DNA of 64,000 bases from Rhodoferax ferrireducens T118 (GTDB lineage: Bacteria; Pseudomonadota; Gammaproteobacteria; Burkholderiales; Burkholderiaceae_C). Below, one piece after another: positions 1 through 64,000 of the stretch. A program made the translations under genes and the position numbers. Under the pieces are notes generated by a model. It was given only the letters and a program-made list of their open reading frames with translations, did not search any database and was not told the DNA's origin. The stretch's first letter is position 1, and each line of letters starts with the position of its first letter. Location: NCBI RefSeq assembly GCF_000013605.1, contig NC_007901.1, forward strand, positions 186,001 through 250,000, given 5' to 3'.

Positions 1-167
1 TGGTGTCGGTATTCAATTCGAACCATTCCATTTGCTTCCATCGCTTCGAGATCTGCAATATGGGTAGCAAAGCGTTCATATCCACCATCCATTTGACTGG
101 CACCTCCATAGGTCATTGTTCCGGCTGCGCCAATGGCTGTAGCGTCATAGGTTTTTCTTGCAAGCAT
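1..167 (-). CDS. Hypothetical protein, 5' part only (gene runs off the left edge)
   Basis: From an ATG at 167 the frame stays open for all 55 visible codons to the window edge, so the 3' end is outside. A GGAGAGAAT purine-rich site sits just upstream, like the leaders of the following genes. The protein begins MLARKTYDATAIGAAGTM and is rich in Gly, Ala and Thr; I recognise no domain. The preceding gene ends 15 bases away, so it is probably co-transcribed with the array to the right. Confidence 0.55.
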   Translation of the reverse strand, partial: MLARKTYDATAIGAAGTMTYGGASQMDGGYERFATHIADLEAMEANGMVRIEYRH

Positions 168-181
168 TTCGATTCTCTCCT

Positions 182-514
182 TCACTTTCCATCGACAACA
201 AAGAAACGTCTTCTCTTTTCAAGGGCCTTCTCGTCATTCGTCATTTGCTTGATGGAGGCGCGATTACCAAAAAGCAAGCCATCTTTATCCATAACGACAA
301 AGCTGCTCTGGCGAATAGTGTTGAAGGCCTGGGCCAACAGAGCATTTTTACATCCCATGTCTGGTCTGTAATAGACAACCTCATAGCCATGGCTTTCGAT
401 CAAATTTATTGCAGACTCCAACTTCACTCGGCGCGCACGGCTTTCGCGTGAGTCGGCGAGGTAGTCCATAAATCGTTCTCTAAGCCTTACCAGCCATGAA
501 TCCCGTTCCAACAT
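182..514 (-). CDS. Hypothetical 110-aa protein
   Basis: The start at 514 is chosen because GAGAGAAAAC precedes this ATG directly; a start 4 codons further up has no such site. The N-terminal third is strongly charged and helical (many Arg and Glu). The remainder alternates short hydrophobic stretches (GYEVVYY, SSFVVMDKDG) that look like beta strands, giving a small alpha/beta protein. I do not recognise the family. It lies in the same-strand array with 8 bases to the gene before it and 14 to the one after. Confidence 0.6.
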   Translation of the reverse strand: MLERDSWLVRLRERFMDYLADSRESRARRVKLESAINLIESHGYEVVYYRPDMGCKNALLAQAFNTIRQSSFVVMDKDGLLFGNRASIKQMTNDEKALEKRRRFFVVDGK

Positions 515-522
515 GTTTTCTC

Positions 523-867
523 TCAATTGGCTGCGGCCAACGCCATCGCCTTGGCGCTATTGAATTCTGGAATACGGTCCTGGCCGATGTGGCCGACAAT
601 GAACTCGCGGCTTTGTGGTGCCTCGGCGTGCCAACGACGCGCCCAATCCAGCGCCCATTCAGCCGAACGATTGCCACTCATATTGCCAAGACCATCGTTG
701 TGGGTATCGCGCACGCAAAAGCCATAGATGTTCGTGGAGACAGCCGCCATCAGATAAATGCATGTCGACAAGTCAGAGCGCCGAAACCGACCCTCACCAA
801 CTGCATCGATGACTCGCGTCAGCGCGTGCCGATGTTTGTCGGTGACGTTGATCTTATTGAGTGTCAT
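523..867 (-). CDS. Hypothetical 114-aa protein
   Basis: The ATG at 867 is preceded by AAAGGAAAAC, the standard leader of this array. The sequence is an N-terminal charged helix (KHRHALTRVIDAVGEGRF), a hydrophobic middle, and a Trp-rich segment (EWALDWARRWHAEA). There is no signal peptide or membrane span and no recognised domain. Spacing to both neighbours is short, which argues for one transcript. Confidence 0.6.
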   Translation of the reverse strand: MTLNKINVTDKHRHALTRVIDAVGEGRFRRSDLSTCIYLMAAVSTNIYGFCVRDTHNDGLGNMSGNRSAEWALDWARRWHAEAPQSREFIVGHIGQDRIPEFNSAKAMALAAAN

Positions 868-891
868 GGCTTTGTTTTCCTTTGCGAAATA

Positions 892-1161
892 TTAAGTGAG
901 GACTGGAACTCGAAGTCGTATCGCGACACCGCGGTCACCATCGGAGCCTCTGCCGTTATTTTTGAAACGCTCAAGCCACAGGTAATCAGCTTCACGCGCC
1001 AAAACACGCATTTGTAACGAGACTGCCTCCGCGCCGGTACAGTGATACCGCTTCCAATCCCGCTTGGCCACCGCCCAGTCAATAATCGCTTCGCCATGAC
1101 CCTTCCTTCTCCACGCCGCGAGAAAGCTCTCTTCAAATGTTCTCCAGTCACAACAGGACAC
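892..1161 (-). CDS. Hypothetical 89-aa protein (GTG start)
   Basis: The gene starts with GTG at 1161 behind AAAGGAAAGGACC. This frame is preferred over a longer overlapping frame (864-1208) because it has the array's ribosome site and fits between its neighbours. The protein is basic and Trp-rich (DWAVAKRDWKRYH, ADYLWLERFKNNGRG), possibly a small nucleic-acid-binding protein, but that is only a guess from composition. Confidence 0.55.
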   Translation of the reverse strand: MSCCDWRTFEESFLAAWRRKGHGEAIIDWAVAKRDWKRYHCTGAEAVSLQMRVLAREADYLWLERFKNNGRGSDGDRGVAIRLRVPVLT

Positions 1162-1179
1162 GGTCCTTTCCTTTGTGAT

Positions 1180-1422
1180 TCATCCTGCGCTGTCGCCAAT
1201 ATCGGCAATCTCGTACCAAACTCGCACCAGTTGCATCATCTTCTCCCCATCGTAGGGTGCATTGAAATTCGAATTGCGGACAAACAGCGTCTCGATGTTG
1301 ATCACGCGGGCCGATGGTCGATCACGAAACCACACATTCAGACGCTCTGCGATCTCTAAGGCTTGGCGCTCTTCAGAGGCGTTCCGATCTTTCGCCTCGA
1401 TGGTCATTACAGAGATAGTCAT
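1180..1422 (-). CDS. Hypothetical 80-aa protein
   Basis: The start at 1422 is set by AGAGGAAACC upstream; the frame extends further up but would overlap the P-loop gene and lacks a ribosome site there. The protein is one acidic helix (ASEERQALEIAERLNVWFRDR) followed by a mixed region with MMQLVRVWYEIADIG. No family is recognised. It is followed 18 bases later by the 892-1161 gene. Confidence 0.55.
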   Translation of the reverse strand: MTISVMTIEAKDRNASEERQALEIAERLNVWFRDRPSARVINIETLFVRNSNFNAPYDGEKMMQLVRVWYEIADIGDSAG

Positions 1423-1438
1423 AGCTTGGTGGTTTCCT

Positions 1439-1882
1439 CTACTTGATTTCCAAAACCAAAATTCGACGCCCATTGAGAGCTTCACGAATTCCCATGTTGT
1501 CCAAGTCATTTCGTCTTTGAACACAAATGATAAAAGCGCGACTCGCCAACCGCTTGATCCCCTCGCTGAGAGAGCCGCGCTCAAAACACGCCGATTCATC
1601 AATCGCAAAAAGGCCATTTGGGACAGTTGACACATCGAATACGGGCGGCTTAGCTGAGGTTCGCCAGTATCGCGATTCGTCAATTATTTTCCCTGGTGTT
1701 GTGCGTTCAAGTAGGTATGTCTTGCCGCTACGCGCAACCCCAATCAACACAACAACAAAATTGAACCGCAACGCTATGCGCAGAACCAACCCAACGACCC
1801 CTGCTCGCAGTGCCGTCAACCACGGAGTAGTTGATGGTTTAAAAGCACCAATATTGCAATAGACCTGGTTATCTGAACTCAT
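1439..1882 (-). CDS. Small P-loop NTPase-like protein with a hydrophobic N-terminal segment
   Basis: The 147-residue protein has a clear Walker A motif, GVARSGKT, at about residues 47-54. About 45 residues later is a Walker B-like strand ending in acidic residues (GLFAIDESACF). Ahead of the P-loop is a hydrophobic stretch of about 20 residues (GVVGLVLRIALRF and on) that could be a membrane anchor. It is far shorter than most P-loop families, so it is either a minimal ATPase or a single-domain relative of Zot/FtsK-like proteins. The substrate cannot be told. The start at 1882 has AUAGGAAAAC upstream. Confidence 0.65.
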   Translation of the reverse strand: MSSDNQVYCNIGAFKPSTTPWLTALRAGVVGLVLRIALRFNFVVVLIGVARSGKTYLLERTTPGKIIDESRYWRTSAKPPVFDVSTVPNGLFAIDESACFERGSLSEGIKRLASRAFIICVQRRNDLDNMGIREALNGRRILVLEIK

Positions 1883-1891
1883 GGTGTTTTC

Positions 1892-2239
1892 CTATGAGTT
1901 GCAGCTTGCAGCCTTCGATTCCCTTGTGGTGTTTGGGCGCTGAATTTTCGCATCGCCAATGGATACGATATCCAAACTTACGAGATGGTCCAGAACTGTC
2001 AAGCACTGGCCATCAGATATTTTTACCAAGCTTTCGCCATCAAACACTTGACCTTGGTAAATCACCATTCTTCCATCGGCACCTGGTTTGACTTCTTTGA
2101 TGTAAGAATGGACAGTTCCTTTTTGTCTCAGCACGCTTGGAGTGGAGCCATCTTCCAGAACAATGGTATGGGCCTGAATGTCCATAACAGACAGGAACAA
2201 CAAGGTTGCAGCCATCAAGAGTGTTGTTTTCGATTTCAT
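1892..2239 (-). CDS. Small exported protein with signal peptide
   Basis: The start at 2239 follows AAAGGAAAATC and gives a textbook secretion signal: MKSK, a hydrophobic core (TLLMAATLLFLSVMD) and a cut after IQAHT or nearby. The mature part of about 90 residues is mostly beta-prone (HTIVLEDGS, GRMVIYQGQVFDGESL) with one late Cys pair region, suggesting a small periplasmic protein. The function is unknown. It precedes the P-loop gene by 9 bases. Confidence 0.6.
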   Translation of the reverse strand: MKSKTTLLMAATLLFLSVMDIQAHTIVLEDGSTPSVLRQKGTVHSYIKEVKPGADGRMVIYQGQVFDGESLVKISDGQCLTVLDHLVSLDIVSIGDAKIQRPNTTRESKAASCNS

Positions 2240-2336
2240 GATTTTCCTTTGGTGACGCCTGCCGGGCGACTCGTTGTGCGAACTGCACTGAAAAATCCGG
2301 CACGCCAGGCTTTTCGGTTTGGTCAACAGCTTTCCT

Positions 2337-2570
2337 TCAGGTTGCGTCCTGGCCGGCGTCATATTTTGAACGGCGTGAGCTAACCTGCAACGCAATGGAC
2401 AACCCCAATCCAAAAGCAGTCATAAAAGTGGGAAACACTGCGTCAAGGCTCAACAGGTGCCCCGCTCTAATCAGGTCGGATACACGCACACTCGCTGCAC
2501 CGCCCAAGGCGGCAAAAATAGTTGGATTGATCCAACTGAAATGCCCAACCAATTTGTTGCGTTTTAACAT
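2337..2570 (-). CDS. Small inner-membrane protein, two predicted spans
   Basis: A 77-residue protein starting at 2570 behind GAGGAAATC. There are two hydrophobic segments, around residues 14-34 (INPTIFAALGGAASV) and 44-63 (VFPTFMTAFGLGLSIALQV), flanked by a basic N-terminus and a basic tail. No family is recognised. It sits between an exported protein and a soluble orphan in the array. Confidence 0.55.
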   Translation of the reverse strand: MLKRNKLVGHFSWINPTIFAALGGAASVRVSDLIRAGHLLSLDAVFPTFMTAFGLGLSIALQVSSRRSKYDAGQDAT

Positions 2571-2583
2571 TGCTGATTTCCTC

Positions 2584-2871
2584 TCAGATAGGGCGTTGAC
2601 GAGCAGCCTGGCGAGCCCAGACCGCCTGTAGGGCAGCTACAGCATCAGCATAAAGCTGCTGCTTCCAGCCACGACCGGCATACTTACTGCCACCTGGGGG
2701 AGTGCGGACATCACACACCCCCAGCACAAAGCCACGGACTTGCTCACTCACCGTCACGGAGCCCTGCATGCGGCCTTCGGAATCGAACGCATCAATGACC
2801 ACACCGCGTGAGTCTGACGATGCACGCCAGCCGTCAGGCAATTGAGTTGGCACATCAACAATTTTCAGCAC
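2584..2871 (-). CDS. Hypothetical 95-aa protein (GTG start)
   Basis: GTG at 2871 has GAGGAAAAC upstream. The protein is a short beta-rich domain (GVVIDAFDSEGRMQGSVTVSE, GFVLGVCDVRTPPGGSKY) followed by an amphipathic Ala-rich helix (LYADAVAALQAVWARQAARQ). No known family is recognised. It immediately follows the 737-residue gene, so it may act with it. Confidence 0.55.
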   Translation of the reverse strand: MLKIVDVPTQLPDGWRASSDSRGVVIDAFDSEGRMQGSVTVSEQVRGFVLGVCDVRTPPGGSKYAGRGWKQQLYADAVAALQAVWARQAARQRPI

Positions 2872-2889
2872 GTTGTTTTCCTCGATGTT

Positions 2890-5103
2890 TTAGCCATCGC
2901 CAACGCCTGCTCCAAAACACGGCTCAAACGGAGAGTGTTCATAAGGGTGCTGATCAGAAAATATCCATCCAGTGAATATCGCATTTAGCAGGCTCTCGAA
3001 GCCGGACAGTGCCCCGCCGCTGGAGGGGAATTCTTGAGGGTCAATCTGAGCCAGCGCCTGGGCTACTCCAACGCGTTTGAGTATCGACAACAAGGACATA
3101 ACACCCTTGATTTCATCCAACATTCCGCGCCAGGCGTAGCGACACTTCAACTGAACCCTGGAGGTGTTGCCTTGATAGTGGTATTCGGCCATTGGAGGCT
3201 CCTTCGCGCCAAGGCCGGTTAGAGCCAGATACCAGTCATCTCCCGATATCCTCGCGCTATAACATCCTTTGTGCGACGTCATCGCCGCAAACTCGAAGTC
3301 AGTTGAGGGGTCTGCAAACCGTGCAAGCAAGGATGTCTCCGGCCCTTCTATGCAAGCCTTGGCGACGGTCTGAACTGGAGTGCTTCCAGGAAATACCCAC
3401 CAATGGCTGAGCCGTTTGGCTAAATCTGCTGGCATCTTAGACAATGCATCCATCAGGATGTCTTCTCGATATGACGAAACGTCTATTGGCCTGAGCTGGA
3501 GAAGAGGGCTCGCACGAAAATTGAGATCCATGCTGCTCATGGAAGTAGCGTAACCCTTGTGCCCGAGAACAGTCTCTCCCCTTTCCTCAACCACGTAACC
3601 GACAGCCTTCTTGCTGATCTGTGCGACGCGCTCGAACTTGCAGATTTCATCAGGTGTCGATGGCCTGTGGGTTATAAATGGTTCGGCGGTCAGGTAACCG
3701 CATTTGAACAGCACACGCACCCCGCTCGTATGTTGACCGATGTGGTTAGAGTAGTGACGCACGGCAGCCTTGAAATTCGCATCACTTCGCGATGTCAACC
3801 TGACCACACCAATGCAAGTCGGCTTGGGCCTGGCGAAATCGAACAGCGAGATAAAGGAGCTTACTGTTTGAGCCTGTTTTTTTAGCGGGACTTGTTCGGT
3901 CTGTGCTTTCACTTTGGCTCGAAATTCATTTGCACCGATAGCTAGTGCCTGGAGCACTTTGGCTGGTGGGCCTTTGCGCATCCATATCGTGTGGTGATCG
4001 TGCCACACGTGATCCAGACACTCACTCAAGACTTTCGACGTGAGTATTTCAGGGCGACCGCACGAAAATGCGTAATCGGCGTTGGCCGCTGCAATCGGCC
4101 ACCCATGGGGTGCGCAGCGGAATCCGTTACTCGATGCCTCTGCGTCGAACATGTCCTGGCAGGCTTTCAGCAATTCAAGGTCTGGAGCAGGCGAATTCAG
4201 TCCATTGTCAGGCCACTGCTGGTCGCTCTGGATGCAATAGGCAGGCGAAGAGATTCGCTCTCTCTCGTAGTAGATCATCGACAATGCTGACTTTAGGTCC
4301 CTGTAGGCTTGTGTCTCTTTTGGGGGCGACGTGCGCTCCTTTCTATCAAACACGAAATCAGCGAGAGAAATAGAGGCAAATCCGTGTTGCTCATCTGCCC
4401 GAAATAGATCTTCGTAAGATCTCAATCGGGCGTGCCATTGGGCTTCTTGGGCATCAACCTTGTCGCTTGCGTACGCTGGCGATTCATTGACAGATTGCGC
4501 TCGGAAGTTTGATGCTCTGTCAAACAGAGTTTTGCCTGTTCGTATGCGCTGTGGCGTGCCAACTATGGAGTCAAACACGAGCACGCATGGCATGTCGGGG
4601 TGAAAATTGCGATTTTCGACGTCGGGGCCACCCAATAGTTGGGTAGTCATGTCGATCAATCGCAGTTCGGCCATGGGAGATGTGTCGGCTGGATCGACCT
4701 CTATACCGATCAGAAAGAGCCCGTAGGGACGCTCTAACACACTAGCGCCACCGACGCGAATAGAAGTCACTAAGGGATACTTGGACAGCGCACTGACCAC
4801 ATGGGGCAGCGATTGCTCAAACTGCCTCACCCTATCCTTGGTCGCTCGCCCATTCACTCTGGAATATTGCCAGACAACGAAGCCGGCCTTGGACAGGCTC
4901 CAACTCTCAATGCCGTGGCGGTCCAGACCCCTGTAACTCATAAGATCCATTTCGACATATGCCTGTAGGGCTTGCCTGCATTCTCGCGCTGAAAGGCCCA
5001 GTTCAGTTGCCATTTCAACACTGTTGAAACAACCTTCGCCTCGAAGCTTCACACTCCAAAGGAATGTGTGCAACGCGCTCGGTGGGACTGGAAGATGCGC
5101 CAT
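2890..5103 (-). CDS. Large orphan protein, 737 aa, N-terminal winged-helix-like region
   Basis: The start at 5103 follows AGGGAAAACA. Residues 1-75 look like a winged helix (SVEMATELGLSARECRQALQAYVEMDL, then a beta hairpin with GIESWSLSKAGFVVW). The next part is alpha/beta, including VTSIRVGGASVLERPYGLFLIGIEVD, reminiscent of a nucleotidyltransferase core but lacking the GS and paired-Asp motif. Residues 330-370 hold a His/Trp-rich block (HVWHDHHTIWM). The C-terminal half has no domain I can name. A DNA-binding regulator or an anti-defence protein are both possible. It is one of the few large genes in an array of tiny ones. Confidence 0.65.
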   Translation of the reverse strand: MAHLPVPPSALHTFLWSVKLRGEGCFNSVEMATELGLSARECRQALQAYVEMDLMSYRGLDRHGIESWSLSKAGFVVWQYSRVNGRATKDRVRQFEQSLPHVVSALSKYPLVTSIRVGGASVLERPYGLFLIGIEVDPADTSPMAELRLIDMTTQLLGGPDVENRNFHPDMPCVLVFDSIVGTPQRIRTGKTLFDRASNFRAQSVNESPAYASDKVDAQEAQWHARLRSYEDLFRADEQHGFASISLADFVFDRKERTSPPKETQAYRDLKSALSMIYYERERISSPAYCIQSDQQWPDNGLNSPAPDLELLKACQDMFDAEASSNGFRCAPHGWPIAAANADYAFSCGRPEILTSKVLSECLDHVWHDHHTIWMRKGPPAKVLQALAIGANEFRAKVKAQTEQVPLKKQAQTVSSFISLFDFARPKPTCIGVVRLTSRSDANFKAAVRHYSNHIGQHTSGVRVLFKCGYLTAEPFITHRPSTPDEICKFERVAQISKKAVGYVVEERGETVLGHKGYATSMSSMDLNFRASPLLQLRPIDVSSYREDILMDALSKMPADLAKRLSHWWVFPGSTPVQTVAKACIEGPETSLLARFADPSTDFEFAAMTSHKGCYSARISGDDWYLALTGLGAKEPPMAEYHYQGNTSRVQLKCRYAWRGMLDEIKGVMSLLSILKRVGVAQALAQIDPQEFPSSGGALSGFESLLNAIFTGWIFSDQHPYEHSPFEPCFGAGVGDG

Positions 5104-5112
5104 TGTTTTCCC

Positions 5113-5316
5113 TTAGATTCGAGAGACGCCGCATGGGTGTCGTTCACGCACACTATTCGCCCAGAAGTTGATTGCCTCAGCGATGTCGTCGTCCCGTCCA
5201 GGCCAGCGGATCGCTAGGCGAGTCTTCAACGCATTGAGGCTTTGACATTGAAAATCACGCGCAACATTCACTGCATCCCGCAAAATTGCATAGGCGGATT
5301 CGCTAAGAGTGCTCAC
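5113..5316 (-). CDS. Hypothetical 67-aa protein (GTG start)
   Basis: GTG at 5316 is preceded by AAAGGAAATC. It is a compact helical protein (SESAYAILRDAVNVARDF, LNALKTRL, DDDIAEAINFWANSV), and such all-helical small proteins are often DNA-binding or inhibitory. No motif proves either. It lies 9 bases ahead of the 737-residue gene. Confidence 0.5.
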   Translation of the reverse strand: MSTLSESAYAILRDAVNVARDFQCQSLNALKTRLAIRWPGRDDDIAEAINFWANSVRERHPCGVSRI

Positions 5317-5328
5317 TATGATTTCCTT

Positions 5329-5802
5329 TCAAGCCGCTCGCGGCCATGATTGCAACATGCCCTTATCAAGCACTTCATGTACCTCTCTCAATTCGATTCT
5401 CAAACCGCCAGCGACCTCGCGACCAATCTCAGTCGCAAAGCGGTCCGCTCTCTCTAAGTCGCCTCGTTTGATCGCTTCATCATGCACGGGTGATCGCAGA
5501 TTAACCGCCCCTCGAATCACCAGACACTGAACCACTGGCAAGCCGATGGGTGTCAACCGCGAGAAGCCTGTGAAGGCATTGCCTGCTGCGACACGAGCAC
5601 ACCATTCCTGATCCTTTGCGACAGTTTCCAACCGATTTCTATGCACCAAAGCGCCGGGGCGCGTGAGGTGGGCTTCGATCTTGACCTTCATGTCACGCGT
5701 CAACGCATTCGGCGGTAGACGGCCTAAATACTCAGCAGCTTCTGCGAGCAGTCTCAAAGACTCTTGATGCACTGAAGCGTCATCGGGGCAGAGATCGTCC
5801 AT
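5329..5802 (-). CDS. Hypothetical 157-aa helical protein
   Basis: The start at 5802 (MDDLCPDDAS) is set by AAGGAAATC immediately upstream; the longer frame to 5979 overlaps the next gene without a ribosome site. The protein is largely helical with a hydrophobic middle (LPVVQCLVIRGAVNLRSPV). I see no catalytic motif and no signal peptide. The family is not recognised. Confidence 0.6.
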   Translation of the reverse strand: MDDLCPDDASVHQESLRLLAEAAEYLGRLPPNALTRDMKVKIEAHLTRPGALVHRNRLETVAKDQEWCARVAAGNAFTGFSRLTPIGLPVVQCLVIRGAVNLRSPVHDEAIKRGDLERADRFATEIGREVAGGLRIELREVHEVLDKGMLQSWPRAA

Positions 5803-5824
5803 GATTTCCTTCAGTTTGCAGCGT

Positions 5825-6187
5825 TCAGTTGCTCGTATGTGTCTTTTTTTTAAAAACAAAGGAGGATCTGGTGACAGGGAATGAGCCACGTTCGCCTTGG
5901 CTGGCATTGACGTAAATGCTTTTGAACCCACTCGATCCATTTGGACAAAGTCTGAACCAAAGGTGTATGGGCATCTCAAGCGGAAAGCCGTAGCCTTCCT
6001 CGCGCACCTTCTTCATGAATTCATGGACATCATGGTGGCCACGGCTCAACAAAAAGTAAATATGATAAGGGTCAACATCTGTCCCGATTGCCTCGATTGC
6101 AAGCGGGTAATGCTTCTGTTTTTTGGTCACAGCTCGTGCGGCGCAAACAATGTCGGTAGCAACTGCGGCAAATTTCGGGTTTGACAT
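5825..6187 (-). CDS. Hypothetical 120-aa protein
   Basis: ATG at 6187 behind AUAGGAAATC. It is an alpha/beta protein with an aromatic and His-rich centre (YHIYFLLSRGHHDVHEFMKKV) and a basic C-terminal tail ending FVFKKKTHTSN. No family match is recognised. It ends 22 bases before the next start. Confidence 0.55.
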   Translation of the reverse strand: MSNPKFAAVATDIVCAARAVTKKQKHYPLAIEAIGTDVDPYHIYFLLSRGHHDVHEFMKKVREEGYGFPLEMPIHLWFRLCPNGSSGFKSIYVNASQGERGSFPVTRSSFVFKKKTHTSN

Positions 6188-6196
6188 GCCGATTTC

Positions 6197-6427
6197 CTAT
6201 GCTTGGACTTGGCAATACACTCGCCAGCCGCAAAAAACACCAAAAGTAGAGCAAACCAACGCGCTGATTAACCAAGCACTCAGAATCCCAATCTCCCAAC
6301 TTGAGTAACTTTGAATTAACCCCAACAAACAAACCATGGCAAGGGCGACGATGACCGCAGTAATGAAGCCTCGACCTTCTGGACTTTCAGCTTTCGAAGC
6401 ATTCAGTAGCGTGATGCTTTCTTTCAC
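6197..6427 (-). CDS. Small inner-membrane protein, two spans (GTG start)
   Basis: A 76-residue protein starting with GTG at 6427. Hydrophobic spans lie at about residues 21-40 (GFITAVIVALAMVCLLGLI) and 46-70 (IGILSAWLISALVCSTFGVFCGW). Its GTG overlaps the stop of the 45-residue gene before it as GTGA, so the two are translationally coupled. Function unknown. Confidence 0.55.
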   Translation of the reverse strand: MKESITLLNASKAESPEGRGFITAVIVALAMVCLLGLIQSYSSWEIGILSAWLISALVCSTFGVFCGWRVYCQVQA

Positions 6428-6561
6428 TCTTTCGCCTTCAGTTTTTTGATTCTCTCCTTCAGAGTAGCCTCTTTTAGCAAAGCTTTTGCTCGTTCCTTGA
6501 GTTGCGATGGTGTTGCGTTTTTTGCGCCAGGCGGTCGTCCAATTTTCTTTGCCGTTGCCAT
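6424..6561 (-). CDS. 45-aa basic protein with an AT-hook-like motif
   Basis: I found this gene by reading the gap. ATG at 6561 follows GGAGGTTGAA; 45 codons end in TGA at 6424, which overlaps the next gene's GTG. The protein begins MATAKKIGRPPGAKN, a classic GRP-type AT-hook for the minor groove, and the rest is a Lys/Glu helix (LKERAKALLKEATLKERIKKLK). It could be a tiny nucleoid or regulatory protein. The closest known logic is the AT-hook in XRE or H-NS-type plasmid regulators, but this one is free-standing. Confidence 0.55.
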   Translation of the reverse strand: MATAKKIGRPPGAKNATPSQLKERAKALLKEATLKERIKKLKAKE

Positions 6562-6596
6562 TTCAACCTCCATAATAGTGAAGGCCTAATCCTACC

Positions 6597-6635
6597 AGAT
6601 ATACTAAAAATAGTGTATCTTTATATTTAATTCAA
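6597..6635 (-). promoter_or_regulatory. Putative promoter with overlapping inverted repeat
   Basis: On the minus strand TTGAAT (6630-6635) and TATTTT (6607-6612) are separated by 17 bases in a clearly AT-rich patch. An 8-base inverted repeat with one mismatch (6597-6604 and 6613-6620) covers the -10 region and part of the spacer, as an operator would. It would drive the AT-hook gene at 6561 and genes downstream. Confidence 0.4.
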
Positions 6636-6650
6636 GACTGAGTTATGACA

Positions 6651-6794
6651 TCAAAAATGCCGGGTGGGCGAATACCTCTTGTTCGTCTGGCGTGCCCCCG
6701 TGGCGCGTTCTCCACCAAACATACCCGGCTCAATAGGCGCATGTTGAACGGAATAGTTTTCGACGATTCCGGGATACAAAATTTCGACTGACAT
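6651..6794 (-). CDS. Hypothetical 47-aa protein
   Basis: Found by reading the gap. ATG at 6794 is preceded by AAGGGGAAACGTC, the array's usual leader, and the frame closes at 6651. The peptide (MSVEILYPGIVENYSVQHAP, then a Gly/Arg-rich tail) has no recognised motif. Strict spacing and the strong ribosome site are the evidence that it is real. Confidence 0.45.
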   Translation of the reverse strand: MSVEILYPGIVENYSVQHAPIEPGMFGGERATGARQTNKRYSPTRHF

Positions 6795-6848
6795 GACGTT
6801 TCCCCTTCACTTCCAATTCTTGATTGCCTGAATAGCCGCGATCAAAGA

Positions 6849-7049
6849 TCAACTTCCCATGCAGGTGACTCGACCGTGTTTTGAAGGGCCTGGTGCATAG
6901 CCGCCCTCACCCTCCACCTGAATGCCGCAAATTTTCTGTGGTGCGTCTTCCGCTGTAGTGGCGGCATGCCAATAACCACGCTCTACCGCATCGGGCTCAA
7001 AATTCTTATCCGATGCATCCGTTGCGACAATTTGGAATACCTCAGCCAT
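6849..7049 (-). CDS. Hypothetical 66-aa protein
   Basis: The start at 7049 (MAEVFQIVATDAS) lies 5 bases after the stop of the 790-residue gene, so it probably relies on coupled translation. The sequence is acidic to mid-chain and then Gly-rich (QVEGEGGYAPGPSKHG). No family is recognised. A longer frame to 7181 would overlap the larger gene. Confidence 0.5.
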   Translation of the reverse strand: MAEVFQIVATDASDKNFEPDAVERGYWHAATTAEDAPQKICGIQVEGEGGYAPGPSKHGRVTCMGS

Positions 7050-7053
7050 GAAT

Positions 7054-9426
7054 TCATTTGAGCCTGTAATTCCTTGCTTTCGGCCAGGTGTCAGGATCTT
7101 GCCCAAGCAAGTGCTTGTTGACGACCACTGGCGGGAAAAGCACCATTCGCTTTTGTAACCGTCCTTTGCCGAAAGAGACATGCCGACCGTGCCCTCTTCT
7201 GAAGTGTGGCTTTACGGTTCTCGAACCATCACCCCCATTGCCCGTTTCAAACGCTTCATCGGGTCCTACGAGGATGTAGTCGTAGCTCACCCCCAGTTGC
7301 CTTTGCGCCTTCAGTTTCTGGCCTTCCGACTTGCCTTTCAAGCTGGCGAGCAGGTTCTTTCGAGGTTCATGCGGGACTTGAATCGCCCCCGGCGAGCCAA
7401 TGTATAGAAACACCTTTATGACTTCTTCGACCAATAGGTCAGCGAAATCGAACCACTCTTCATCGTCGTCTGCATTTATTGCGGCCTTCCACTTTGCCAT
7501 CGCCTGCGCGATCGTCTCGTCCTCGCTCGCAAATTCAAGGGAAAAATCCACCAGAGTCAGTTGTTGGTTATCGTCGGTGGCCGCTATAAACCCCAGTTCA
7601 ATGACCCTGTAACAGTTCTTGTTGTAGAAACCGGAGCGGTGTTCGTGCACAAAAACACCGAGTGGACTGAAGTTCAACCCTTCCTCGACAAAGGACAGGG
7701 ACTGAAGCCTTTCTTCAAAGTGTATGTACGACATGGGAAAGGGAGTCGCAACCATTCCGATTGGCAAATCCAGCCCAACGTCCGTATGCATCAACCGCTC
7801 TTCCAGCGTCTTTTTGACCACCATAATGGGAGACTTTGACCAGTGATGCCGCAGGCCAATCAGAAGTTCGTCAGTTGGCAGAGCGGCCGATGGGCAGTTG
7901 CAGGCGAGATCTCGAAATTCAGGAAATGAAGCCTCTAGCTGCGCGTACACATCCTCGTTGGAAAACTCTGTCTTCGCAAGCAACTCCTTGAGGCGTGAAT
8001 AGAGCTTTGGCTGGTAATGCTTCTGCATTACCTCGACCGCACCAACTGCCAACACGTAGGTTGGGAATGGAACTGTCGAAAGCGATCCGTATGGATCGTC
8101 ATTGAAACCCTCCCATTGCGCTGTCCTGATCAAGCTGGCACCCTTGCCTGCAACTTGCACTTGCGGGTCCAGCCACATGCCGTTTCGGTCTGGGTACAAA
8201 TTGGAGCCGCGATCCGTAGTCACCTTATCGAACGTTGTCGGATCAGCCATGCTCAACTCAAGGCTCACTTCCCTGCAAAGCTCCCGAAGATTTTGCTCGG
8301 GCAGCGCCTTGTCATCCAGCGCAGAGATGATCCACGATGTTCCGTAGACAAAAGCTCCAGACTCCCGCCACACGCCGATTCGCAATTCCTGCAAAAACCT
8401 GTTCGGATCGTCCAGGCACACCCATGCGGCGCAAACGTGACACCTGTCGACGCCTGCGCGTTCTAGTGAAGTAGTGACAATTCTCCTGAAGTTTGCTCTC
8501 CGACTGGAATTCAGGAACGAGTCGTAGACCTCACTAAATACCCCGATATCAGAAATACTGCACGCAGGCCCTGTGCTGAAATCCGGAGGATCACCGTCAA
8601 TTACAGATGGCAAGACAGTCTTCAAGGCCTGGATGAACTTTGACTTTGCCGTGAATAGATTGATGCACTGGCTTGAGTCGACGTCCTGTGCAACTCCAAG
8701 GACGACAAAACTGGCATTCACTTCGCGGTCTCCTGGAGTTGATCGACATGTATCGAGCATGTGCATCAAACCAGATCGCAACCCAAACGCATTCCAGACC
8801 GATTCCTGGGACTGGCTTTGCCCGACCATTCTCATGAAAATATCAAAGAGCACATGCATCTTGAGGTTTTCCATAAAACCAGGCGTGAACCAGACCGCTG
8901 ATTTTCCTCCAAAGCTAATCTTGAACCCGTCAAGGCCTTTGTTCGCCATTTGCGCCCTCGCAGACGCCTCGGTGGCAAACGAATCCAACAATTCAGAATT
9001 CATCTCCTCCCATGGCGTATTCGTTCGAACGTGAATCGCAATCAAGTGCACTATCGAGTCCGACTCACTCGCATCGTCCGGGGTTTGAATTTTGTAGATG
9101 GCATTGGCTTTTGGTTGTTCTCGAACACGAACACTTTCCGTAAATGTTCTATATGCAGAGCTTACGAACGCACGAGCGATTTCCGGGGAACGCCTGTCAC
9201 AGGCCGCTCTAATCTCATGCAGTTCAAGATCCTCGTACATCTTCCAGACGGCGTGTTCAAGATCGGTCAGGTTTGCCTCGTTTGTTACCCGCATCAGTGA
9301 AACCAGCAAATGGCCTTGCTGAGTAAGCTTTCGCTCGCGCATCGCCTTTTGGATGCCACTTCTCTGAAATTCTTCGAACCCGTCGCTATCAAACTCACGA
9401 TCCATCATTTTTGCGGCCTCATTCAC
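7054..9426 (-). CDS. 790-aa protein with AcrVA2-like C-terminal region
   Basis: The first 450 residues are unrecognised and contain a CHVCAAWVC pair of Cys. The last 300 residues follow the layout of AcrVA2, the Cas12a-mRNA-lowering anti-CRISPR of Moraxella: a hydrophobic LLVEEVIKVFLYIGS helix, a basic KNLLASLKGK linker, then the terminal signature VKPHFRRGHGRH followed by a basic strand and PPVVVN. The same terminal signature is in the 446-residue gene at 15014-16354, so the element has two relatives. What this long version targets is unknown. The start at 9426 overlaps the previous gene's stop (ATGA). Confidence 0.6.
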   Translation of the reverse strand: MNEAAKMMDREFDSDGFEEFQRSGIQKAMRERKLTQQGHLLVSLMRVTNEANLTDLEHAVWKMYEDLELHEIRAACDRRSPEIARAFVSSAYRTFTESVRVREQPKANAIYKIQTPDDASESDSIVHLIAIHVRTNTPWEEMNSELLDSFATEASARAQMANKGLDGFKISFGGKSAVWFTPGFMENLKMHVLFDIFMRMVGQSQSQESVWNAFGLRSGLMHMLDTCRSTPGDREVNASFVVLGVAQDVDSSQCINLFTAKSKFIQALKTVLPSVIDGDPPDFSTGPACSISDIGVFSEVYDSFLNSSRRANFRRIVTTSLERAGVDRCHVCAAWVCLDDPNRFLQELRIGVWRESGAFVYGTSWIISALDDKALPEQNLRELCREVSLELSMADPTTFDKVTTDRGSNLYPDRNGMWLDPQVQVAGKGASLIRTAQWEGFNDDPYGSLSTVPFPTYVLAVGAVEVMQKHYQPKLYSRLKELLAKTEFSNEDVYAQLEASFPEFRDLACNCPSAALPTDELLIGLRHHWSKSPIMVVKKTLEERLMHTDVGLDLPIGMVATPFPMSYIHFEERLQSLSFVEEGLNFSPLGVFVHEHRSGFYNKNCYRVIELGFIAATDDNQQLTLVDFSLEFASEDETIAQAMAKWKAAINADDDEEWFDFADLLVEEVIKVFLYIGSPGAIQVPHEPRKNLLASLKGKSEGQKLKAQRQLGVSYDYILVGPDEAFETGNGGDGSRTVKPHFRRGHGRHVSFGKGRLQKRMVLFPPVVVNKHLLGQDPDTWPKARNYRLK

Positions 9427-9647
9427 TTTGTTGTCACGTTGATTCGATTTCTTATTTGAGCCGCTTGTACGTCGGCAATCAAAAGATTCAGCAGAGGGCA
9501 GCGCGATAGCCGTGAATTCCTGGGCTTTGCAGCTTGTTTGGCGCGAATCTGCTCAATTTTTTCCCAGACCCTGGCAAGCTCTGCTTCACCGCACTCGTGC
9601 ATGTCCAAGGCCTGCGCAATACAGAGTGCCGCAATCGTTATCTGCAT
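9423..9647 (-). CDS. Hypothetical 74-aa protein between two large genes
   Basis: ATG at 9647 is 3 bases after the stop of the 887-residue regulator, and its own stop overlaps the next ATG. All three are therefore translationally coupled. The protein is helical with two hydrophobic patches (ITIAALCIAQALDMHECGEAEL, CPLLNLLIADVQ). No family is recognised. The tight coupling suggests the three proteins work together. Confidence 0.55.
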   Translation of the reverse strand: MQITIAALCIAQALDMHECGEAELARVWEKIEQIRAKQAAKPRNSRLSRCPLLNLLIADVQAAQIRNRINVTTK

Positions 9648-9649
9648 GA

Positions 9650-12313
9650 CTATTGCGCGCTGCGCGCTTCCACCCTATGCAAGCTTGCCACCATACGTTC
9701 CGGGTTGATTCTCAACCGGAATGATTCGCCCACCTTGGCGTTCAACTGGGAAAGCCTTGGCATCATCTTTGAAAGCAGAATCAGCCCTGATTCGCGTTTT
9801 GTGATAAAGGCAGGCGCAGCCTGATCTTCAAGCGCATATTCGCCGGCCGATAGCTTCCTTGAGAGAGACCCAGGCATGCCAATGAACTTGTGTTTGGTGT
9901 GGTACTCGCTCAGTTCAAACTCGAACGTGAAATAGCCTTTGTCGTCTATTGTCGCGTTCGTTCCTCTGTTGAACAATGAATCTGCAAATGAAGCTGCACG
10001 GGCCAGCGCATGCGGTTCAATATCGCACCCACAAATAGAGTACATCCCTTTGGCCGGTTGGACAAAACAGGGCGACTTGCCAAGCGCGTTTGCCGTTGCA
10101 ATGGTTGTCACGTCCAGCGTCCTGTCAACGTGAGCATCAATTTCGTATTTGACGGCCACTCCATCGTTCGCTCTGATCACTTTGATGATTTCAGCTTCCA
10201 CATCTGACAAGGCCCCTTGAAGCACGGTTTCATCGTTAGCGAAAAAATCATTCTTTTGAATTCGCGTTAGCCATGGTGTCCTCTGCAGAACCTTGGCAAG
10301 GATTACGGAGGGGGCCTCTATGACGAATGGCTTAGAGTCGTCTGCCTTGTAATAGCCGCGCTGGGACCGTCCCATGGCTGTGTAGATCTCGTCAATGTCC
10401 ACCTTGCGATCCGCCGCCGCCATTACCTTCTTCGTCACGTTCTGGAGCCGGTTATCACCAATATCGTTCCCGAACCAGAACCAGCCATCCGGCTCAGCCA
10501 GCCATTCAAAGCCGTCCACCATTTCAATCGCTGTTTTAACCTCCTTGATACTGACCTCTGTATCGAGTTCATCAGAGACAGCGCCGCAAACAAAATGAAT
10601 ATTGGCGGCACCACTCCCACGAATCATTTTCAGGGCCACTGATCTGGCGCTACGGATCAGGCTGTCATCTTCAATTTGCGAACCCGACTTGAGTACGTGG
10701 TCAAGGTTGGATTGGTTCTGGCTCCATGGGCTGCTTGCGAATTTCGCCAACTTTTTACCGAAAATCTCAACTGAGAAACGTTGCGCGCTTTGAATGGTCA
10801 ACTCTTCACCCAGCTTGTGCTTCAGTTCAATGTCGAGTTGTGCAACGGTAGCCGGAGCTAGCCGACTTATCTCGACGGCAAGTTCATCGAGCCTTGGCGT
10901 CGGCATCTTCAGACCATCGGCCCTCTCGGTCATCTTTTTCACGATCTGTCTGATTCTCTCCCGAGTGACGCCAACTCTCTTGCCACCACTTTCAAGCGTA
11001 GATTGGCCTTCCCCCTGAACGCCATAGCGCACCGAAAATATCTCTGCCCAAGACTTTTCAGTGGGCGTTAAGAGCCCCCATTCGGTTGTCCTGCGAAGAA
11101 TTGCCTTTCGGCTCAACCAGGCGGCTGCCGCCCTGATCTCTTTGGACACGGTATGCCATGTCACAACCGCATCCGCAGCGTAGGCCGATCCAGGGATGAG
11201 CACCGACGCAGGAAATGCAAGCGGCAGTGCTTCAATAGTCTGATCGCGCAGCCAACCCGCAGGCACCAGCAATGCTGCTTCCCATTTGGCCTCAACGTCG
11301 ATGTCGGGGAACTTCCTGAGAATTCTCTCGTTTTGAGCGAAGTTCGCCATGTTGAGCCCCGCCGCACTGGCGCACTCCGACACTTTCATGCCAAGGGCAA
11401 CCCTGCGCTTCTTGGCCCGCTCTGCCAGCGCTATTCGGTCATGCGTGGCCAGGGCCGACCGCTTGACGTAGGCCCCGTTCAAATACGCTAAAGGGAGTTC
11501 GGTCTCATTCACACGGGGGTCGCGCAGCCAGCCATTCTGCACTTTGAGCACGCCTTCCCACAAGTCTTCGACATGCTGATCCACCACCGCTCGCAGGCAA
11601 TATTCCATTTGGCTGAATTCTGCTTCTGAAACTCCAATTTGTTCGGCACATTTTTGGACCTTCAGTCCAAGCGCCTTTCGTCTCTTCTTTGCCCTTTGTG
11701 AGAGCACGATTCGCAGCTCTGGACTTTGTGGCCCTGACTGGGCCTCTAGCTCAGCAGCGAGTAATTTGATGTCTGGTACGGTCGGCGGCGTGCCCTGTCC
11801 GTACAGCAGCCAGTCTTGGGAGGCATGCAATACGCAGGCAATGGCCGAAACATGCCGCTTCTGGGCCTTTGGACTGCACCTCTTTTCCAGATAGGAATAG
11901 CTATTGACGGCGATCTCCAGTACCTTCGCCATTTGAGGTTTTGTGATGCCCATTTCTGTTCGCCTCATGCTTATGCGAACTGCGACTTCACACTCGTTTC
12001 CGGATGTGAAGACCTCTATCAGAGGAGGGTCTGGATCCTTCGCTCGCTCCGATGCTGGTGGAAGTTCACCCTCCCCCGTGCGAATCCATTCCTTAGGGGC
12101 GCTCAGTAGTATCGCGAGCTTTTCCAGGTGCCTGTTCTGCAGGTGTTCGCTGAAGTTGCGTTCCAGGTAGGCGTAGTTGCCCTTTGGAATGCCAATATCG
12201 TTTGCCACTTTGATCTTGGTAAGGCCCAAATCCAATCTACGGCTTCTCAGTCGAGCGGACGCTTGCACGCCACCGGAATCGTTTCTTGGTCTTCCCCCTA
12301 CGTTTTGACTCAT
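9650..12313 (-). CDS. 887-aa regulator: four XRE-type HTH units plus sigma-70 region-4-like motif
   Basis: Four helix-turn-helix units of the XRE/phage-repressor type sit in tandem at about residues 18-75, 110-165, 203-260 and 293-350. Units 3 and 4 are clear duplicates (RAKKRRKALGLKVQKCAEQ against RAKKRRVALGMKVSECASA, each followed by a GWLRD turn). At about 440-465 is GVTRERIRQIVKKM, matching the -35-binding helix signature of sigma-70 region 4.2. The remaining 420 residues contain possible winged helices (SDVEAEIIKVIRANDGVAVKYEI). This suggests a large multi-site DNA-binding protein that may act at or as part of RNA polymerase. An inverted repeat lies just upstream of its start. I know no described family with this layout. 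Confidence 0.7.
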   Translation of the reverse strand: MSQNVGGRPRNDSGGVQASARLRSRRLDLGLTKIKVANDIGIPKGNYAYLERNFSEHLQNRHLEKLAILLSAPKEWIRTGEGELPPASERAKDPDPPLIEVFTSGNECEVAVRISMRRTEMGITKPQMAKVLEIAVNSYSYLEKRCSPKAQKRHVSAIACVLHASQDWLLYGQGTPPTVPDIKLLAAELEAQSGPQSPELRIVLSQRAKKRRKALGLKVQKCAEQIGVSEAEFSQMEYCLRAVVDQHVEDLWEGVLKVQNGWLRDPRVNETELPLAYLNGAYVKRSALATHDRIALAERAKKRRVALGMKVSECASAAGLNMANFAQNERILRKFPDIDVEAKWEAALLVPAGWLRDQTIEALPLAFPASVLIPGSAYAADAVVTWHTVSKEIRAAAAWLSRKAILRRTTEWGLLTPTEKSWAEIFSVRYGVQGEGQSTLESGGKRVGVTRERIRQIVKKMTERADGLKMPTPRLDELAVEISRLAPATVAQLDIELKHKLGEELTIQSAQRFSVEIFGKKLAKFASSPWSQNQSNLDHVLKSGSQIEDDSLIRSARSVALKMIRGSGAANIHFVCGAVSDELDTEVSIKEVKTAIEMVDGFEWLAEPDGWFWFGNDIGDNRLQNVTKKVMAAADRKVDIDEIYTAMGRSQRGYYKADDSKPFVIEAPSVILAKVLQRTPWLTRIQKNDFFANDETVLQGALSDVEAEIIKVIRANDGVAVKYEIDAHVDRTLDVTTIATANALGKSPCFVQPAKGMYSICGCDIEPHALARAASFADSLFNRGTNATIDDKGYFTFEFELSEYHTKHKFIGMPGSLSRKLSAGEYALEDQAAPAFITKRESGLILLSKMMPRLSQLNAKVGESFRLRINPERMVASLHRVEARSAQ

Positions 12314-12323
12314 TTATCTTCCT

Positions 12324-12339
12324 AAATGGCGATCCATTT
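12324..12339. promoter_or_regulatory. Inverted repeat near the start of the 887-aa regulator
   Basis: AAATGG and CCATTT form a perfect 6-base inverted repeat around CGAT, 11-26 bases upstream of the ATG at 12313 and overlapping the ribosome site. Its position fits an autoregulatory operator for the XRE-type protein. The rest of the 180-base gap up to 12494 holds no gene that I can see. Confidence 0.35.
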
Positions 12340-12494
12340 GGAAGCCATGTCGTTTTGTTGTTCGTTGACATCCGTCTCATAGCGCTTCAGCCCGATCAGC
12401 GACACCCCAACCCCTTCATCTTTTGACCAATGTCTTGTTTTCTCATGACTCAACTGCAACAGAAAAAAACGTCATTCACTGGTTTCCTAGTTGT

Positions 12495-12764
12495 TCAAAG
12501 TGATTTTTGGAGTTCTTGTGCGGCCTGATAGTTGCTAGTCGCCAACGTGCGCCAAACATCGCCGGGACGTTGTACCCACCACATCGACCAGCCAGCGGAC
12601 GCACATCCAGTACGAACAGACTCGCGCTTAACCTGGACACCAGCAGTTTGCGCAACCGACAACACATCCTCTCGCGATACACGCGCTACGCCAGCGGGGT
12701 TCTCTGCCTTGCGGCCCCCATAGTCATTGCCCATCGTTCGGCGGTTCATGCGCTTTGTTGACAC
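12495..12764 (-). CDS. Hypothetical 89-aa protein (GTG start)
   Basis: GTG at 12764 follows AUAGGAAATC. The N-terminus is basic (STKRMNRRTMGNDYGGRKAENP). Next comes VSREDVLSVAQTAGVQVKRES, which reads like a small helix-turn-helix or wing, then a Trp-rich stretch (GWSMWWVQRPGDVWR). No family is recognised. Confidence 0.5.
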   Translation of the reverse strand: MSTKRMNRRTMGNDYGGRKAENPAGVARVSREDVLSVAQTAGVQVKRESVRTGCASAGWSMWWVQRPGDVWRTLATSNYQAAQELQKSL

Positions 12765-12791
12765 GTCGATTTCCTATATAAATATTTTGTA

Positions 12792-13121
12792 TCAAACCCA
12801 AGTTGTAAGCACCGCCATGAGCCCAACGGACTCATTTGTGTTTAACTCGGCAATCCACTTGCGGCCATCGATCCCATCACCCGCAATACTCATGGATTCG
12901 AGGACAGTCTTTCGTTTCACAAAATCAGTCACTTCCGCTTGTGTCCACACAAGAAGTTTTGAGTAACGCTCCAAATAAATACCAAAGGTATAACCAAACA
13001 CAGCACTAGGCAGGCGATCAACAATAACTTGTTGATCGCCACTGCGTTTCTGATGACCTGGGGCGAAGTCGTGGACGTGCGCAGGTTCTCTATGTTCAAA
13101 AAGTTGAGGACGAAGAGTCAT
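12792..13121 (-). CDS. Hypothetical 109-aa protein
   Basis: The start at 13121 (MTLRPQLFEHREPAHVHDFA) has CAAGGAAAAC upstream; the frame is open further up but would swallow the next gene. The C-terminal half is a mixed alpha/beta region (VFGYTFGIYLERYSKLLVWTQ). No domain is recognised. Confidence 0.5.
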   Translation of the reverse strand: MTLRPQLFEHREPAHVHDFAPGHQKRSGDQQVIVDRLPSAVFGYTFGIYLERYSKLLVWTQAEVTDFVKRKTVLESMSIAGDGIDGRKWIAELNTNESVGLMAVLTTWV

Positions 13122-13149
13122 ATAGTTTTCCTTGATGTTTCTTGTGCCG

Positions 13150-13416
13150 CTACTGAGGCACGTCTTGTATGTTGGCAGTGAGCCGGGCGGCTTCACCAGG
13201 CGTCGAGCAAGCGAGCGCAATGATGTCTTTGACCATTGGTGTCGTGCCAAGTCGGAATCCATGCTTGCGACCTTGCTCGATGAGATGCTGATTCCTGATG
13301 CACCAGTCGGCCAACTCTTGCATTGCGAGCTGGACTGAACTCTCACTTTCGCCGAGTCGCCGGAAATCCTCGTCCAGGGCTTTTGCTGGAATCATCCGTG
13401 TTGCGATTGCAGTCAT
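13150..13416 (-). CDS. Hypothetical 88-aa helical protein
   Basis: ATG at 13416 follows AAAGGGAACAC. The protein is almost wholly helical, with QLAMQELADWCIRNQHLIE and MVKDIIALACSTPGEAARL segments. No catalytic or metal motif is seen. The family is not recognised. Confidence 0.55.
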   Translation of the reverse strand: MTAIATRMIPAKALDEDFRRLGESESSVQLAMQELADWCIRNQHLIEQGRKHGFRLGTTPMVKDIIALACSTPGEAARLTANIQDVPQ

Positions 13417-13428
13417 CTTGTGTTCCCT

Positions 13429-13782
13429 TTAAGTTGTCGTCTGGCCCGCGCCGACTTGCAAACCGCGCCATGATGGGTAGTCTCCGACTTGCCGCCAATG
13501 AGGCTTTGTTGCCCCTTCAGACCTCCATGACTCGCCATCCCATAGCTGAATCATCACACCATCTACAAAAAGGCGCTCATAGTTACCTGTCGCCAGTGGT
13601 GCCTTTTCTCCGCCAACCCAACCATCGCCCTCCGTAGCGAGTGCATGTTGCAACCAACTCTCCGGCCTGCTTGCGAGTGTTCGCGATCTCGCAGCAGCTA
13701 CACCAATGGCGCGAGCCATTTCATCACTCATCCAGCCAAATGGATTAGGTTCACTCATGAATTCTTGGGCAATGGCGTGCAT
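13429..13782 (-). CDS. Hypothetical 117-aa Trp-rich protein
   Basis: ATG at 13782 follows GAAGGAAAGC. There are ten or so Trp residues, including ESWLQHAL, LWDGESWRSEG and KPHWRQVGDYPSWRG. A helix around residues 18-38 contains DEMARAIGVAAARSRTLA. No family is recognised; the composition suggests a compact binding domain. Confidence 0.5.
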   Translation of the reverse strand: MHAIAQEFMSEPNPFGWMSDEMARAIGVAAARSRTLASRPESWLQHALATEGDGWVGGEKAPLATGNYERLFVDGVMIQLWDGESWRSEGATKPHWRQVGDYPSWRGLQVGAGQTTT

Positions 13783-13793
13783 ATAGCTTTCCT

Positions 13794-14135
13794 TCAGTTC
13801 CGCACTGGCAGTTGGTGTGTCACTTGTCCGTTGTCGATGACCGCCTGCATGGCATGCAGGCCTGCCGCGTAATACTCAAACCCACCAAGACCATTACCCA
13901 CCTTTACAGCGGCACCACAGACCTTCCCAATCTTTACGATCAGGCCATCTCCTTCACGTGTCGTCTCTGCAACATAGGACTGGCAAATCGTCCCGTCCGC
14001 ATTCCTGACGGTCGGCAACGAAATTTCATTGCCATAGATAGATAAGGTTGCCTTGCTTAGCACCTCTTGTGCATGTGCGGTCTGGATCGACAGTGTTGCC
14101 AGTGTTGCCAGAAAAAGTGTGTTTAGTTGTTTCAT
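13794..14135 (-). CDS. Small exported protein with signal peptide
   Basis: The start at 14135 gives MKQLNTLFLATLATLSIQTAHA and then a cut before QEV. This is a strong secretion signal and decides the start. The mature 91 residues are beta-prone with two Cys (TICQSYV and GKVCGAAV) that could form a disulfide. This is one of two such small periplasmic proteins in the array (the other is at 1892-2239). Role unknown. Confidence 0.6.
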   Translation of the reverse strand: MKQLNTLFLATLATLSIQTAHAQEVLSKATLSIYGNEISLPTVRNADGTICQSYVAETTREGDGLIVKIGKVCGAAVKVGNGLGGFEYYAAGLHAMQAVIDNGQVTHQLPVRN

Positions 14136-14151
14136 GGTATTTTGACTTCCT

Positions 14152-14343
14152 TCAAGATGCACGCGGTGGTTCAACGGTCATACTCAAGTACGACTTTTTC
14201 AATGCAGCGAAATTTCGTTTTCCAGATGGGTCATCAAAAATCGGACCCTTTGAGTCTGTTCCGCGAAATACGAAGCTACTCGTTTTTCCGTCTACCCAAA
14301 CGAAATGAACCTTGGACCCGAGGGGTGTGTTTACTGCGGACAT
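14152..14343 (-). CDS. Hypothetical 63-aa protein
   Basis: ATG at 14343 follows CAAGGAAATC. The sequence is beta-rich and SH3-like in feel: KVHFVWVDGKTSSFVFRG, then a basic segment (SGKRNFAALKKSY). No family is recognised. Confidence 0.5.
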   Translation of the reverse strand: MSAVNTPLGSKVHFVWVDGKTSSFVFRGTDSKGPIFDDPSGKRNFAALKKSYLSMTVEPPRAS

Positions 14344-14358
14344 TTGATTTCCTTGAGT

Positions 14359-14583
14359 TTATGCGGCAACCTGGCTCACTTGTGGCCGACCTTCAACGTC
14401 TTCCTTGGCTGCATCGATTGGGTCTTGGACCTCGCCGCTAGACCAGTCTTCTTCGTTGCACAGGTACTTAGCCTGCTCACTCGCTTCGGTATCAGTATCA
14501 CCAGCGTCCAAATAGACCCTTTTGGCTGCGGCGATCCATTCGCTGCGTGATATTGCTTCTGGCTCTGATTGCAGTGGTGACAT
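14359..14583 (-). CDS. Hypothetical acidic 74-aa protein
   Basis: The start at 14583 (MSPLQSEPEAISRSEW) follows GAAGGAAAAC. The protein is strongly acidic (DAGDTDTEASEQAK, NEEDWSSGEVQD), as is common for DNA mimics and anti-restriction proteins. Nothing here proves such a role, and I know no family. Confidence 0.5.
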   Translation of the reverse strand: MSPLQSEPEAISRSEWIAAAKRVYLDAGDTDTEASEQAKYLCNEEDWSSGEVQDPIDAAKEDVEGRPQVSQVAA

Positions 14584-14607
14584 GGCGTTTTCCTTCATTT
14601 GTGCTCG

Positions 14608-14997
14608 TTACGAGTAACGCGGAGACTCGCCATACGTCTTGAATAGTTTGTCAGCCTGTTCTGGCGTTTGAATCTGTTTCGCCCCGCCTCCAAAATCCCA
14701 GGTGGCGACAACAGAGTGACCTTTCGGGTCTGAGACTTGCGCTGCCATTGCCAACTTCCAGTCACTGGTGCCAGGGAATAGCACTCCTCGTCCGCCTGGC
14801 AGGTTTTCTGCCCAACCACCAACGGTGGCCTTGATGTAGCAGAGATAGCCTTTTAGCGATCCCTTGCGCGGTCCCCTGGAAAAGCGAGGGAAGGTCTCAA
14901 CAAGTCCATCGCCAAATTTTTCACAGGCGGTTTTATACGCCCACGCGTTGGCCAATGGAATTGCCTTCACTTCGTACATCGCTCTCTGGACGCCCAT
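14608..14997 (-). CDS. Hypothetical 129-aa protein
   Basis: The start at 14997 (MGVQRAMYEVKAIP) follows CAAGGAAATCATGCC; a nearer ATG is out of frame. The protein is basic with a Gly-rich, beta-type core (GSLKGYLCYIKATVGGWAENLPG, SVVATWDFGGG). No catalytic motif is seen and the family is unknown. Confidence 0.55.
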   Translation of the reverse strand: MGVQRAMYEVKAIPLANAWAYKTACEKFGDGLVETFPRFSRGPRKGSLKGYLCYIKATVGGWAENLPGGRGVLFPGTSDWKLAMAAQVSDPKGHSVVATWDFGGGAKQIQTPEQADKLFKTYGESPRYS

Positions 14998-15013
14998 GGC
15001 ATGATTTCCTTGA

Positions 15014-16354
15014 TTAGGTTGACCGTCCATATATTCCACTACTCACCAGATGAGCCGTTGTTATAACGTCATCTGCTTTATTAACATTCACTGGAATCGG
15101 CCACAACCATTTGAAGCAATGCTTCTGTGGCTTGTCTTTGGGGCCCGTCCAATACATATGCCAGTGTGACTTACGAAAGTGGGGCCGCATTTTGGGTCCA
15201 TTGCCGTCGCTCGCCGATTCTTTCTCCCAGTCCTCTTTTGCTTTACGGAGATCGGCGCCTATTCTGAAACCAACGTTCCATTCTGTAACTCGATCAGCGC
15301 TATAGACTTTCTTCTTTTCCTTTTCTGCTTTAACAACAGAGGCCTTTCGTTCACCTATTGTTCCACCTTGAATGTCTGGTTCATCAGAGCATATGTACAT
15401 TAAAATGTTAATCAACAAGAGGTTCGTGTTAACAATAAATTGCTTGGTTTCGTCGTCAAGTTCTGGGGAAAAGTGTTCTTCAACAATCTCAGCAGACGCT
15501 AAGTACCCCTGACTTTTAGAGTCAATTGGTACAAGGTTGTTTCTTACTTTTTCATGCTTTGCTCGTTGCGCTGCTTTTTCTCTTTCGCTTATCTCCAGGC
15601 TCTCGCTTATTGTTTTCCCAATCAATGGAACCGAAATGCTGAATCTTAGATATTCTTTATCTCTAGGAATCACATCGAGAGCGGTTAGCGAATGGTCAGC
15701 CTCCATTTTTTCTTCGGCTTCCATAATGAGATCTGGATCCATCGACAGGAGCATCAGAAGATTCGAATCGTTGCATCCTCGTGGGTCAACAATTACTTCA
15801 ATTCTTAAAACTGGTGCAAACAAACCTCTGTCGGACCCTTCGTCATCTACTACTGCGAAGAATCCATGCATTCGGAAGCCTTCATGCAAATCAAGCCCAG
15901 GCGTTGAAATGTAAACACCCCACTCAGGCATCCTGAACAAGAATTCAGTCGCTACTTCGTCTTTTAAAGAGCTAGAACACAATTCTTTGAGCATCTCATC
16001 ATCAAAATGGTAGACCCCCTTGGTCATTCGCCATGCGCACAGCGCAGTCCCAAGTTTTGAATCACTGTTCTGAATCCTGATTGCTTCGTCATAGGTGTAT
16101 TTATGACGGGTGTAACTCTCCAGAATCGCTGACATGCAGCCCCATGGAAGGAAACACCAAGGTTCCCACCGATCTACTCCCATCGTAGTCACCGGGTCCT
16201 TTCTGACTATCTCAGTGTGCTTCCAAACCCCTTCATATTTCTTGGCGAAGTCATTTAGCACTCTCTCCGGTAGAGTGAGGTCCTTCCTTTGCGCAGCTCG
16301 CAAATGCGTTGCGAACTGAAACTTGGGCCCAGCCGTTTTTAGTCTCTTAACCAA
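15014..16354 (-). CDS. AcrVA2-family anti-CRISPR homologue
   Basis: The 446-residue protein matches the layout I know for Moraxella AcrVA2 (322 aa). There is an early block ALCAWRMTKGVYHFDDEML, then MPEWGVYISTPG, then a hydrophobic helix ending ICSDEPDI, then a basic linker, and the terminal signature MRPHFRKSHWHMYWTGP followed by a basic strand and PIPVNVN. AcrVA2 lowers Cas12a expression by recognising its nascent N-terminus; relatives occur on many plasmids whose targets are not known. Translation starts at TTG 16354 behind a strong GGAGGGAATC. Extra N- and mid-chain residues compared with AcrVA2 suggest a different target. No Cas genes are in the window. Confidence 0.75.
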   Translation of the reverse strand: MVKRLKTAGPKFQFATHLRAAQRKDLTLPERVLNDFAKKYEGVWKHTEIVRKDPVTTMGVDRWEPWCFLPWGCMSAILESYTRHKYTYDEAIRIQNSDSKLGTALCAWRMTKGVYHFDDEMLKELCSSSLKDEVATEFLFRMPEWGVYISTPGLDLHEGFRMHGFFAVVDDEGSDRGLFAPVLRIEVIVDPRGCNDSNLLMLLSMDPDLIMEAEEKMEADHSLTALDVIPRDKEYLRFSISVPLIGKTISESLEISEREKAAQRAKHEKVRNNLVPIDSKSQGYLASAEIVEEHFSPELDDETKQFIVNTNLLLINILMYICSDEPDIQGGTIGERKASVVKAEKEKKKVYSADRVTEWNVGFRIGADLRKAKEDWEKESASDGNGPKMRPHFRKSHWHMYWTGPKDKPQKHCFKWLWPIPVNVNKADDVITTAHLVSSGIYGRST

Positions 16355-16447
16355 TTTTGATTCCCTCCGCGTATTGATTTTTTCAGTTGTTGGTGGATGC
16401 GTTCAGGTTACAGGGTTTGGTTGGCGCGCAAGTTTCTATGATTTCCT

Positions 16448-16693
16448 CTACTTGAACCAATTCTCTGCAAGCAGCTCTGGCGGGCTAGCTTCAACTAGCG
16501 ACACCTTGACGACTTGCAGGCTTTGAATCCCTGGGTATGGGGCACCGATTGCCTGCGGGCGCCCGGCACGGAAGTGTGCCGCCGTTGGTTTCCTGTCGGA
16601 CCAAATGACATCGATTACTTGGCCCCCATCAATTTTCAAACCCCAATAGGCTGGGTCAACCGGTGGGATATCTGGATCAAATTCAATGCTCAT
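16448..16693 (-). CDS. Hypothetical 81-aa protein
   Basis: ATG at 16693 follows TGAAGGAATTC. The protein opens MSIEFDPDIPPVDPAYWGL, and later has beta-prone QVIDVIWSDRK and LQVVKVSLVEAS. No family is recognised. The 93 bases between it and the AcrVA2-like gene hold no gene. Confidence 0.5.
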   Translation of the reverse strand: MSIEFDPDIPPVDPAYWGLKIDGGQVIDVIWSDRKPTAAHFRAGRPQAIGAPYPGIQSLQVVKVSLVEASPPELLAENWFK

Positions 16694-16702
16694 AGAATTC
16701 CT

Positions 16703-16951
16703 TCAAGATGTCGGTAGATCACCCGGCCCGTACAACGCAATCAGTTGTTCATTCGATGCCTGAACGAACTTGATGCCGTATGGTGGAAATGAAAATGCCG
16801 GATCATTCTTCTCCAGCTCATGAGCGTGCGCGTTTGCCGCTTCAACGAGAGCTTCTGACGGGGCCTCTCCGCTGGCAACACCGTGAGCTTTGTAATAGTC
16901 ACTCAAAATCTGACGATGCAGTCGCGCCATTTCGGGGTTCTGGTAGGTCAT
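16703..16951 (-). CDS. Hypothetical 82-aa protein
   Basis: The start at 16951 (MTYQNPEMARLHRQILSDYY) follows AAAGGAAAAC. It is helical over the first 50 residues with His/Ala-rich EALVEAANAHAHELEK, then has a short beta end. No domain is recognised. Confidence 0.5.
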   Translation of the reverse strand: MTYQNPEMARLHRQILSDYYKAHGVASGEAPSEALVEAANAHAHELEKNDPAFSFPPYGIKFVQASNEQLIALYGPGDLPTS

Positions 16952-16982
16952 GATGTTTTCCTTTGGATTGGTCTTGTGTCTT

Positions 16983-17297
16983 TTACAGGGCAGCAACAGG
17001 CAAGTCGGCTGCATTCACGGTTGTCATACCTAGATGACCACTTGTCATTGCTCGGGCGTTGTGCTTCAACAGAATGAAAGTGTTTGCGTTGGCAATCATG
17101 GCTTGAGCCGTTTCTTGGCTTATTGATTTGATGACATCAACTGCGGATTTCGGCATTCCAACGACGATTGATAGGCTGAGTTTGCGGCCTTTACGTTCAG
17201 GGTATTTGATTGCCGCGAGTTGGCCAGCATCGAATTGTTTGTTTTCGCCTTGAAGTTTGCGAAGAACTTGCCGTGGATAGAAATTGCGGATTTTCAT
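16983..17297 (-). CDS. Hypothetical 104-aa basic protein
   Basis: ATG at 17297 follows AUAGGAAAGC. The N-terminal half is basic (KIRNFYPRQVLRKLQGE, YPERKGRKLSLSIVVGMPKS) and the second half is an Ala-rich helix (TAQAMIANANTFILLKHNA). A nucleic-acid role is possible from charge alone. The family is unknown. Confidence 0.5.
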   Translation of the reverse strand: MKIRNFYPRQVLRKLQGENKQFDAGQLAAIKYPERKGRKLSLSIVVGMPKSAVDVIKSISQETAQAMIANANTFILLKHNARAMTSGHLGMTTVNAADLPVAAL

Positions 17298-17306
17298 AAT
17301 GCTTTC

Positions 17307-17903
17307 CTATGAATTAGGTGTCTCAGGCTGTTTCTCCCGTCCCGGCACCTTGACTTTCTCAACCTCCGCGTCAGTTAGCGACATGGACGCGTAATCGGCA
17401 CCCCCATGTTGCGCGGGAAGAAATATTCGGGTGTTTGTGTTGGACAGAATCGTGTCGGGATCAACGTCAACGTAAATTTCTTTGAGCCTTGCAATATGGC
17501 CTTCGCCATCACTTGTCATTGCCGCCTTTTCCTTAATCCCCTTCAAGGCCTTCACAGCAACACCCAAATCAACCTGTCCCGCCCAGTAGTCAAAGGTTGG
17601 CTTTGCCTGCGGGCTGTAACTAGGGTTGTCAGTCGTGTAGCTCTCAAAAAGCCTTTGCACTGAATGGCAAGTCTCCGCAATGTTTACCGGATCACCTCGC
17701 TCAATAGCACCTCCGATATTCAGGAGCTGGGTAATTGCATCTGACAGAAACATGAGGTCTACAGGGGCCATTGCTGGGTCTCTGCGCTCGCCCCCGTTCA
17801 TAGGCGTTCCGCCACTGTATTTGCTGTACATACGGATGGCCGTTGCCGTGTCACCGGAAAATTTCATGAGTTGGGTCAACTCGAGGGTGAAGTCAATTTT
17901 CAT
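17307..17903 (-). CDS. Hypothetical 198-aa protein
   Basis: ATG at 17903 follows GAGGAAAACACAG. The protein is a helical core (PVDLMFLSDAITQLLNIGGAIERG, GVAVKALKGIKEKAAM) with an acidic C-terminal part. There is no signal peptide. I do not recognise a family. Together with the two genes upstream it forms a run with gaps of about 10 bases. Confidence 0.55.
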   Translation of the reverse strand: MKIDFTLELTQLMKFSGDTATAIRMYSKYSGGTPMNGGERRDPAMAPVDLMFLSDAITQLLNIGGAIERGDPVNIAETCHSVQRLFESYTTDNPSYSPQAKPTFDYWAGQVDLGVAVKALKGIKEKAAMTSDGEGHIARLKEIYVDVDPDTILSNTNTRIFLPAQHGGADYASMSLTDAEVEKVKVPGREKQPETPNS

Positions 17904-17915
17904 CTGTGTTTTCCT

Positions 17916-18236
17916 CTACGTTGCAGAAGTTGATTCGGTCGCCCAAAGGCCCATCAGTCTTCCGGCAGTCTCGATACTTTGTTCGACCGTGGACAGGTTA
18001 GGCTGAGTTCCGCTGTGTTTCAAAATTACCTTGTCGGCCTGTTCGAGAAGCCGGTATTGCGGTGTGCAAAGCTCCGCACCAGGATAAGGGGGAACACCAT
18101 GCTTAATTGCGTTACCGAGCACGTCAAGGTCGGCCCCGATGCTGGTGCCCGCAAAATGGGAGTGATGGTTGCCCATGTCCTGGATGACATCCGCAAGGCG
18201 ATGCCAAAGACGCGAAGGAATGGTTATGTCAGCCAT
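17916..18236 (-). CDS. Hypothetical 106-aa protein, helical
   Basis: ATG at 18236 follows AAAGGAAATC. The layout (IPSRLWHRLADVIQDMGNHHSH, PQYRLLEQADKVILK, VEQSIETAGRLMGLWA) resembles the following 198-residue protein in its mix of short amphipathic helices. No sequence motif ties them, and the family is unknown. Confidence 0.5.
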   Translation of the reverse strand: MADITIPSRLWHRLADVIQDMGNHHSHFAGTSIGADLDVLGNAIKHGVPPYPGAELCTPQYRLLEQADKVILKHSGTQPNLSTVEQSIETAGRLMGLWATESTSAT

Positions 18237-18245
18237 AGATTTCCT

Positions 18246-18647
18246 TTATCGCGGATTTAACTTATTGACGAATGCAGTCGTCTGCTCAAGCGACGGCGTT
18301 GCAAATTCAGCGATGGACTGGTAATGTGTCGCTTGAAACTCAATCACTTTAAACTTCAGATTTCGACCTGGCAGAAAGTCAACCCACTGCCCGGAATCAA
18401 ATCGGAAGACGGCTTCTTTGTCGTGTCGGAGAATAGACCCATCTTCGCGTAGTTGAAACAGCCCGCAGGCTACAGATACAAATGGAGACTCAGGGTGATA
18501 GGTGTCAACCGGTGGAGCCACTGCAATTGAAGTCAGCGTCGGGAGGATGTCTTCCGCTGTGAGTAATATTGATGGCGGGCTCGAATGGCGAATCAGACCA
18601 GATAGCGCAGACTTGGCTTTAGCAAAAAATGATGGTGTAGTGCCCAC
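18246..18647 (-). CDS. Hypothetical 133-aa protein (GTG start)
   Basis: GTG at 18647 follows AUAGGAAAACACA. The second half is beta-rich (SVACGLFQLREDGSILRH, AVFRFDSGQWVDFLPGRN, FKVIEFQATHY), a small beta-barrel or RHS-like pattern. No family is recognised. Confidence 0.5.
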   Translation of the reverse strand: MGTTPSFFAKAKSALSGLIRHSSPPSILLTAEDILPTLTSIAVAPPVDTYHPESPFVSVACGLFQLREDGSILRHDKEAVFRFDSGQWVDFLPGRNLKFKVIEFQATHYQSIAEFATPSLEQTTAFVNKLNPR

Positions 18648-18656
18648 TGTGTTTTC

Positions 18657-19100
18657 CTATGATTTCAGAAACCGTTTTTGACAATCAATTTCTAGGGGAA
18701 TTAGTCCAAGCCGAATCGGAAAAGAATCCTTGTTTGCGAGACTCACCCAAAAACCCATCGCTTCTCTAACAATATTGACTGGCGCAATTGCTTTCGCCTC
18801 CTTGAAACCGAATGCTCGCTTTATAAGTTCTTCGGCCAAACCAATACGAGCATATCGCTTGTCATGGATAACAACGTCGTGGACGTAGCACGTTTCCGTT
18901 ATTGGACTTGTCTCTGAGACAATACGGCCAATTTCATGACCTCGATGCATCGAAGTCGCCTTGACCATGAACAGGGCAATCTCTGCTCCAGCACAACCTA
19001 AATTAACAGTTGAAAATTCAATTTGGTCAGAGGAAACCCCTCGAATAAGGGCTCGCATCCTTCGAGCAAATGAGTTACAGCCAAACGTATTGGGCAGCAT
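18657..19100 (-). CDS. Putative GNAT-fold protein
   Basis: The 147-residue protein has a stretch around residues 73-95 (CYVHDVVIHDKRYARIGLAEEL) that resembles the beta4-alpha3 element of GNAT N-acetyltransferases, where an (R/Q)xxGx(G/A) turn holds acetyl-CoA; here it reads RYARIGLA. The preceding strand and following helix (IKRAFGFKEAKAI) also fit. Substrate unknown. The match is structural-looking rather than strong, and the acetyl-CoA loop is not canonical. The start at 19100 follows AAAGGGAATC. Confidence 0.45.
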   Translation of the reverse strand: MLPNTFGCNSFARRMRALIRGVSSDQIEFSTVNLGCAGAEIALFMVKATSMHRGHEIGRIVSETSPITETCYVHDVVIHDKRYARIGLAEELIKRAFGFKEAKAIAPVNIVREAMGFWVSLANKDSFPIRLGLIPLEIDCQKRFLKS

Positions 19101-19108
19101 GATTCCCT

Positions 19109-19435
19109 TTACTTGATTGCGCGTGTGGCCCGCCGCGCTGCGACAACGGCAGCGGACACGGTGAGTAGCCCTGCCATGACAAGAAACGCCAGCGGCGTCG
19201 AAAGTCCAGCGATGTGACTCTGCGCGATGGAATCAACCAGGCTGACAAATGGCAATTCATCAGGCACGCGCTTAGGTAGCAGATACAGCCCGAGCGTTGC
19301 GAACCAAACCCCGGCCAACAGCATGCGCGGCTCAAAAGTCCTGAAGACCAAAAAGGCGAAATGCCCCAGCAACATGCCAAAGAGCACGTAGGGAAGAACA
19401 AACAACCAAACTACGAATTCAATAAGGGCGAGCAT
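19109..19435 (-). CDS. Small inner-membrane protein, about three spans
   Basis: The start at 19435 (MLALIEFVVWLFVLPYVLFG) follows AAAGGAATCC. Hydrophobic spans lie at residues 2-35, 38-55 and 78-98, and the C-terminus is basic (AARRATRAIK). No family is recognised. It neighbours another small membrane gene (19643-19888), so this part of the array may alter the envelope. Confidence 0.55.
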   Translation of the reverse strand: MLALIEFVVWLFVLPYVLFGMLLGHFAFLVFRTFEPRMLLAGVWFATLGLYLLPKRVPDELPFVSLVDSIAQSHIAGLSTPLAFLVMAGLLTVSAAVVAARRATRAIK

Positions 19436-19445
19436 GTGGATTCCT

Positions 19446-19631
19446 TTACTTAGAGTTGCTGGCAATTCGCACTCCCAGCGAATCGCGGCTCAACGACTTG
19501 CCATCGGCAGCGTACTTCGCTCGCAGATCGGATTCTGATTGGGCGTCCTGAGCCTGGCGTCGGCTCTGTGCCGCTTCCCGACTCAGCTTGTTGTGTGCGG
19601 CGCGTAGCTGCTTGCTGTTGGCGATTGGCAT
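19446..19631 (-). CDS. Hypothetical 61-aa coiled-coil-like protein
   Basis: The start at 19631 (MPIANSKQLRAAHNKLSREA) follows GAAGGAAATC. It is strongly charged and Ala/Gln-rich with a likely single helix (SREAAQSRRQAQDAQSESDLRAKY). No family is recognised. Confidence 0.5.
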   Translation of the reverse strand: MPIANSKQLRAAHNKLSREAAQSRRQAQDAQSESDLRAKYAADGKSLSRDSLGVRIASNSK

Positions 19632-19642
19632 TGCGATTTCCT

Positions 19643-19888
19643 TCAAGTGCTTTCCGTATCGAGAAAGCCACTTTGCTCCAGCGCTATTAAGCCAAACGCA
19701 AGAAGGAGGCCTGCCCCAACACCGAGCGTCAAACCACCCAAATACCGTTGGTCTTCGGGAAACATGATGCCTGCCACGGTAAAGCTAATTCCACCAATCA
19801 AGAGGGTACGGCGGACTACAGACAAACTCGCTTGTCCAAGTCCATGCAGTCCCTTCGTCTTACCGTTTTCTTCTGTTACTTTGGACAT
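19643..19888 (-). CDS. Small membrane protein, two spans
   Basis: ATG at 19888 follows CAAGGAAACC. After a charged N-terminus there are hydrophobic spans at about residues 27-43 (RTLLIGGISFTVAGIMF) and 50-70 (LGGLTLGVGAGLLLAFGLIAL). Function unknown. Confidence 0.55.
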   Translation of the reverse strand: MSKVTEENGKTKGLHGLGQASLSVVRRTLLIGGISFTVAGIMFPEDQRYLGGLTLGVGAGLLLAFGLIALEQSGFLDTEST

Positions 19889-19911
19889 AATGGTTTCCTT
19901 GATGTTTCCGA

Positions 19912-20694
19912 CTACCGCTGAACCAGTTGGGAGCGAGCGCGGACACTTGATACTTCACCCACTCCGTTTGCGTACCCAATCTCAACCACAGCATCAATCT
20001 CGACAGATTTCGATAACTGTGACATCAAATGCCGAACAGTTGAGCCATCCCGATTAACTTGTTGAGTTACAACACCGGCTGAAATATCAAGCACTTTCCC
20101 GACATGAAAACCATCTACGACAATGGGTTGCTGTGATTTTTGCTGATCCGCTTCAGGCTCAGCAAGAATGAATTTCACCTGGTCTGTGGGTTTAAACGAG
20201 ACATACGATGGAAACCAGTCAGAGTCGCCACCAGCTCGCAGGGGCATCATATCCTTCGAGATGACCGCTCCATCGTATCCGTGGCTCTTAACCCACTCGA
20301 AAACGATCTTGCGCTCATCCGGGCACGAGTCCTCAAAGTTCTCGACGAAGCGCCCAACCTTTTTGGAAACAACGCCTGATTCAATTGCAATTTTGGAGAC
20401 AAATGTCTCATCCAGGTGCGCTGGATTCTCTAGCCTCAGATGAATCTTATAAACCACTGGGTTGGAGCCCAGAAAGGCTTCATCCATAGCAACTTCGTCC
20501 TCACTGGTGTCGTAACCGTAGTCAACGTCGCCATTCATACATACGTGTTCAGCATAAGTGCTGGCTAGTTCGGCGGTAGGCGCAAAAAACACCGCCTCTC
20601 CCCTGAATGCAATGCCCTCAATGTCCCCGCCACATTTGCCGTGATAAACCACAAGGTCAATGCGATTTGAATTGCACAATTTCATTTCATTCAT
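19912..20694 (-). CDS. ADP-ribosyltransferase-like protein (ART-PolyVal type)
   Basis: The 260-residue protein starts at 20694 (MNEMKLC, AAGGAAACC upstream). It shows a degenerate ART fold: an LVVYHGKCG strand at about residue 18, GEAVFFAPTAELASTYAEHV (the FF-tp-s-A-YA block) at about 37-55, VVYKIHLRLENP at about 88, and a closing SHGYDGAVISKD with PSYVSFKPTDQVKF. This pattern is that of ADP-ribosyltransferase domains in polyvalent proteins of phages and plasmids, thought to modify host targets on entry. Here it is free-standing, with a beta-rich C-terminal domain of about 90 residues. Catalytic residues are not certain by eye, so it may be inactive. Confidence 0.55.
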   Translation of the reverse strand: MNEMKLCNSNRIDLVVYHGKCGGDIEGIAFRGEAVFFAPTAELASTYAEHVCMNGDVDYGYDTSEDEVAMDEAFLGSNPVVYKIHLRLENPAHLDETFVSKIAIESGVVSKKVGRFVENFEDSCPDERKIVFEWVKSHGYDGAVISKDMMPLRAGGDSDWFPSYVSFKPTDQVKFILAEPEADQQKSQQPIVVDGFHVGKVLDISAGVVTQQVNRDGSTVRHLMSQLSKSVEIDAVVEIGYANGVGEVSSVRARSQLVQR

Positions 20695-20705
20695 GGTTTC
20701 CTTGG

Positions 20706-20954
20706 TCAGTTCGATTTGAAACCGTGAATCCAAGCGGAGAATTTGTTCTCAAACTCAAGTCGGTATTCCTCGGATGTCATCATGCGGCCAGCAACTCGTG
20801 ACACTTCTGTGATGGAATAAGGGCAATCTGCCATCCTAATGCCGTCGATTCTGGCTTGATTGCCTTGAGCATACTCTGGCATATTCAATGCCTGCTCCTT
20901 CGAGAGGAAAGGGGCATCGACTGTTGATGCAGGTGCAATGTTTTTCTTAGGCAT
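20706..20954 (-). CDS. Hypothetical 82-aa protein
   Basis: The start at 20954 (MPKKNIAPASTVDAPFLSKE) follows CAAGGAAACG; the longer frame to 21005 has no ribosome site. The C-terminal half is helical with SITEVSRVAGRMMTSEEYR. No family is recognised. It overlaps nothing and is the first gene of the run that reads leftwards to the window edge. Confidence 0.5.
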   Translation of the reverse strand: MPKKNIAPASTVDAPFLSKEQALNMPEYAQGNQARIDGIRMADCPYSITEVSRVAGRMMTSEEYRLEFENKFSAWIHGFKSN

Positions 20955-20993
20955 GGTCTGCGTTTCCTTGGTTTGTTTCGTTTCAATGCCTTT

Positions 20994-21022
20994 ATTGTAC
21001 GCCACATAAATACATTGTGCAG
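20994..21022 (-). promoter_or_regulatory. Possible promoter ahead of the small-gene array
   Basis: On the minus strand a TACAAT -10 box lies at 20994-20999, about 40 bases before the ATG at 20954. A weak CTGCAC sits at the -35 distance. The surrounding 40 bases are AT-rich compared with the genes. Evidence is the -10 box and position only. Confidence 0.3.
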
Positions 21023-21043
21023 ATGTTTTTGTGCGCCATGTAA

Positions 21044-21247
21044 TTATTTTTTTGCTAGATCAATCAGACGTTCAAGCCAAGCATTCCGGCTCAGTCCTGC
21101 GGCCTCGGCAAACTGGTCTGCCTTAGCCAATCTCGCAGGCGTTGTACGCAGGCTCGCCCGCACCTCCTTTGCTTCACCTGGTGCCTTTGGAGGGCGACCT
21201 ATGGGCTTCGGTTGCTCAGTGTTCGTTTTCTGCCCGGTGGGTTCCAT
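21044..21247 (-). CDS. Ribbon-helix-helix-like DNA-binding protein
   Basis: The frame is open from a TTG at 21265. I favour the ATG at 21247 because GGAATGGAATTT precedes it. After a basic linker (PIGRPPKAPGEAKE, itself AT-hook-like) the last 45 residues match the CopG/Arc pattern: a beta strand with alternating residues (VRASLRTTP), then two helices (ARLAKADQFAEAAGLSRNAWLERLIDLAKK). Such proteins repress promoters as dimers. It lies just left of the divergent gene at 21286 and could regulate both directions. Confidence 0.6.
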   Translation of the reverse strand: MEPTGQKTNTEQPKPIGRPPKAPGEAKEVRASLRTTPARLAKADQFAEAAGLSRNAWLERLIDLAKK

Positions 21248-21285
21248 AAATTCCATTCCAATCAAGTTTCAGCAACAATAACCAT

Positions 21286-21513
21286 GTGACGCACTCCATC
21301 AAGCCATACAGCGACCACTCTCACCACTGTCAAGACTGCCGGTACTGGGGTGGATGGGCTGATGTGCTTGTGGGTGGGGTGATAGACAACACTGTTCATG
21401 GCCGCTGCCGCAATCCACGTCTAAGCGCCACCATTCCAGCGCCACAACTCGGATGTGCGTTTTGGCTGGCAGCAAAACCCGCCAACAACGATGTCAGTAA
21501 GCCGCTTGTTTGA
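21286..21513 (+). CDS. Cys-rich 75-aa protein (GTG start)
   Basis: GTG at 21286; no strong ribosome site. The protein carries HCQDCRYWGG, then GRCRNPRL and LGCAFWLA: a CxxC plus two later Cys, with three His just before. It could be a small zinc ribbon. It is transcribed against all its neighbours and fills an otherwise empty gap. Reality is likely but not certain. Confidence 0.45.
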   Translation: MTHSIKPYSDHSHHCQDCRYWGGWADVLVGGVIDNTVHGRCRNPRLSATIPAPQLGCAFWLAAKPANNDVSKPLV

Positions 21514-21514
21514 T

Positions 21515-21790
21515 TCACTTCCTTGGCCCTTCACGTCCCTTGGCGAGGGCATACAGGTTCACCTCGGACTTTGGCGCAGACCGCACCACCGGCACGGGCT
21601 TAAAAGGCTGCATTGGCGGTTTGCTGTCGTCGCGCTTGAGTGCCTGCACCCAGCCGCGTTCGTAGGCGTTGAAGCCTTGGGTTCCATTCGGGTAGGGATT
21701 CTGGTACTCGGCACGATTCCGCCGATAGTCTCGCATTGCGCGATTGACTATCTCAGCTTCAGTTGGCAAGTCTGAACCGCTCATGTTCAT
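21515..21790 (-). CDS. Hypothetical 91-aa protein coupled to HigA
   Basis: Its ATG at 21790 overlaps the stop of higA, so it belongs to the toxin-antitoxin operon. The N-terminal half (EAEIVNRAMRDYRRNRAEYQNPYPNGTQGFNAYERGWVQAL is helical and rich in Arg/Tyr) recalls ribosome-modulation-factor-like small proteins, and the tail is basic. The similarity is only in feel. A third gene in a HigBA operon is unusual. Confidence 0.5.
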   Translation of the reverse strand: MNMSGSDLPTEAEIVNRAMRDYRRNRAEYQNPYPNGTQGFNAYERGWVQALKRDDSKPPMQPFKPVPVVRSAPKSEVNLYALAKGREGPRK

Positions 21791-22062
21791 GCCGCCATCC
21801 GTTCAATCCGGGGGCGTTTGACTTTTCCTGCTTGCCAGAGGTCGTACTGCATCTGCATGCCCGCCCACAGTTCGGCACTGGTGCCAAAAGCAGCACTGAG
21901 CCGGTAAGCCATGTCAGCCGATATGCCGGATACGCCCGTCACAATGCGGGTCAAAGTCACGCGATTGACACCCAACTTCATTGCAGCTTCGGTGATGGTG
22001 GTATCACCCAAATATTCCCGCAGGACTTCGCCTGGGTGCGGTGGATTGTGCATTCGAGTCAT
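21787..22062 (-). CDS. higA: HigA-type antitoxin (XRE family)
   Basis: The 91-residue protein begins MTRMHNPPHPGEVLREYL, the hallmark start of HigA antitoxins. An XRE helix-turn-helix follows (TITEAAMKLGVNRVTLTRIVTGVSG), then ISADMAYRLSAAFGTSAELW. HigA binds and neutralises HigB and represses the operon. It sits 9 bases behind the toxin gene, the usual higB-higA order. Confidence 0.88.
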   Translation of the reverse strand: MTRMHNPPHPGEVLREYLGDTTITEAAMKLGVNRVTLTRIVTGVSGISADMAYRLSAAFGTSAELWAGMQMQYDLWQAGKVKRPRIERMAA

Positions 22063-22071
22063 TTCAAATCC

Positions 22072-22350
22072 TCAGTGGTAGTCACGGTAATCAACCAACA
22101 CGGCATCAGTGCCGTCAAAAGCAAAGACCATCCGCCAATTCCCGTTTACGGTCACAGCCCAATGGCCCTTCATGTCACCCTTCAGTGGATGCAGCCCCCA
22201 TGCTGGCGCGGACAGGTCTTCAGGCCTTACAGCCTGATCCAGCGCCAACAGTTGCAGCCGCAGTCGGTTTGCATGCGCAGCTTGGATGCCCGCCTTGGTG
22301 CCTTCACGGAAAAAGCGTTCCAATCCCTTGTGCCGGAAAGTCTTTATCAT
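22072..22350 (-). CDS. higB: HigB-type toxin (RelE superfamily ribonuclease)
   Basis: The 92-residue protein starts MIKTFRHKGLERFFREGTKAG and ends with the HigB signature GHWAVTVNGNWRMVFAFDG followed by DYRDYH. HigB enters the ribosome and cuts mRNA until bound by HigA. The length and His/Arg pattern are normal, so it is probably active. Just upstream, TAGTT and AACTA repeats at 22355-22382 may be its operator. On a plasmid it acts as an addiction module. Confidence 0.88.
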   Translation of the reverse strand: MIKTFRHKGLERFFREGTKAGIQAAHANRLRLQLLALDQAVRPEDLSAPAWGLHPLKGDMKGHWAVTVNGNWRMVFAFDGTDAVLVDYRDYH

Positions 22351-22381
22351 ATTAGTTGATTGTAGCGTGTAGCGCGTCTAA

Positions 22382-23071
22382 CTACAAATTATCCGCAATT
22401 GCGCTGGCAAACATTTCTTGGAGGATGGCCGGGCTCACATCGACGTACCTTTGCGAGCAGTCCAGGGACTGATGACCCAGAAGCACACGAACTGTCTCCA
22501 TATCGCCAGTGCTGGCCAACACCTTACCCGCAAAGCCACGTCGCCCAGAATGGCTTGAGCCCTTGATGCCTGCACGCTTGTACAGCCTGGTGATGTGACT
22601 CTGGAGCGAGTCGCACGCCTTGTAGTCCCGGCGCTCCCCATTCTCCAGGGTACGCCGTTTGGTGTTCTGGCTTAGGGCGGCACCCCGTCCACCGAAAATC
22701 AGCGGCTGGTGGGGCAGTAGACCGCGATACCGCGTGTCGCCCAATTCAGTGCCGATCCCATGGGCCTGCCGGTACGCCAAATAGGCCTCCAGGGCTTCAA
22801 TCAGTGCTCGACTGGATAGGTATGCGCAGCGCTGGCGGCAACCCTTGGTGACGGCTTCGCGCAGGCTTACTTCTTGACGCAGCTTGCCGGAAGGGTGCAG
22901 CACATCTGCCACGGTGATTCGAGAGATTTCTGTCACGCGCATGCCGGTGTGATGTCCAAGCATGAGCACTAGCACATCGCGGTCGGCGTAACGCGACGTA
23001 GCTCTGGTAATTTTGATTAGCCTGGTGAACTGCCCACCATCAAGACGGAGTGCTCTCTTCTGTTTTTGCAT
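22382..23071 (-). CDS. Tyrosine recombinase, catalytic domain only
   Basis: The 229-residue protein contains the integrase set: Arg in HTGMRVTEISRI (about residue 45), HSGRRGFAGKV (H-x-x-R, about residue 179), LLGHQSLDCSQRYVDV with the second His and the nucleophile Tyr near residue 208. The N-terminal core-binding (SAM-like) domain of normal integrases is absent, as in some plasmid resolvases and gene-cassette relatives. It reads AGAGG at the start (23071). Its position at the end of the small-gene array beside HigBA suggests it acted at this boundary. Confidence 0.8.
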   Translation of the reverse strand: MQKQKRALRLDGGQFTRLIKITRATSRYADRDVLVLMLGHHTGMRVTEISRITVADVLHPSGKLRQEVSLREAVTKGCRQRCAYLSSRALIEALEAYLAYRQAHGIGTELGDTRYRGLLPHQPLIFGGRGAALSQNTKRRTLENGERRDYKACDSLQSHITRLYKRAGIKGSSHSGRRGFAGKVLASTGDMETVRVLLGHQSLDCSQRYVDVSPAILQEMFASAIADNL

Positions 23072-23224
23072 TTTGACCTCTGAAATTCGACGCTGGTAGT
23101 GAATTGCAGAGAGAGAATCGTCGGGCCTCTTTTGCGATCATAAACCGCGCCAGGCTTATCGATAAAGGAAAGTAAACCGCACCAATGAGATAGTTGGATG
23201 AGCGACCTGCGTTTTAACTCTGTT

Positions 23225-23326
23225 AGGATGAACGCGGGCGACCTCATATTCCTATTCCCGTCCCGGTATTTTGATGTGCCGGTTGCCTACTAAACCTCCG
23301 TCGCTTTTGGCCTCGGAGGTTTTTTT
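23225..23326 (+). ncRNA. Candidate small RNA ending in a rho-independent terminator
   Basis: The plus strand shows two hairpins in tandem. GGCGACC (23237-23243) pairs with GGTTGCC (23281-23287), one wobble, around a 37-base loop that contains CCGG pairing with CCGG. Then AACCTCCG and CGGAGGTT (23293-23320) form a strong stem followed by seven T. No gene ends here on the plus strand, so the terminator must belong to a short RNA. The layout recalls compact phage and plasmid antisense RNAs such as C4, which I cannot confirm by eye. No clear promoter was found. Confidence 0.4.
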
Positions 23327-23385
23327 ATGGCCCATCGGAAACTTGGTAAACCTGTTCGCGGTTTGCGAATGGCGAATGGGCAAAG

Positions 23386-23427
23386 AAAAAGGCCACCAAT
23401 CCATAACGGAAAGGTGGCCTTTTGGGT
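23386..23427 (-). terminator. Rho-independent terminator
   Basis: Read leftwards, AAAAGGCCACC and GGTGGCCTTTT form an 11-base stem around a 13-base loop, followed by T-rich sequence. It lies 9 bases past the stop of the 105-residue gene at 23436 and ends the run 25540-23436. The A-rich other flank may let it work in both directions. Confidence 0.75.
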
Positions 23428-23435
23428 GCTGATAA

Positions 23436-23753
23436 TCAATCTTGAATGGACGCTTCCAATGATTCAGCGTCGATTTCTTGTGCTTGCGCTGAAGACAATG
23501 GGTAAGTCTTGCCATCCATCAGTTGGCGGATCATTTCAACTGCATCGTCGATGTCCACTGAGAATTCTTGATGAAAGCGAGCAATGCGCTCGACCTCGAC
23601 CAAGGTATCTCTCTTGAGGCAAAGCTCCGCAACGCGAATGTGGTCATTAGTCCCAGGATTGCCTTGAACAATCCGCAACAAGTGCCTGCCAGCTTGTTTC
23701 ATTGTCATTGGCCTGAATTCACAGCCAAGACTTTGGTTTCGAGTGGTCACCAT
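23436..23753 (-). CDS. Hypothetical 105-aa protein
   Basis: The start at 23753 (MVTTRNQSLGCEFRPMTMKQ) follows AUAGGAAA; the longer frame overlaps the next gene. It is helical, with KQAGRHLLRIVQGNPGTNDHIRVAELCLKRD reading like a regulator of 3-helix type. The C-terminal tail is acidic. It is last in its operon, directly before a terminator. The family is unknown. Confidence 0.55.
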   Translation of the reverse strand: MVTTRNQSLGCEFRPMTMKQAGRHLLRIVQGNPGTNDHIRVAELCLKRDTLVEVERIARFHQEFSVDIDDAVEMIRQLMDGKTYPLSSAQAQEIDAESLEASIQD

Positions 23754-23760
23754 TTTCCTA

Positions 23761-24000
23761 TCAGGCCAAAGCCCGCTCCGATTTGAGTTGTTGGCAGAAG
23801 TCTTCGTCATAGATGTCCGCCATTTCTTCCAGCGACAAGTCCTCGGTGATGCCGTTTGCCGATGTTCGCGCAATCGGTTCATGACCCCTGCTCTTCAGCA
23901 CTTGCATGTTGGCAAGGGCTTTGTCACCGGTTTGTGGTGGGTAGGCCATAGCTGGCTTACCAGGTTGCGGTACAAGTACCGTAAACATGCGTTCTGTCAT
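23761..24000 (-). CDS. Hypothetical 79-aa protein
   Basis: ATG at 24000 follows AAAGGAAA. It has a short beta start (MFTVLVPQPGKPAMAYPPQ), then helical MQVLKSRGHEPIARTS and a highly acidic end (LSLEEMADIYDEDFCQQL). No domain is recognised. It is 7 bases from its neighbours on each side. Confidence 0.5.
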   Translation of the reverse strand: MTERMFTVLVPQPGKPAMAYPPQTGDKALANMQVLKSRGHEPIARTSANGITEDLSLEEMADIYDEDFCQQLKSERALA

Positions 24001-24007
24001 TTTCCTT

Positions 24008-24511
24008 TCAGGCGCAAGGCCTGCTCCGTGTCTGGTGCTGGGATTGTCGGACTACCGGGGCTGCTGCACGTTTAATCCATGCACCAATCCCTCCCCCGTT
24101 TGCGGCTTTCGTTGAACTGAGTGCTGAGGGCACCCATTCTTGCCGCATCTGACAGGATGCAACTTCGAGCATGGTGCTCAAGTGCGCCACTGAGACATAC
24201 GCAATTGCGGGAGGCACGGCGTCCTTTGTTGGGAGTCCAAGAGCGAATCGAGCAGCTCTAACTTGCTCGATCAATTCGGCAATTGCATCGGCGAGAACAT
24301 CTGGCGACTTCCTTTGATACTCGTCCAGCGAAGTTTCCCAGCCCAGGAGCTTCCCAAGCAAAATGTCTTTGCAGACGGATGCATTGTTCTGCTTGAGCAT
24401 CACCGTCAAGGCGACATCTTGCATTCGAGGCGTCAACGCAGCCAGGACAGCCAAGGGCGATTTGGCAATTGCCGCGACCCCTCTGGTTTGAGTGGTTGTC
24501 TTCATTTTCAT
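24008..24511 (-). CDS. Hypothetical 167-aa helical protein
   Basis: ATG at 24511 follows GAAAGTGAT; a second ATG at 24505 is in frame. It is almost entirely helical (SPLAVLAALTPRMQDVALTVML, ILLGKLLGWETSLDEYQRKSPDVLADAIAELIEQ). No catalytic motif is visible. A structured leader (24525-24575) lies in the 76 bases upstream, so its translation is probably regulated. Confidence 0.55.
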   Translation of the reverse strand: MKMKTTTQTRGVAAIAKSPLAVLAALTPRMQDVALTVMLKQNNASVCKDILLGKLLGWETSLDEYQRKSPDVLADAIAELIEQVRAARFALGLPTKDAVPPAIAYVSVAHLSTMLEVASCQMRQEWVPSALSSTKAANGGGIGAWIKRAAAPVVRQSQHQTRSRPCA

Positions 24512-24524
24512 ATCACTTTCAAAA

Positions 24525-24575
24525 ATTAACGGACACATTGCCTTGCGGGCAGACGTGCCCGTCTGGGCTTGTCCA
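24525..24575 (-). promoter_or_regulatory. Structured 5' leader F of the GGG-loop family
   Basis: On the minus strand GGGCA and UGCCC close a small loop. The larger arm ACGGGCAC (plus 24555-24562) can instead pair with GUGUCCGU (plus 24529-24536), eight pairs with one wobble. The two pairings exclude each other. The gene start at 24511 lies 18 bases beyond. It belongs with seven similar leaders between here and 29.6 kb. Confidence 0.45.
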
Positions 24576-24587
24576 AATTTAGTTATG

Positions 24588-24887
24588 TCAAGGAACAACC
24601 TGATCAGTAATGTCGATATTTCCCCAGGCAATCTTTCCGTTGACATCGAGCCCATGGCTGCGCTCGATGTACCACTGCACTTGCTTGATGTCATGGCTGG
24701 CATACAAACGGTCGAGTGTCTTGTCCAGCCTGATGCAGGCATGTTCAGGACCAACATCACTAAGGAACATTGGCTCGAATTGCACTTCGGAGCCTCGCTC
24801 AGACTTAAGGTACAGGCCACGAACTTGGCCGGTGCTGCTTTCTTTGCGTCGCCGGACTTGGCGACGTATCTGTGTCAACAGATCCAT
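24588..24887 (-). CDS. Hypothetical 99-aa protein
   Basis: ATG at 24887 follows GGAGGAGGGAC, a very strong ribosome site. The N-terminus is a basic helix (LLTQIRRQVRRRKESSTGQ), then alpha/beta with HACIRLDKTLDRLYASHD and VQWYIERSHG. It overlaps the end of the transglutaminase-like gene by 13 bases. The family is unknown. Confidence 0.5.
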   Translation of the reverse strand: MDLLTQIRRQVRRRKESSTGQVRGLYLKSERGSEVQFEPMFLSDVGPEHACIRLDKTLDRLYASHDIKQVQWYIERSHGLDVNGKIAWGNIDITDQVVP

Positions 24888-25540
24888 GTCCCTCCTCCGC
24901 CATGAGATTGCTTTGACTTCAGGGCTTGTTCGACCAGTTCGTCACAATCGTGACGATTGTTGGGGCCAAAAACTTTGATTTCTGGCTGGTCAAAAACTAG
25001 CCTCAAAAGCTGTAGATTTCCCGCATCCACCTCCTTGACGAGACATTGTTCAATCATGAACTCGCGCAGGCCGGGGATTTCCTGATAGCACGCCACTCCT
25101 GCAGAATCTGCCTGTGCGACTTCCTTCAAGGTCAAGCTTTGCGCTCGCTCAAGTACCAGATAGGGTGGACACCACTCGACGGCGGTCTTTCCGCCATCGA
25201 AGGCGTCCAGTTGGGCCGCTTTGGTGCGAAGACTGTGCGTGCTGAAATCAATGATCTTCGTCCCCGATTCCAGCCACGCATGGTAGGCCAGGGCTTTTGC
25301 ACCTTGTGGCGCGAATCCACCAACGTTGGGTGAGTGCGTTATGACATCGCCATCACCCGGGCCAACGCGCCAAGCAGCCTCGCCTAAAACCAATCGGGTT
25401 GGTACGCCCTCTTGGTCGAGAAGAGTCTGGGCCATTTGGGCGTGCAACAGGCAGTCAGCTCCAAGTTGTGGACTGGCTCCTGTCATTAATTTTTGAAGCG
25501 CGCTGGCAAGGCGAGCGACGATTCCAAGTTGATTGGTCAT
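24875..25540 (-). CDS. Transglutaminase-like (papain-fold) protein
   Basis: The 221-residue protein has the spacing of a transglutaminase/NAT-type Cys-His-Asp triad: Cys30 at the start of a helix (GADCLLHAQMAQTLL), then EGVPTRLVLGEAAWRVG, His87 in AYHAWLES, and Asp98 in KIIDFSTHS. The family includes proteases, acyltransferases and phage or plasmid proteins of unknown target. The C-terminal 100 residues are unrecognised. It is the first gene of a transcription unit with its own promoter and structured leader (25541-25625). Confidence 0.55.
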   Translation of the reverse strand: MTNQLGIVARLASALQKLMTGASPQLGADCLLHAQMAQTLLDQEGVPTRLVLGEAAWRVGPGDGDVITHSPNVGGFAPQGAKALAYHAWLESGTKIIDFSTHSLRTKAAQLDAFDGGKTAVEWCPPYLVLERAQSLTLKEVAQADSAGVACYQEIPGLREFMIEQCLVKEVDAGNLQLLRLVFDQPEIKVFGPNNRHDCDELVEQALKSKQSHGGGGTWIC

Positions 25541-25625
25541 ATTCCATGCTCCGTTCGAAATGAGCCCAAGGAAGATGAACGTACCCAGTTGGGCGGTGTT
25601 CGCCCTGGGCAGTTGATTTTGATGA
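25541..25625 (-). promoter_or_regulatory. Structured 5' leader A of the GGG-loop family
   Basis: On the minus strand GGGCG-AACAC-CGCCC forms a hairpin nested inside CCCAG/CUGGG. The loop-side GAAC is complementary to GUUC downstream, and GCCC/GGGC (25564-25567 and 25607-25610) can close the whole. It ends just before the start at 25540. The same sequence with compensating differences occurs at 28072-28117, 27378-27424 and 29514-29560. Confidence 0.55.
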
Positions 25626-25735
25626 CCAGCTGGTGGTCTTGTTGAAAGGCCGGTTCTACGCTGTTAAACGGACCGGCAAATTGACGCAGAGGCCAAAGTC
25701 TGTTCATTCTAGCGCAACAATTGATGCTCGAACAA
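25598..25735 (-). repeat. Duplicated promoter block, copy 1
   Basis: About 135 bases are nearly identical to 28105-28243. Both contain the palindrome ACCAGCTGGT, a long AAAGGCCGGTTCTACGCT stretch, and on the minus strand a -10 box (TAGAAT here, 25706-25711) with TTGTTC 18 bases upstream (25730-25735). It drives the transglutaminase-like unit. The two copies differ by substitutions, not indels, over most of their length. Confidence 0.6.
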
Positions 25736-25831
25736 GCGTTCTCTGACCGTCCGTCAACTAAATGCCAGAGCCTTTTCGTCTCTCGTTATGAACTGTCTCG
25801 CCTCGCATTCCGATAGCGGCATTCTCCAATG

Positions 25832-25880
25832 AAAAAGCCCCGCCACCGTCCTTTTGAGGACAGCGCGGGGCTTGTGTTTT
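25832..25880 (-). terminator. Rho-independent terminator
   Basis: Read leftwards, AAGCCCCGC and GCGGGGCTT (plus 25835-25843 and 25865-25873) form a 9-base stem followed by a T run. It lies 48 bases beyond the stop of the winged-helix gene at 25928 and separates it from the next promoter. An inner GTCC/GGAC stem extends the hairpin. Confidence 0.75.
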
Positions 25881-25927
25881 TGAGATGGGTGCTTTGCCGG
25901 GCATCCTGCGATAGCGTTTGCGAACGC

Positions 25928-26212
25928 CTAAGCCTCCACTGGATCTTCCATGGCAACGGTGCGTCGCAACTGGCTGATGAAGTGTTCGCCAGTAGTGGTG
26001 ATGGTGAAGCAGTCGCTTTCCTGGATCACAAAGCCCCGCCGTTCCATGGACCCTGTGAGGGACTGGTACTGGGTCAATGTGCAGCCCTGATGCTGCAACG
26101 CAGCATACAGAGCCCCCGATGGCGCCCCCAATTCGCCGGCCGCCTGGATGGCCTCAAGCACTGCCAATCCCACCTTCTGTACTGCAAGCACCTGTTTTTT
26201 TGTCAGGTTCAT
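25928..26212 (-). CDS. Winged-helix-like regulator, 94 aa
   Basis: The residues GELGAPSGALYAALQHQGCTLTQYQSLTGSMERRGFVIQ and on have the helix-helix-recognition helix-wing pattern of a winged helix domain, with the wing FTITTTGEHFI. The N-terminus is a helix that could dimerise. Its ATG at 26212 overlaps the previous stop (ATGA). It may regulate the surrounding units, though no target site is evident. Confidence 0.55.
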   Translation of the reverse strand: MNLTKKQVLAVQKVGLAVLEAIQAAGELGAPSGALYAALQHQGCTLTQYQSLTGSMERRGFVIQESDCFTITTTGEHFISQLRRTVAMEDPVEA

Positions 26213-26976
26213 TTCAATTCGATCCCTTCAATTTCGTGTTTCAGAATTTCCCCGTGTGGAGAGCACCAGCCCTGAGGGCTTGGAGTGCCCTGCGGGTTGG
26301 GTAGAGCCGCCGAAGCTGCAACCGTCTTTGTCGCGTCGCGCCAGCTAATCGCGGCACACGCGCGCACCTGGTGGTGAGCGTCGTCAAGCAGGGCCTGACG
26401 GGCTTCGGCGGAAAGGATTCCCCAGCATTCCTCTGCGACTTTGAATCGGCCCATCCGGTCCAATTTTTCAAGGTCGTTAAGTTCGATGCTGCCCTTCTCT
26501 TTCAGGGCCGCAACAAAGCGATCTCGCGCCGCATAAAGGCGCTCTACTTCCCCCGGCTTGGGGCACCTGGGTTTCATGCCGGCCTCAATTTGGCGGGGTG
26601 TCAGGTCCGGCCCACAGTGCGTCACAGCACTCTGCTGTTGAGCGATCAGCAACTGTTTTTTGTAGAAGTCCAGTGCATCCACCAGGGCCGCGATGCGCCC
26701 TTTGAGAATCCTGCGAGTCATCTCGTCTTCGATGCGCTCACATTGTTCCAGCGTCGACGCTTTCATGGACTCAAGCGACATCCATTCGTCGAGATCAATC
26801 TTCAAGACCATGTCGGGTCGCAGCGCCAGCACATGGACGCGCGGACCGTCCATGAACTGGAACACGTTGGGCGACAAGGTTCCGCTGGGGTCTGGTCCGT
26901 AAAAACCTAGTTCCCCAACAGTTGGCATGGCTACCGGAGCCGCTTGTTGGTCCGTGATCTTCTTCGTTTTTCCCAT
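26209..26976 (-). CDS. Hypothetical 255-aa protein
   Basis: ATG at 26976 is behind GAAAGAACGG and structured leader G. A lightly charged N-terminal region of 60 residues precedes a long charged helical core (LEQCERIEDEMTRRILKGRIAALVDALDFYKKQLL), likely a coiled coil. Then come a CGPDLTPRQIEAGMKPRCPKPGE Cys pair and a helical C-terminal domain. No family is recognised. It is translationally coupled to the winged-helix gene. Confidence 0.55.
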   Translation of the reverse strand: MGKTKKITDQQAAPVAMPTVGELGFYGPDPSGTLSPNVFQFMDGPRVHVLALRPDMVLKIDLDEWMSLESMKASTLEQCERIEDEMTRRILKGRIAALVDALDFYKKQLLIAQQQSAVTHCGPDLTPRQIEAGMKPRCPKPGEVERLYAARDRFVAALKEKGSIELNDLEKLDRMGRFKVAEECWGILSAEARQALLDDAHHQVRACAAISWRDATKTVAASAALPNPQGTPSPQGWCSPHGEILKHEIEGIELK

Positions 26977-26989
26977 TCCGTTCTTTCAA

Positions 26990-27034
26990 AAAGTACGGGC
27001 ACCTTCCTTTGTCGGGCTTGGTGCCCGTCGGGGT
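26990..27034 (-). promoter_or_regulatory. Structured 5' leader G of the GGG-loop family
   Basis: On the minus strand CGGGC-ACCAA-GCCCG is a 5-base hairpin. The same 5' arm with its loop, ACGGGCACC (plus 27020-27028), is perfectly complementary over nine bases to GGUGCCCGU (plus 26995-27003). The CCGU of that arm also matches ACGG in the ribosome site of the gene at 26976. It lies directly after the stop of the gene at 27035. Confidence 0.5.
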
Positions 27035-27355
27035 TTAGATGTTGACTTGAAGCTTCAAATTCCCAGCCTTGCGGCCGTTCTTGATTGCTTTTGCCACTTG
27101 GTTGCGTAGACGCACCGCCTGACTGGTCCTGTAGGGAGCCAGCGCACGAAACGTGTCCAAACCTGAATGATCGGTTAGTCCAAATCTCGTCGCGAGTCCG
27201 TGCCCGGGTTGCGTTTGAACATTGCACATTGCGCGAGCAATGGCCGCTGTCTTGCAGTGAGCCCGATAAACTGGTCTACGCTGCCACTCTTCGAACGACA
27301 GTGCTGAAGCAGTACAGGCCAATTTGGCCGCTGCGTGGAAGTTGCTATTCGCCAT
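27035..27355 (-). CDS. Hypothetical 106-aa basic protein
   Basis: ATG at 27355 follows ACAGGAGTCC, an optimal ribosome site. The protein is basic (QRRPVYRAHCKTAAIARAM, RTSQAVRLRNQVAKAIKNGRKAGNLKLQ) and may bind nucleic acid. The rest is Ala-rich and helical. No family is recognised. Leader C precedes it and overlaps the end of the upstream reading frame. Confidence 0.5.
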   Translation of the reverse strand: MANSNFHAAAKLACTASALSFEEWQRRPVYRAHCKTAAIARAMCNVQTQPGHGLATRFGLTDHSGLDTFRALAPYRTSQAVRLRNQVAKAIKNGRKAGNLKLQVNI

Positions 27356-27761
27356 TTTTTGGACTCCTGTAGTTGAATCCCATGGAGGACGAACGTCCCA
27401 TGCGGGCGGTGTTCGTCCCAGGGCAGTGATTTTGATTTGCCGCTGCGAATTCCGAACCCAAGGTCGGTTGCTCACTGCGAGCCATGATTGGTACTGCGGC
27501 GCCGCGGTTGGCGGTCGCCGCACTGACGCGGTTGAACACAATACGTCGATACGACGACAGCGGGTTCTGGCCGATCTGGCTTGAATCGATTTCAACGACC
27601 CGGCAAGCCAACTGGTCCGGGTTCATTTGATGGTCGCTTGCATATTGCTGCGCATGCGCCGGAGCATCCTCGATTAGGCGCTCCGGGACGATGGCAACCA
27701 CACTTAGCACTTTCCATTTTCGGTGGGCGGTATCGTGCTTTACTTCGATGGTGTATGGCAC
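27345..27761 (-). CDS. Hypothetical 138-aa protein; C-terminus encoded through leader C
   Basis: GTG at 27761 follows CAAGGAGAATCAG. Residues 1-100 look like a normal small domain (KHDTAHRKWKVLSVVAIVPERL, helix, beta strands). The last 35 residues (from about NQNHCPGT) are a translation of leader C, and the frame stops 11 bases inside the next gene. Either the leader evolved inside a coding end, or the true gene is shorter in the ancestor and reads through. The family is unknown. Confidence 0.45.
   Translation of the reverse strand: MPYTIEVKHDTAHRKWKVLSVVAIVPERLIEDAPAHAQQYASDHQMNPDQLACRVVEIDSSQIGQNPLSSYRRIVFNRVSAATANRGAAVPIMARSEQPTLGSEFAAANQNHCPGTNTARMGRSSSMGFNYRSPKNGE
27356..27440 (-). promoter_or_regulatory. 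Structured 5' leader C of the GGG-loop family
   Basis: On the minus strand GGGACGAAC is followed by a CCGCCC partner and then by GUUCGUCC. GGACGAAC and GUUCGUCC are perfect complements over eight bases, while GGG can instead pair with the nearer CCC. The same arm continues as CCUCC, complementary to the GGAG of the ribosome site for the gene at 27355. The core spans 27378-27424. It lies inside the 3' end of the frame 27345-27761. Confidence 0.55.
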
Positions 27762-27767
27762 CTGATT

Positions 27768-27835
27768 CTCCTTGGGTGATGTGGGGAGAAATGCCGACGC
27801 GTACTGCGGGAATTTCTCCCGCAGGGGTTGATTTT
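27768..27835 (-). promoter_or_regulatory. Structured 5' leader E of the GGG-loop family
   Basis: The clearest member. On the minus strand an 8-base perfect stem (CUGCGGGA with UCCCGCAG) carries a five-base loop GAAAU. Downstream, AUUUCUCCC is perfectly complementary to GGGAGAAAU, that is, the stem's 5' GGGA plus the whole loop. The same downstream arm (UUCUCC) also matches the GGAGAA ribosome site of the gene starting at 27761. Plus coordinates of the arms are 27784-27792 and 27812-27820. Confidence 0.6.
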
Positions 27836-27839
27836 TGAA

Positions 27840-28046
27840 TTAGGCCGCGATCGCGCTTTTGTCTTTTGCGACTCCAAGCCACACCGCATCTCCTGCAGTG
27901 CGTGGAGCGCTGCCGTCAGCGTGCATTTGCATCCCGTACTGAGCACGGATCGCTTCAACAGTCATGGCATTGAACAGTCCTGGATACCTGGCTCGCGCAA
28001 GGTTTTCCCAGCCGACTCCCATTGCCGAAAATCGAACGATTTTCAT
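27840..28046 (-). CDS. Hypothetical 68-aa protein
   Basis: ATG at 28046 follows ACAGGAGTTC. The protein is a small domain (MKIVRFSAMGVGWENLARARY, then MTVEAIRAQYGMQMHADG, then DAVWLGVAKDKSAIAA) suggesting an alpha/beta fold with a Val-Trp strand. The family is unknown. It is the first gene after leader B and its promoter block. Confidence 0.5.
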   Translation of the reverse strand: MKIVRFSAMGVGWENLARARYPGLFNAMTVEAIRAQYGMQMHADGSAPRTAGDAVWLGVAKDKSAIAA

Positions 28047-28130
28047 AGTCGATTGAACTCCTGTAGTTGAAGCCCAAGGATGATGAACGTACCCATGCGG
28101 GCGTGTTCGCCCTGGGCAGTTGATTTTGAT
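28047..28130 (-). promoter_or_regulatory. Structured 5' leader B of the GGG-loop family
   Basis: Nearly the same as leader A. On the minus strand GGGCG-AACA-CGCCC sits inside CCCA/UGGG, GAAC is complementary to the later GUUC, and GCCC/GGGC closes the whole (28072-28075 with 28114-28117). The AUCAUCCU arm can pair with AGGA of the ribosome site for 28046. Differences from A keep the hairpin intact. Confidence 0.55.
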
Positions 28131-28243
28131 GACCAGCTGGTGGTCTTGTTGAAAGGCCGGTTCTACGCTCTGAGACGGACCGACAAATTGACACAGTGGT
28201 CAAAGTCCAGTCATTTTAGCGCTCAATTGGTGTCTCGTGCAGC
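28105..28243 (-). repeat. Duplicated promoter block, copy 2
   Basis: Second copy of the block at 25598-25735, with the same ACCAGCTGGT palindrome and the minus-strand -10 box TAAAAT (28213-28218). It drives the unit starting at 28046. The sequences between the two copies are unrelated, so this is a duplicated or recombined regulatory cassette rather than a gene duplication. Confidence 0.6.
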
Positions 28244-28293
28244 GGTTTTGGGCCGTCAGAAATTCCAAACGCAGGTTGAATCTGAGCCGCCAA

Positions 28294-28344
28294 AACACAA
28301 AGCCCCCAATCCACGCGAACGGGATTGGGGGCTTGTGATTTTGA
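28294..28344 (-). terminator. Rho-independent terminator
   Basis: ACAAAGCCCCCAATCC and GGATTGGGGGCTTGTG form a stem of about 15 bases with a 10-base loop, flanked by A- and T-rich tails on the two sides. It closes the unit ending at 28389 and, given the symmetric tails, may stop transcription in both directions. Confidence 0.8.
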
Positions 28345-28388
28345 AAATAGCGTGTCGGCCGCATGGCCTTTGGCGCTTTTTGGGTCAT

Positions 28389-28760
28389 TCAGTCGATGGC
28401 GCAAGACGCCAGGACGGCGAACTTGCGATCTTCGCTTGTGCTGACGCGGACCTCGTAGCGCACGCCGGTGGATACCTCGGAGCGCGCCTTTGGGGCCGGT
28501 TGACCAGGATGCTTTTTGGCCATGGCCTTGCGCATCAGGTTCACGAACGCCGCCTCGCGGTCGAGACGGTCCTGTTCGACCTTCTCTGCCAGGTCCACCA
28601 AGTGGTTCACCAGCAGATCCTTGCGTGCCAGTTGGCGCAGCTGCGCCCGTTCCTGCTTATGCACGATTTTCTTGGCGGCTGCCATGCTTTGGCCGCGCTT
28701 AGGCGAGAACCAATAGGCCAAGCTGCTGCTACGAACTGGGCTGTTGATAAGTTTCATCAT
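28389..28760 (-). CDS. Hypothetical 123-aa basic coiled-coil protein
   Basis: The start is at 28760 (MMKLINSPV) or at the next codon, behind CAGGACACAUC and leader H. A basic N-terminus (SPKRGQSMAAAKKIVHKQERAQLRQLARK) leads to a long charged helix (HLVDLAEKVEQDRLDREAAFVNLM) and a short beta end (GVRYEVRVSTSEDRKFAVLA). A nucleic-acid-binding role is plausible. The family is unknown. Confidence 0.5.
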   Translation of the reverse strand: MMKLINSPVRSSSLAYWFSPKRGQSMAAAKKIVHKQERAQLRQLARKDLLVNHLVDLAEKVEQDRLDREAAFVNLMRKAMAKKHPGQPAPKARSEVSTGVRYEVRVSTSEDRKFAVLASCAID

Positions 28761-28830
28761 GATGTGTCCTGAAAAGAAAGGGCACATCCCCACTGGGGTT
28801 GTGTCCCAGTGGGTGAAAAAAACCAAGCTC
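28761..28830 (-). promoter_or_regulatory. Structured 5' leader H of the GGG-loop family
   Basis: On the minus strand CACUGGG and CCCAGUG form a perfect 7-base stem around ACACAAC. The loop with the stem's GGG (GGGACACA) can instead pair with UGUGCCC downstream (one bulge). GAUGUG of that arm is also the exact complement of CACAUC, which lies between the ribosome site and the ATG at 28760. This is the same three-part logic as leader E with unrelated sequence. Confidence 0.5.
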
Positions 28831-28846
28831 AAGAACTGAGCCTATG

Positions 28847-28867
28847 AATTCGTCTTGTCGACGAATT
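28847..28867. promoter_or_regulatory. Inverted repeat, possible operator
   Basis: AATTCGTC and GACGAATT form a perfect 8-base inverted repeat around a 5-base spacer. It lies upstream of leader H and downstream of the 69-residue gene. No T run follows on either strand, so an operator is likelier than a terminator. Confidence 0.35.
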
Positions 28868-28974
28868 ATTCATGCGCGTTAAACGCCTGTCTTGGCAAAA
28901 CCGAACAGTGCAAGAACTTCCTGCACTACTTTTGGAAAGGACTCTTCAATGGCGGAAAACCATTTTGTTTCCTA

Positions 28975-29184
28975 TCAGTCGCTAGGCTGCCCAATCAAAA
29001 AATAGGGAGCCTCCACGCCGCATGGTGTATCACCATTGGCCTCAGTAACGATAACGAGGTGGAAGTCAGTGATGACCACTTGCGTGGGGTCCAGCGTCGG
29101 GCCACCCTCAATGCACACCCCCTCAACATCGCCGTAGGCGTCGTATGCCGCCTGTAGCTTCTCAATATATTTAAGCAGTTTCAT
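28975..29184 (-). CDS. Hypothetical 69-aa protein
   Basis: ATG at 29184 follows GAGGAAAAC. The sequence (MKLLKYIEKLQAAYDAYGDVEGV, GGPTLDPTQVVITDFHLVIV) is a helix followed by a beta hairpin. No recognised family. It lies 15 bases behind the 97-residue gene. Confidence 0.5.
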   Translation of the reverse strand: MKLLKYIEKLQAAYDAYGDVEGVCIEGGPTLDPTQVVITDFHLVIVTEANGDTPCGVEAPYFLIGQPSD

Positions 29185-29199
29185 TTCAGAGTTTTCCTC

Positions 29200-29493
29200 T
29201 CAAAAGCGTTGCTTCAAAAATTGACGATAAAACGGCTTATTGTCCGTTTTGGCCGATGACTTAACGCCTTCAACTTCCACGTATTTACCGTCCCGCAAAG
29301 ACACGCTGAATGAGGCACCCGTTTCAGGGTCAATCACGTCAGCCTTGCCAAGCACTTCTATTGCCGCTTTCAGGCGCATCCGTCCATCGATAACCTGTGA
29401 CACACGGCCATCCAGGCGAACGATATTGACTGCGGCGCTCGCACGGGCGTTCGCCGGATTGTTTTCAATATTCCCTAAAGGCGTAGAGTTCAT
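29200..29493 (-). CDS. Hypothetical 97-aa protein
   Basis: ATG at 29493 follows AAAGGAAATC and leader D. A polar N-terminus leads to a beta-rich region (AVNIVRLDGRVSQVIDGRM), a helix (RLKAAIEVLG) and another beta hairpin (ASFSVSLRDGKYVEVEG). This could be a small OB- or SH3-type domain. The family is unknown. Confidence 0.5.
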   Translation of the reverse strand: MNSTPLGNIENNPANARASAAVNIVRLDGRVSQVIDGRMRLKAAIEVLGKADVIDPETGASFSVSLRDGKYVEVEGVKSSAKTDNKPFYRQFLKQRF

Positions 29494-29575
29494 AACAGAT
29501 TTCCTTTGAATAGACCCCAGGAAGATGAACGTACCCTTTGGGGCGAAGTTCGCCCAGGGCAGTTGTTGAATCCTG
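29494..29575 (-). promoter_or_regulatory. Structured 5' leader D of the GGG-loop family
   Basis: On the minus strand GGGCGA-ACU-UCGCCC forms the hairpin, enclosed by CCCU/AGGG where leaders A and B have CCCA/UGGG, a compensating change. GAAC is again complementary to downstream GUUC, and UUCCU of that arm is complementary to AGGAA of the ribosome site. The core spans 29514-29560. An extra hairpin (CCTGATC and GATCAGG) lies upstream at 29573-29590. Confidence 0.55.
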
Positions 29576-29664
29576 ATCAGAGATCAGGCCAACCCGGTGA
29601 AGGGTCGGGGTTTTGAAATGCTGACACAAGGTCAACGAATTGTGCGTCAGCACAAAGTTCAAAA

Positions 29665-29695
29665 ATTATAACGTCAACGGAAAACCAATCCTTTC
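29665..29695 (-). promoter_or_regulatory. Putative promoter for leader D unit
   Basis: A perfect TATAAT -10 box on the minus strand at 29665-29670 lies in an AT-rich stretch about 170 bases ahead of the ATG at 29493. The -35 side (about 29688-29693) is weak. A GACGCAC...GTGTCAG repeat just downstream could be an operator. Confidence 0.4.
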
Positions 29696-29780
29696 TGATT
29701 TTCAGAAATTTGAATTTTGCGGCGCTGAAAGTGGCACGATCACGATTGTTCAATGCGGCCGGCGTGCTAACCTCAAATTT

Positions 29781-30086
29781 ATGGAAAACAGGAAACCGGT
29801 TTTGAAGTGGCGCAGTCAGTATCCCAATGCATTGCACTGGCGGGACGAGCCCCTCCCTTGGATGATGGTCTTAAGGGGCTTTCTGCCACGTTGGATGGGC
29901 GGCGAGCCTGTCTATGAAGCTGTGGCACGAACAGGCCATTTCAGCACCAAGCAGTTGCGGGCCGACTATCTTAAAAACCAATATGTGGTCGCCGTATGCC
30001 GCCAAGAAGTGGCTCATGAAGAGGCGATCAGGAAACTGCGCGATGCGCTGCAGCTTGAGATATCACAGGACACCGCCAAGACATGA
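29781..30086 (+). CDS. Hypothetical 101-aa protein
   Basis: ATG at 29781 (MENRKPVLKWRSQYPNALHW) comes about 10 bases after a possible -10 box, so it may be translated leaderless; the longer frame up to 29640 would overlap a promoter. It is Trp- and Arg-rich early, then helical (STKQLRADYLKNQYVVAVCRQEV, EEAIRKLRDALQ). The family is unknown. It is divergent from leader D and convergent with the gene at 30140. Confidence 0.5.
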   Translation: MENRKPVLKWRSQYPNALHWRDEPLPWMMVLRGFLPRWMGGEPVYEAVARTGHFSTKQLRADYLKNQYVVAVCRQEVAHEEAIRKLRDALQLEISQDTAKT

Positions 30087-30090
30087 AACA

Positions 30091-30128
30091 CCTTCCCGGC
30101 CAGATACCTTGCGGTACCTGGCCGGGGA
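30091..30128. terminator. Stem-loop between convergent genes
   Basis: CCCGGCCAG and CTGGCCGGG form a 9-base stem with inner ATACC/GGTA pairing, lying between the plus-strand stop at 30086 and the minus-strand stop at 30140. There is no good T run, so if it terminates transcription it does so weakly or with help from Rho. Confidence 0.45.
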
Positions 30129-30139
30129 TTGGTTGGGTG

Positions 30140-30478
30140 CTAGACCACTCTATGCTCCAGCACCCGGTCGATGATTGCCGCTTTGGCCGTCAATCGTCCT
30201 TTGGGATGCCTGAACGGGTAATCTCTCCCATCAAGAGAGACATATATCTCAGCCTCGAGCTCTTTGAGGATTCTGGTTGGCGCGGTGGGCGCCCAGGCTT
30301 CAAAGGCGTCAAGCGACATCGCATCGGCCCATGTGTGAGCCCATTCGTTTTCATGGTTTTTTGGGCGTATGGTCATGCGTCCGTAGACATCCCCATCGGC
30401 CAAAAAGCCGACGAGAAAGTACAGGCGGCCGATTCCAAAAATGTAAATCGTGCTGTCAATCGTTTTATCAAAAAACAT
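30140..30478 (-). CDS. Hypothetical 112-aa protein with ribosome site inside a hairpin
   Basis: ATG at 30478 follows GAAGGAGTACGACC. GGTCGGACTC upstream and GAGTACGACC around the ribosome site are near-perfect complements, so translation is likely held back until the stem opens. The protein is beta-rich at first (STIYIFGIGRLYFLVGFLADGDVYG) with Trp-rich NEWAHTWADAMSLDAFEAWAP after. The family is unknown. Confidence 0.5.
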   Translation of the reverse strand: MFFDKTIDSTIYIFGIGRLYFLVGFLADGDVYGRMTIRPKNHENEWAHTWADAMSLDAFEAWAPTAPTRILKELEAEIYVSLDGRDYPFRHPKGRLTAKAAIIDRVLEHRVV

Positions 30479-30486
30479 GGTCGTAC

Positions 30487-30906
30487 TCCTTCAATGAATT
30501 CAAAGAGTCCGACCAGGCCACTTTGATGTTGCGACCAAAGCGGTCTTTCCTGAAAAATGCAAAGCAGGAAGCTTCGCCTTTGACACTCCAGCTAAAAGCT
30601 GAAGAACATGACAGAGCGTCATGAAGGAATCCGTATCAATCCGATGTGCGCACACCTCCCGAGAGGGGTATCCACATGGGACGTTTTTTGTGTTCCTGTT
30701 GTTTTGTTCGCCGCGAATGGACGAGCTTGATCACTTACCCAAACATTGCCCGTTGGATCGGTTCATCTGCGCTGCATGGCGCGAAATACGATTTGTTTGA
30801 TATGCCGCCTCTTAAATCCATTGTTGCAAATGGGTTTGGGCGACGAATTCGCGCGGTGCGAAAAATTCATTCTATCGCTGGAAATGCGATTTGAATTGTT
30901 TTTGAG
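30487..30906. other. Gap without a convincing gene
   Basis: On the plus strand three very short frames overlap end to start: 30526-30624 (32 codons), 30621-30803 (60 codons) and 30802-30894 (MPPLKSIVANGFGRRIRAV and on). The last resembles the first helix of an XRE repressor. None has a good ribosome site, so this may be a broken regulator or just sequence. The minus strand shows nothing. Confidence 0.25.
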
Positions 30907-31554
30907 CTACAGGGCCGACAAGCAAGCCGTTCTACCCTTGGGCGAAAGCCTGACTCTGAGCCCATCCTGGACCACCAGCCCGCAACGTTGGGCATCTAGC
31001 CACTCACGTTCATAACCGCTAATGTCGCTCAGGGCGATTTCGTTCAAAAAGGTGTCGCGATCAGGGTGGAACAGGACTTGAAGGATTTCCAGTGTGACCG
31101 AACCGGGGGGCGCCCCCCGTTGCGCGTGCTCAACCAGCAGCCGGTCCATTTCCAATTCAACGGCGTGGATGTGTTCGATAAATAACTCGCAGCCCCGTTC
31201 GTCCAGGCTGCCAATGTGGAACTCGCCCTGCGCGTCCATGACCCGTGCCGCAGCTTGATAGGCCGCTGACCGGCCGAGCTCGTTGTCGGTGTCTTTCCAG
31301 ATGGGGTCAAACTGGTCGTGGGCAATCGTTCTCAAGCGCCTGAGGCGCTTGCCCGCCATGGTGCCCAGCGGAATTTCTGTGCCTGCATGGCAGCGCACAT
31401 AGGTATCGCAGACCGGGTAGTTTTCGCACACGTACAGCGCGGGGTGCCCCTTGCCAGGCCAAACGCGGTCGCCCGGCTTGAGTTCGCCCTTGCCCCCACA
31501 GTAAGGACAGTGCAGCACCAACTTCGAGTCCAAATCCCGGCCAAGTTCCGACAT
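30907..31554 (-). CDS. DUF3268-type zinc-ribbon protein
   Basis: The 215-residue protein opens with a zinc ribbon: CPYCGGKGEL at about residue 16 and CENYPVCDTYVRCHAGTEIPLGT about 25 residues on, followed by LRRLRTIAHDQFDPIWK. This is the pattern of DUF3268 proteins of phages and plasmids. A helical middle and a C-terminal winged-helix-like part (ISGYEREWLDAQRCGLVVQDGLRVRLSPKG) extend it beyond the usual length. The role is unknown, probably nucleic-acid binding. ATG at 31554 has only a modest AAGA site. Confidence 0.65.
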   Translation of the reverse strand: MSELGRDLDSKLVLHCPYCGGKGELKPGDRVWPGKGHPALYVCENYPVCDTYVRCHAGTEIPLGTMAGKRLRRLRTIAHDQFDPIWKDTDNELGRSAAYQAAARVMDAQGEFHIGSLDERGCELFIEHIHAVELEMDRLLVEHAQRGAPPGSVTLEILQVLFHPDRDTFLNEIALSDISGYEREWLDAQRCGLVVQDGLRVRLSPKGRTACLSAL

Positions 31555-32103
31555 TCTTCAATCCATGGTTTAGGAGGCCATTTTTGTTCAGGATTGATCC
31601 GCTCCCTTGAAGTTTGAGAAAAAAATGAATTTCGGTGCCGTTTCCGGTGGGTTTGTTGCTAATTTTGGTTGATGAATTTGCCATGCTTACGGCATCAAGC
31701 AAGTATTGCGTCGCAACGGGACTTCGGACTTGCGCGAACGCCATTGTTCCGTATCCTGACTGCATACCTCTTACTTTGCTTCGGCTGACACCGTGACTAT
31801 TTCCCAACTTAAAGTTGCCTCCAATCCCAGGCCTGCCTCGTTTTCAACACGGGGCCTGCGCCCGCTCGCCGAACGGGCAATACCGCGCCGGCACGGTGAC
31901 CGTCAGCGCTACCTGCCGCGTATCGATGCGGTCAATGGCGCTGCGCTAGTACGAATTATGAGCAGTCCCGACTTGTGGCCCGCAAAGAAGGGGACTGGAA
32001 CGGTATCGTGCCCGCCGCCACGGCGCGCGCCCATATGGCCGCACTGTCCGCAAAAAAACGTCGGGCGGCGCACGGTTGCAGACGTCACGGGTCTGACCGA
32101 CTA
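31555..32103. other. Divergent intergenic region between the minus- and plus-strand halves
   Basis: About 550 bases where the coding direction switches. A GTG-started frame (31793-32104, 103 codons) is open on the plus strand but has unlike-protein composition (Pro/Arg-rich) and no ribosome site. Another frame leads in from 31975 to the next gene. I see no clear promoter box or repeat, though both operons should start here. Confidence 0.3.
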
Positions 32104-32517
32104 ATGGGACATTCAATGGCTCAGACTCAAGTCCGGCTCGGCCTTGCCCTTTTTGAATCTGCCACAGGCGTTTGTGTCGGGGTGGAACTGCTGGACAGGG
32201 GCATTTCCTTCGGCCTCGACCAGGACTCCATCCTCAACCACGTGTTTCAGGGCGATGCTATGGCTCAGGTGTTGCCGCTGGCCCAGGCGAAGGACCTCTT
32301 TTTGGTAAGCCATCCCGACCGCATTCTTTCGTCCAAGGGCCGCAGTATCGGCAATTACCAGGGCCGCGTCATCCCGGCGTGGATTCAACTCGCCGGTGGT
32401 CAGCGCTACGAGTTTGCAGGGATCTGCGGGCCAACAGGCAGGAATTGCCTCCATCAGGTGGGGCAAGTCGTTATATCGCCAGGAATGATCTACGAGGCCA
32501 TTGAGCACACCCCGTGA
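32104..32517 (+). CDS. Hypothetical 137-aa protein
   Basis: The likely start is ATG 32104 (MGHSMAQTQVRLGLALFES) or 32116; the frame is open further up to GTG 31975. It has a beta-rich domain (VCVGVELLDRGISFGLDQDS), then VLPLAQAKDLFLVSHPDRI, a basic helix and a glycine-rich end. The family is not recognised. Its stop overlaps the GTG start of the VRR-NUC gene, so they are co-translated. Confidence 0.5.
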   Translation: MGHSMAQTQVRLGLALFESATGVCVGVELLDRGISFGLDQDSILNHVFQGDAMAQVLPLAQAKDLFLVSHPDRILSSKGRSIGNYQGRVIPAWIQLAGGQRYEFAGICGPTGRNCLHQVGQVVISPGMIYEAIEHTP

Positions 32518-33023
32518 ATACCATCATTGCCGGTCTTTCCGACCATATCCCGGCCGCCCAGTATCTCGCCCTGCTTGCATCGGGTGAGCTTGGTAAGGGT
32601 GCCACGGCCAGGGCCAGGGCCACGCTCCGCAAAGCCCCAGAAGAGGACCTGCACCGTGCGTGCTTTGAATGGGTTGAGCTGGTGCAACCACAGCACACCA
32701 TCTTGCGTTGGCTGTTTCATTGCCCAAGTGGCGGCAAGCGCCCGCGCGGGGAGGCAGGCAAGCTCAAGGGCATGGGCACCAAACCCGGCGTGCCCGACTT
32801 CCTGCTGCCGCGCCGGCACCGCCAATGGGCGGGCCTTGCCATCGAACTGAAGTCCGACACTGGTCGGCTGTCGCTGGACCAAAAGGCATGGCTCGACGCC
32901 TTCGAGCAGGAAGGCTACCTGACGGCAGTCTGCCGCACGCTCGATGAATTCACCGTGGCAGTTATGCGCTATCTGAAGGAAGACCCTCCCGCCCGGCCAC
33001 GGCCGTCCGATGAAGCCACATAA
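32514..33023 (+). CDS. VRR-NUC domain nuclease
   Basis: The 169-residue protein shows the VRR-NUC (PD-(D/E)XK) core: Glu near residue 45-52 in the helix DLHRACFEWVELV, Asp95 in GVPDFLLP, Glu111 and Lys113 in AIELKSD, and Gln123 in LDQKAW. Stand-alone VRR-NUC proteins are common in phages, where they act as replication- or repair-type nucleases. GTG start 32514 overlaps the previous stop (GTGA). It heads a nuclease-nuclease-helicase set. Confidence 0.82.
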   Translation: MNTIIAGLSDHIPAAQYLALLASGELGKGATARARATLRKAPEEDLHRACFEWVELVQPQHTILRWLFHCPSGGKRPRGEAGKLKGMGTKPGVPDFLLPRRHRQWAGLAIELKSDTGRLSLDQKAWLDAFEQEGYLTAVCRTLDEFTVAVMRYLKEDPPARPRPSDEAT

Positions 33024-33026
33024 ATC

Positions 33027-33458
33027 ATGAATGCCGTGTCAATCAACTCAATTTGTTCAGGTCAGACCCAATTGACAATTGGGTCCGATCAACTCGCCAT
33101 GGTCACTCCCGTCCAAATCCTGGCCGGCATCGAACGTTGCCGTTTCCGCTTCAATGATGAGAAAGAACTTCAGGCCGGAATTGCACTCGCGCTGGACATG
33201 GCTGGCATAACCTACCAACGTGAAAAGGTGTTGAGCCCCGAGGACCGGCCTGACTTCCTCGTTGCAGGCCACATTGCACTCGAAATCAAGATCAAGGGAT
33301 CTGTCGCGCAGGCTCTGCGCCAGATCAGTCGCTACACCGCGCACCCCGAAATCAGCACCGTGCTGCTGGTGGGCACGCCGGGGTGGGTGAACCGCATCCC
33401 CGCAGCGATGGGCGGCAAGCCCGTGTTTTCGCTTCGACTGACGGGAAGCCTTCTATGA
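33027..33458 (+). CDS. PD-(D/E)XK endonuclease-like protein
   Basis: The 143-residue protein carries RPDFLVAGHIALEIKIKG, with Asp76, Glu86 and Lys88 in the correct spacing for the restriction-endonuclease fold. An upstream Glu sits in the helix DEKELQAGIALALD. A second start at 33099 is possible. It overlaps the helicase gene by 4 bases. In phages such a nuclease often precedes a SNF2 helicase, so the three genes probably act together on DNA. Confidence 0.7.
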   Translation: MNAVSINSICSGQTQLTIGSDQLAMVTPVQILAGIERCRFRFNDEKELQAGIALALDMAGITYQREKVLSPEDRPDFLVAGHIALEIKIKGSVAQALRQISRYTAHPEISTVLLVGTPGWVNRIPAAMGGKPVFSLRLTGSLL

Positions 33459-35203
33459 AATTCGGCACCATAGCATTGGATGGCAGCAATTGGGTTATCA
33501 CCTGTGAGCCCCATGTCAGGGGCCGCTTGCGGCGCGTCTTTCCCCAAGTGAGCCAGCGCGCCGGTGATTCCATCGCGCTTACCGATAACGAAGAAAATTC
33601 ACGCGATCTCTTGTGGTTCACACAGAGATATCCCATGCAAATGAGCCGCGCAGCGCTGCAATGGATGAAGAATCGGGCCAGCGGTCATGTCGAGGCGCAA
33701 TCTCGCGTGATCGAACTTCTCAGCAACCGTCGCCCGCCTGATGACTTTGTTCTGGCCAAGCCTGCCCGCGAGTACCAAAAGACTGCTGGCACGCTGCTTG
33801 AAATCAAAACCGGCCTGCTGCTGGCTGATGACGTGGGCCTGGGAAAGACTGTGAGCGGCATCTGCGCCATGGCACGAGCGGACAACCTACCGGTTCTGGT
33901 TGTCACTTTGACTCACCTACCCGAGCAGTGGAAAGCGGAAATCAATGCCTTTGCGCCCGAACTCAAAGTGCACATCCTTAAATCCGGTCAACCCTACGAT
34001 CTGATCCCCAAGCCCCACGGCAACAAGAAACAGGCAGGCTTGTTTGATGTTGCAATGCCGCGCTTGCCTGACGTGATCATCAGCAATTACCACAAGCTCC
34101 ACGGCTGGGCCGAAACCCTTGCGGGACTGGTGCGATACGTTATATATGATGAGTGTCAAGACCTGAGAAATCAAGACTCAAATAAGTACGCGGCTGCAAA
34201 GCACATTGCCTCCAAAGCCAAATTGCGCTTGGGACTTTCAGCCACACCCATCTACAACTTGGGAGCAGAGTTTTTTTCTGTCATCAATGTCTTGCTGCCG
34301 GGATCGCTGGGGAGCTATGAAGAGTTCCACCGCGAGTGGTGTATTGGAGAAGGGACGATCGGCGACCCCAAGGCGTTCGGATCCTTTCTGCGGCGTGAAG
34401 GGATCATGTTGCGCAGGACACGCAAGGACGTTGGGCGCGAGCTGCCACCCTGCATGCGGATCGTCCAAACCATCAGTACAGACCAATCCGTTCTGGATAC
34501 CGTAAAAAGTTCCGCTGTTGAGTTGGCCAAAGTGATCCTGGCCAGCCAGCAAAGCTATCAAGGTCAGAAATTTCGCGCCAGCGAGGAATTCAACGTCATG
34601 CTGCGCCAGGCCACGGGCGTTGCCAAGGCCCCCTATGTAGCCGAATTCGTCCGCATGCTTATGGCTTCAGAAGAAAAAGTGATTCTTTTCGGATGGCACA
34701 GGGAAGTTTATGGAATTTGGCTTGAGCTGCTGGCCGAGTTCAAGCCCATGCTTTACACCGGTTCGGAGTCCCCCAAGCAGAAGGCTGCGACCAAGGAGGC
34801 ATTTGTCAATGGGGATTGCCGGGTGATGATCATTTCCCTGCGCGCAGGTGCGGGACTTGATGGTTTGCAGCGCGTCTGCAAGGTTGGGGTCTTCGGTGAG
34901 CTTGACTGGTCTCCGGGGGTGCACGAACAGTGCGGCGGCAGATACTGGCGTGATGGACAGGACGAACCATCCCTTGCCTACTTCCTCCTTTCCGAAGATG
35001 GGTCTGATCCGGTCATCGCTGACATCCTGGGCCTCAAGAAGGGCCAAATCGATGGCGTACGCGATCCTGATGCTGACCTGGTTGAAACATATGCGGTCGA
35101 GCCGGGCAGCATCAAGAAGCTGGCCAAGGCGTATCTGGAGCGGTTGGGCGTAGCCCTGCCACCTGTTGTCGAGATGGAAGATATCAGGCAGTTGGCCGCA
35201 TGA
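33455..35203 (+). CDS. SNF2-family DNA helicase/translocase
   Basis: The 582-residue protein has the SF2 motifs in order: motif I ADDVGLGKT (Lys131), motif Ia VVTLTHLPEQWK, motif II YDECQDL (about residue 220), motif III LGLSATP, and in the second RecA domain VILFGWHREV, MIISLRAGAGLDGLQ and motif VI QCGGRYWRDGQ. These translocate on double-stranded DNA. ATG 33455 overlaps the previous stop. There is no extra domain, the usual phage size. With the two nuclease genes it could form a DNA-processing or restriction complex. Confidence 0.9.
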   Translation: MKFGTIALDGSNWVITCEPHVRGRLRRVFPQVSQRAGDSIALTDNEENSRDLLWFTQRYPMQMSRAALQWMKNRASGHVEAQSRVIELLSNRRPPDDFVLAKPAREYQKTAGTLLEIKTGLLLADDVGLGKTVSGICAMARADNLPVLVVTLTHLPEQWKAEINAFAPELKVHILKSGQPYDLIPKPHGNKKQAGLFDVAMPRLPDVIISNYHKLHGWAETLAGLVRYVIYDECQDLRNQDSNKYAAAKHIASKAKLRLGLSATPIYNLGAEFFSVINVLLPGSLGSYEEFHREWCIGEGTIGDPKAFGSFLRREGIMLRRTRKDVGRELPPCMRIVQTISTDQSVLDTVKSSAVELAKVILASQQSYQGQKFRASEEFNVMLRQATGVAKAPYVAEFVRMLMASEEKVILFGWHREVYGIWLELLAEFKPMLYTGSESPKQKAATKEAFVNGDCRVMIISLRAGAGLDGLQRVCKVGVFGELDWSPGVHEQCGGRYWRDGQDEPSLAYFLLSEDGSDPVIADILGLKKGQIDGVRDPDADLVETYAVEPGSIKKLAKAYLERLGVALPPVVEMEDIRQLAA

Positions 35204-35715
35204 TCATGGAACTTGAACTGCCGTCGCTGAGGAACGAAATCAAAAGTGAAAATGCTGAAGGCCTGCCTGTAAAAGTCCGTCAGCAGCTTAAATACGACTG
35301 CGGTGTTGCCTGCCTTGCAATGGCAAGTGGCAAGCCCTACGCTGACGCCCGCGCAGTGTTTGTCTCGGCTGGACTTTCGGTCAAACGAATGAAACGCCCA
35401 TACGCAAGCAACTTCAAGGAACTGCAGAAAGCTCTGAATGATGCTGGTGTGCCATCGCGCAGGAAGCATTTTCGCGGCTGGGATTCAGTTGGGCAAGCTG
35501 CAATTCTCAAAGTCTTCGTTCGCAATGGTGACTGGCATTGGGTATATGCCGGGCGCGATCGGGTATTTGGCTTGTTTGTCCACGACCCGGCTACCGATTT
35601 GCCGACTTTTGAACACTTTCCAGAGGATGTGATGTGTCTGGACATAGCGTTCTATGAACCTTCTGGTTGCTTTATCCACATCGAAAAAGACGAATGCAAT
35701 GGCTGTCTTGGTTGA
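35200..35715 (+). CDS. C39-like papain-fold peptidase
   Basis: The 171-residue protein has the C39 bacteriocin-peptidase core: QQLKYDCGVACLAMA with Cys34, DWHWVYAG with His113, and VHDPA with Asp129. It lacks the ABC transporter and membrane parts of bacteriocin exporters, so it is a soluble stand-alone peptidase or peptide-binding relative. ATG 35200 overlaps the helicase stop (ATGA), tying it to the DNA module. Its substrate is unknown. Confidence 0.72.
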   Translation: MIMELELPSLRNEIKSENAEGLPVKVRQQLKYDCGVACLAMASGKPYADARAVFVSAGLSVKRMKRPYASNFKELQKALNDAGVPSRRKHFRGWDSVGQAAILKVFVRNGDWHWVYAGRDRVFGLFVHDPATDLPTFEHFPEDVMCLDIAFYEPSGCFIHIEKDECNGCLG

Positions 35716-35752
35716 CATGTCCATTAAGCACATCTTTCACTGGTAGAAAACA

Positions 35753-37687
35753 ATGATTCCTCATCTTGTCCGCTTTATTAAGCGAGCCATTTCCGCGCTC
35801 CTGATTCTGTTTCAGATCGCCAATCCTGCCCACGCCGATCTTGCGGGGGACATGCAAAACATATTTGGCAACCAGCTCAAGCTGGCCGTCAGCCAACAAC
35901 TGGCATCCATCATTGGTATTCACGCCCCAAACAATCCTGCAGCAGAGCGCGCCTTGACAGCCCTAATGAGCCAAAAAGCAAACTCTGCCAGCCTCATCTT
36001 CGATAGCCCACTGACCCCGCAGTTTGGATCTGGATCCGGCCCACAAGTGAGCATCGAAATATACGACCCGGCCAATTTCATCCAGACGCAAAAGCAGGTT
36101 GCCCGCTGGAAGGCGTTTGTTCGGCTTACAAAGAACAAGCCTGCTCTGACAGAAAGTGACTTGACGGAAGCCGCCCAAGCATTGCTGCCGTTCTTGCGTT
36201 ATTACGCCCATGGTCTTACCTCTGGTCCGCAAGCGGCCGGCAACACCATCACCGTGCCTCCTGGAGCCGAAATCGCCTTCTCTCTGGCAGGCTACTGCAT
36301 GGACCGAACGGCGCCAGCCCCAATGTCTGGTGAAAAGTTGCAGTTGGTCCCAATCACACAACTTGTCCCTGAAACCGCATTGCCTGTGTATCAGGCCATG
36401 ATGCAGTTTTCCGCCGCTAACATCGACAAGCGCAGCGAGATCCAGAATCTGGTGTGGGGCCTGCGCCATGCCGCTGACCCTTATCCGCCGATTAAGGAGC
36501 TAAACAGCCGCCAAACCGCATTGCTCGATGAGGCGGCCGTCAATGGCGCGCAGAGCTATACAGACTACCTCAGCGCTCAATCGCAGGCCAGCAAAGCCAC
36601 TGAAGCGCAGAAACAGCTCTACCGCACGATCATGGGCGGAATACAGAGCAAGCTGAACATCACCCTGCCTGACGCCACCAGAACCGGCTATAGCGAACAG
36701 GACACTAACTCTCTCATCGCGGCGCTTACCCGCATGCCAGTTGAAGGCGTACCACAGGCTAAAAGCGAGTACAGTTTACTTACCGATGGTGTGGCCGCAA
36801 AGACCATCGCCAGTAACCTGCACAAGATCAACGTTCAGGTCAGGAACACAACTGCCTTACCGTTCACCTTCGATGCCAACAGCTATGCAGGCCAGTCCAC
36901 CCGTGTGACACAACGGGTTGCCTTTGGTGGCATCGACAACGCAAACATCCCGAGTGGCCCAAGTGCAGTGCAGCGACTGCAGGATGTATTGCAGAAGCTG
37001 GAGATCGCACCACTCAAGCGGTTTCAGGCTCAGATTCAGCAGTTCATTGATCGCAATGCGGGCCTGGCAGGCGATGGGCGGCTGAAACTTGCTGGGTTGG
37101 CGTTGGCCACGGCGATGAATCAGGTGCTTCTTCCAACATCAGGGCTGGACGTAGCTGCGCTGGCCATGCCACTAGGTAAGCTTGGGGGTGTAGTTGAACG
37201 CATTGGAGCTAAGGAAGTGCTGGCGGTTGAGCAAGCCGCTAAGGATTTTCTGATCGCTCGACATGAAGCGCTAGGAGTGGTAACAGGCCGCTGGACAGCT
37301 GTCGAACCTGGCCCTCTTGCTGAAAAATATGCAGAGACATTCGCGGGCAGCAGATACAGCGGGATCGTTCTTGCTGAAGACACGACCCTCTACCGCGCAG
37401 GTTCGGGTGCACCGGGCAAAGAACTTGGTGAGTATTTGAGTCTGGATCCAGCGGATGGGATACTTCAAACAAGGGTAGACAGGGCGATACAGCCAGTATG
37501 GCCCGGTGGAGCGCTTTCGGTCATAGATACTTCTTACGCTGTAAAGGTTCCAGCAGGAACTACCGTCTACACAGGGAAAATTGGATACCAAGGCGGGTTT
37601 TATCTGGGCGGCAACTGGCAAATTGTTGTTCCGACGCCATGGAAGATACCAGGCGTTGTCGCGACCAAAATTGGAGTGTTGAAATGA
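35753..37687 (+). CDS. Secreted polymorphic-toxin-like protein, 644 aa
   Basis: The protein starts with a signal peptide (basic N-terminus, hydrophobic SALLILFQIA, cut after PAHA at about residue 28). The long central part is helical and Ala/Gln-rich. The last 130 residues differ: EDTTLYRAGSGAPGKELGEY, then VKVPAGTTVYTGKIGYQGG and YLGGNWQIVVPTPW. That tail resembles TNT/ADP-ribosyl-type toxin ends, in which a YR strand, an R-x-Q region and a closing GGxxQI strand bind NAD. A small gene follows with a 4-base overlap, as an immunity protein would. The toxin class is my inference; enzyme residues are not proven. Confidence 0.6.
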   Translation: MIPHLVRFIKRAISALLILFQIANPAHADLAGDMQNIFGNQLKLAVSQQLASIIGIHAPNNPAAERALTALMSQKANSASLIFDSPLTPQFGSGSGPQVSIEIYDPANFIQTQKQVARWKAFVRLTKNKPALTESDLTEAAQALLPFLRYYAHGLTSGPQAAGNTITVPPGAEIAFSLAGYCMDRTAPAPMSGEKLQLVPITQLVPETALPVYQAMMQFSAANIDKRSEIQNLVWGLRHAADPYPPIKELNSRQTALLDEAAVNGAQSYTDYLSAQSQASKATEAQKQLYRTIMGGIQSKLNITLPDATRTGYSEQDTNSLIAALTRMPVEGVPQAKSEYSLLTDGVAAKTIASNLHKINVQVRNTTALPFTFDANSYAGQSTRVTQRVAFGGIDNANIPSGPSAVQRLQDVLQKLEIAPLKRFQAQIQQFIDRNAGLAGDGRLKLAGLALATAMNQVLLPTSGLDVAALAMPLGKLGGVVERIGAKEVLAVEQAAKDFLIARHEALGVVTGRWTAVEPGPLAEKYAETFAGSRYSGIVLAEDTTLYRAGSGAPGKELGEYLSLDPADGILQTRVDRAIQPVWPGGALSVIDTSYAVKVPAGTTVYTGKIGYQGGFYLGGNWQIVVPTPWKIPGVVATKIGVLK

Positions 37688-37983
37688 GCAAGCAAGACAT
37701 CTCAAAATTCGAAGACGCGCTCTTAAAAGCTTACGGACTGTTGCAGCAGTTTGGACAGCCGGCGTGGGCTAAACGCATTTATGAAATCGGCGGACAGTTA
37801 CAAGAGGGCCATTGGGATGCCGCCAACACATTTCTTCGTATTTACGGTGGATCTGGCGGATTCGGAGAGGTCTACCTTTCCGCTAACGGGGTCCCGCTTT
37901 CCTCGGAAAACACAGAGCTGGACGCGCTAAAGGATGAACTTTTCGTGCTGGCGCGCAGTATTAAGAACAGAGGCCCAGGTTAA
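37684..37983 (+). CDS. Candidate immunity protein
   Basis: A 99-residue protein whose ATG overlaps the toxin stop (ATGA). It is a helical N-terminus (SKFEDALLKAYGLLQQFGQPAWAKRIYEIGGQLQ), then a Gly-rich turn (RIYGGSGGFGEVYLS), and a helical end (ELDALKDELFVLARSIK). Position, size and coupling are the usual marks of an immunity gene. Small proteins of this shape are known behind polymorphic toxins, though I cannot name the family with certainty. Confidence 0.6.
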   Translation: MSKQDISKFEDALLKAYGLLQQFGQPAWAKRIYEIGGQLQEGHWDAANTFLRIYGGSGGFGEVYLSANGVPLSSENTELDALKDELFVLARSIKNRGPG

Positions 37984-38212
37984 CACGCCAAGAAACCAAA
38001 AAATGACATATCAGCTAACGGTGGAAACGCATCAAGGCACTGGTGGTCATTGGAAAGTTGTTGATTGAATCAGCAACTGAATACGGATACCCGTTCGGAC
38101 GGAGCACACCGAGACTTTCCACATGATTGCCACGATCCTTCGCGGCGCACAACCCAGTTGTTTGCAACGAAGACCTCTTGACGGCCGTCCTTTCTCCTGT
38201 ACCTTGGACGAC

Positions 38213-41200
38213 ATGAGCCCTACACCCTCCTCCCAAATTTCCCTCGTGAATGAGGACGAATCCCCTCAATTCCAACGGATCGCATCTGAAGATGTCCTGG
38301 CCCCAGGTTACTACTGGCGTCTGAAGAACGATTTCAAAGTTCACGACACGCGCTGGAGCGATCATTCGTTCACGCTGCATGCGCGCGATGTGCATCTATT
38401 GGTCGACATATTCGAGTTCGAAGGCGCACCGCACACCGCCATTTTGTTGAGTCACCCGCGCAATGGCTGCAATTCCACGTACCGAATCCTGATTGCAGAC
38501 TTTTTAACCAACTTTGAACCTGCAAAAGACGCAGAAGCGGTGCGTACTGATGAGCAAACCCAGATCATGCGCGAGGTGGCCGCCATGCAGGAGGAAATGG
38601 CGCAAGCCCAAGAAAATCCACTTGCCCTGCCCGGCGTGAAAGCGGCTGTGGAGGAAGCACTGGAGAAATTCGAGCGGGAGATGGTGGCTGAAGTTGCTGC
38701 GTCTCAAGAAACCCAGACCAAGCGCACATCGGATTTGCGCAAAATTCACCGCCGGGCCGCCCGCCGGTCCACCGCGGCCGGCAACCCGCTGGTTGCCCGG
38801 TCAGTGACGATTTCGGATCAAGTCGGGCTCATGATTTCTGGCGGCATTAACTCGGAAGGCTTGCAGGAACTGACGGTCGAGGCTCGTAAACGCATTGCCA
38901 TTGCTGAATCAACATCGAAATGGCTGATCGCCCGCAACGACGACATCGCCACCAAGCTCAAGTGTCTGGCCCCGTATTACGCTGAAAAAGGCAAGGTTGC
39001 CCTGGCTCGCGCCAGCAAGGCGATCAAGTATGTCAAGGACATCACCCAAGGTCTCAACTCCCTCAAGCTCTACACGGGCGACGGCGTTGACGTGGTATCC
39101 ATTCTGGAGGGCGCATCCGCATCCACGATTGAACCCTTGACGCTGGTCCAGGGCAAACGCTATATGGACGAAGAGCTTGCGGTGTGGGTCCCTGTGGAGG
39201 ACAGTTTTGACTGGCACAGCCAACGGCTCTTCTTTGAGGCACTAAAAGCCAACCCGTCCCTAGTCGATCAGGTGTTTCCGGCACCGCGGTGTGTCGTTTC
39301 CATGGCCGTCACCAGCCGCTCGATTGAGTATTCGCGTGAAACGACAGCCTTTCAGCGTGTCATGAATGAGATCAACAACCGGGCGGTATTCCTGTTGGTC
39401 AGGGATGGCCAGAACATTCACGTTGTGTATTCAAGCGAGCCATCGCACGAAGCTGCCGACCGGCTTTTCCCAACCCAGTCAGAAATCGAGGGTGAATTCA
39501 AAGGGATCGACGGCACCCGGATCGGACTTCAAGATGTGGCGTTTGGAAAATCGGTCGAGAATTTCAATGATCTTTCCCTCCACTACAAGCGATTCCTGAT
39601 TCTGCTGTGCGGCCTGGACCACCGACTGAAGCTTTTTGGTGAGTTTTATCCACCGGAGAACGGATTGCAGTTCATGTCGATTGACTTCCAGCAGAAATTT
39701 TTTCTCTTTCTGGATGACGACAACCCAGCCCGATTGCTCGGTGAGAACCTTGAGCCCGTCCAAGACTGGATTTCACGCTGCAACAAGGCTGTGCGCTCTG
39801 GTTCCCGGGTTATCACGTCTCTTGACCGCAACATGAGGTCCGCCAGCCCCCAACTCCAGCGGATGACGTCGATGGAAGTCGATTCCGACCGGTTGCCGGC
39901 TCAGATGGTCGTATCCCGCGAAAAAGGCTGTCATTACATTTCAATGCCAACTTCAAACGGCCGCAGCGGTGACCGAGGGCAAGCCAACGTCTGGCTCGAT
40001 GGACCCGACAACAAGGACTTCAAAGACTGGTTTTTGTGCATGGACCTGGTCCGGCTCGAAACTGTTCAACGCTACATATACAGCCGGATCAATCGTTCGG
40101 GGCACATCTCTTGGCTACGCGCATTCAAGCGGGCCGAGGCCATTTTGTTGGCCGAGAAAGCCGATCAGGCCGAGTTGCGCGCCGCTTTGGCCAAGGCGGC
40201 ATTGGAAAACGGTGTTCTCAGGGAAGGCGAGGTCGACGAAGCCATTGAAAACGCCATTGCAACGTGGCGCGCGGCCCATCGCGGCGCCGATGCTCCGGCG
40301 TTGACCGATACAAAAGCATTGCACGAGTTGTTGTCCTTGATGTATCCCTCAGATCGGATTGCCAAGTCGACCGAGAGCATGGTTGACCGCCTGATCAGTG
40401 ATCTTGGGTGTGAGCCCCTGATGCTGTGCCGCACCGGCAAAAATCGCTTGACGCTCTACGTTGAAGCTACTCCGGATGACAAAGCACCTTATGCCTCGGG
40501 CGTTCAATGGGGATGGGTCAAACGCGTTCTGATTGACGTGCTGAAAACAAAGTTGTCGGTTGCCTCGACCTCACTGGTCTGGCTCCAAAAGGACAAGCCC
40601 AATGCGATGGAGACGCTGCTGCGAGAGTGGCCGCTTCTCAGCTCGTGGATTCAGGAACATCATGAGCCCTGTCCCGTGCGGTGGCTGTCAGATGCTAAAA
40701 CTGCGATCACCAGCCAAGCGGCCCTGCTGGGCGATGTGCTCGCCAAGGGCCGTGGGGCCCCTGTTCAGTCCGGACTTGATGAAACCTTCACGCGGGAGCT
40801 GTTGTGGGATGCAATCGATGTCTACGCAAAACTCAGCTATTACGAAAGCGTCTGGACAGCCGTTCCAGTAGGTGTATTGCAAGCTTCTGCAGGCAAGCCC
40901 GTGCATTTTTTGTATGCCCGGGTGAAGACGGCCCATTTTGTTCATAGATATGGCAACCCCGATCAGTGGAGCGACTACAAATCGCAGGTTCTTCTCGACG
41001 ACAAGCACTCCGCTCAAAGGGCTCTTCAAGACGCCATTGAGTGGACGCTTATCCAAACAAGCGAGCCCATCAAAAAGACCGCATTTCGGGCAAGCCAGGT
41101 GAATAGCACGACACCGGCTGGAACAAAAATTGAAAGTCACGAAAGCGGTGGGGTGAAACGCAAAGATCGCCGCGACTTCTTTAACCGGGATTCCACGACC

Positions 41201-41479
41201 CGCGCCAAACGTCGTGCTGCGGGTGGAGCCCCGCTACATCATCGCGCTACCCTGGATCTGTCATGGAGCAGATCGATCGAGTCGATCTTGGGTATCGCGC
41301 CACACCTGCGTCGCAAATTCTATTCGGATGCAAAGCGGTTTCGTTGGTCGGATAAGAACGAACAAATCAAGTTTGAGCCCCAAGTGCCACTGCACCATTT
41401 ATCGCCATTGATCTGGAATGCTGAGCAGGGCCGATCTGTCGCCAACCGGTATTTTTCCACCACAAAGACTGGGAATTAA
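38213..41479 (+). CDS. Very large orphan protein, 1088 aa
   Basis: The start at 38213 (MSPTPSSQ) has TTGGACGAC before it; the frame opens 30 codons earlier without a ribosome site. Residues 110-190 are a charged helical stretch, 215-310 helical, and 330-760 mixed alpha/beta. The C-terminus is basic (GGVKRKDRRDFFNRDSTTRAKRRAAGG). There is no Walker, nuclease or membrane motif. It ends 5 bases before the DUF5131 gene. Candidates are a structural or defence-system effector scaffold. The family is unknown. Confidence 0.6.
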   Translation: MSPTPSSQISLVNEDESPQFQRIASEDVLAPGYYWRLKNDFKVHDTRWSDHSFTLHARDVHLLVDIFEFEGAPHTAILLSHPRNGCNSTYRILIADFLTNFEPAKDAEAVRTDEQTQIMREVAAMQEEMAQAQENPLALPGVKAAVEEALEKFEREMVAEVAASQETQTKRTSDLRKIHRRAARRSTAAGNPLVARSVTISDQVGLMISGGINSEGLQELTVEARKRIAIAESTSKWLIARNDDIATKLKCLAPYYAEKGKVALARASKAIKYVKDITQGLNSLKLYTGDGVDVVSILEGASASTIEPLTLVQGKRYMDEELAVWVPVEDSFDWHSQRLFFEALKANPSLVDQVFPAPRCVVSMAVTSRSIEYSRETTAFQRVMNEINNRAVFLLVRDGQNIHVVYSSEPSHEAADRLFPTQSEIEGEFKGIDGTRIGLQDVAFGKSVENFNDLSLHYKRFLILLCGLDHRLKLFGEFYPPENGLQFMSIDFQQKFFLFLDDDNPARLLGENLEPVQDWISRCNKAVRSGSRVITSLDRNMRSASPQLQRMTSMEVDSDRLPAQMVVSREKGCHYISMPTSNGRSGDRGQANVWLDGPDNKDFKDWFLCMDLVRLETVQRYIYSRINRSGHISWLRAFKRAEAILLAEKADQAELRAALAKAALENGVLREGEVDEAIENAIATWRAAHRGADAPALTDTKALHELLSLMYPSDRIAKSTESMVDRLISDLGCEPLMLCRTGKNRLTLYVEATPDDKAPYASGVQWGWVKRVLIDVLKTKLSVASTSLVWLQKDKPNAMETLLREWPLLSSWIQEHHEPCPVRWLSDAKTAITSQAALLGDVLAKGRGAPVQSGLDETFTRELLWDAIDVYAKLSYYESVWTAVPVGVLQASAGKPVHFLYARVKTAHFVHRYGNPDQWSDYKSQVLLDDKHSAQRALQDAIEWTLIQTSEPIKKTAFRASQVNSTTPAGTKIESHESGGVKRKDRRDFFNRDSTTRAKRRAAGGAPLHHRATLDLSWSRSIESILGIAPHLRRKFYSDAKRFRWSDKNEQIKFEPQVPLHHLSPLIWNAEQGRSVANRYFSTTKTGN

Positions 41480-41484
41480 GCTCC

Positions 41485-42531
41485 ATGGCAGAAGAAACTG
41501 GCATTTCATGGTGTGACAGCACCTTCAATGGTTGGATTGGTTGTGACCCGATCTCACCTGGTTGCGAAAACTGCTATGCGAAATCCAGCACGCCGGCACG
41601 GACATTGGGTATTGCGTGGGGTCCAAATGAACCCCGGCGGCGCACCGGCACCGCCAACTGGAATCTGCCTCGCCGCTGGAATGCAGCTCACGCGAAGTTC
41701 GCCGCCAAAAATGGACGGCGTCGCAGAGTATTTTGTGCATCGCTGTCTGATGTCTTTGACAACAAAGTTGATCCAGAATGGCGCGAAGAACTGTGGGCGC
41801 TGATTCGCGCAACGCCAAACCTAGACTGGTTGATCCTGACCAAACGTATAGGGAATGTTGGGGCCATGCTCCCGGCTGACTGGGGTTGCGGATACGCAAA
41901 TGTCTGGTTGGGAATCAGTGTTGTCAATCAAATTGAGGCTGACCGCGACATTCCCAAGCTTTTGCGCACACCTGCGGCCACGCGGTTTTTGTCGATGGAG
42001 CCCCTGCTGGCCCAGGTGGACCTTTGCGAGCATTTCGGGATGTGGTGGAACAGCACCATGCAGAGCTACGAGGGCACGGGCTCGATGATCAACAGCAAAG
42101 GTTGCGAAGGGCACTACAAGCCCGGCATTGACTTGGTCATCGTCGGCGGCGAGTCCGGTCACAACGCGCGGCCCATGCACCCGGACTGGGTGAGACGTTT
42201 GCGTGATCAATGCCAGGCGGCGAACGTACCTTTCACCTTTAAACAATGGGGCGAATGGCGTCCGATGCGACTTGACGAGGTGCCGAAAATCAAAGGCATG
42301 AATTGCCACCTCGTAAGCATCGACTCCAGGCGCACCATGGCCTCTGGCAGTTTCCACATGGCACACCAGATCAAGGCGATGGTGTCGGACCCGGTTTATT
42401 CGTGGCAGCACCCGGTTCTTAAGCTTGGAAAGAAAGCGACGGGACGGTTACTTGATGGCCGTGAGTGGGATGAAATGCCGTTAGACACTGAGGCCGCAAC
42501 TTTAAAAAGCATTGGCGAAACTTGCTCTTGA
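41485..42531 (+). CDS. DUF5131 (phage Gp37/Gp68) family protein
   Basis: The 348-residue protein begins GISWCDSTFNGWIGCDPISPGC and continues ENCYA, the start of the Gp37/Gp68 family with Cys20, Cys27 and Cys30 in a CxxxxxxCxxC cluster. Later family blocks are RRRVFCASLSDVFDN, DWLILTKRIGNVG and VIVGGESGHNARPM. The family is radical-SAM-like and common in phages and plasmids; the reaction is unknown. It is normal in length. Confidence 0.85.
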   Translation: MAEETGISWCDSTFNGWIGCDPISPGCENCYAKSSTPARTLGIAWGPNEPRRRTGTANWNLPRRWNAAHAKFAAKNGRRRRVFCASLSDVFDNKVDPEWREELWALIRATPNLDWLILTKRIGNVGAMLPADWGCGYANVWLGISVVNQIEADRDIPKLLRTPAATRFLSMEPLLAQVDLCEHFGMWWNSTMQSYEGTGSMINSKGCEGHYKPGIDLVIVGGESGHNARPMHPDWVRRLRDQCQAANVPFTFKQWGEWRPMRLDEVPKIKGMNCHLVSIDSRRTMASGSFHMAHQIKAMVSDPVYSWQHPVLKLGKKATGRLLDGREWDEMPLDTEAATLKSIGETCS

Positions 42532-42562
42532 CGGATTGGCTTTGTCGTGTAACTTGGTCGAT

Positions 42563-43528
42563 ATGAACACGAAAAGCAAATTCAAGATGGTTCCGGCGGT
42601 ACTGAAACAAGGTATCCGTTATTGTGGTTTGTCGTTCACGGTGAAATCCGAAACCGAAGGGTTTTTTGACCCTGTTACACGCGAGGCCTGTGGCGACAGC
42701 ATGGATTACGGCAAACTTTTTGCCTACCTGTTTCGGCGCTTTGGCTACCCAAACCGTGGATGGGACGGCTACAAAGAACTTACCAAGTACGTCCTAACGA
42801 CGCCGCACTCTGACATGGTTTTGAGTGTCGTCCCCTATGTTGGCGACAACACGAGTCTGCATTTCACCTTCCTGGTTCCAATGGAGGTTCTTTGTCAGAT
42901 CAATGATTATGGACAGCGTTTCAGGAATGCTTGGGAAGAGCGGGCGCTGGACTGGCGAGAAAAGCTCGGCCTTCCGGACTGGATGTCTGAGTGGATGGAA
43001 TTTTGCAATACTTCCTTGCGCGCCCAATTTCATAACCTTCCTCAATACAACAATTGGCGGGAGACACTGCCGTGGATGATGTCGCTTGGCTCCGGCAAAG
43101 GAAGGTCCAAGTTCGACAAAATGACTAGGCGCGCAAACCAGTTTTGTACGCAACTCCATGCAGACTTCGAGAAGGTCGAAGCGGAACCTGGCTATTGCGA
43201 GCGGTCTCCAAATTGGCGGGAATGGGATGACGAAGACCCTATCAAACCCTTCGCAGACGCTGCATTTGCAGCGTTGCGAGACCTTCATCGTCCTGTGGGC
43301 GTGCGCGATCAGGAAATCTCTGCATTTGGAGTGGTGAACTCTACCCGCCAGCCGCTTGCTGCGCCGGCTGTGGCCGGGTACCCGTCAGGAATGCTTGGCA
43401 ATGCCGCACCGGAAGGTTTTGCTGAGCTTCACGGCTTGGTATTGAAGCTGGGCAATGGCAATGCCCGCTCAGGCATCAAGAAGGCAATTGCCATGTTGGC
43501 CCACAAAACGGCGCAGTCCCCGTCTTAA
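42563..43528 (+). CDS. Hypothetical 321-aa protein
   Basis: The start at 42563 (MNTKSKFKMVPAVLK) is preferred because the earlier frame overlaps the DUF5131 gene. It is an alpha/beta N-terminal half with a Tyr/Trp-rich helix (YGKLFAYLFRRFGYPNRGWDGY), then a charged helical part, and a basic C-terminal helix (KLGNGNARSGIKKAIAMLAHKTA). No family is recognised. It belongs to the run of co-oriented accessory genes. Confidence 0.55.
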   Translation: MNTKSKFKMVPAVLKQGIRYCGLSFTVKSETEGFFDPVTREACGDSMDYGKLFAYLFRRFGYPNRGWDGYKELTKYVLTTPHSDMVLSVVPYVGDNTSLHFTFLVPMEVLCQINDYGQRFRNAWEERALDWREKLGLPDWMSEWMEFCNTSLRAQFHNLPQYNNWRETLPWMMSLGSGKGRSKFDKMTRRANQFCTQLHADFEKVEAEPGYCERSPNWREWDDEDPIKPFADAAFAALRDLHRPVGVRDQEISAFGVVNSTRQPLAAPAVAGYPSGMLGNAAPEGFAELHGLVLKLGNGNARSGIKKAIAMLAHKTAQSPS

Positions 43529-43546
43529 TTAACCCGAAACACCGAT

Positions 43547-44008
43547 ATGTCCTCAAAAACCACTCACACGCTTGCCGGCTTGGCCACCGGAGGCCTGCTG
43601 GCCTATTACAGCAAATCCGACTCAACTCACACGGTCCTTCTGCTTCTTGGTGCCCACATGGGCGCCAGTGCGCCCGACTGGGCCGAGGTTTCCACTTGGG
43701 TCACCACGCGGCATTGGTTCAGCGCCAATGAAAGTCATCGACTCAGCCTGATTCCGCATAGAACCATCACCCACACCTTGTGCCTTTGGGTGCTGGCAAC
43801 GATGTACAGCTTGTACCTGCTGTACTACGGTGCCCACCAGTACACGAGCCTTTTGGCTTTTGCGTTTTGCGTGTCCGCCCTGACTCACCTCTTGCTGGAT
43901 ATACGAACCCCGATGGGAATTCCGCTGCTGCCATTTGGAAAGCGCTATCGATTTCATGGATTTCAGTTCGAAGTTGCCAGAACGATTCAGCAACGCCATG
44001 GTTGGTAA
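43547..44008 (+). CDS. YdjM-like (DUF457) membrane metal-binding protein
   Basis: The 153-residue protein has the YdjM/LexA-regulated membrane hydrolase signature: THTLAG with an early His, a DWAE after the first span, PHRTITHTL at the second span, and HLLLDIRTPMGIPLLP. Four predicted spans. These proteins are zinc-binding and sometimes act with phage or SOS functions. ATG 43547 is in a 20-base gap; no strong ribosome site is seen. Confidence 0.75.
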   Translation: MSSKTTHTLAGLATGGLLAYYSKSDSTHTVLLLLGAHMGASAPDWAEVSTWVTTRHWFSANESHRLSLIPHRTITHTLCLWVLATMYSLYLLYYGAHQYTSLLAFAFCVSALTHLLLDIRTPMGIPLLPFGKRYRFHGFQFEVARTIQQRHGW

Positions 44009-44789
44009 ATTGACGCCAACTCTTCAAACAATTGCTCCGAACAGCTTTGGCGCACGGGAAAATGATATGGGAACAGCAATGACACCTTCTAGTCAGAAAC
44101 ACGCTTTGTCGCCCCCGACAACGGGCGTCGACGCCACCAGCACGGATGCAATTCTTGTTGAACCGACCTTTGAACTGCTTGCCGATTTGCCACGAGGCCA
44201 CGACCTACGCGTAACGACCCTGCGTGAGCTGGCAGCCGAGTGCCGAAACAAGTTGAGCAAAGAATGGCGCAAGATCGCGCTCTGGTGCATCGCAACGAGC
44301 TGCTATGACGACCTGAGTTCGTCATGGACGGATACCAACGAGTTCCGAGTGCAGAGGAACGTCGGATTGACCAGTCGCCTTGATGCCGCTCCAGTGGCGC
44401 CGCTGCCCCTCACTCAAAGCGGAATGCAGGATCAATCGCCCTCGCCCGTCGCCGTATTACCGGCAGTGGGGGTCCTTAAGGGCTTCACTTACCGCATCGA
44501 GATGCGGACCTGGTACGTCAATGGCCGCTACCTTGGACAGGCCTCTGAGTTCAGTCTGTGCGACACAGCCTACCTGGTTGAACTCACGACCGGCCATTTC
44601 TACGGCGACTGGAACGGCACCCGGTTCCGCGATGGTGCTCAGTCGCTGGCCCGCAATTTGGAGAGTGCAGTCGAACTTCATGATGCGCTTCGACGAAACG
44701 CCGGCCGCCCACCTGATCTCCCTATGACACATCATCCCATTCGATTGGACAATTGGGGTGAATATCGCATCACAACTGCCCAAATTTGA
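43998..44789 (+). CDS. Hypothetical 263-aa protein
   Basis: ATG 43998 overlaps the end of the YdjM-like gene; ATG 44067 is an alternative start. It is helical in the first half (ELAAECRNKLSKEWRKIALWCIATSCYDDL), and the second half is beta-rich (VLKGFTYRIEMRTWYVNGRYLGQASEF, YRITTAQI). No family is recognised. It ends 101 bases before the Wadjet-like operon, in a gap that holds its probable promoter. Confidence 0.5.
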   Translation: MVGKLTPTLQTIAPNSFGARENDMGTAMTPSSQKHALSPPTTGVDATSTDAILVEPTFELLADLPRGHDLRVTTLRELAAECRNKLSKEWRKIALWCIATSCYDDLSSSWTDTNEFRVQRNVGLTSRLDAAPVAPLPLTQSGMQDQSPSPVAVLPAVGVLKGFTYRIEMRTWYVNGRYLGQASEFSLCDTAYLVELTTGHFYGDWNGTRFRDGAQSLARNLESAVELHDALRRNAGRPPDLPMTHHPIRLDNWGEYRITTAQI

Positions 44790-44890
44790 GGCTTTGTAGA
44801 ATTTGACCAGCAGAAGTCTCGTATTTCACCTCTTCGTCCGCTGTTCGCAACAATAAATGAGCATCCATTTGCTTCATTAAGGGAGTCAGT

Positions 44891-47800
44891 ATGCCGCATC
44901 AGTTGCGTCGAATCATTACGATAAATATCCGCAACCCCAATGGTGGGCTTCCCTCTGGACGGATCGCGGAACTGGACCCGCGCGGGGGCGTACTCGCCGT
45001 GGGCGTCAACGGGGTCGGGAAGACCACGCTACTGCGTTTGTTGCCCCTCTTTTATGGCGCCACGCCCCAGCAAATCCTGCGTGGCACGGGTCGCGCCTTG
45101 ATGATTAAGTACGCACTACCGGACCCCAGCAGCGCAGTGGCTTACGAGTATGAGCGCGAGTCCGAAACTGACTTGCGCACCGTGGTGATGCACTGCAAGC
45201 CGGGTGATGACGCGCCACAATTTCACATCATCCGGGGCGGCTACCGCGAAGACTTCTTCTACGACGCAAACAACCAGTTTGTGACTCGCGAGGAGTTCAA
45301 GGCCCACGTCGAGGCGATGGACAACAACAAATACCAGGTCAGTCAAAAACTCTACCTGCACCAGTACCGTAGCGTCATCCTGAATGAACGGCTTGCGACA
45401 AAGGAAGGGGTGAAGATGCGCGAGTTGGCCGCCATGCACTCGCTGGGCCCCTCGCCACTGTACAACCTGGATCAGATCGCTGCGGCAATGGCCAACGAGA
45501 AGATCTCGTTTCGTGATCTTGAGAATATTGTCATCGAGCGCGTGACAGACGCCCATTTCGATGGAAATGTGCCCAACAACAGTCGAGAAATCAAGAAAAG
45601 TCGCGGGGATGTCGCCCGATGGCTGGAGGACCGCGATCATCTGGCTCGGATCATGGCCAACCGGCCCGAAGCCCTGAAAATCCAGGCTCGCATTGAAACG
45701 GTCAAGACCCTGCATCTTGAGCTATGCACTTTGCACGTGGCAGTGAAGGAGGCCATCCTGCAGATCGCGCGGGAGCAAGAGGAATTTGACGCTCGCCAAG
45801 CGCGTCTCAAATCTGAATTTGATACGAAAACCGACGACATCAATACCCTGATCGCGGCGGCGACAGGTGATAAGAAAACAGCGGATGCCGCCTGGGCCAA
45901 TAAACGCGAAGAGGTTGAGGCGGCGGAATCAAGATTGCGTCAGTTTGAGAAGATTGGTGTTGAGAAGCTTGCAGCCGAACAGTCGAATGAGGATAGCTTC
46001 AGTTCGCAATGCAGCGCCATGGAGCGCGAGTTGGATGGGCTCACGACGGCTGCAGGTGACGTCACGCGCAAGACACAGACCCGAAAAGCGGCCGTGTCCA
46101 GCGACTGCGCTGACGTAGTGTCTCGTATCAACGAGCGGTTACTGGAAGCTTCACGCGAGGGCAAAGTCAGAGGTGATGAATTGCATGCGGCTGAAGAGAA
46201 TGCGCTTGAAGCCCTTGAGTCACCGCTACGAATCACTGAGATAAATGACGCGAAGCTGTTGTTGATCTCCAGACTTGGGGAACTGAAAGTCCTTCTTGCC
46301 AGCCCCACTGCAACATCTGACACGCTGGAGCAACAGCGTCAGTCAGTCTCGGCGGTTGATCACATGCGCGAGGCTCTTGGCAAGGCCACAGCATCGGTTC
46401 TGGCTGCTCAGGACGAGCTCGCCGTTGCGCGCGGTGCCAGCGATAACGCACTGGTGCGCCTGAATGATTGCGAGCAGGCCGCGCTTCAAGTCGCCCAGCG
46501 CGACGAGCAACTGCAGGAGCAGCTATCCCCTCCTGCCGGTTCTTTGCTTGCGTTTCTGAGATCAACAGACGCCGCCCTGTGGTCTGACAGCGCGAAGGTG
46601 ATCGATACCGCGCTTCTGTGTCGCACCGACCTCGATCCAGTGCTTGTTGATGGCTCCGCACCATCCCCGGGCGAACTCACCCTGGGGTCCGTCACTCTGC
46701 ATGTCGAACGTGTTGACGTTCCATCCTGGGTCGACATGACCGATGTCCGCCAGCAGATTACAGCCCTCAAGCGAGAGGCCGATGTTGTGTCCAAGGCTCT
46801 GCAAGACGCCAGATCCAGCGCTCAGCGCTTGTCCAAGGAGATGAGCCTGGCCAACGTGAAGGTGGGAGAGGCCAAGGCGGGGGAGTCGTTGGCTAAAGCG
46901 GCACTGGAAAATGCCCGCCTCACGCAGATTCGCTGGACCAATGTCATGGAGCAGGAAAAGCTGGCATGCACGCAACAGACCGAGAGCGAACAGCGTAAAA
47001 AAGTGACAAGCGTGCAGAAGCTCGATGCGGAAGCCAATTTGTTGTTGAATGGCTTGAAAGCAGCCAAGCAACACATTCGAGACGATTTTCGGACGCATCG
47101 CCGAGTGGTTGTCGAGGAGACATCGGCCGCTGAGGCCCGCCTGGACCAAGAAAAGGCAGCAGCCTACGTCCAAAGAGATCGCCATCTAAGCCAAATTGAC
47201 GAAGACATGGCCCGCGATCTGGCCGGCTTGGGGGTGGACCCGATTCGGGTAGCTGATTTGGCAAGGGGCATCGAAGACTTCACTCAGCGTCTGGAAAATA
47301 TCGCTCGTAACCGCCACGAGGTCACTGAGTGGCGACGGTTTCAGCGCGAAACCTTCCCGCTCATGGAGTCCACGCGCCTGGAGCGTGACAGGCTCGCAAC
47401 ACGCTGCAGCGAAATCAATTCCAAGTTGCTTGACTTGAGGGGCGATTTGACGCGATTGGAAGAGTCCACGAGGCTTGACTTGGCCAATATTGAACGCAAC
47501 CGTGGCAGCAACCGGAAACAGGCTGACCGTCTCACAGAATTGTTGCGCCTCGGGCTCAAGGATTTCATGAGTTATGTGCCCAACCGCCTTCATGTTGACT
47601 GGAACGTGGAAAGCCTTGAAGCTGCTGTCAGTGATTTTCGGGATAAGCTGGCAGGCGAGTCCGAAGCCATTCAGAAGGAACTGCGCAACCTCAAAAATGT
47701 CATGTTGATGCGTTCGGGTCCAGTCGAACATTGGCTTTCGCTCAAGGAGCGAGAACTTCCTGATAAGCAAACCTTGCTTGACCACGAATGGCAATGCGCG

Positions 47801-48598
47801 TTGGCACAGGTGGTATGTGACTGGTTTGATCCGCGGGAATATGTACCGTATGTCGATCAGGTCCACAAGGAAATGGTCAGTTTTCTGGACTTGGCGGGCG
47901 GCTTTGTGCGCACCCTCGACCTATTTGACCGACGGGTCGATTCATTCAACCGGGAACTTCAAAAAGCACTCTCTGAGACAGCCAAATTTGAACGCTTTCG
48001 GGACTTGTCAGTCACGGTACGCTCGGGCGTTGGGCAGATCAGCAGTCTGAAAACGCTGCGGCAAATGCAGGATGTCGCCAACAGCAAAGGTTCTCTTCAC
48101 CGCTCAGTGGTGGTTCAGGAGCGCGAGGTGCCTTCAGACGAAGAGACCGCCCTGATTCGCGAGTTTCGAAACATCTTGCCAAGCGACGGCGTCTTCATGG
48201 TCAACCTGAATGACCAAGTGCGTTTGGAATGCTCATTGATTGAAAACGGTCAGCGCAAGATCATTACCAATGAGGATGAGTTCCGGGCGGTCTCGTCCAG
48301 TGGCAACACGGCGCTGATAACTGCCATGTACCTCATTGGCTTCGTCCAAATGGTCCGTGGCCCCAATTCCCCGGTGCGCCTGACCTGGGTCGTTGATGAG
48401 CTTGGACGCTTTGATAGCGACAATTTGGCCGCCTTCTTGCACACGCTGGACTGGCACAAGATCGATGTGATCAGCGCCTCACCCAGCGTAGACCCCGCCT
48501 TGGCGCGTTACTTCCCCCGTTTGTGCGTGTTTGAAAACAATGGGTCAATCTGGACTTCCGAAACCCAAGTCGAAGGAGAAGCGTATGTTGATGCATAA
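44891..48598 (+). CDS. jetC: Wadjet-type SMC ATPase (JetC/MukB-like)
   Basis: The 1235-residue protein is an SMC-like ABC ATPase. Walker A VGVNGVGKTT is at residues 37-46. Two long coiled coils run from about 270 to 560 and from 620 to 1010. Near the C-terminus (about 1137) is the signature SSSGNTALI, and about 30 residues later Walker B LTWVVDELGRFD. JetC is the loop-extruding motor of Wadjet, which finds and cuts small circular plasmids. It is the first gene here, with AAGGGAG before ATG 44891. It overlaps the next gene by 14 bases. Confidence 0.82.
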   Translation: MPHQLRRIITINIRNPNGGLPSGRIAELDPRGGVLAVGVNGVGKTTLLRLLPLFYGATPQQILRGTGRALMIKYALPDPSSAVAYEYERESETDLRTVVMHCKPGDDAPQFHIIRGGYREDFFYDANNQFVTREEFKAHVEAMDNNKYQVSQKLYLHQYRSVILNERLATKEGVKMRELAAMHSLGPSPLYNLDQIAAAMANEKISFRDLENIVIERVTDAHFDGNVPNNSREIKKSRGDVARWLEDRDHLARIMANRPEALKIQARIETVKTLHLELCTLHVAVKEAILQIAREQEEFDARQARLKSEFDTKTDDINTLIAAATGDKKTADAAWANKREEVEAAESRLRQFEKIGVEKLAAEQSNEDSFSSQCSAMERELDGLTTAAGDVTRKTQTRKAAVSSDCADVVSRINERLLEASREGKVRGDELHAAEENALEALESPLRITEINDAKLLLISRLGELKVLLASPTATSDTLEQQRQSVSAVDHMREALGKATASVLAAQDELAVARGASDNALVRLNDCEQAALQVAQRDEQLQEQLSPPAGSLLAFLRSTDAALWSDSAKVIDTALLCRTDLDPVLVDGSAPSPGELTLGSVTLHVERVDVPSWVDMTDVRQQITALKREADVVSKALQDARSSAQRLSKEMSLANVKVGEAKAGESLAKAALENARLTQIRWTNVMEQEKLACTQQTESEQRKKVTSVQKLDAEANLLLNGLKAAKQHIRDDFRTHRRVVVEETSAAEARLDQEKAAAYVQRDRHLSQIDEDMARDLAGLGVDPIRVADLARGIEDFTQRLENIARNRHEVTEWRRFQRETFPLMESTRLERDRLATRCSEINSKLLDLRGDLTRLEESTRLDLANIERNRGSNRKQADRLTELLRLGLKDFMSYVPNRLHVDWNVESLEAAVSDFRDKLAGESEAIQKELRNLKNVMLMRSGPVEHWLSLKERELPDKQTLLDHEWQCALAQVVCDWFDPREYVPYVDQVHKEMVSFLDLAGGFVRTLDLFDRRVDSFNRELQKALSETAKFERFRDLSVTVRSGVGQISSLKTLRQMQDVANSKGSLHRSVVVQEREVPSDEETALIREFRNILPSDGVFMVNLNDQVRLECSLIENGQRKIITNEDEFRAVSSSGNTALITAMYLIGFVQMVRGPNSPVRLTWVVDELGRFDSDNLAAFLHTLDWHKIDVISASPSVDPALARYFPRLCVFENNGSIWTSETQVEGEAYVDA

Positions 48599-49250
48599 GT
48601 CAGCGCTCAAGCGATTGGCCGAAGGGTGTTTCATTTGCCAATTCAACTATCCGGATGAATTCGCTGCTTTGCTGGATCCGGACGGTCGAAGTCGTGCTGA
48701 GGCCTGGCTCAGTGAGATCGGCTATCGGCTGGCCCGATTGAATGACGATGGCGCCTTTTTCATGGCCCATGCCATCGTCACGGGCGAAATGCGGGCGCGA
48801 CTGCGCGAGGAACTGAAATCGGTTCGTGGCCGCTTGGAGCCGATGGTTGGGTTCATGGAGACGGTACGCCAGGCGCAAGGCCGTGATCCACAGATTCATG
48901 CCGGTGACATGATCTGGGAGTCGGAGATCAGCGAGGCGGTACGCGCCTCTGCGACTCTGGAGCGCCGACTCTCGGAGATGCGCGACATCAGCGGCGCGCG
49001 GGTAACGGATTCGGCCATCGACCGCGTGCGGCGCATGCTGGCCCAGTTGCAGGCAGAAGGCTACGTCGTTGAAACCAATCCGGCCGTCAAAGGCTATCAA
49101 GTCACGGGCAAGATCGATTACCTGTACCAGCTCATTGGTTTTATCGCCGCCAATTCAACACAACTCTCAGATGATGAAGTCGTTGACCAGATAGATCCCC
49201 AAATTCGTCTGGACGGCGCGGATACGCAGCCAGGGATCAGCCCCGTATGA
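48585..49250 (+). CDS. jetB: Wadjet KITE subunit (JetB/MukE-like)
   Basis: The 221-residue protein starts MLMHKSALKRLAEGCF at 48585 behind GAAGGAGAAGCGT. It has the layout of MukE/JetB: an N-terminal winged helix (HKSALKRLAEGCFICQFNYPDE), a helical middle (ARLREELKSVRGRLEPM, ASATLERRLSEMRD) and a second winged helix (SAIDRVRRMLAQLQAEGYVVETNPAVKGYQV). KITE proteins bind kleisin and DNA. Position between the motor and kleisin genes supports this call; sequence identity alone is weak. Confidence 0.7.
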   Translation: MLMHKSALKRLAEGCFICQFNYPDEFAALLDPDGRSRAEAWLSEIGYRLARLNDDGAFFMAHAIVTGEMRARLREELKSVRGRLEPMVGFMETVRQAQGRDPQIHAGDMIWESEISEAVRASATLERRLSEMRDISGARVTDSAIDRVRRMLAQLQAEGYVVETNPAVKGYQVTGKIDYLYQLIGFIAANSTQLSDDEVVDQIDPQIRLDGADTQPGISPV

Positions 49251-50488
49251 GTTCGCCCATCAAGGACGTCTTGCTGTCGCTTAGCCGGCATGCCGAGGTC
49301 ATTGAACACGCCCTGTCGGGCGTGATATCGGCAGAGACTGGCACACCTCGCCTTGCCATTTCGGCGCTACGCCAGGCCAGCGCCTTGCTCCCGGCGGGTG
49401 AGGATGGCTACCGGTTGCACACTAAACTGCGCGAGTATTTGCATTCGCACTTGCAGCTGTATCCGGCCTTCCAAAGTCTGGCTGAGATCGGTTCGCGCAT
49501 CAGTCAGGTCAACTCACTGTGGACCGAGCTTGAACTGGTTCACAACACGGTTGACAAGGCAACCGCCAACGATTTGCTGGAATCGCTGCAAACCACCGTT
49601 TTTGACATCGGGGACAGCATGGACAGCAACATGCTGCTGTTGCAGACCCTGCTCAGTACGCGGTATGGCAACGTGAAGTCGCTGGAGTTCAAGAAAAGAC
49701 AGAATCGCTATTACCAGCAACAAACTGCGGCGCTGGCGGCGGACCTGGCGCGCCTCTCCAAGGTATGCGACATCGTCGAAAGGGAAGCGAGCTCGCGGGC
49801 AATGGAGGGCCTGGCCCGCTTCATCAGGCGCAATATCTTGCCGCGCATCATGCCGTGGCAGCATGGTTTGTCGGAAATGCAGACCCATTTGAGCAAAGAG
49901 ATCTTCCGCATCCGAGAGGTTGAGCGCAATCACATGCTGTTGGCCCGGCTGGACATGATGCTGCGCCAGCAACCCGCGTGGCGGGGGATCGATGCAGACC
50001 TGAGCCAAGACATTCCGGACTTCCTGTTGGCAGCGTCCTTGCCCGCGATGGTGGCCCACGTCGAGCCCATGGAGGCCGATCGATCCATGCTTGAGGAGAT
50101 GGAGTCGCTTGCCCGTGACTTGCCGCCTAAACGCCCGTTCACAATGGACGCTGAGGCGCCCAAGCGCTACATCCGCATCGTCGATCCACCGAACGCACCG
50201 CAGCCCTCTGCCGCCGCACTGGCACTGAAACGCCTGACACGCGACGTGAATGCAGCCGAGGCCGGTGTGTCACTGATCACATGGCGTGACAGCGATACCG
50301 ATGCTCTGTCGCTGGCCCCCAATGTGTGGCTCGTGTTTGCGATCATGGCCTTGCGCAGCCTCAAGATGAATGTGCAGCTGGTTGCGAACGCACCGCGCGA
50401 CGGCGAACGCTTTGCGCACACGTTCCGCGATGCCGTGGCCACGTCCAAGGCCGCGATGGCGACCCAACACAGGCTGGCCGCCAGATGA
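49247..50488 (+). CDS. jetA: Wadjet kleisin subunit (JetA/MukF-like)
   Basis: The 413-residue protein is helical. Its first 110 residues form a winged-helix-like N-domain (KDVLLSLSRHAEVIEHALSGVIS, then AISALRQASALLPAGEDGYRLHTKLREYLHSH), followed by long helices typical of MukF-type kleisins (EFKKRQNRYYQQQTAALAADLARLSKVCDIVE). The C-terminal part carries the predicted wing that binds the ATPase head. ATG 49247 overlaps the jetB stop. Confidence 0.7.
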   Translation: MSSPIKDVLLSLSRHAEVIEHALSGVISAETGTPRLAISALRQASALLPAGEDGYRLHTKLREYLHSHLQLYPAFQSLAEIGSRISQVNSLWTELELVHNTVDKATANDLLESLQTTVFDIGDSMDSNMLLLQTLLSTRYGNVKSLEFKKRQNRYYQQQTAALAADLARLSKVCDIVEREASSRAMEGLARFIRRNILPRIMPWQHGLSEMQTHLSKEIFRIREVERNHMLLARLDMMLRQQPAWRGIDADLSQDIPDFLLAASLPAMVAHVEPMEADRSMLEEMESLARDLPPKRPFTMDAEAPKRYIRIVDPPNAPQPSAAALALKRLTRDVNAAEAGVSLITWRDSDTDALSLAPNVWLVFAIMALRSLKMNVQLVANAPRDGERFAHTFRDAVATSKAAMATQHRLAAR

Positions 50489-51285
50489 ATGCCGCCGAGG
50501 TGGCATTTTTGCGTCAGTTTGTGGCGAACCGGCCTACTCACAGGCCCCATGTCGGGGTGGCTGCGCGGATGGCTGATTGCGAAGGTCTTGGCTTGGTGCG
50601 CGGTGCCCGCGTCGTCTACCAGGACCGGGACTACACCAGCGCGGCCAATATCTTGCTCACCCGTGGGTTTGACCTCAAAGCCCCTGACGAGGCCTTTTCC
50701 CGCAGCCAGTCGCCCCGTGGCGGCTCGGAGAAGACCGGAGCGCTGCCGGTCACGCACGGACTGGTTGCCGTGGTCGCCATCGGCATGGTGCATGCACTTG
50801 CCACACCGCCCGGCAGTTTTGTGGCCATGAAATGGACTGAGGCGCTGGCGCTGCCCTACCAGGCCCTGCTGGTATGCGAAAACCTTGAACCGCTCATGCT
50901 GCTGGCCAAGTACCGATGGCTCACCAGCTTTTTCAAGCAGCGCCCTGTTCTGGCAGTCTTTCGCGGAGCCCCGGGCATGTTTGGAAACGAAGCTGCAGCG
51001 AATCTCATCGCCGCAGATGACCGACCGACTCTCGCCTATTTTGACTTTGACCCCAAGGGCCTTTCCATGGCGGCTTCTTTGCCGCGACGGGAGTCGCTGT
51101 GTCTGCCGGCATGGCCTGACCTGCAGGCGGCAGCGCAGCTGGCCCGAAGGGACCATCTGTTTTCCAATTCGGTGTTTCAGTGTCGCCCTCATCTGGATCG
51201 CATCGATGACCCGGATATCGCCCTGGCGTGGAGTCGGCTCAAGGTTCTTGCCATGGGCCTGGATCAAGAACATTTCCCGCACTAG
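50485..51285 (+). CDS. jetD: Wadjet Toprim nuclease (JetD-like)
   Basis: The 266-residue protein has the Toprim acids: Glu132 in LLVCENLEPL and the DxD Asp187/Asp189 in YFDFDPKG. A GAPGMFGNEA strand precedes the DxD pair. JetD cuts DNA in the Wadjet complex. It is shorter than the usual JetD of about 400 residues and seems to lack the full N-terminal arm. ATG 50485 overlaps the jetA stop. In known type I systems the order is A-B-C-D; here D follows A at the end. Confidence 0.75.
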   Translation: MNAAEVAFLRQFVANRPTHRPHVGVAARMADCEGLGLVRGARVVYQDRDYTSAANILLTRGFDLKAPDEAFSRSQSPRGGSEKTGALPVTHGLVAVVAIGMVHALATPPGSFVAMKWTEALALPYQALLVCENLEPLMLLAKYRWLTSFFKQRPVLAVFRGAPGMFGNEAAANLIAADDRPTLAYFDFDPKGLSMAASLPRRESLCLPAWPDLQAAAQLARRDHLFSNSVFQCRPHLDRIDDPDIALAWSRLKVLAMGLDQEHFPH

Positions 51286-51575
51286 AGCAGTTGGTACTTT
51301 TTTGCCAGCGTGTTCACGTTCGGCGTCTACCTTCGGGACAAATGGGCGGCGAAGTCCGAGCGATGGCGCACCCGCGAATCCACCCGGCACTTGCTGGCCC
51401 TTGTTGGAGGCCCGGTGCCTGGATGGCCCATCGGTTGATCTATCACAAGTCGCGCAATCCCTCCTTCAGGATGGCATTCTGGTTCGCCGTGGCGATCAAC
51501 TGCGCGGTCCTGGTTGGGGTGTTTTCCCTGAATCACCGCGCCAGAATTTCGCTTTTGCGATACGTGGGGTCTTGA
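51286..51575 (+). pseudogene. DUF1294 membrane protein remnant, frameshifted
   Basis: Directly after jetD the same frame reads on through SSWYFFASVFTFGVYLRDKW and RTRESTRHLLALVGG, then stops at 51438-51440. The next frame continues PGAWMAHRLIYHKSRNPSFR and MAFWFAVAINCAVLVG. Together they give the DUF1294 protein pattern (TM helix, GW-PGA, HKSRKPSFR, FW..N). There is no start codon and a frameshift at about 51415, so this is a truncated, decayed gene or a sequencing error. Confidence 0.65.
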
Positions 51576-51605
51576 CGCCGACCTGTTTCGTGAGATGCTG
51601 GGTTC

Positions 51606-52856
51606 ATGTTCGGACAACAACTCCCTCTCCTTTTCGATCCAGACGCCCTACCCGCTGGTCACCGTGAATTTTTGGCTCACTACGCTGGCGCCACATCCGT
51701 TGATAACCAGGCCCTGTACCGCAAGGAAGCCAGCCGCACCGGGGCTGACACGGCTGATTTCCTGCAACGCTCACCGGTGGGCACATCCGGCGACCTTCAT
51801 TCGATTTCCGCGCGCCGGCTGCGCTGGTGGCAACAGAGTCTCAAAGCGAAAGGCTGGCTCGAACCCGTGTCCGGTAAGCGCGGTCATTGGCGACTGACCG
51901 ATCCAGCACGCAAAGCACTTACACCGCAAGGCCGTGGGCGCGTTTTGCTCGGCTACTCTACGGACCTTGGCCTGGCGCTCTGGTCGAACAGTGAAGATGT
52001 GTTTGGACACCTTGGTGAGCCCATATCACTGGTACTCACTTCACCGCCCTATCCTCTGGCCAACCCGCGGGCCTATGGCAACGTTCCGATTGCTCAGTAT
52101 GTTGATTGGCTGTGTTCCATGCTGGAGCCACTCGTTCGCAACCTGGACGATGGAGCGGTAATCGCCTTGAATGTCTCAAACGACGTTTTTGAGACCAAAA
52201 GCCCCGCACGCTCAACCTACAGAGAGCGCCTTGTGATCGCCTTGTGTGATCGATTCGCCCTATTCAAGATGGATGAAATTATCTGGAATTGTCCGAACAA
52301 ACCTCCAGGCCCCATCCAGTGGGCAAGTCTGGAGCGTTTTCAGCTGAACACCGCGTGGGAACCCGTTTACGTTTTCACCAATAATCCGCACCGGTGTCTG
52401 GCCAACAACCGGCGAGTTCTGCAAGCGCATACCGACAGGCACATGGCGCTGATGAAGAAAGGCGGCGAGACCCGAACGCGCACCAACAGCGATGGCGCCT
52501 ACCGCATCTATCCCGGCAGCTACGGGACGCTGACAGCGGGTCGAATCCCCAAGAACGTCATTACCTGCAGCAATTCAAAATCAGATCCTGATCTGAAGCG
52601 TGCCAAAGCCATGGCGAGGCAGGATGGACTGCCCCTGCATGGCGCGCCCATGCCGCTGGAATTGGCCAACTTCCTGGTGCAGTACCTCAGTGAGGAAGGC
52701 AGCTTGGTGGCTGATCTATTTGCCGGTTGGAATACAACCGGGTATGCGGCGCAAATCAACGGGCGGCGCTGGATTTCAGCCGAGAAACATGGCGAATACG
52801 TTGCCGGCAGCGCCGAGCGTTTCTCCCGATTCAATGGATTTGAGCGCGCGTGCTGA
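51606..52856 (+). CDS. DNA (N4-cytosine or N6-adenine) methyltransferase
   Basis: The 416-residue protein carries the catalytic LTSPPYPL motif (about residue 145), NKPPGPI and KNVITCSNSKSDPD blocks, and after them the SAM-binding VADLFAGWNTTG motif (about 375). The order catalytic-then-SAM places it in the beta group; TSPPY is usual for N4-cytosine enzymes, but N6-adenine is possible. The first 110 residues are a winged-helix domain (ISARRLRWWQQSLKAKGWLEPV). No restriction gene lies beside it, so it is probably solitary or protective. Confidence 0.8.
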   Translation: MFGQQLPLLFDPDALPAGHREFLAHYAGATSVDNQALYRKEASRTGADTADFLQRSPVGTSGDLHSISARRLRWWQQSLKAKGWLEPVSGKRGHWRLTDPARKALTPQGRGRVLLGYSTDLGLALWSNSEDVFGHLGEPISLVLTSPPYPLANPRAYGNVPIAQYVDWLCSMLEPLVRNLDDGAVIALNVSNDVFETKSPARSTYRERLVIALCDRFALFKMDEIIWNCPNKPPGPIQWASLERFQLNTAWEPVYVFTNNPHRCLANNRRVLQAHTDRHMALMKKGGETRTRTNSDGAYRIYPGSYGTLTAGRIPKNVITCSNSKSDPDLKRAKAMARQDGLPLHGAPMPLELANFLVQYLSEEGSLVADLFAGWNTTGYAAQINGRRWISAEKHGEYVAGSAERFSRFNGFERAC

Positions 52857-52944
52857 CGATCTTGCGCTGCGCGTGATTGTCTGGACGGAGTCAATGCCAA
52901 TACCTTTGGCGATGACGCCGACGACGCGCGAGGCTTGCGAAGAC

Positions 52945-52975
52945 GGATAATCCATTAATGGAGTAAAATTACAGC
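52945..52975. promoter_or_regulatory. Operator-like palindrome of the toxin-antitoxin pair
   Basis: CCATTAATGG (52952-52961) is a perfect palindrome in an AT-rich patch, with TAATCC and GTAAAATTA flanks, 28 bases before the start of the antitoxin gene. Xre/MbcA-type antitoxins repress their own promoters at such sites. The AAAGGAG ribosome site follows at 52978. Confidence 0.5.
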
Positions 52976-52989
52976 GTTAAAGGAGTTCA

Positions 52990-53436
52990 ATGATGGCTTT
53001 AGCCTATGCACTCGCCTATCCAGCAACGAAGTTTGAGCCGGCTGGCTTGGTGGATTTGAGTTCAAAGACAGAACGTGAACGGCTTTCAAGCTCGGCTCTC
53101 AAGGGCTTTTTCAATCTGGTCACCAAGTGGCACGTTCGGGATGAAGATGCCAGGGAGTTGCTTGGCGGCATATCCAGCAGCGCCTTCTATGAGTGGAAAA
53201 AGACCCCCAATCGCTTGCTCGATGTGGACCGGATCACGCGCATCTCTTTCCTGGTGGGCATCTATAAAGCCCTGCACATCATCTATGGCGACAAGCTCGC
53301 CGATGAATGGGTTTCGCTGCCCAACAAGAATGCTATTTTTGCGGGCCGCACACCCTTGCAGTACATGCTGTCCGGCGGGCTGATTGGCATGCAGACCGTT
53401 CGCAAGCTGCTCGATGCCCGACGAGGCGGACGTTAA
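52990..53436 (+). CDS. Xre/MbcA/ParS-type antitoxin
   Basis: The 148-residue protein has an N-terminal Xre-like helix-turn-helix (SSALKGFFNLVTKWHVRDEDARELLGGISSSAFYEWKK). It is followed by the toxin-binding C-domain (DVDRITRISFLVGIYKALHIIYG, then WVSLPNKNAIFAGRTPLQYML) that marks antitoxins of RES toxins. AAAGGAG lies ahead of ATG 52990. The toxin gene overlaps its end by 23 bases. Confidence 0.85.
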   Translation: MMALAYALAYPATKFEPAGLVDLSSKTERERLSSSALKGFFNLVTKWHVRDEDARELLGGISSSAFYEWKKTPNRLLDVDRITRISFLVGIYKALHIIYGDKLADEWVSLPNKNAIFAGRTPLQYMLSGGLIGMQTVRKLLDARRGGR

Positions 53437-54118
53437 CGTGGTGGCCCCTTCAGTGGTTGCCATTCGCCAGTTTGACACGGTGCGCCTGATTCCAAGCCGT
53501 TTTGCCGACACTTCTGATTCAGTGCTGGAGGCCATCGCGGACGACCGTCAGCACCTGACAGATTTGTTTGACCTCGACAACGCCACCAATCAACGCCTGG
53601 TTGGCGAGTCTGGGGGGCTGCCCGGAATCGGGGTCGATGAACTGGTGTTTGGGATACCAAATTTCAGAATCATCAATGCGTCATTCACCTACCCGCGCCC
53701 GGAGGGAAGCCGGTTCAATAGTGGCGAACGTGGTGCCTGGTACTGCTCGTTTGACGCTCAGACGGCGCTGGCCGAGGTGATCTTTCACAAGACGATCGAG
53801 TATGCAGAGATTGACTGGTTTGAGGACAGCGTTTCGTACCAAGGTTATTTTGCTGACTTCAACGCATCGTTTCATGACTTGCGAGGAACAGCCGATTTCC
53901 ACGGTTGTCTCGATCCCCTCAGTTACATCGAGTCCCAGGCGATGGCGGCGCAACTGCTGTCAAGCGGATCGCTTGGACTGGTGTTCCCCAGTGTCCGTTA
54001 TCCAGCCGGAACGAATCTGGTCTGTTTTCGCCCTGCCTTGGTTGGTAACGTCCATAAGGCTGATTCCTACCAGGTCACATGGTCGGGGAAATCCCCTCCC
54101 GTAGTGCAGAAGCTATAG
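53414..54118 (+). CDS. RES-domain toxin (NAD-degrading)
   Basis: The 234-residue protein carries the RES signature: Arg100 in GSRFNSGERGAWYCS, Glu121 in ALAEVIFH, and the Ser of VFPSVRYPAGTNLV. RES toxins deplete cellular NAD+ until bound by the Xre antitoxin. ATG 53414 lies inside the antitoxin gene end (overlap 23 bases), coupling the two. An addiction module of this kind fits a plasmid. The RES core is complete, so the toxin is probably active; the N-terminal 70 residues are longer than in minimal members. Confidence 0.88.
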   Translation: MPDEADVNVVAPSVVAIRQFDTVRLIPSRFADTSDSVLEAIADDRQHLTDLFDLDNATNQRLVGESGGLPGIGVDELVFGIPNFRIINASFTYPRPEGSRFNSGERGAWYCSFDAQTALAEVIFHKTIEYAEIDWFEDSVSYQGYFADFNASFHDLRGTADFHGCLDPLSYIESQAMAAQLLSSGSLGLVFPSVRYPAGTNLVCFRPALVGNVHKADSYQVTWSGKSPPVVQKL

Positions 54119-54421
54119 CGCCATCACGGACGGATGGAAGTGATGGATGGAGAGTTCATCGCACTGCCCCTCATGGCGCCGGCAACATGGCTGCGTCATT
54201 AAATCGCACTCTCACCAATGCAGCGCAGTACCGCAGGTACCACGTATCCAGATGGAACAAGACTGGACTGGGATCCGTCTTGGAATGTTGACTCGTGGCG
54301 ATGATTTGACTTGACTGGTCATTAATTGACATTTTCTGACAGCTTTTTGTCAAATCACCGATCCGACTGCCGATCTTGCGCGGATTGACCCGCGTGCTAT
54401 CTTGAATCATTCAAATCCCCC

Positions 54422-55171
54422 ATGACCATGATCCAAACGAAAAAACCCTTGCCGCTTGCGTTGGCGCTTGGCTTGCGCCCTCTGGACCGCGTCCAGATCA
54501 GTTCGACGCATGAAATTGCAGAAAGCCGTGCCTTCGCCCGCTACAACGACGTGAATCAGGAATTGCCTTTTTTCTATTTCCAACGGGTGATTGGCGATCA
54601 GATCGAGGTGCGCTCCCCCGGTGGCTACGCAGCGCTGATTTCCCCGCATGATATTTGCGACGTCATTCCTGGCACGACCATTGAAGTCCAGGCCATGCCG
54701 AGTGAAATATTGATTCAACGTCAGCAGCTGTCCGTCCTGGCGCGCAATAGCGGACCCGGCCCCGAATGCTTTGCACCAGCCCATGTATTGCATGCATCGC
54801 GGACATCGCGCGGCTTGTTCGAGTTTTACGTCTGGTTTCTGGACCCAGCGCTCAACGAGAAGAACCCATGGATGGCTCCGCTGCCCACCGCCGAGCGCAG
54901 GCGCATTGAGGCCGTGGCCCGGCGAACCCACATGCCGGTCAGCAGCCGTGCCAGCGCCAGCCATTCAGCCGATCACGGCCGGGAGCACGCTCGCGCGCAT
55001 GCCGCCCGGGTTGCCTCGCTTTTCATCAATGCGGCCCGCAGTGGTCGTTCTGAGCATGCTTCGCAGCTGGCAAGCGTGGATGTTCGTCAGGTCTCGCTGG
55101 CATCTCTGAACAGGCGTTTTGGTGCGCTACCGCCGCCTTGTCAGGTCGAAAGGCCGAGCATGCCCGGTTGA
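54422..55171 (+). CDS. Hypothetical 249-aa protein
   Basis: The start at 54422 (MTMIQTKKPLPLALALGLRPL) or the ATG two codons on. A possible promoter lies 40-70 bases upstream (TTGCGC, 16 bases, TATCTT), and the 300-base gap before it shows nothing else. It is an alpha/beta N-terminal domain (VQISSTHEIAESRAFARYNDV, IGDQIEVRSPGGYAALIS) followed by a basic, Ala/Ser/His-rich tail. The family is unknown. Confidence 0.5.
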   Translation: MTMIQTKKPLPLALALGLRPLDRVQISSTHEIAESRAFARYNDVNQELPFFYFQRVIGDQIEVRSPGGYAALISPHDICDVIPGTTIEVQAMPSEILIQRQQLSVLARNSGPGPECFAPAHVLHASRTSRGLFEFYVWFLDPALNEKNPWMAPLPTAERRRIEAVARRTHMPVSSRASASHSADHGREHARAHAARVASLFINAARSGRSEHASQLASVDVRQVSLASLNRRFGALPPPCQVERPSMPG

Positions 55172-55318
55172 CCAGACCAAGAAAGGTTCGCGCGACGCCA
55201 TCCTCAACAGAGTGATTGGCGAGAAGGCGCGGAGTCCCCTACTGAAAGTGGGTGACGCGCCGGCACCGGCCTGGCGGGATGGCCGATGCCATGATTGGTC
55301 ATTCACGGCAGAGCTTGT

Positions 55319-55912
55319 CTACGCCGCCAGCGCCAGCTCACCGTGATTTTGCAGTGAATGCCAGCGCTCACCAAATTGGGCCATTGGCGAAAAAGACCGC
55401 ATTGCTTGCTCCAAAATCTCCGCGCGGTGGCAGTTCATGCCCTTTTGCGCCCACGCCAGCCGCTGTTTGCCGCCCTCGGCGTACAGGGCCTCCATGTCAT
55501 TGCAAAATTCGCAGAATGCCTGTTCGAATGGCATGCCAAACAGGCCGATCGGCAGCAAAATCTCGGCGCCGTCTTCGTTGACCGTTTGCCGGGGCACGCG
55601 ATACATGCCGTCTGCGGAGACCATTTGCATGATGCAATCGATTGGCTTCGTGTTGAACCGTTTGAAATGCAGGTATGCATAGGCTTCATACAGCAGGCGC
55701 GCCTTTTCGGCTTGAACACCGTGCAGACTTGAAACATGACGATTGCGGTGAAATTTCTCACGGTCGATCATGTCGGGGGACCATTGCCCATACCGGTCGC
55801 TTGTCACCGCGCGTGGCCGTACCCGCCCGCGCGCTGGGTTGCCATTGCCTGGCATCATCTTGCCCACCGTTGAAGCATTGATTTCATGGTTGGATGCGAA
55901 AGCTAATTGCAT
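55319..55912 (-). CDS. Hypothetical 197-aa protein
   Basis: The start at 55912 (MQLAFASNHEINASTVGKM) follows AGAGGACTTTG. The protein is charged and helical in the middle (DREKFHRNRHVSSLHGVQAEKARLLYEAYAYL), with a His/Met-rich centre, and ends helical (MEALYAEGGKQRLAWAQK). No family is recognised. It is behind, and probably co-transcribed with, the integrase gene. Confidence 0.5.
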   Translation of the reverse strand: MQLAFASNHEINASTVGKMMPGNGNPARGRVRPRAVTSDRYGQWSPDMIDREKFHRNRHVSSLHGVQAEKARLLYEAYAYLHFKRFNTKPIDCIMQMVSADGMYRVPRQTVNEDGAEILLPIGLFGMPFEQAFCEFCNDMEALYAEGGKQRLAWAQKGMNCHRAEILEQAMRSFSPMAQFGERWHSLQNHGELALAA

Positions 55913-55923
55913 GTCAAAGTCCT

Positions 55924-56139
55924 CTAGTTCTGCACCAAGTTGCTGCAGGCGCTCCCACCTGCAGCTTTGCTTGCCGTGGTGGGCTTCGTGTGCGCGATTA
56001 GGTCGAGTTGTTCCCAAGGTCTGTGGGCCAGCAGCGTGGCCAGGTCCTGTGCAAATAGGTCGATCTGATTTATGCCACTGCTGGTCGCGCAGGCGGTCAA
56101 TGGTTCTGCTGAATTCATGGCGTTCTCACTTTGTTTCAT
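55924..56139 (-). CDS. Hypothetical 71-aa protein
   Basis: The ATG at 56139 lacks a strong site; ATG 56118 behind GTGAGAACGCC is a good alternative. The peptide is helical in the centre (GINQIDLFAQDLATLLAHRPW) and polar at both ends. It lies between the integrase stop at 56157 and the 197-residue gene with gaps of 11-18 bases. Confidence 0.4.
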   Translation of the reverse strand: MKQSENAMNSAEPLTACATSSGINQIDLFAQDLATLLAHRPWEQLDLIAHTKPTTASKAAGGSACSNLVQN

Positions 56140-56156
56140 GGTTTGCAGGGTGTTTA

Positions 56157-57761
56157 TCAGACGAGTTCGGCTTCTTTGGCGCTTTCGTACCTGACCCCAC
56201 CTTTCATGCGCGCAGCCTTTTGCTGTTCAAGCATCGCCTTCATGTATTCCAGCGGCCCCACCCCTTGGAAAATCGGGGTCCCATCGGTTTCCCACAAGGC
56301 TTGCTTCATGCTGGGCATGCTTTTCCAGTTGTGCACGATGCAATCGACGCCGGTGGCGCCCTGCACCAGTTCGCAAATCTGCGGCGCCAACCGCAAGACA
56401 ATTGCGTCATCGGTGCCCGGTGGGAACACGAATTCATAGGGTGCGGCTTCACTTTTGGATCCCTGCGAGCGTCCGCCGATCCAGAAGAGGTTACCTGCAC
56501 CGCTGCCCTCGATCAGCTGGCCAACGTCCTTCATCACCGGCTCGATGCGATCCCAGGACCGGGTGACCGAGCGCATTTGCTCGCGCTCGAGGCTCAGGAA
56601 ACTGCCGTAGTAGGCGCCTGTGACTTTCAAACGGTTGTGGCCCAAGGCCTGGGTGACTTTGAGCCGGGCGGCGCTCAGCGCGCGGTAGTTGATGACAATG
56701 CCCCCGCGCACCGGGGCTGTCTGACCGGTGAGTTCTTCGAGCTGGTCGATGGCAAAGTCGTGGCGCAAGCCGTGAAAGGTGACCTTGAGACTGCCGTTTT
56801 TCTTGAGTCCAAGCTGGCGCGCAAGGTAGTACATGCGATCCTTGGCCTGCTTGAGGGTGCGGTTGGTCCATGCCAGATGGCATTCAGGTGGCACCTCAGC
56901 CTTGAGTTCATCGAGCACCCGGCGAAAATTTTCGTCCTCAAAGACATCAAACATCAACTGGCGCGGGCGGCCCGTCTTGGCGCCCTTGGTGATCAACAAG
57001 CGGTCGATGCCATCGGCCAGGTGAGGCTCCAGGCGCAAGGATTCCTTGAGCCGCAGCCCGTACTGTTTCATCGCACGGGCCAGGCGCGCGCCCACCGGGT
57101 CGAGCTCATGGAGTTTCTGGTAGACCACCTCAAAATCCACACCGTTGCCCTTCCATGACCGATCGGTCTCGGCGTTGCGGTTGATTTTGAATTCGTCGGC
57201 TTCCTTTGAGAAGTTGGCAATGGCGCCGATCTCCATCCCGCAAATGCGCCAAAACCAGCGCATGTTGGTGAAATAGTTGATTTGTGCGCGTTTGGAAATC
57301 CCTTTGGCAGTCCACAACTCAAAGAGCCTTGGCATCAGGCGTGGCTTGACCTGGGCGAGGGTTTTGACATGCCTGAGTTGTTTGTCTTCCATCAGCAGTC
57401 GAATGCTGGAAAACAGGATGTCCGTGCGATTGCGCAGGGTTTCCTCGGAGACTTTGGTTTGGAAGTTGTTGCAGCGACTGCGGCCGTAGGCGTACAAGAA
57501 CTCAGACAGCTGCTTGGGCCAATTTTCATCATTCAGTGAGTCAAGGCGCACCTGACCGGGCATGACGGTGAGCGCCGGATTGATGCTGGTTACGCGCACA
57601 CCTCCGACCACCGGCGAGATGCGGCTTTGAGCATGGGATTGCTCGGGCTTGGCTCGCGTCCTGGTAACTGCTGGCAGTTGATCCTTCTCGAAGAGGGACA
57701 ACATCATGCCTTTCGTGGCGGCATGGCCCTTGCTCGGTGACTCGTGAACGTTCTGGTTCAT
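56157..57761 (-). CDS. Phage-type tyrosine recombinase (Integrase_1 / SAM_2 type)
   Basis: The 534-residue protein has a core-binding domain at about residues 95-190 (ENWPKQLSEFLYAYGRSRCNNF) and a catalytic domain with Arg in KQYGLRLKESLRL, Lys in TKGAKTGRPRQL, HGLRH, LGHNRLKVT and the Tyr of GAYYGSF. The C-terminal 130 residues are an extra domain. This matches the integrase-domain proteins often found on large plasmids of proteobacteria. ATG 57761 has AGGAG upstream. Confidence 0.85.
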   Translation of the reverse strand: MNQNVHESPSKGHAATKGMMLSLFEKDQLPAVTRTRAKPEQSHAQSRISPVVGGVRVTSINPALTVMPGQVRLDSLNDENWPKQLSEFLYAYGRSRCNNFQTKVSEETLRNRTDILFSSIRLLMEDKQLRHVKTLAQVKPRLMPRLFELWTAKGISKRAQINYFTNMRWFWRICGMEIGAIANFSKEADEFKINRNAETDRSWKGNGVDFEVVYQKLHELDPVGARLARAMKQYGLRLKESLRLEPHLADGIDRLLITKGAKTGRPRQLMFDVFEDENFRRVLDELKAEVPPECHLAWTNRTLKQAKDRMYYLARQLGLKKNGSLKVTFHGLRHDFAIDQLEELTGQTAPVRGGIVINYRALSAARLKVTQALGHNRLKVTGAYYGSFLSLEREQMRSVTRSWDRIEPVMKDVGQLIEGSGAGNLFWIGGRSQGSKSEAAPYEFVFPPGTDDAIVLRLAPQICELVQGATGVDCIVHNWKSMPSMKQALWETDGTPIFQGVGPLEYMKAMLEQQKAARMKGGVRYESAKEAELV

Positions 57762-58139
57762 GTCTGCACTCCTAGTTGATGTATGCCGTCAGATTGGCAA
57801 ATTGAAAAATGGACTCCCTCTGAAATTCATACTGGTGTCCCAATCACGGATTTCACAGGGTCGCATGCTTGTCAGCTCATTTCATCTCGCGTTTTTCTCT
57901 GGATTGCCGCCGCCCTTTTTTTGGACGTAGCAATCCCCTGCCCTTTCGGCACCGGGTTTTTGTCATGGGCCAGGGTTGCTTCCTGGGTCGACAAAGAAAA
58001 ACAAAAAATGCAAAAAAACGGTAAGGCTTTTAAACCTGCACTGTGAGTACCAGCCTCCAGTGCAGGGGTCGTGCGGCTGTATTTCAACAGTGTCCTAACA
58101 ACCCAGGCCGACTTGCTTGGTAGCAAGACAACCACCGTG

Positions 58140-58430
58140 CCGCTACACGGGTGGGATCCAACTCGGCATGACCGAGTCGGATGGATGCGAGTGACCAAAA
58201 CGGTCAAGCACTCCATGTCTCCAGATTTACGGGCTCTGGCTTACCCTTGGCCTCAACCCCCAAGGAGCACCACATGGTGCTCAACCCAGGGGGAAGCGCT
58301 TCTACCAAGCTTCCGCAGCCACCGACCCCACACGACCGTGTGGGGGGGCTACTTATCCATATTCACTACATCCCCTTTAAGGGGAGAGTAAAGGCTAGGT
58401 GTCCGGCGCATTGCGCGCGCCGGGTCTATC
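58140..58430. other. Dense block of stem-loops in non-coding DNA
   Basis: Six perfect or near-perfect inverted repeats fall within 270 bases: ACTCGG/CCGAGT (58161-58177), GAGCACC/GGTGCTC (58265-58282), GGAAGC/GCTTCC (58292-58313), CCCCACAC/GTGTGGGG (58326-58345), TCCCCTTTAAGGGGA (58371-58385) and CCGGCGC/GCGCCGG (58403-58423). No coding frame is convincing. A transfer or replication origin, or a structured RNA, is possible; nothing points to which. Confidence 0.4.
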
Positions 58431-58460
58431 CGCTGGACAGCTAAAGGTATGAATTGTTTT

Positions 58461-60600
58461 GACAAGCGGCCCAAATATTGAGCCAGCAACTGTTGATGTC
58501 TTTTCGCGAAAAACCTGCATTGAAGAACTGTGTGTTCTCCTGCCAAGTTTCCCCGCGCCAACGACAAATGGCGCGCGTCTGAATTTTCTTGAAGGGTCGC
58601 GCAATGTGCACTGCGATCTTCAAAAAACAAACAAACTTTTTCGTGGCAGCTCAAAGACTGCGAAGTGAAAGATGCACAGGCTACTCGCCTGGATCTTTGT
58701 GTGGATGCTGAAAAGCACCTCTTGAATTGCCCTGGTTTACAGGGCGCCCTTTGCAGGGAGTGACATTCCGCCTCTTCAAGATTCATCGCTGAATCCTGGG
58801 GCGAGGTCGTGCACGAGGCAGGACTGCAGCGAGTTTAGGTGAACAAAAGACGCTATGTCAATAAATTTATTCAGTTTTGTGTTAATTCGTCTCGCCATCA
58901 CCCCATATCGCGGGGAATTCATGCGTTCAGGATGGACAAAGGCAGTGCCTGCTGATTGGCTGACGATTTACATGATCGCAAGAAAAATAACGATTTGGAG
59001 ATTCTGATGATTTTGGTCGTCGCGTTGCTACCTTGATACCCGGAACCGCGGGGCTCCCGCGCACCTACTGGCCAGCGTCCAACGGTGCCGGCACTGTGGC
59101 GGACCGTTCCTCCAGTCTGGCATCGATGAGTCCCCAATCAACGGCGGGCCGTCCTCCAGCTTGACGACTGGTATTGCAAACAGTATTCATGCTGAAGCCA
59201 CCAATTTACCCATTCAGTCCATTCGCCGCCTTGCTTGCCGGCGACCCAGGTTAACGATTTGGTGGCGAGTGAGATCAGGCATGCCGAGAGAGCAGCTCCG
59301 CATCAGGCGACAGCTCTATCAGGCCGGGTAGCTGCTTTGCGCAGTGGAATCCTCAACGTCAACGCTGTGAATCAGCCCACAAGCACGCTGCCCCGCAAGT
59401 GTTGGTCCAACCAGGAAACCGACCTTGCCCGCAGATGTCGCATTGGGTCCTCGATCTGGCATTCGACTTTCTTTTCATCTCGCCAAGGAAGGCTGCCTTT
59501 TGCTTTGCCCTCTCAATAGACTTCGATTCACCTTGCCTTGCGACCCCAACCCGCTCGGAGAGAAGATCATGCATCCCCTGCCGGGCTAGCCAGCACCGCT
59601 ACTGGGTTACAGGCGCTTCCAAACCACCTCACCCATTCCCGCCCGCGAACAAGCGCGCCGCCCACCGCCCCAGCGCACTACTTTTTGAGTCAATCACCCA
59701 TGAGGAGAGGATGTCCGCATGGTGCCGCCCTGTTTGCCGGCCCTGACGCGCCAGCGCTACTACGCCAGCCGCTTGTATGTGAGCAGAGCACGATCTGTCA
59801 AAGAGTCCGCATGACCAATAGCCGGAGCACCGCCACCAACAGCGGTTTTGATTTTCGATTAGATGGTCCGCCGAGTAGTCAGTTGTCAATTCAACTTGTC
59901 GGTATCGCCCACCATCCCAATGCGACGCGAATTGCTTTCGCAATGGAGTCGCCCCAATACGTTGGCCCCGCATCATTGCAGTGACCGCCTAAAGAGTCCG
60001 CCGCCCGCATGCATTGAAGCAACAGGTACTGGGTTGGGTGACCTCCCATGGCGACCCAAACCCCGAGTTGGTCAGATGGAGGGATGCCAGGCGACTGAGG
60101 CGGGCGGGGTTTGACGGCCGCAGGACTGGTACGCACTTGCATTGCCCCGTGTACTGCCGGTGATTTACAGGAGTTGCCGGGTCTCGTGTCTCGGCGGTCC
60201 ATCGCATTTGGCATTCGGGGATGGAGGTCTGGTTGGGTGTTTGTTGCTGGGCTGGACGGGTGCGTGGCAACCGCTGTATGGGACCGGCTCCCCATTTCCT
60301 ACCCGTGCGCCCGGTGCTTGGAATGTGGTGAATCCCATTTCCCAATTTTGTATCACTCTATTGAAAATTGGAAATTGTGCGTTTTGATCTGATTTCACGC
60401 CATTCTCCAGTGGCTTCACACTGGTTTGCATAAATGGAAACTTCAAAGCGGTGTTGGAGGGGCAGTTAAAAGCGAGCCGAGGAATCGTCCAATCGCCGCA
60501 AGCTTTGGACGGCATTTGCCTTCTGAGGTCAGATACATGGTCTTGTCCGAGTGGACCCGCACTTGGCACAACCCACTTGTGAATCTATGCTGCACGCCAT
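58461..60600. other. About 2.1 kb without a convincing gene
   Basis: Many frames of 60-140 codons are open on both strands, but none has a ribosome site plus protein-like sequence. They are rich in Cys, His, Pro, Arg and Ser as random frames are. The decamer AAGAGTCCGC occurs twice (59801 and 59992), and CTACTGGGTT or TACTGGGTT occurs near 59600 and 60030. This could be decayed genes or a control region. Confidence 0.35.
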
Positions 60601-60606
60601 CACCGC

Positions 60607-60784
60607 GTCAATGGGCCCAATTGACCCATCAATCAACGCCTTCCTCATTAAAGGGCCACGCCGGCCCTTTAAACGGTCGATTTGAACCGTCAATGTCTCT
60701 TATTGGGCCGTTTTGGCCCGATAAGGCCGACGCCTGACAACCTATTCATCGTATTGGGCCAGATTGGCCCAATACGATGAATAG
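60607..60784. repeat. Four tandem GGGCC-centred inverted repeats (possible centromere)
   Basis: Palindrome 1 (60607-60625) has GTCAAT/ATTGAC arms around GGGCCCA. Palindrome 2 (60648-60672) is TTAAAGGGCC/GGCCCTTTAA. Palindrome 3 (60699-60725) is CTTAT-T-GGGCC with GGCCC-G-ATAAG. Palindrome 4 (60742-60784) has perfect 20-base arms with a 3-base loop. All are centred on GGGCC or GGCCC and lie 135-310 bases before the ParM-like gene, the place of a parC-like partition site. Confidence 0.65.
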
Positions 60785-60919
60785 ATCGAATCATCAACAT
60801 TAAATTTGGGGAACTCTTCATACAAAAGCGTTCTTTTTGATCTGAATTCGATGGGTTTGTTTCCTGAAAGGCTTTATCAAACTGCCAGAATTGAACAAGT
60901 CCAACACACAACTGTATTT

Positions 60920-61960
60920 ATGTCCAAGACACCACCGACCTTTCGCGCGCTAGACCTTGGTTTTGGCTTCACCAAATTCTCAAAAGGCCACTATCTGCAA
61001 GACGGAAGCCTTGAGGTCTCGGCTTTTCCCAGCTACGCCGCCGCCGCAGTCAACTTCTCGATTGGCGCGGGCGTCATGACGGACTTGAGCATCGTGAAGG
61101 TCTCCGTGGATGATGAGCACTTTCTCGTTGGCGAGGACGTGCGTAACGCTGCGGATGGCGTTGGCCGCCAGATGCTTGAATCGACCTTCTTCACGTCAAG
61201 TCAATACATCGCCCTGGCACGCGGGGCCATGGGATTCATGAACGTACCAAACCATGGCGAAGTTGATTCCCTTGTTATGGGATTACCGCTCAATATCTTC
61301 CGCGATCAGTCCATTGTCGATCACGTCGAGGCGGCAATGAAAGGGACCCATCTCGTGCCCGACATCACGAAAAATAGCGGTGTCGAACGCACGATCCTTG
61401 TCAAAAATGTAAGCATCATCCCCCAAGTCGTCGGAAGTCTGGTTGCAATGTCCCGGGATGCGGGCTTAATGCAAAAGGTTAACGAACAACACAATCTCAC
61501 CATCGATGTGGGATATGGCACCCTGCTATGGCTTGTCTCTGATGGCTTTACGCCGGTGCCAGCCCGAAGCAATGGCAACATGGGCGGGGTGTCCAGCCTG
61601 CTTCAAAAGATCATTCGCTCTATCGACCCGAGCGCCGTCAGCAGTATCAATATCATGGACCGGCTCGATAAGGCACTGCTTGAAGACAAGGCCAGCATCT
61701 TGATCAACGGCGCGGAAGTGGAGGTTGCCAAGTACCACCGTCAGCTTGCCTCGGCGGCACGTGAAAACCTTACCGAGATGATCCGCTCAATCGGCACCAA
61801 GGCTGACATTGACAACGTCTTTCTGACAGGCGGCGGGGCACATCTCTACAAAGACGCAATCGCCGCCGTTTTTCCAGGACGCCAGGTGCACATCGCGTCT
61901 AAAGGCTCTCGGTTCACCAATGTACGGGGATTTCAGTTCCTGGCCGAAACTGAGGACTGA
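60920..61960 (+). CDS. ParM/StbA-like actin-type partition ATPase
   Basis: The start at 60920 (MSKTPPTFRALDLGFGF) has no extra upstream residues. The 346-residue protein has the actin-fold motifs: phosphate-1 ALDLGFGFTKF (about residue 10), phosphate-2 LTIDVGYGTLLW (about 195), and adenosine motif FLTGGGAHLYKDAI (about 310). ParM-type proteins form filaments that push plasmid copies apart; actin-like protein D of PRTRC cassettes is an alternative. The palindrome set upstream supports partition. Confidence 0.75.
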   Translation: MSKTPPTFRALDLGFGFTKFSKGHYLQDGSLEVSAFPSYAAAAVNFSIGAGVMTDLSIVKVSVDDEHFLVGEDVRNAADGVGRQMLESTFFTSSQYIALARGAMGFMNVPNHGEVDSLVMGLPLNIFRDQSIVDHVEAAMKGTHLVPDITKNSGVERTILVKNVSIIPQVVGSLVAMSRDAGLMQKVNEQHNLTIDVGYGTLLWLVSDGFTPVPARSNGNMGGVSSLLQKIIRSIDPSAVSSINIMDRLDKALLEDKASILINGAEVEVAKYHRQLASAARENLTEMIRSIGTKADIDNVFLTGGGAHLYKDAIAAVFPGRQVHIASKGSRFTNVRGFQFLAETED

Positions 61961-61971
61961 CCTGGCCAAAG

Positions 61972-62358
61972 ATGGAGACGTCCATTCAACTTACGAAGCC
62001 AAACAATGCTTCTGCTCGGGTCAGAATCAGGTTCTCCCTGACTCAATCCCATCTGAGCTATCGGCATCTCTCCGGCAAAACGGAAAGCGAGTCTCGTGCG
62101 TGGGTGCTCATGGCTGTGGAACATATGGCAGCCATACTAAATACGCCCAGCAAGGAAAAATACGACCATTCAACATCGGAAGTGCCTACGTCAGTCCCGC
62201 CGGTCAAGCGTTTTCGGAACAACGTGCCAGTTCAGATAAAAACGCCCAGTGAGCCTCAAGTCAAGAAAAACGAGCAGCGGCTTCAAATGGGCGAAAAGGT
62301 GCCTGGGAAGGACAACTATTTGTCCAAAGTTCGTTCCACCAAAAGTTGGACAACATGA
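61972..62358 (+). CDS. Candidate partition adaptor (ParR-like), 128 aa
   Basis: ATG 61972 is 11 bases past the ParM-like stop. The first 45 residues have a strand-helix-helix pattern (ASARVRIRFSLTQSHLSYRHL, then ESRAWVLMAVEHMAAIL) suggestive of a ribbon-helix-helix DNA-binding domain. The rest is a disordered basic tail (KKNEQRLQMGEKVPGKDN), as in ParR. The call rests on position more than sequence. Confidence 0.5.
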   Translation: METSIQLTKPNNASARVRIRFSLTQSHLSYRHLSGKTESESRAWVLMAVEHMAAILNTPSKEKYDHSTSEVPTSVPPVKRFRNNVPVQIKTPSEPQVKKNEQRLQMGEKVPGKDNYLSKVRSTKSWTT

Positions 62359-62403
62359 AAAATCAGAACTTGCATGAATCGGAAGCTGCTGTAGTCTATT
62401 CAT

Positions 62404-62961
62404 ATGACTACTACAGCAACACACACCATGAACCTGCAAAAACTTCTGGATGGCATGCCCGAGGGCGTGAAGCCCCAACGACTGATTCCTTGGTCGGCCG
62501 CGCTTCAAGTCGTGGTGCCACTGATCGAAATCAACGACCCCAAGAGGGCCACGGCGATTCCCCTGTTCGAGGAATGGGTCAAGGACCGGGATACCGAACT
62601 CTCCGTCGAACAGGCCGCATGGCTGTGGTGCAACTTTTGCACCCACTTTGCCAAGGAATCGACCAAGCGATTCAGTCAATGGGCATACGACCCCATGTCA
62701 AAGGAGCTGAAAAATCCAGTGATGCTCGGTCGCATGCAATACCGGATCTGGCTCGAAATGCACTTTCGTCCATGGAAAGCCCGTACGCAACAGACCTTTT
62801 GGGGCCGGATGCAGTACCGGGTTTTGCGATGGATCGGCCTCGGGATGATCTTCGCTATCGCTTTTCCGATATTTTTCGCATTAGCTGGTTTGTCGACCTG
62901 GGCGCTGGTCGAGATGCGGGGGCCGATTGTTTCCTCGCTGAAGCACCTGAGCATCCACTAA
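62404..62961 (+). CDS. Hypothetical 185-aa protein with C-terminal membrane span
   Basis: ATG 62404 or 62428 (MNLQKLLDG). A soluble part with Trp-rich helices (EQAAWLWCNFCTHFAKEST) precedes a hydrophobic span near the end (GLGMIFAIAFPIFFALAGLSTWALV). It lies just before the lytic transglycosylase gene in the transfer region. The family is not recognised. Another frame (62346-63575) crosses it and is taken as an artefact. Confidence 0.5.
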   Translation: MTTTATHTMNLQKLLDGMPEGVKPQRLIPWSAALQVVVPLIEINDPKRATAIPLFEEWVKDRDTELSVEQAAWLWCNFCTHFAKESTKRFSQWAYDPMSKELKNPVMLGRMQYRIWLEMHFRPWKARTQQTFWGRMQYRVLRWIGLGMIFAIAFPIFFALAGLSTWALVEMRGPIVSSLKHLSIH

Positions 62962-63014
62962 AGGTCGAGAGTTCCTGCAGAATCAGGAAGCAAAAACGGC
63001 TGGCGGCAGCAGCG

Positions 63015-63575
63015 ATGGCGCTGGCCGCCCTTTCGTTTAGTGCGCCTTTGGCGGCGAAGACACCCGAGCAGGAAGCCAAGGTGGAATATGCAACCCGGTG
63101 CATCGCCCCTGCGGCTGAATTCCATAAAGTGAATGCGTGGGTGCTCAAAGGCATCTTGAAAGTTGAGTCGGCCTTCAACGCGGGCGCGATCAATCGCAAT
63201 CAGAACGGATCAACTGACGTTGGTATCGGCCAGATGAACTCGATTCACTTCAAGGAACTTTATGGGTATGGCATTGCCCCCAATGATCTGCTAGACCCTT
63301 GTGTCGGCACCTATGTTGCGGCTTGGCATCTGGCAAAACAATTGAAGGTTTACGGCAACACCTGGTTCGCGATTGGCGCTTACCACAGCGCCACACCATA
63401 TTTCAATGCACGCTACCAGGCGCTGGTCTACAACGCCTTGATCAGTATGGGTGTCGTGTCGGGGGCCCGTCTCAGTGTTGCTCCACTCAATGTTGGTCCC
63501 ACATCGAGCCGGCGGGCGGCCATCAGGAAGGTTTCGCCTTCCCAAGCCTCGGCGATTCTTGCCACTTTAGAATGA
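63015..63575 (+). CDS. Lytic transglycosylase (VirB1-like, SLT domain)
   Basis: The last 155 residues have the SLT fold: the catalytic Glu in GILKVESAFNAGAINRN, GSTDVGIGQMNSIHF, and later WHLAKQLKVYGNTWFAIGAYHS. These peptidoglycan-cutting enzymes open the wall for conjugation channels. The ATG at 63015 begins MALAALSFSAPLAAK, a signal peptide without its basic start; a RKQKRLAAA stretch lies just upstream in frame with no usual start codon. Its stop overlaps the next start (ATGA). Confidence 0.8.
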   Translation: MALAALSFSAPLAAKTPEQEAKVEYATRCIAPAAEFHKVNAWVLKGILKVESAFNAGAINRNQNGSTDVGIGQMNSIHFKELYGYGIAPNDLLDPCVGTYVAAWHLAKQLKVYGNTWFAIGAYHSATPYFNARYQALVYNALISMGVVSGARLSVAPLNVGPTSSRRAAIRKVSPSQASAILATLE

Positions 63576-64000
63576 TCGGCGCCGACAGCCTTGGCCTGAC
63601 GGATGGCGCGCATGTGAGCGTTGGGTCTGAGATGTGGCCGGTCCTCGTGCAACGTGCAGCCGTTGTGCTCACTGCCGCTGCGATCGGACTGCGATTCTGG
63701 CCTGCCGTGGACTGGCTGCTGGTTTTGGCCGGTCTGATGATGGCGACATTCGCGATGGGCAGAATGCCGCGAGGCTTGGCCTTTGCGACGTTTTCTGCCT
63801 ATTACCTCGCTGAATCGTCTCCTCTCATCGCCGCAGGCAGCTCCATCATGGGCACCGAATTGCTGACCAGTGCGGCGTGGTGGTTGTTTCATGGCCTTTT
63901 CAGTTCCTTGCCGATCCTTCTTTTGCGAGGTCGAGCGCCAGGGCTGCGAGCGTCGCTGGTGGCGTTTCTATACATTGTGCCGCCCTTTGGGACATTGGTC
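63572..64000 (+). CDS. TraB-like multi-span membrane protein, 5' part only
   Basis: From ATG 63572, overlapping the transglycosylase stop, the frame is open for 143 codons to the window edge. After MIGADSLGLTDGAHVG it has at least four hydrophobic spans (VVLTAAAIGLRFWPAVDWLLV, LVFAGLMMATFA-like, LTSAAWWLFHGLFSSLPILL, LVAFLYIVPPFG). The pattern recalls TraB of Ti-type plasmids, a membrane protein next to a nitrilase/acyltransferase part that lies beyond the edge. The call is an inference from context and hydrophobicity. Confidence 0.5.
   Translation, partial: MIGADSLGLTDGAHVSVGSEMWPVLVQRAAVVLTAAAIGLRFWPAVDWLLVLAGLMMATFAMGRMPRGLAFATFSAYYLAESSPLIAAGSSIMGTELLTSAAWWLFHGLFSSLPILLLRGRAPGLRASLVAFLYIVPPFGTLV

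Follow-up and report, generated by a model that had tools for sequence, protein, structure and literature searches.

In soil and water bacteria, many genes of large plasmids seem to be preceded by a leader with two alternative folds, one of which hides the ribosome site, and the leaders analysed here are probably a multi-copy family of bistable translational control elements of large Burkholderiales plasmids. Within the window, that is, the whole stretch of 64,000 nucleotides under analysis, a sequence-only reading had described eight minus-strand leaders sharing a hairpin with a GGG run and a complementary downstream arm. All eight cores lie where that reading placed them; its observation is confirmed and its interpretation as a conserved RNA switch family is supported. 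The conserved pairings exceed chance, look RNA-like and adjoin start codons on several plasmids. The family extends beyond the eight leaders first noted.

The common layout is an overlapping chain, CCC-a-GGG-X-CCC-a'-GGG-X'-CCC, followed by the Shine-Dalgarno (SD) sequence and the start codon. It includes an element beyond those first described: a CCC run ahead of the GGG makes the first hairpin longer, and the run behind the GGG can re-pair. In the mechanism that we propose, the OFF state would contain the first hairpin, CCC-a-GGG paired with CCC-a'-GGG around loop X, so that arm T (X'-CCC) would be available for pairing with the SD and the bases up to the start codon. In the ON state, T would invade this hairpin via its loop and pair with GGG-X, leaving the SD open, while the freed CCC-a'-GGG could close as a small inner hairpin. 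T is transcribed ahead of the SD, so the ON helix could form first and later yield to OFF.

Leaders B, D, F and H are of type I and, like the other four leaders and all the ORFs that follow them, lie on the minus strand. Leader H (29485..29585) carries the CCC at 29557-29559, the decoy GGGCGAACTTC at 29545-29555 and T at 29520-29535, upstream of the ATG at 29493 (ORF 29200-29493); it scores 71.2 bits against covariance model R1, H itself being among the R1 training sequences. An upstream GACC..GGTC hairpin is present in leader F (28038..28145; hairpin 28131-28145, decoy 28102-28112, T 28078-28093, ATG 28046, ORF 27840-28046) and in leader B (25531..25638; hairpin 25624-25638, decoy 25595-25605, T 25570-25585, ATG 25540, ORF 24875-25540), the arm T of B being identical to that of H. 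No GACC hairpin was seen in leader D (27346..27438), which has the decoy GGGACGAACACC at 27408-27419, T GGACGTTCGTCCTCC at 27384-27398 and the ATG at 27355 (ORF 27035-27355). Leader G (28752..28820) combines the hairpin CCCACTGGG/CCCCAGTGGG, a decoy at 28797-28807, T GGATGTGCCC at 28780-28789 and the ribosome site (RBS) CAGGACACATC, with a start near 28760 (ORF 28389-28760), and leader E (27753..27830) the hairpin CTGCGGGA/TCCCGCAG, the decoy GGGAGAAATTCC at 27809-27820, T GCATTTCTCCC at 27784-27794 and the RBS AAGGAGAATC, with a GTG start at 27761 (ORF 27345-27761). Leader C (26968..27035) has the decoy GGGCACCAAG at 27017-27026, T AGGTGCCCGT at 26995-27004 and the ATG at 26976 (ORF 26209-26976). 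Leader A (24503..24570), with the decoy GGGCACGTC at 24552-24560 and T CAATGTGTCCGTT at 24528-24540, shows weak T:RBS pairing and precedes the ATG at 24511 of a frame (24008-24511) within the listed ORF 24008-24820.

With segments of the window eight cut by eye, the decoy:T duplex energy was matched by 25 of 20,000 partner permutations and that of T:RBS by 191 of 20,000. The decoy:T duplex is strong in A, C, D, E and G (-10.6 to -16.7 kcal/mol) and about -7 kcal/mol in B, F and H, where it consists of GAAC:GTTC plus interrupted pairs; the values for T:RBS are -10.4 to -11.1 in B, D, E and G, -5.3 to -6.4 in C, F and H, and -3.3 in A. Four of the eight, B, D, F and H, are paralogous (identity with B over 51 nt, ungapped: 63% for D, 65% for F and 86% for H) and are therefore not four independent witnesses. 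Among the six unlike leaders (A, C, D, E, G and H), 78 of 20,000 permutations were as good for decoy:T and 164 of 20,000 for T:RBS; T compared with the start region in 12 type I leaders gave no significant result (1186/20,000). B and F are 91% identical over 120 nt, and a leader peptide was ruled out because a one-base difference between them inside the leader shifts the frame.

The complementarity extends to a set of 105 leaders, some partial, chosen purely by the spacing of C and G runs on eight plasmids or contigs. Here none of 10,000 permutations of partners matched the first hairpin (z -8.5), GGGX:X'CC (z -13.4) or X'CC with the ribosome site (z -5.1), and X:Y alone, with GGG/CCC left out, was also complementary (z -8.5), while loop X showed no direct likeness to the ribosome site (1586/10,000). 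Arm T is thus complementary beyond chance both to the SD region, as in an anti-SD element, and to an upstream competitor, as in an anti-anti-SD element, with moderate mutual exclusion between the two. For T:RBS, 33 leaders picked by descriptor likewise gave 0/10,000 permutations as good. Taken alone, the own-plasmid set (1023/10,000) and OS-4 (4819/10,000) were not significant for T:RBS, and the 16 leaders of JS666 plasmid 2 gave no signal for the hairpin, X:Y or the RBS and at most a trace for GGGX:YCC (389/10,000).

The sequence-only reading had stated that a lack of covariation in a wider alignment would count as its refutation; in the leaders of PRTRC ParB orthologues, however, the partners in both decoy:T and T:RBS have changed in step. 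Across 15 orthologous leaders the own partners gave -14.54 against -11.17 for permuted partners in decoy:T (z -4.9) and -12.47 against -8.87 in T:RBS (z -5.6), each with 0/20,000, and both remained at 0/20,000 among the 11 diverged leaders. The decoy:T helix is 85.5% paired, with a covariation of 0.380 against 0.208 when shuffled (0/500) and at most 0.172 when slid, in alignments whose T register and hairpin were set by best pairing and are thus biased towards pairing; a MAFFT alignment was left out, being poor in T and the RBS. Conserved pairing of the first hairpin holds across the 105 leaders but is weak among the ParB orthologues (79/500). The own ParB locus (L115) has no leader, and locus L122 bears one outside the set tested.

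Elsewhere on the own contig, about seven more clear leaders were found by eye (C1:32086, 61608, 71308, 123786, 125452, 131146 and 137608). Counted near starts against three block shuffles, the run pattern occurs 24 times against 3-8 on the own contig, 13 against 0-5 on OS-4, 15 against 5-9 on pMOL28, 25 against 8-11 on JS666 plasmid 1, and 4 against 0-2 and 1-3 on Curvibacter and BPS33, respectively; no excess was seen on CJ2 (4 against 3-4), JS666 plasmid 2 (16 against 15-18) or the chromosome (4 against 4-9). Counted at any position, the pattern falls below its shuffled frequency on JS666 plasmids 1 and 2, pMOL28, CJ2 and the chromosome. A scored scan of upstream regions with a less strict pattern failed to distinguish real sequence from shuffled in several replicons, matches in shuffled sequence equalling or exceeding those in real sequence on pMOL28, pBVIE02, JS666 plasmid 2, CJ2, Curvibacter, EbN1, Sphingobium and the chromosome. 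Counts by themselves carry little weight in GC-rich DNA, and the evidence is the complementarity permutations. The exact type I pattern matched three times in the own genome and in one of the 398 other family genomes; in named genomes it matched 13 stretches, three of which (L033, L036 and L041) are genuine leaders judging from both sequence and context, and in viral contigs one stretch that held no leader. Relatives of the own PRTRC B protein occur in 208 records of the plasmid collection, in 128 of them over most of its length. The leaders on pMOL28 include one ahead of its ParB gene and one ahead of the gene that follows L061:13691; transcription starts of Cupriavidus metallidurans CH34, those on pMOL28 among them, have been mapped by tagRNA-seq (PMC7563307).

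G-U and A-C pairs in decoy:T beyond the GGG were compared first with an even split and then with permuted partners. There are 11 G-U against 5 A-C, compared with 13.4 against 12.9 in the permuted set (13/2000), and this excess makes the pairing look like RNA of the leader strand. It is not what a DNA site would favour, and X varies between leaders of one plasmid, so that although GGGX and X'CCC are inverted repeats, we find it scarcely credible that decoy, T and RBS are half-sites for DNA-binding proteins. The decoy:T helix extends into the stem of the first hairpin in 35% of 60 leaders compared with 23% when permuted (15/5000), and the two states are therefore at least partly mutually exclusive. 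This extension speaks against an H-type pseudoknot, in which the first hairpin and X:X' would coexist in a compact fold gating the ribosome site, as in IncI repZ or pseudoknot riboswitches. Such a fold would explain the complementarity of X and Y without GGG/CCC, and the loop length is estimated to suit a second stem of 4-6 bp. At least six contiguous decoy:T pairs occur in 18 leaders, 15 of which have a hairpin of at least 5 bp; eight of those have at least 8 bp, and four of the eight leave at most 4 nt to span it, which we judge too short, making the pseudoknot improbable.

In energy models the SD is hidden in most of the full-length leaders tested, but T pairs upstream as long as the SD has yet to be transcribed. 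In structure sampling over 23 leaders (15 ParB and the window eight), the mean probability of T being paired with the RBS was 0.80 at full length and 37 °C, and that of T being paired upstream was 0.78 when the RNA was cut right after T. Individual leaders differ: G has its SD hidden in the minimum free energy (MFE) structure and is placed in the OFF fold, decoy:T is the MFE in A and D, and A, C and D are placed in the ON fold at either length. Among the ParB leaders, P10 is mostly ON at full length and L118 mixed, and those of EM10 and JS666 are modelled as unpaired upstream when cut right after T (0.16 and 0.09). In the 105-leader set, 65 pair upstream when cut and just 31 shift from mostly upstream to mostly RBS. 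An RNA thermometer was rejected, as temperature has almost no effect in the model (mean T:RBS probability 0.81 at 10 °C and 0.78 at 55 °C).

This same insensitivity, and the OFF fold of most of the 23 sampled leaders at full length, would also be expected if T:RBS pairing hid the SD simply to keep translation low, the decoy acting as a folding aid with no regulated switching. None of three RNA-binding protein families sought was common to the plasmids (ProQ 0/7, CsrA 0/7 and Hfq 1/7 records, the last on pOS401), which fits such static attenuation; CsrA/RsmA control is further disfavoured in that the own genome gave no CsrA match and several leader loops lack GGA. We nevertheless regard static attenuation as unlikely, since a static hairpin would not need a conserved decoy and decoy:T covaries about as strongly as T:RBS. 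Under the bistable mechanism, we infer from the modelled folds that both states may be populated in cells with translation tracking them, such that nascent transcripts would be translated and finished ones would be silent unless the ON state is held.

What might shift the balance is a host RNA chaperone, ribosome traffic, or a plasmid factor or ligand, our first guess being a general factor of the host that acts on the invariant CCC/GGG frame; nothing in the analysis pointed to the plasmid's winged-helix or sigma-like protein, or to a particular ligand. Each leader has its own code of X, X' and ribosome site and would therefore act on itself, not on its neighbours. A counter-transcribed RNA on loop X that prevents X:X' pairing has a precedent in the Inc RNA at the 5' pseudoknot of repZ (PMC9977716); here a separate antisense RNA would be required for each of many private codes, and with ProQ/FinO-family proteins on none of the seven plasmid records we consider antisense control very improbable. 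With private codes on a constant frame, one general signal, such as entry into a new cell or a loss of coupling between translation and transcription, could switch all leaders on or off together without cross-talk, and we tentatively raise the possibility of a plasmid-wide regulon of many self-addressed RNA switches, translated when nascent and silent when released.

Large Burkholderiales plasmids carry many small genes annotated merely as hypothetical, and a common RNA element ahead of several of them, including that of PRTRC ParB, would offer a handle on the timing of their use. Because the element recurs with differing codes on a constant frame, it also provides a natural collection of orthogonal translational switches with which the effect of co-transcriptional RNA folding on protein output could be tested.

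This RNA off/on control seems common to these plasmids and is absent from the RNA catalogue searched. No Rfam family reached its cut-off on any leader in the window and related loci, and 12 ParB loci gave no match up to E 2; sub-threshold matches, among them one to SorX (17 bits of 46.6, E 3.4) on the opposite strand across leader C, were judged to be chance. A riboswitch identity is not supported, as no conserved ligand-binding core was seen and no known class reached the Rfam cut-off on a leader. The claim that no such plasmid leader family had been described holds for Rfam 15 and the literature searched, with the reservation that Burkholderiales-1, likewise a Burkholderiales structured-RNA candidate (Weinberg 2010), may or may not be the same; its listing carries no Rfam accession and marks it as uncertain both as RNA and as cis-regulatory (PMC2864571). 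The sbcD RNA (RF01757) is also a candidate structured RNA of Burkholderiales, but differs in sequence and fold, at 155 nt, and its two matches, on pHG1 and pMOL28, lie in places without these leaders, with none in the window.

The leader of IncI/IncB repZ (Inc RNA, FopA) is a plasmid leader whose 5' structure matters for translation, binding of Inc RNA breaking the pseudoknot that translation requires (PMC9977716). It is a single-copy system of replication control by antisense RNA and pseudoknot, whereas the leaders here precede many genes, are proposed to act by strand exchange and have a T that is also complementary to the RBS. The lambda cIII and cspA leaders have two alternative mRNA folds, one of which covers the start site; they belong to single genes and are linked to temperature or RNase III, in contrast to the nearly temperature-independent folds modelled here. 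In the repZ leader, the pairing is between a GG-rich loop and an arm further downstream. Translational riboswitch expression platforms use an arm that pairs with the SD (anti-SD) or with an upstream competitor (anti-anti-SD), and the present leaders share this choice of partners for one arm; they differ in that no conserved ligand core was seen, in that loop and competitor vary, and in the many copies, each with a private code, that a single plasmid carries.

The eight minus-strand leaders of the window (A–H), whose coordinates in the sequence-only reading proved correct, each precede an ORF between 24.5 and 29.6 kb and belong to a real, conserved family of translational leaders that are built like a two-state switch, whose switching is predicted. 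Their common order in the transcript is CCC-a-GGG-X-CCC-a'-GGG-X'-CCC, often followed by a U-rich stretch, then the SD and the start codon, and every inner run, GGG or CCC, could pair with either of two others. Here X is the loop of the first hairpin, GGG-X the decoy and X'-CCC the downstream arm (T), which would pair with the ribosome site (RBS) in the OFF state and upstream with the decoy in the ON state. Leaders B, D, F and H form a single sequence family (type I), whose relatives lie on Polaromonas sp. JS666 plasmid 1 (two), a Curvibacter delicatus contig, a Rhodoferax MAG and pOS401 of Comamonadaceae OS-4 (two strong ones and some weaker), whereas A, C, E and G (type II) have the layout in common and not the sequence. 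By eye, an upstream hairpin GACC..GGTC is found in B, F and the strong type I relatives, and reads GATC..GATC in H. In several members, the type I T (GUUCAU..UCC) has its complement in the start codon itself, AUGAAC, and the second JS666 leader has GUUCAC as its T, facing the GUG start (GUGAAC) of a 91-aa ORF; across the set of 12, the relation of T to the start region is not significant (1186/20,000 permutations) because T hardly varies.

A descriptor of the layout, requiring GGG in the 5' arm of a hairpin and, after it, a stretch able to pair with this GGG and the loop, gave 2 and 6 matches on the strands of C1, the contig holding the window; three shuffles gave 0–2 per strand, and two of the six matches are chance-like. 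For the main test, leaders were selected without use of complementarity, by runs CCC..GGG..CCC..GG..CC at fixed distances, followed 9–40 nt later by a start codon and its SD-like motif. The scan covered JS666 plasmid 2 and pMOL28 fully, JS666 plasmid 1 nearly so, and CJ2, OS-4 and BPS33 in part. The resulting 105 leaders (own plasmid 24, JS666 plasmid 1 25, JS666 plasmid 2 16, pMOL28 15, OS-4 13, and CJ2, BPS33 and Curvibacter 4 each) had no rows removed other than by the merging of neighbours and still include chance and palindromic opposite-strand matches. With Y standing for X', own partners outperformed permuted ones in the first hairpin (z −8.5), GGGX:YCC (−13.4), X:Y alone (−8.5) and YCC:RBS (−5.1), each at 0/10,000, and removal of type I (94 leaders) left z at −9.5, −12.3, −7.4 and −5.7, respectively. 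A direct comparison of X with the reverse complement of the RBS partner was not significant in the 105 leaders (1586/10,000). By set, GGGX:YCC was clear in the own plasmid, JS666 plasmid 1 and OS-4 (0/10,000 each) and pMOL28 (3/10,000), and not clear in JS666 plasmid 2 (389/10,000); YCC:RBS was clear in pMOL28 (1/10,000) and JS666 plasmid 1 (36/10,000) and absent in the own plasmid (1023/10,000), OS-4 (4819/10,000) and JS666 plasmid 2 (5214/10,000), numbers from CJ2, BPS33 and Curvibacter being too small for such tests. In 33 leaders selected by the hairpin-plus-T descriptor, T:RBS was better than all 10,000 permutations. Eleven chromosome stretches (220 kb) yielded 4 places, with no significant relation.

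Orthologous leaders were sought in front of the PRTRC ParB gene. The 28 records or loci read comprised nine retrieved through DNA similarity to the leader region of pHG1, a choice that favours leader carriers, eight plasmids, and eleven loci above the family cut-off among 399 genomes of the order. By eye, 21 of the 28 carry the same layout, in Cupriavidus, Burkholderia, Paraburkholderia, JS666 plasmid 1, Hydrogenophaga BPS33 and further genomes, and seven carry none (CJ2, EbN1, Sphingobium, the own plasmid and loci L121, L123 and L124). Sequence comparison shows T and the ribosome site changing in concert: GGGTTCCC / GGAGAACCC in Cupriavidus, GCAGGTTCCC / GGAGAACCTGC in pBVIE02, GCGGGTTCCC / GGAGACCCGC in Paraburkholderia, TTGTGTCCCC / GGAGACACAA in locus L117 and TTGGGTTCCC / AACCCAA in JS666. 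Statistics were based on fifteen leaders, omitting the near-duplicate Cupriavidus-type L146, L151, pHG1, pMOL28 and L114, and also L122. Own partners gave −12.47 versus −8.87 permuted for T:RBS and −14.54 versus −11.17 for decoy:T (0/20,000 each), and the 11 diverged leaders likewise gave 0/20,000 for both. In 13 distinct rows, with the register of T chosen by best pairing, 85.5% of decoy:T cells are paired and 15 are changed on both sides versus 6.7 when shuffled. The covariation claimed by the sequence-only reading extends to this wider alignment for decoy:T (0.380 versus 0.208 shuffled, 0/500; slides ≤0.172) and weakly for the first hairpin (0.159 versus 0.120, 79/500; pairing 77.3% versus 72.4%, 21/500). 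For decoy:T, counts of pairs in which both bases changed (149/500) and of additional pair types (28/500) gave weaker results.

In decoy:T helices of 29 leaders, chosen on Watson-Crick pairs only, G-U outnumbers A-C 19 to 5 (8 to 1 in ParB rows), and beyond GGG the count is 11 to 5 versus 13.4 to 12.9 for permuted partners (13/2000 as high). Since G-U exceeds A-C relative to permuted partners, the pairing looks like that of RNA of this strand. Pairing of X with X' alone could instead form a pseudoknot on the first hairpin. However, the complementarity extends into the hairpin stem in 35% versus 23% of 60 leaders (15/5000 permutations as high), and at most 4 nt are left as a bridge in four of the eight leaders with a hairpin of at least 8 pairs and a long decoy:T helix. 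Stem reach and short bridge would moderately favour strand exchange over a pseudoknot, and mixed use of the two is possible.

Boltzmann sampling of 23 leaders (15 ParB and 8 window), with models that ignore pseudoknots, proteins and ribosomes, placed T on the downstream ribosome-site side at a mean of 0.81, 0.80 and 0.78 at 10, 37 and 55 °C, respectively, and upstream in 0.78 when the RNA was cut just after T. At full length, B, E, F, G and H are predicted OFF and A, C and D ON. Within the 105-leader set, 48 are modelled as mostly OFF, 34 as mostly upstream-paired, and 31 as shifting from upstream pairing to OFF with increasing RNA length; because of these predicted shifts, many leaders, not all, look kinetically bistable.

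The window is bases 186001–250000 of C1 (257,447 bases), one of the genome's two contigs, which is taken to be a plasmid because it carries PRTRC B and PRTRC ParB genes; an actin-like protein (PF17989 ALP_N) is encoded at 60806–61960, plus strand. A Pfam scan of seven of the eight leader-following ORFs found nothing above cut-off, that after B being a near-miss to Transglut_core3 (24.9 of 26 bits). The ORF after leader E (27345–27761) spans all of leader D and ends just beyond the start codon of D; ribosomes translating it could thereby open D. Two G+C-rich inverted repeats, terminator-like by eye, lie upstream of F (28291–28343) and B (25823–25885). A shared 120-base block (91% identity) follows each of them, which suggests that the genes after F and B have their own promoters. 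No link to the leaders was found for the window's winged-helix-like protein (25928–26212; weak or partial family matches) or its 887-aa sigma-like protein (9650–12313, minus strand; HTH domains plus a weak match to sigma-70 region 4). Three RNA-binding protein families were sought in the own genome and in seven plasmid records: CsrA gave no match in either, a ProQ-family protein is encoded by the own chromosome and by 0/7 plasmids, and Hfq by the own chromosome and by a single plasmid of the seven, pOS401 (L025:8929–9174, AP026971.1; 67.2 bits).

Large Burkholderiales plasmids were seen to carry leaders, pHG1 and pBVIE02 among them; scans of these two gave 10 and 6 matches per 49 kb, versus 6 and 7 for shuffled upstream sequence, and most of the matches are convincing by eye. 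Scanning of the same length yielded 1 match on pQBR103 and none on a Pseudomonas brassicacearum plasmid, and matches on Sphingobium (4) and EbN1 (2) are chance-like. Leader and PRTRC are associated, not tied, as CJ2 has PRTRC but hardly any leader in the 102 kb examined.

Transcript-start data are published for C. metallidurans, pMOL28 included (PMC7563307). Literature searches retrieved no description of such leaders. A 2010 survey lists a Burkholderiales-1 candidate, without an Rfam number in that listing (PMC2864571), which could be the same family. As far as checked, the leader family is uncatalogued. Rfam 15 placed no family at cut-off on any leader in the window or in 49-kb stretches of pHG1, pBVIE02 and pMOL28, and nothing up to E 2 in 12 ParB loci. 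The two Rfam matches in the plasmid stretches, on the leader-bearing pHG1 (L109:7059–7213) and pMOL28 (L061:32219–32373), are both to sbcD RNA (RF01757), an element different from the leaders.
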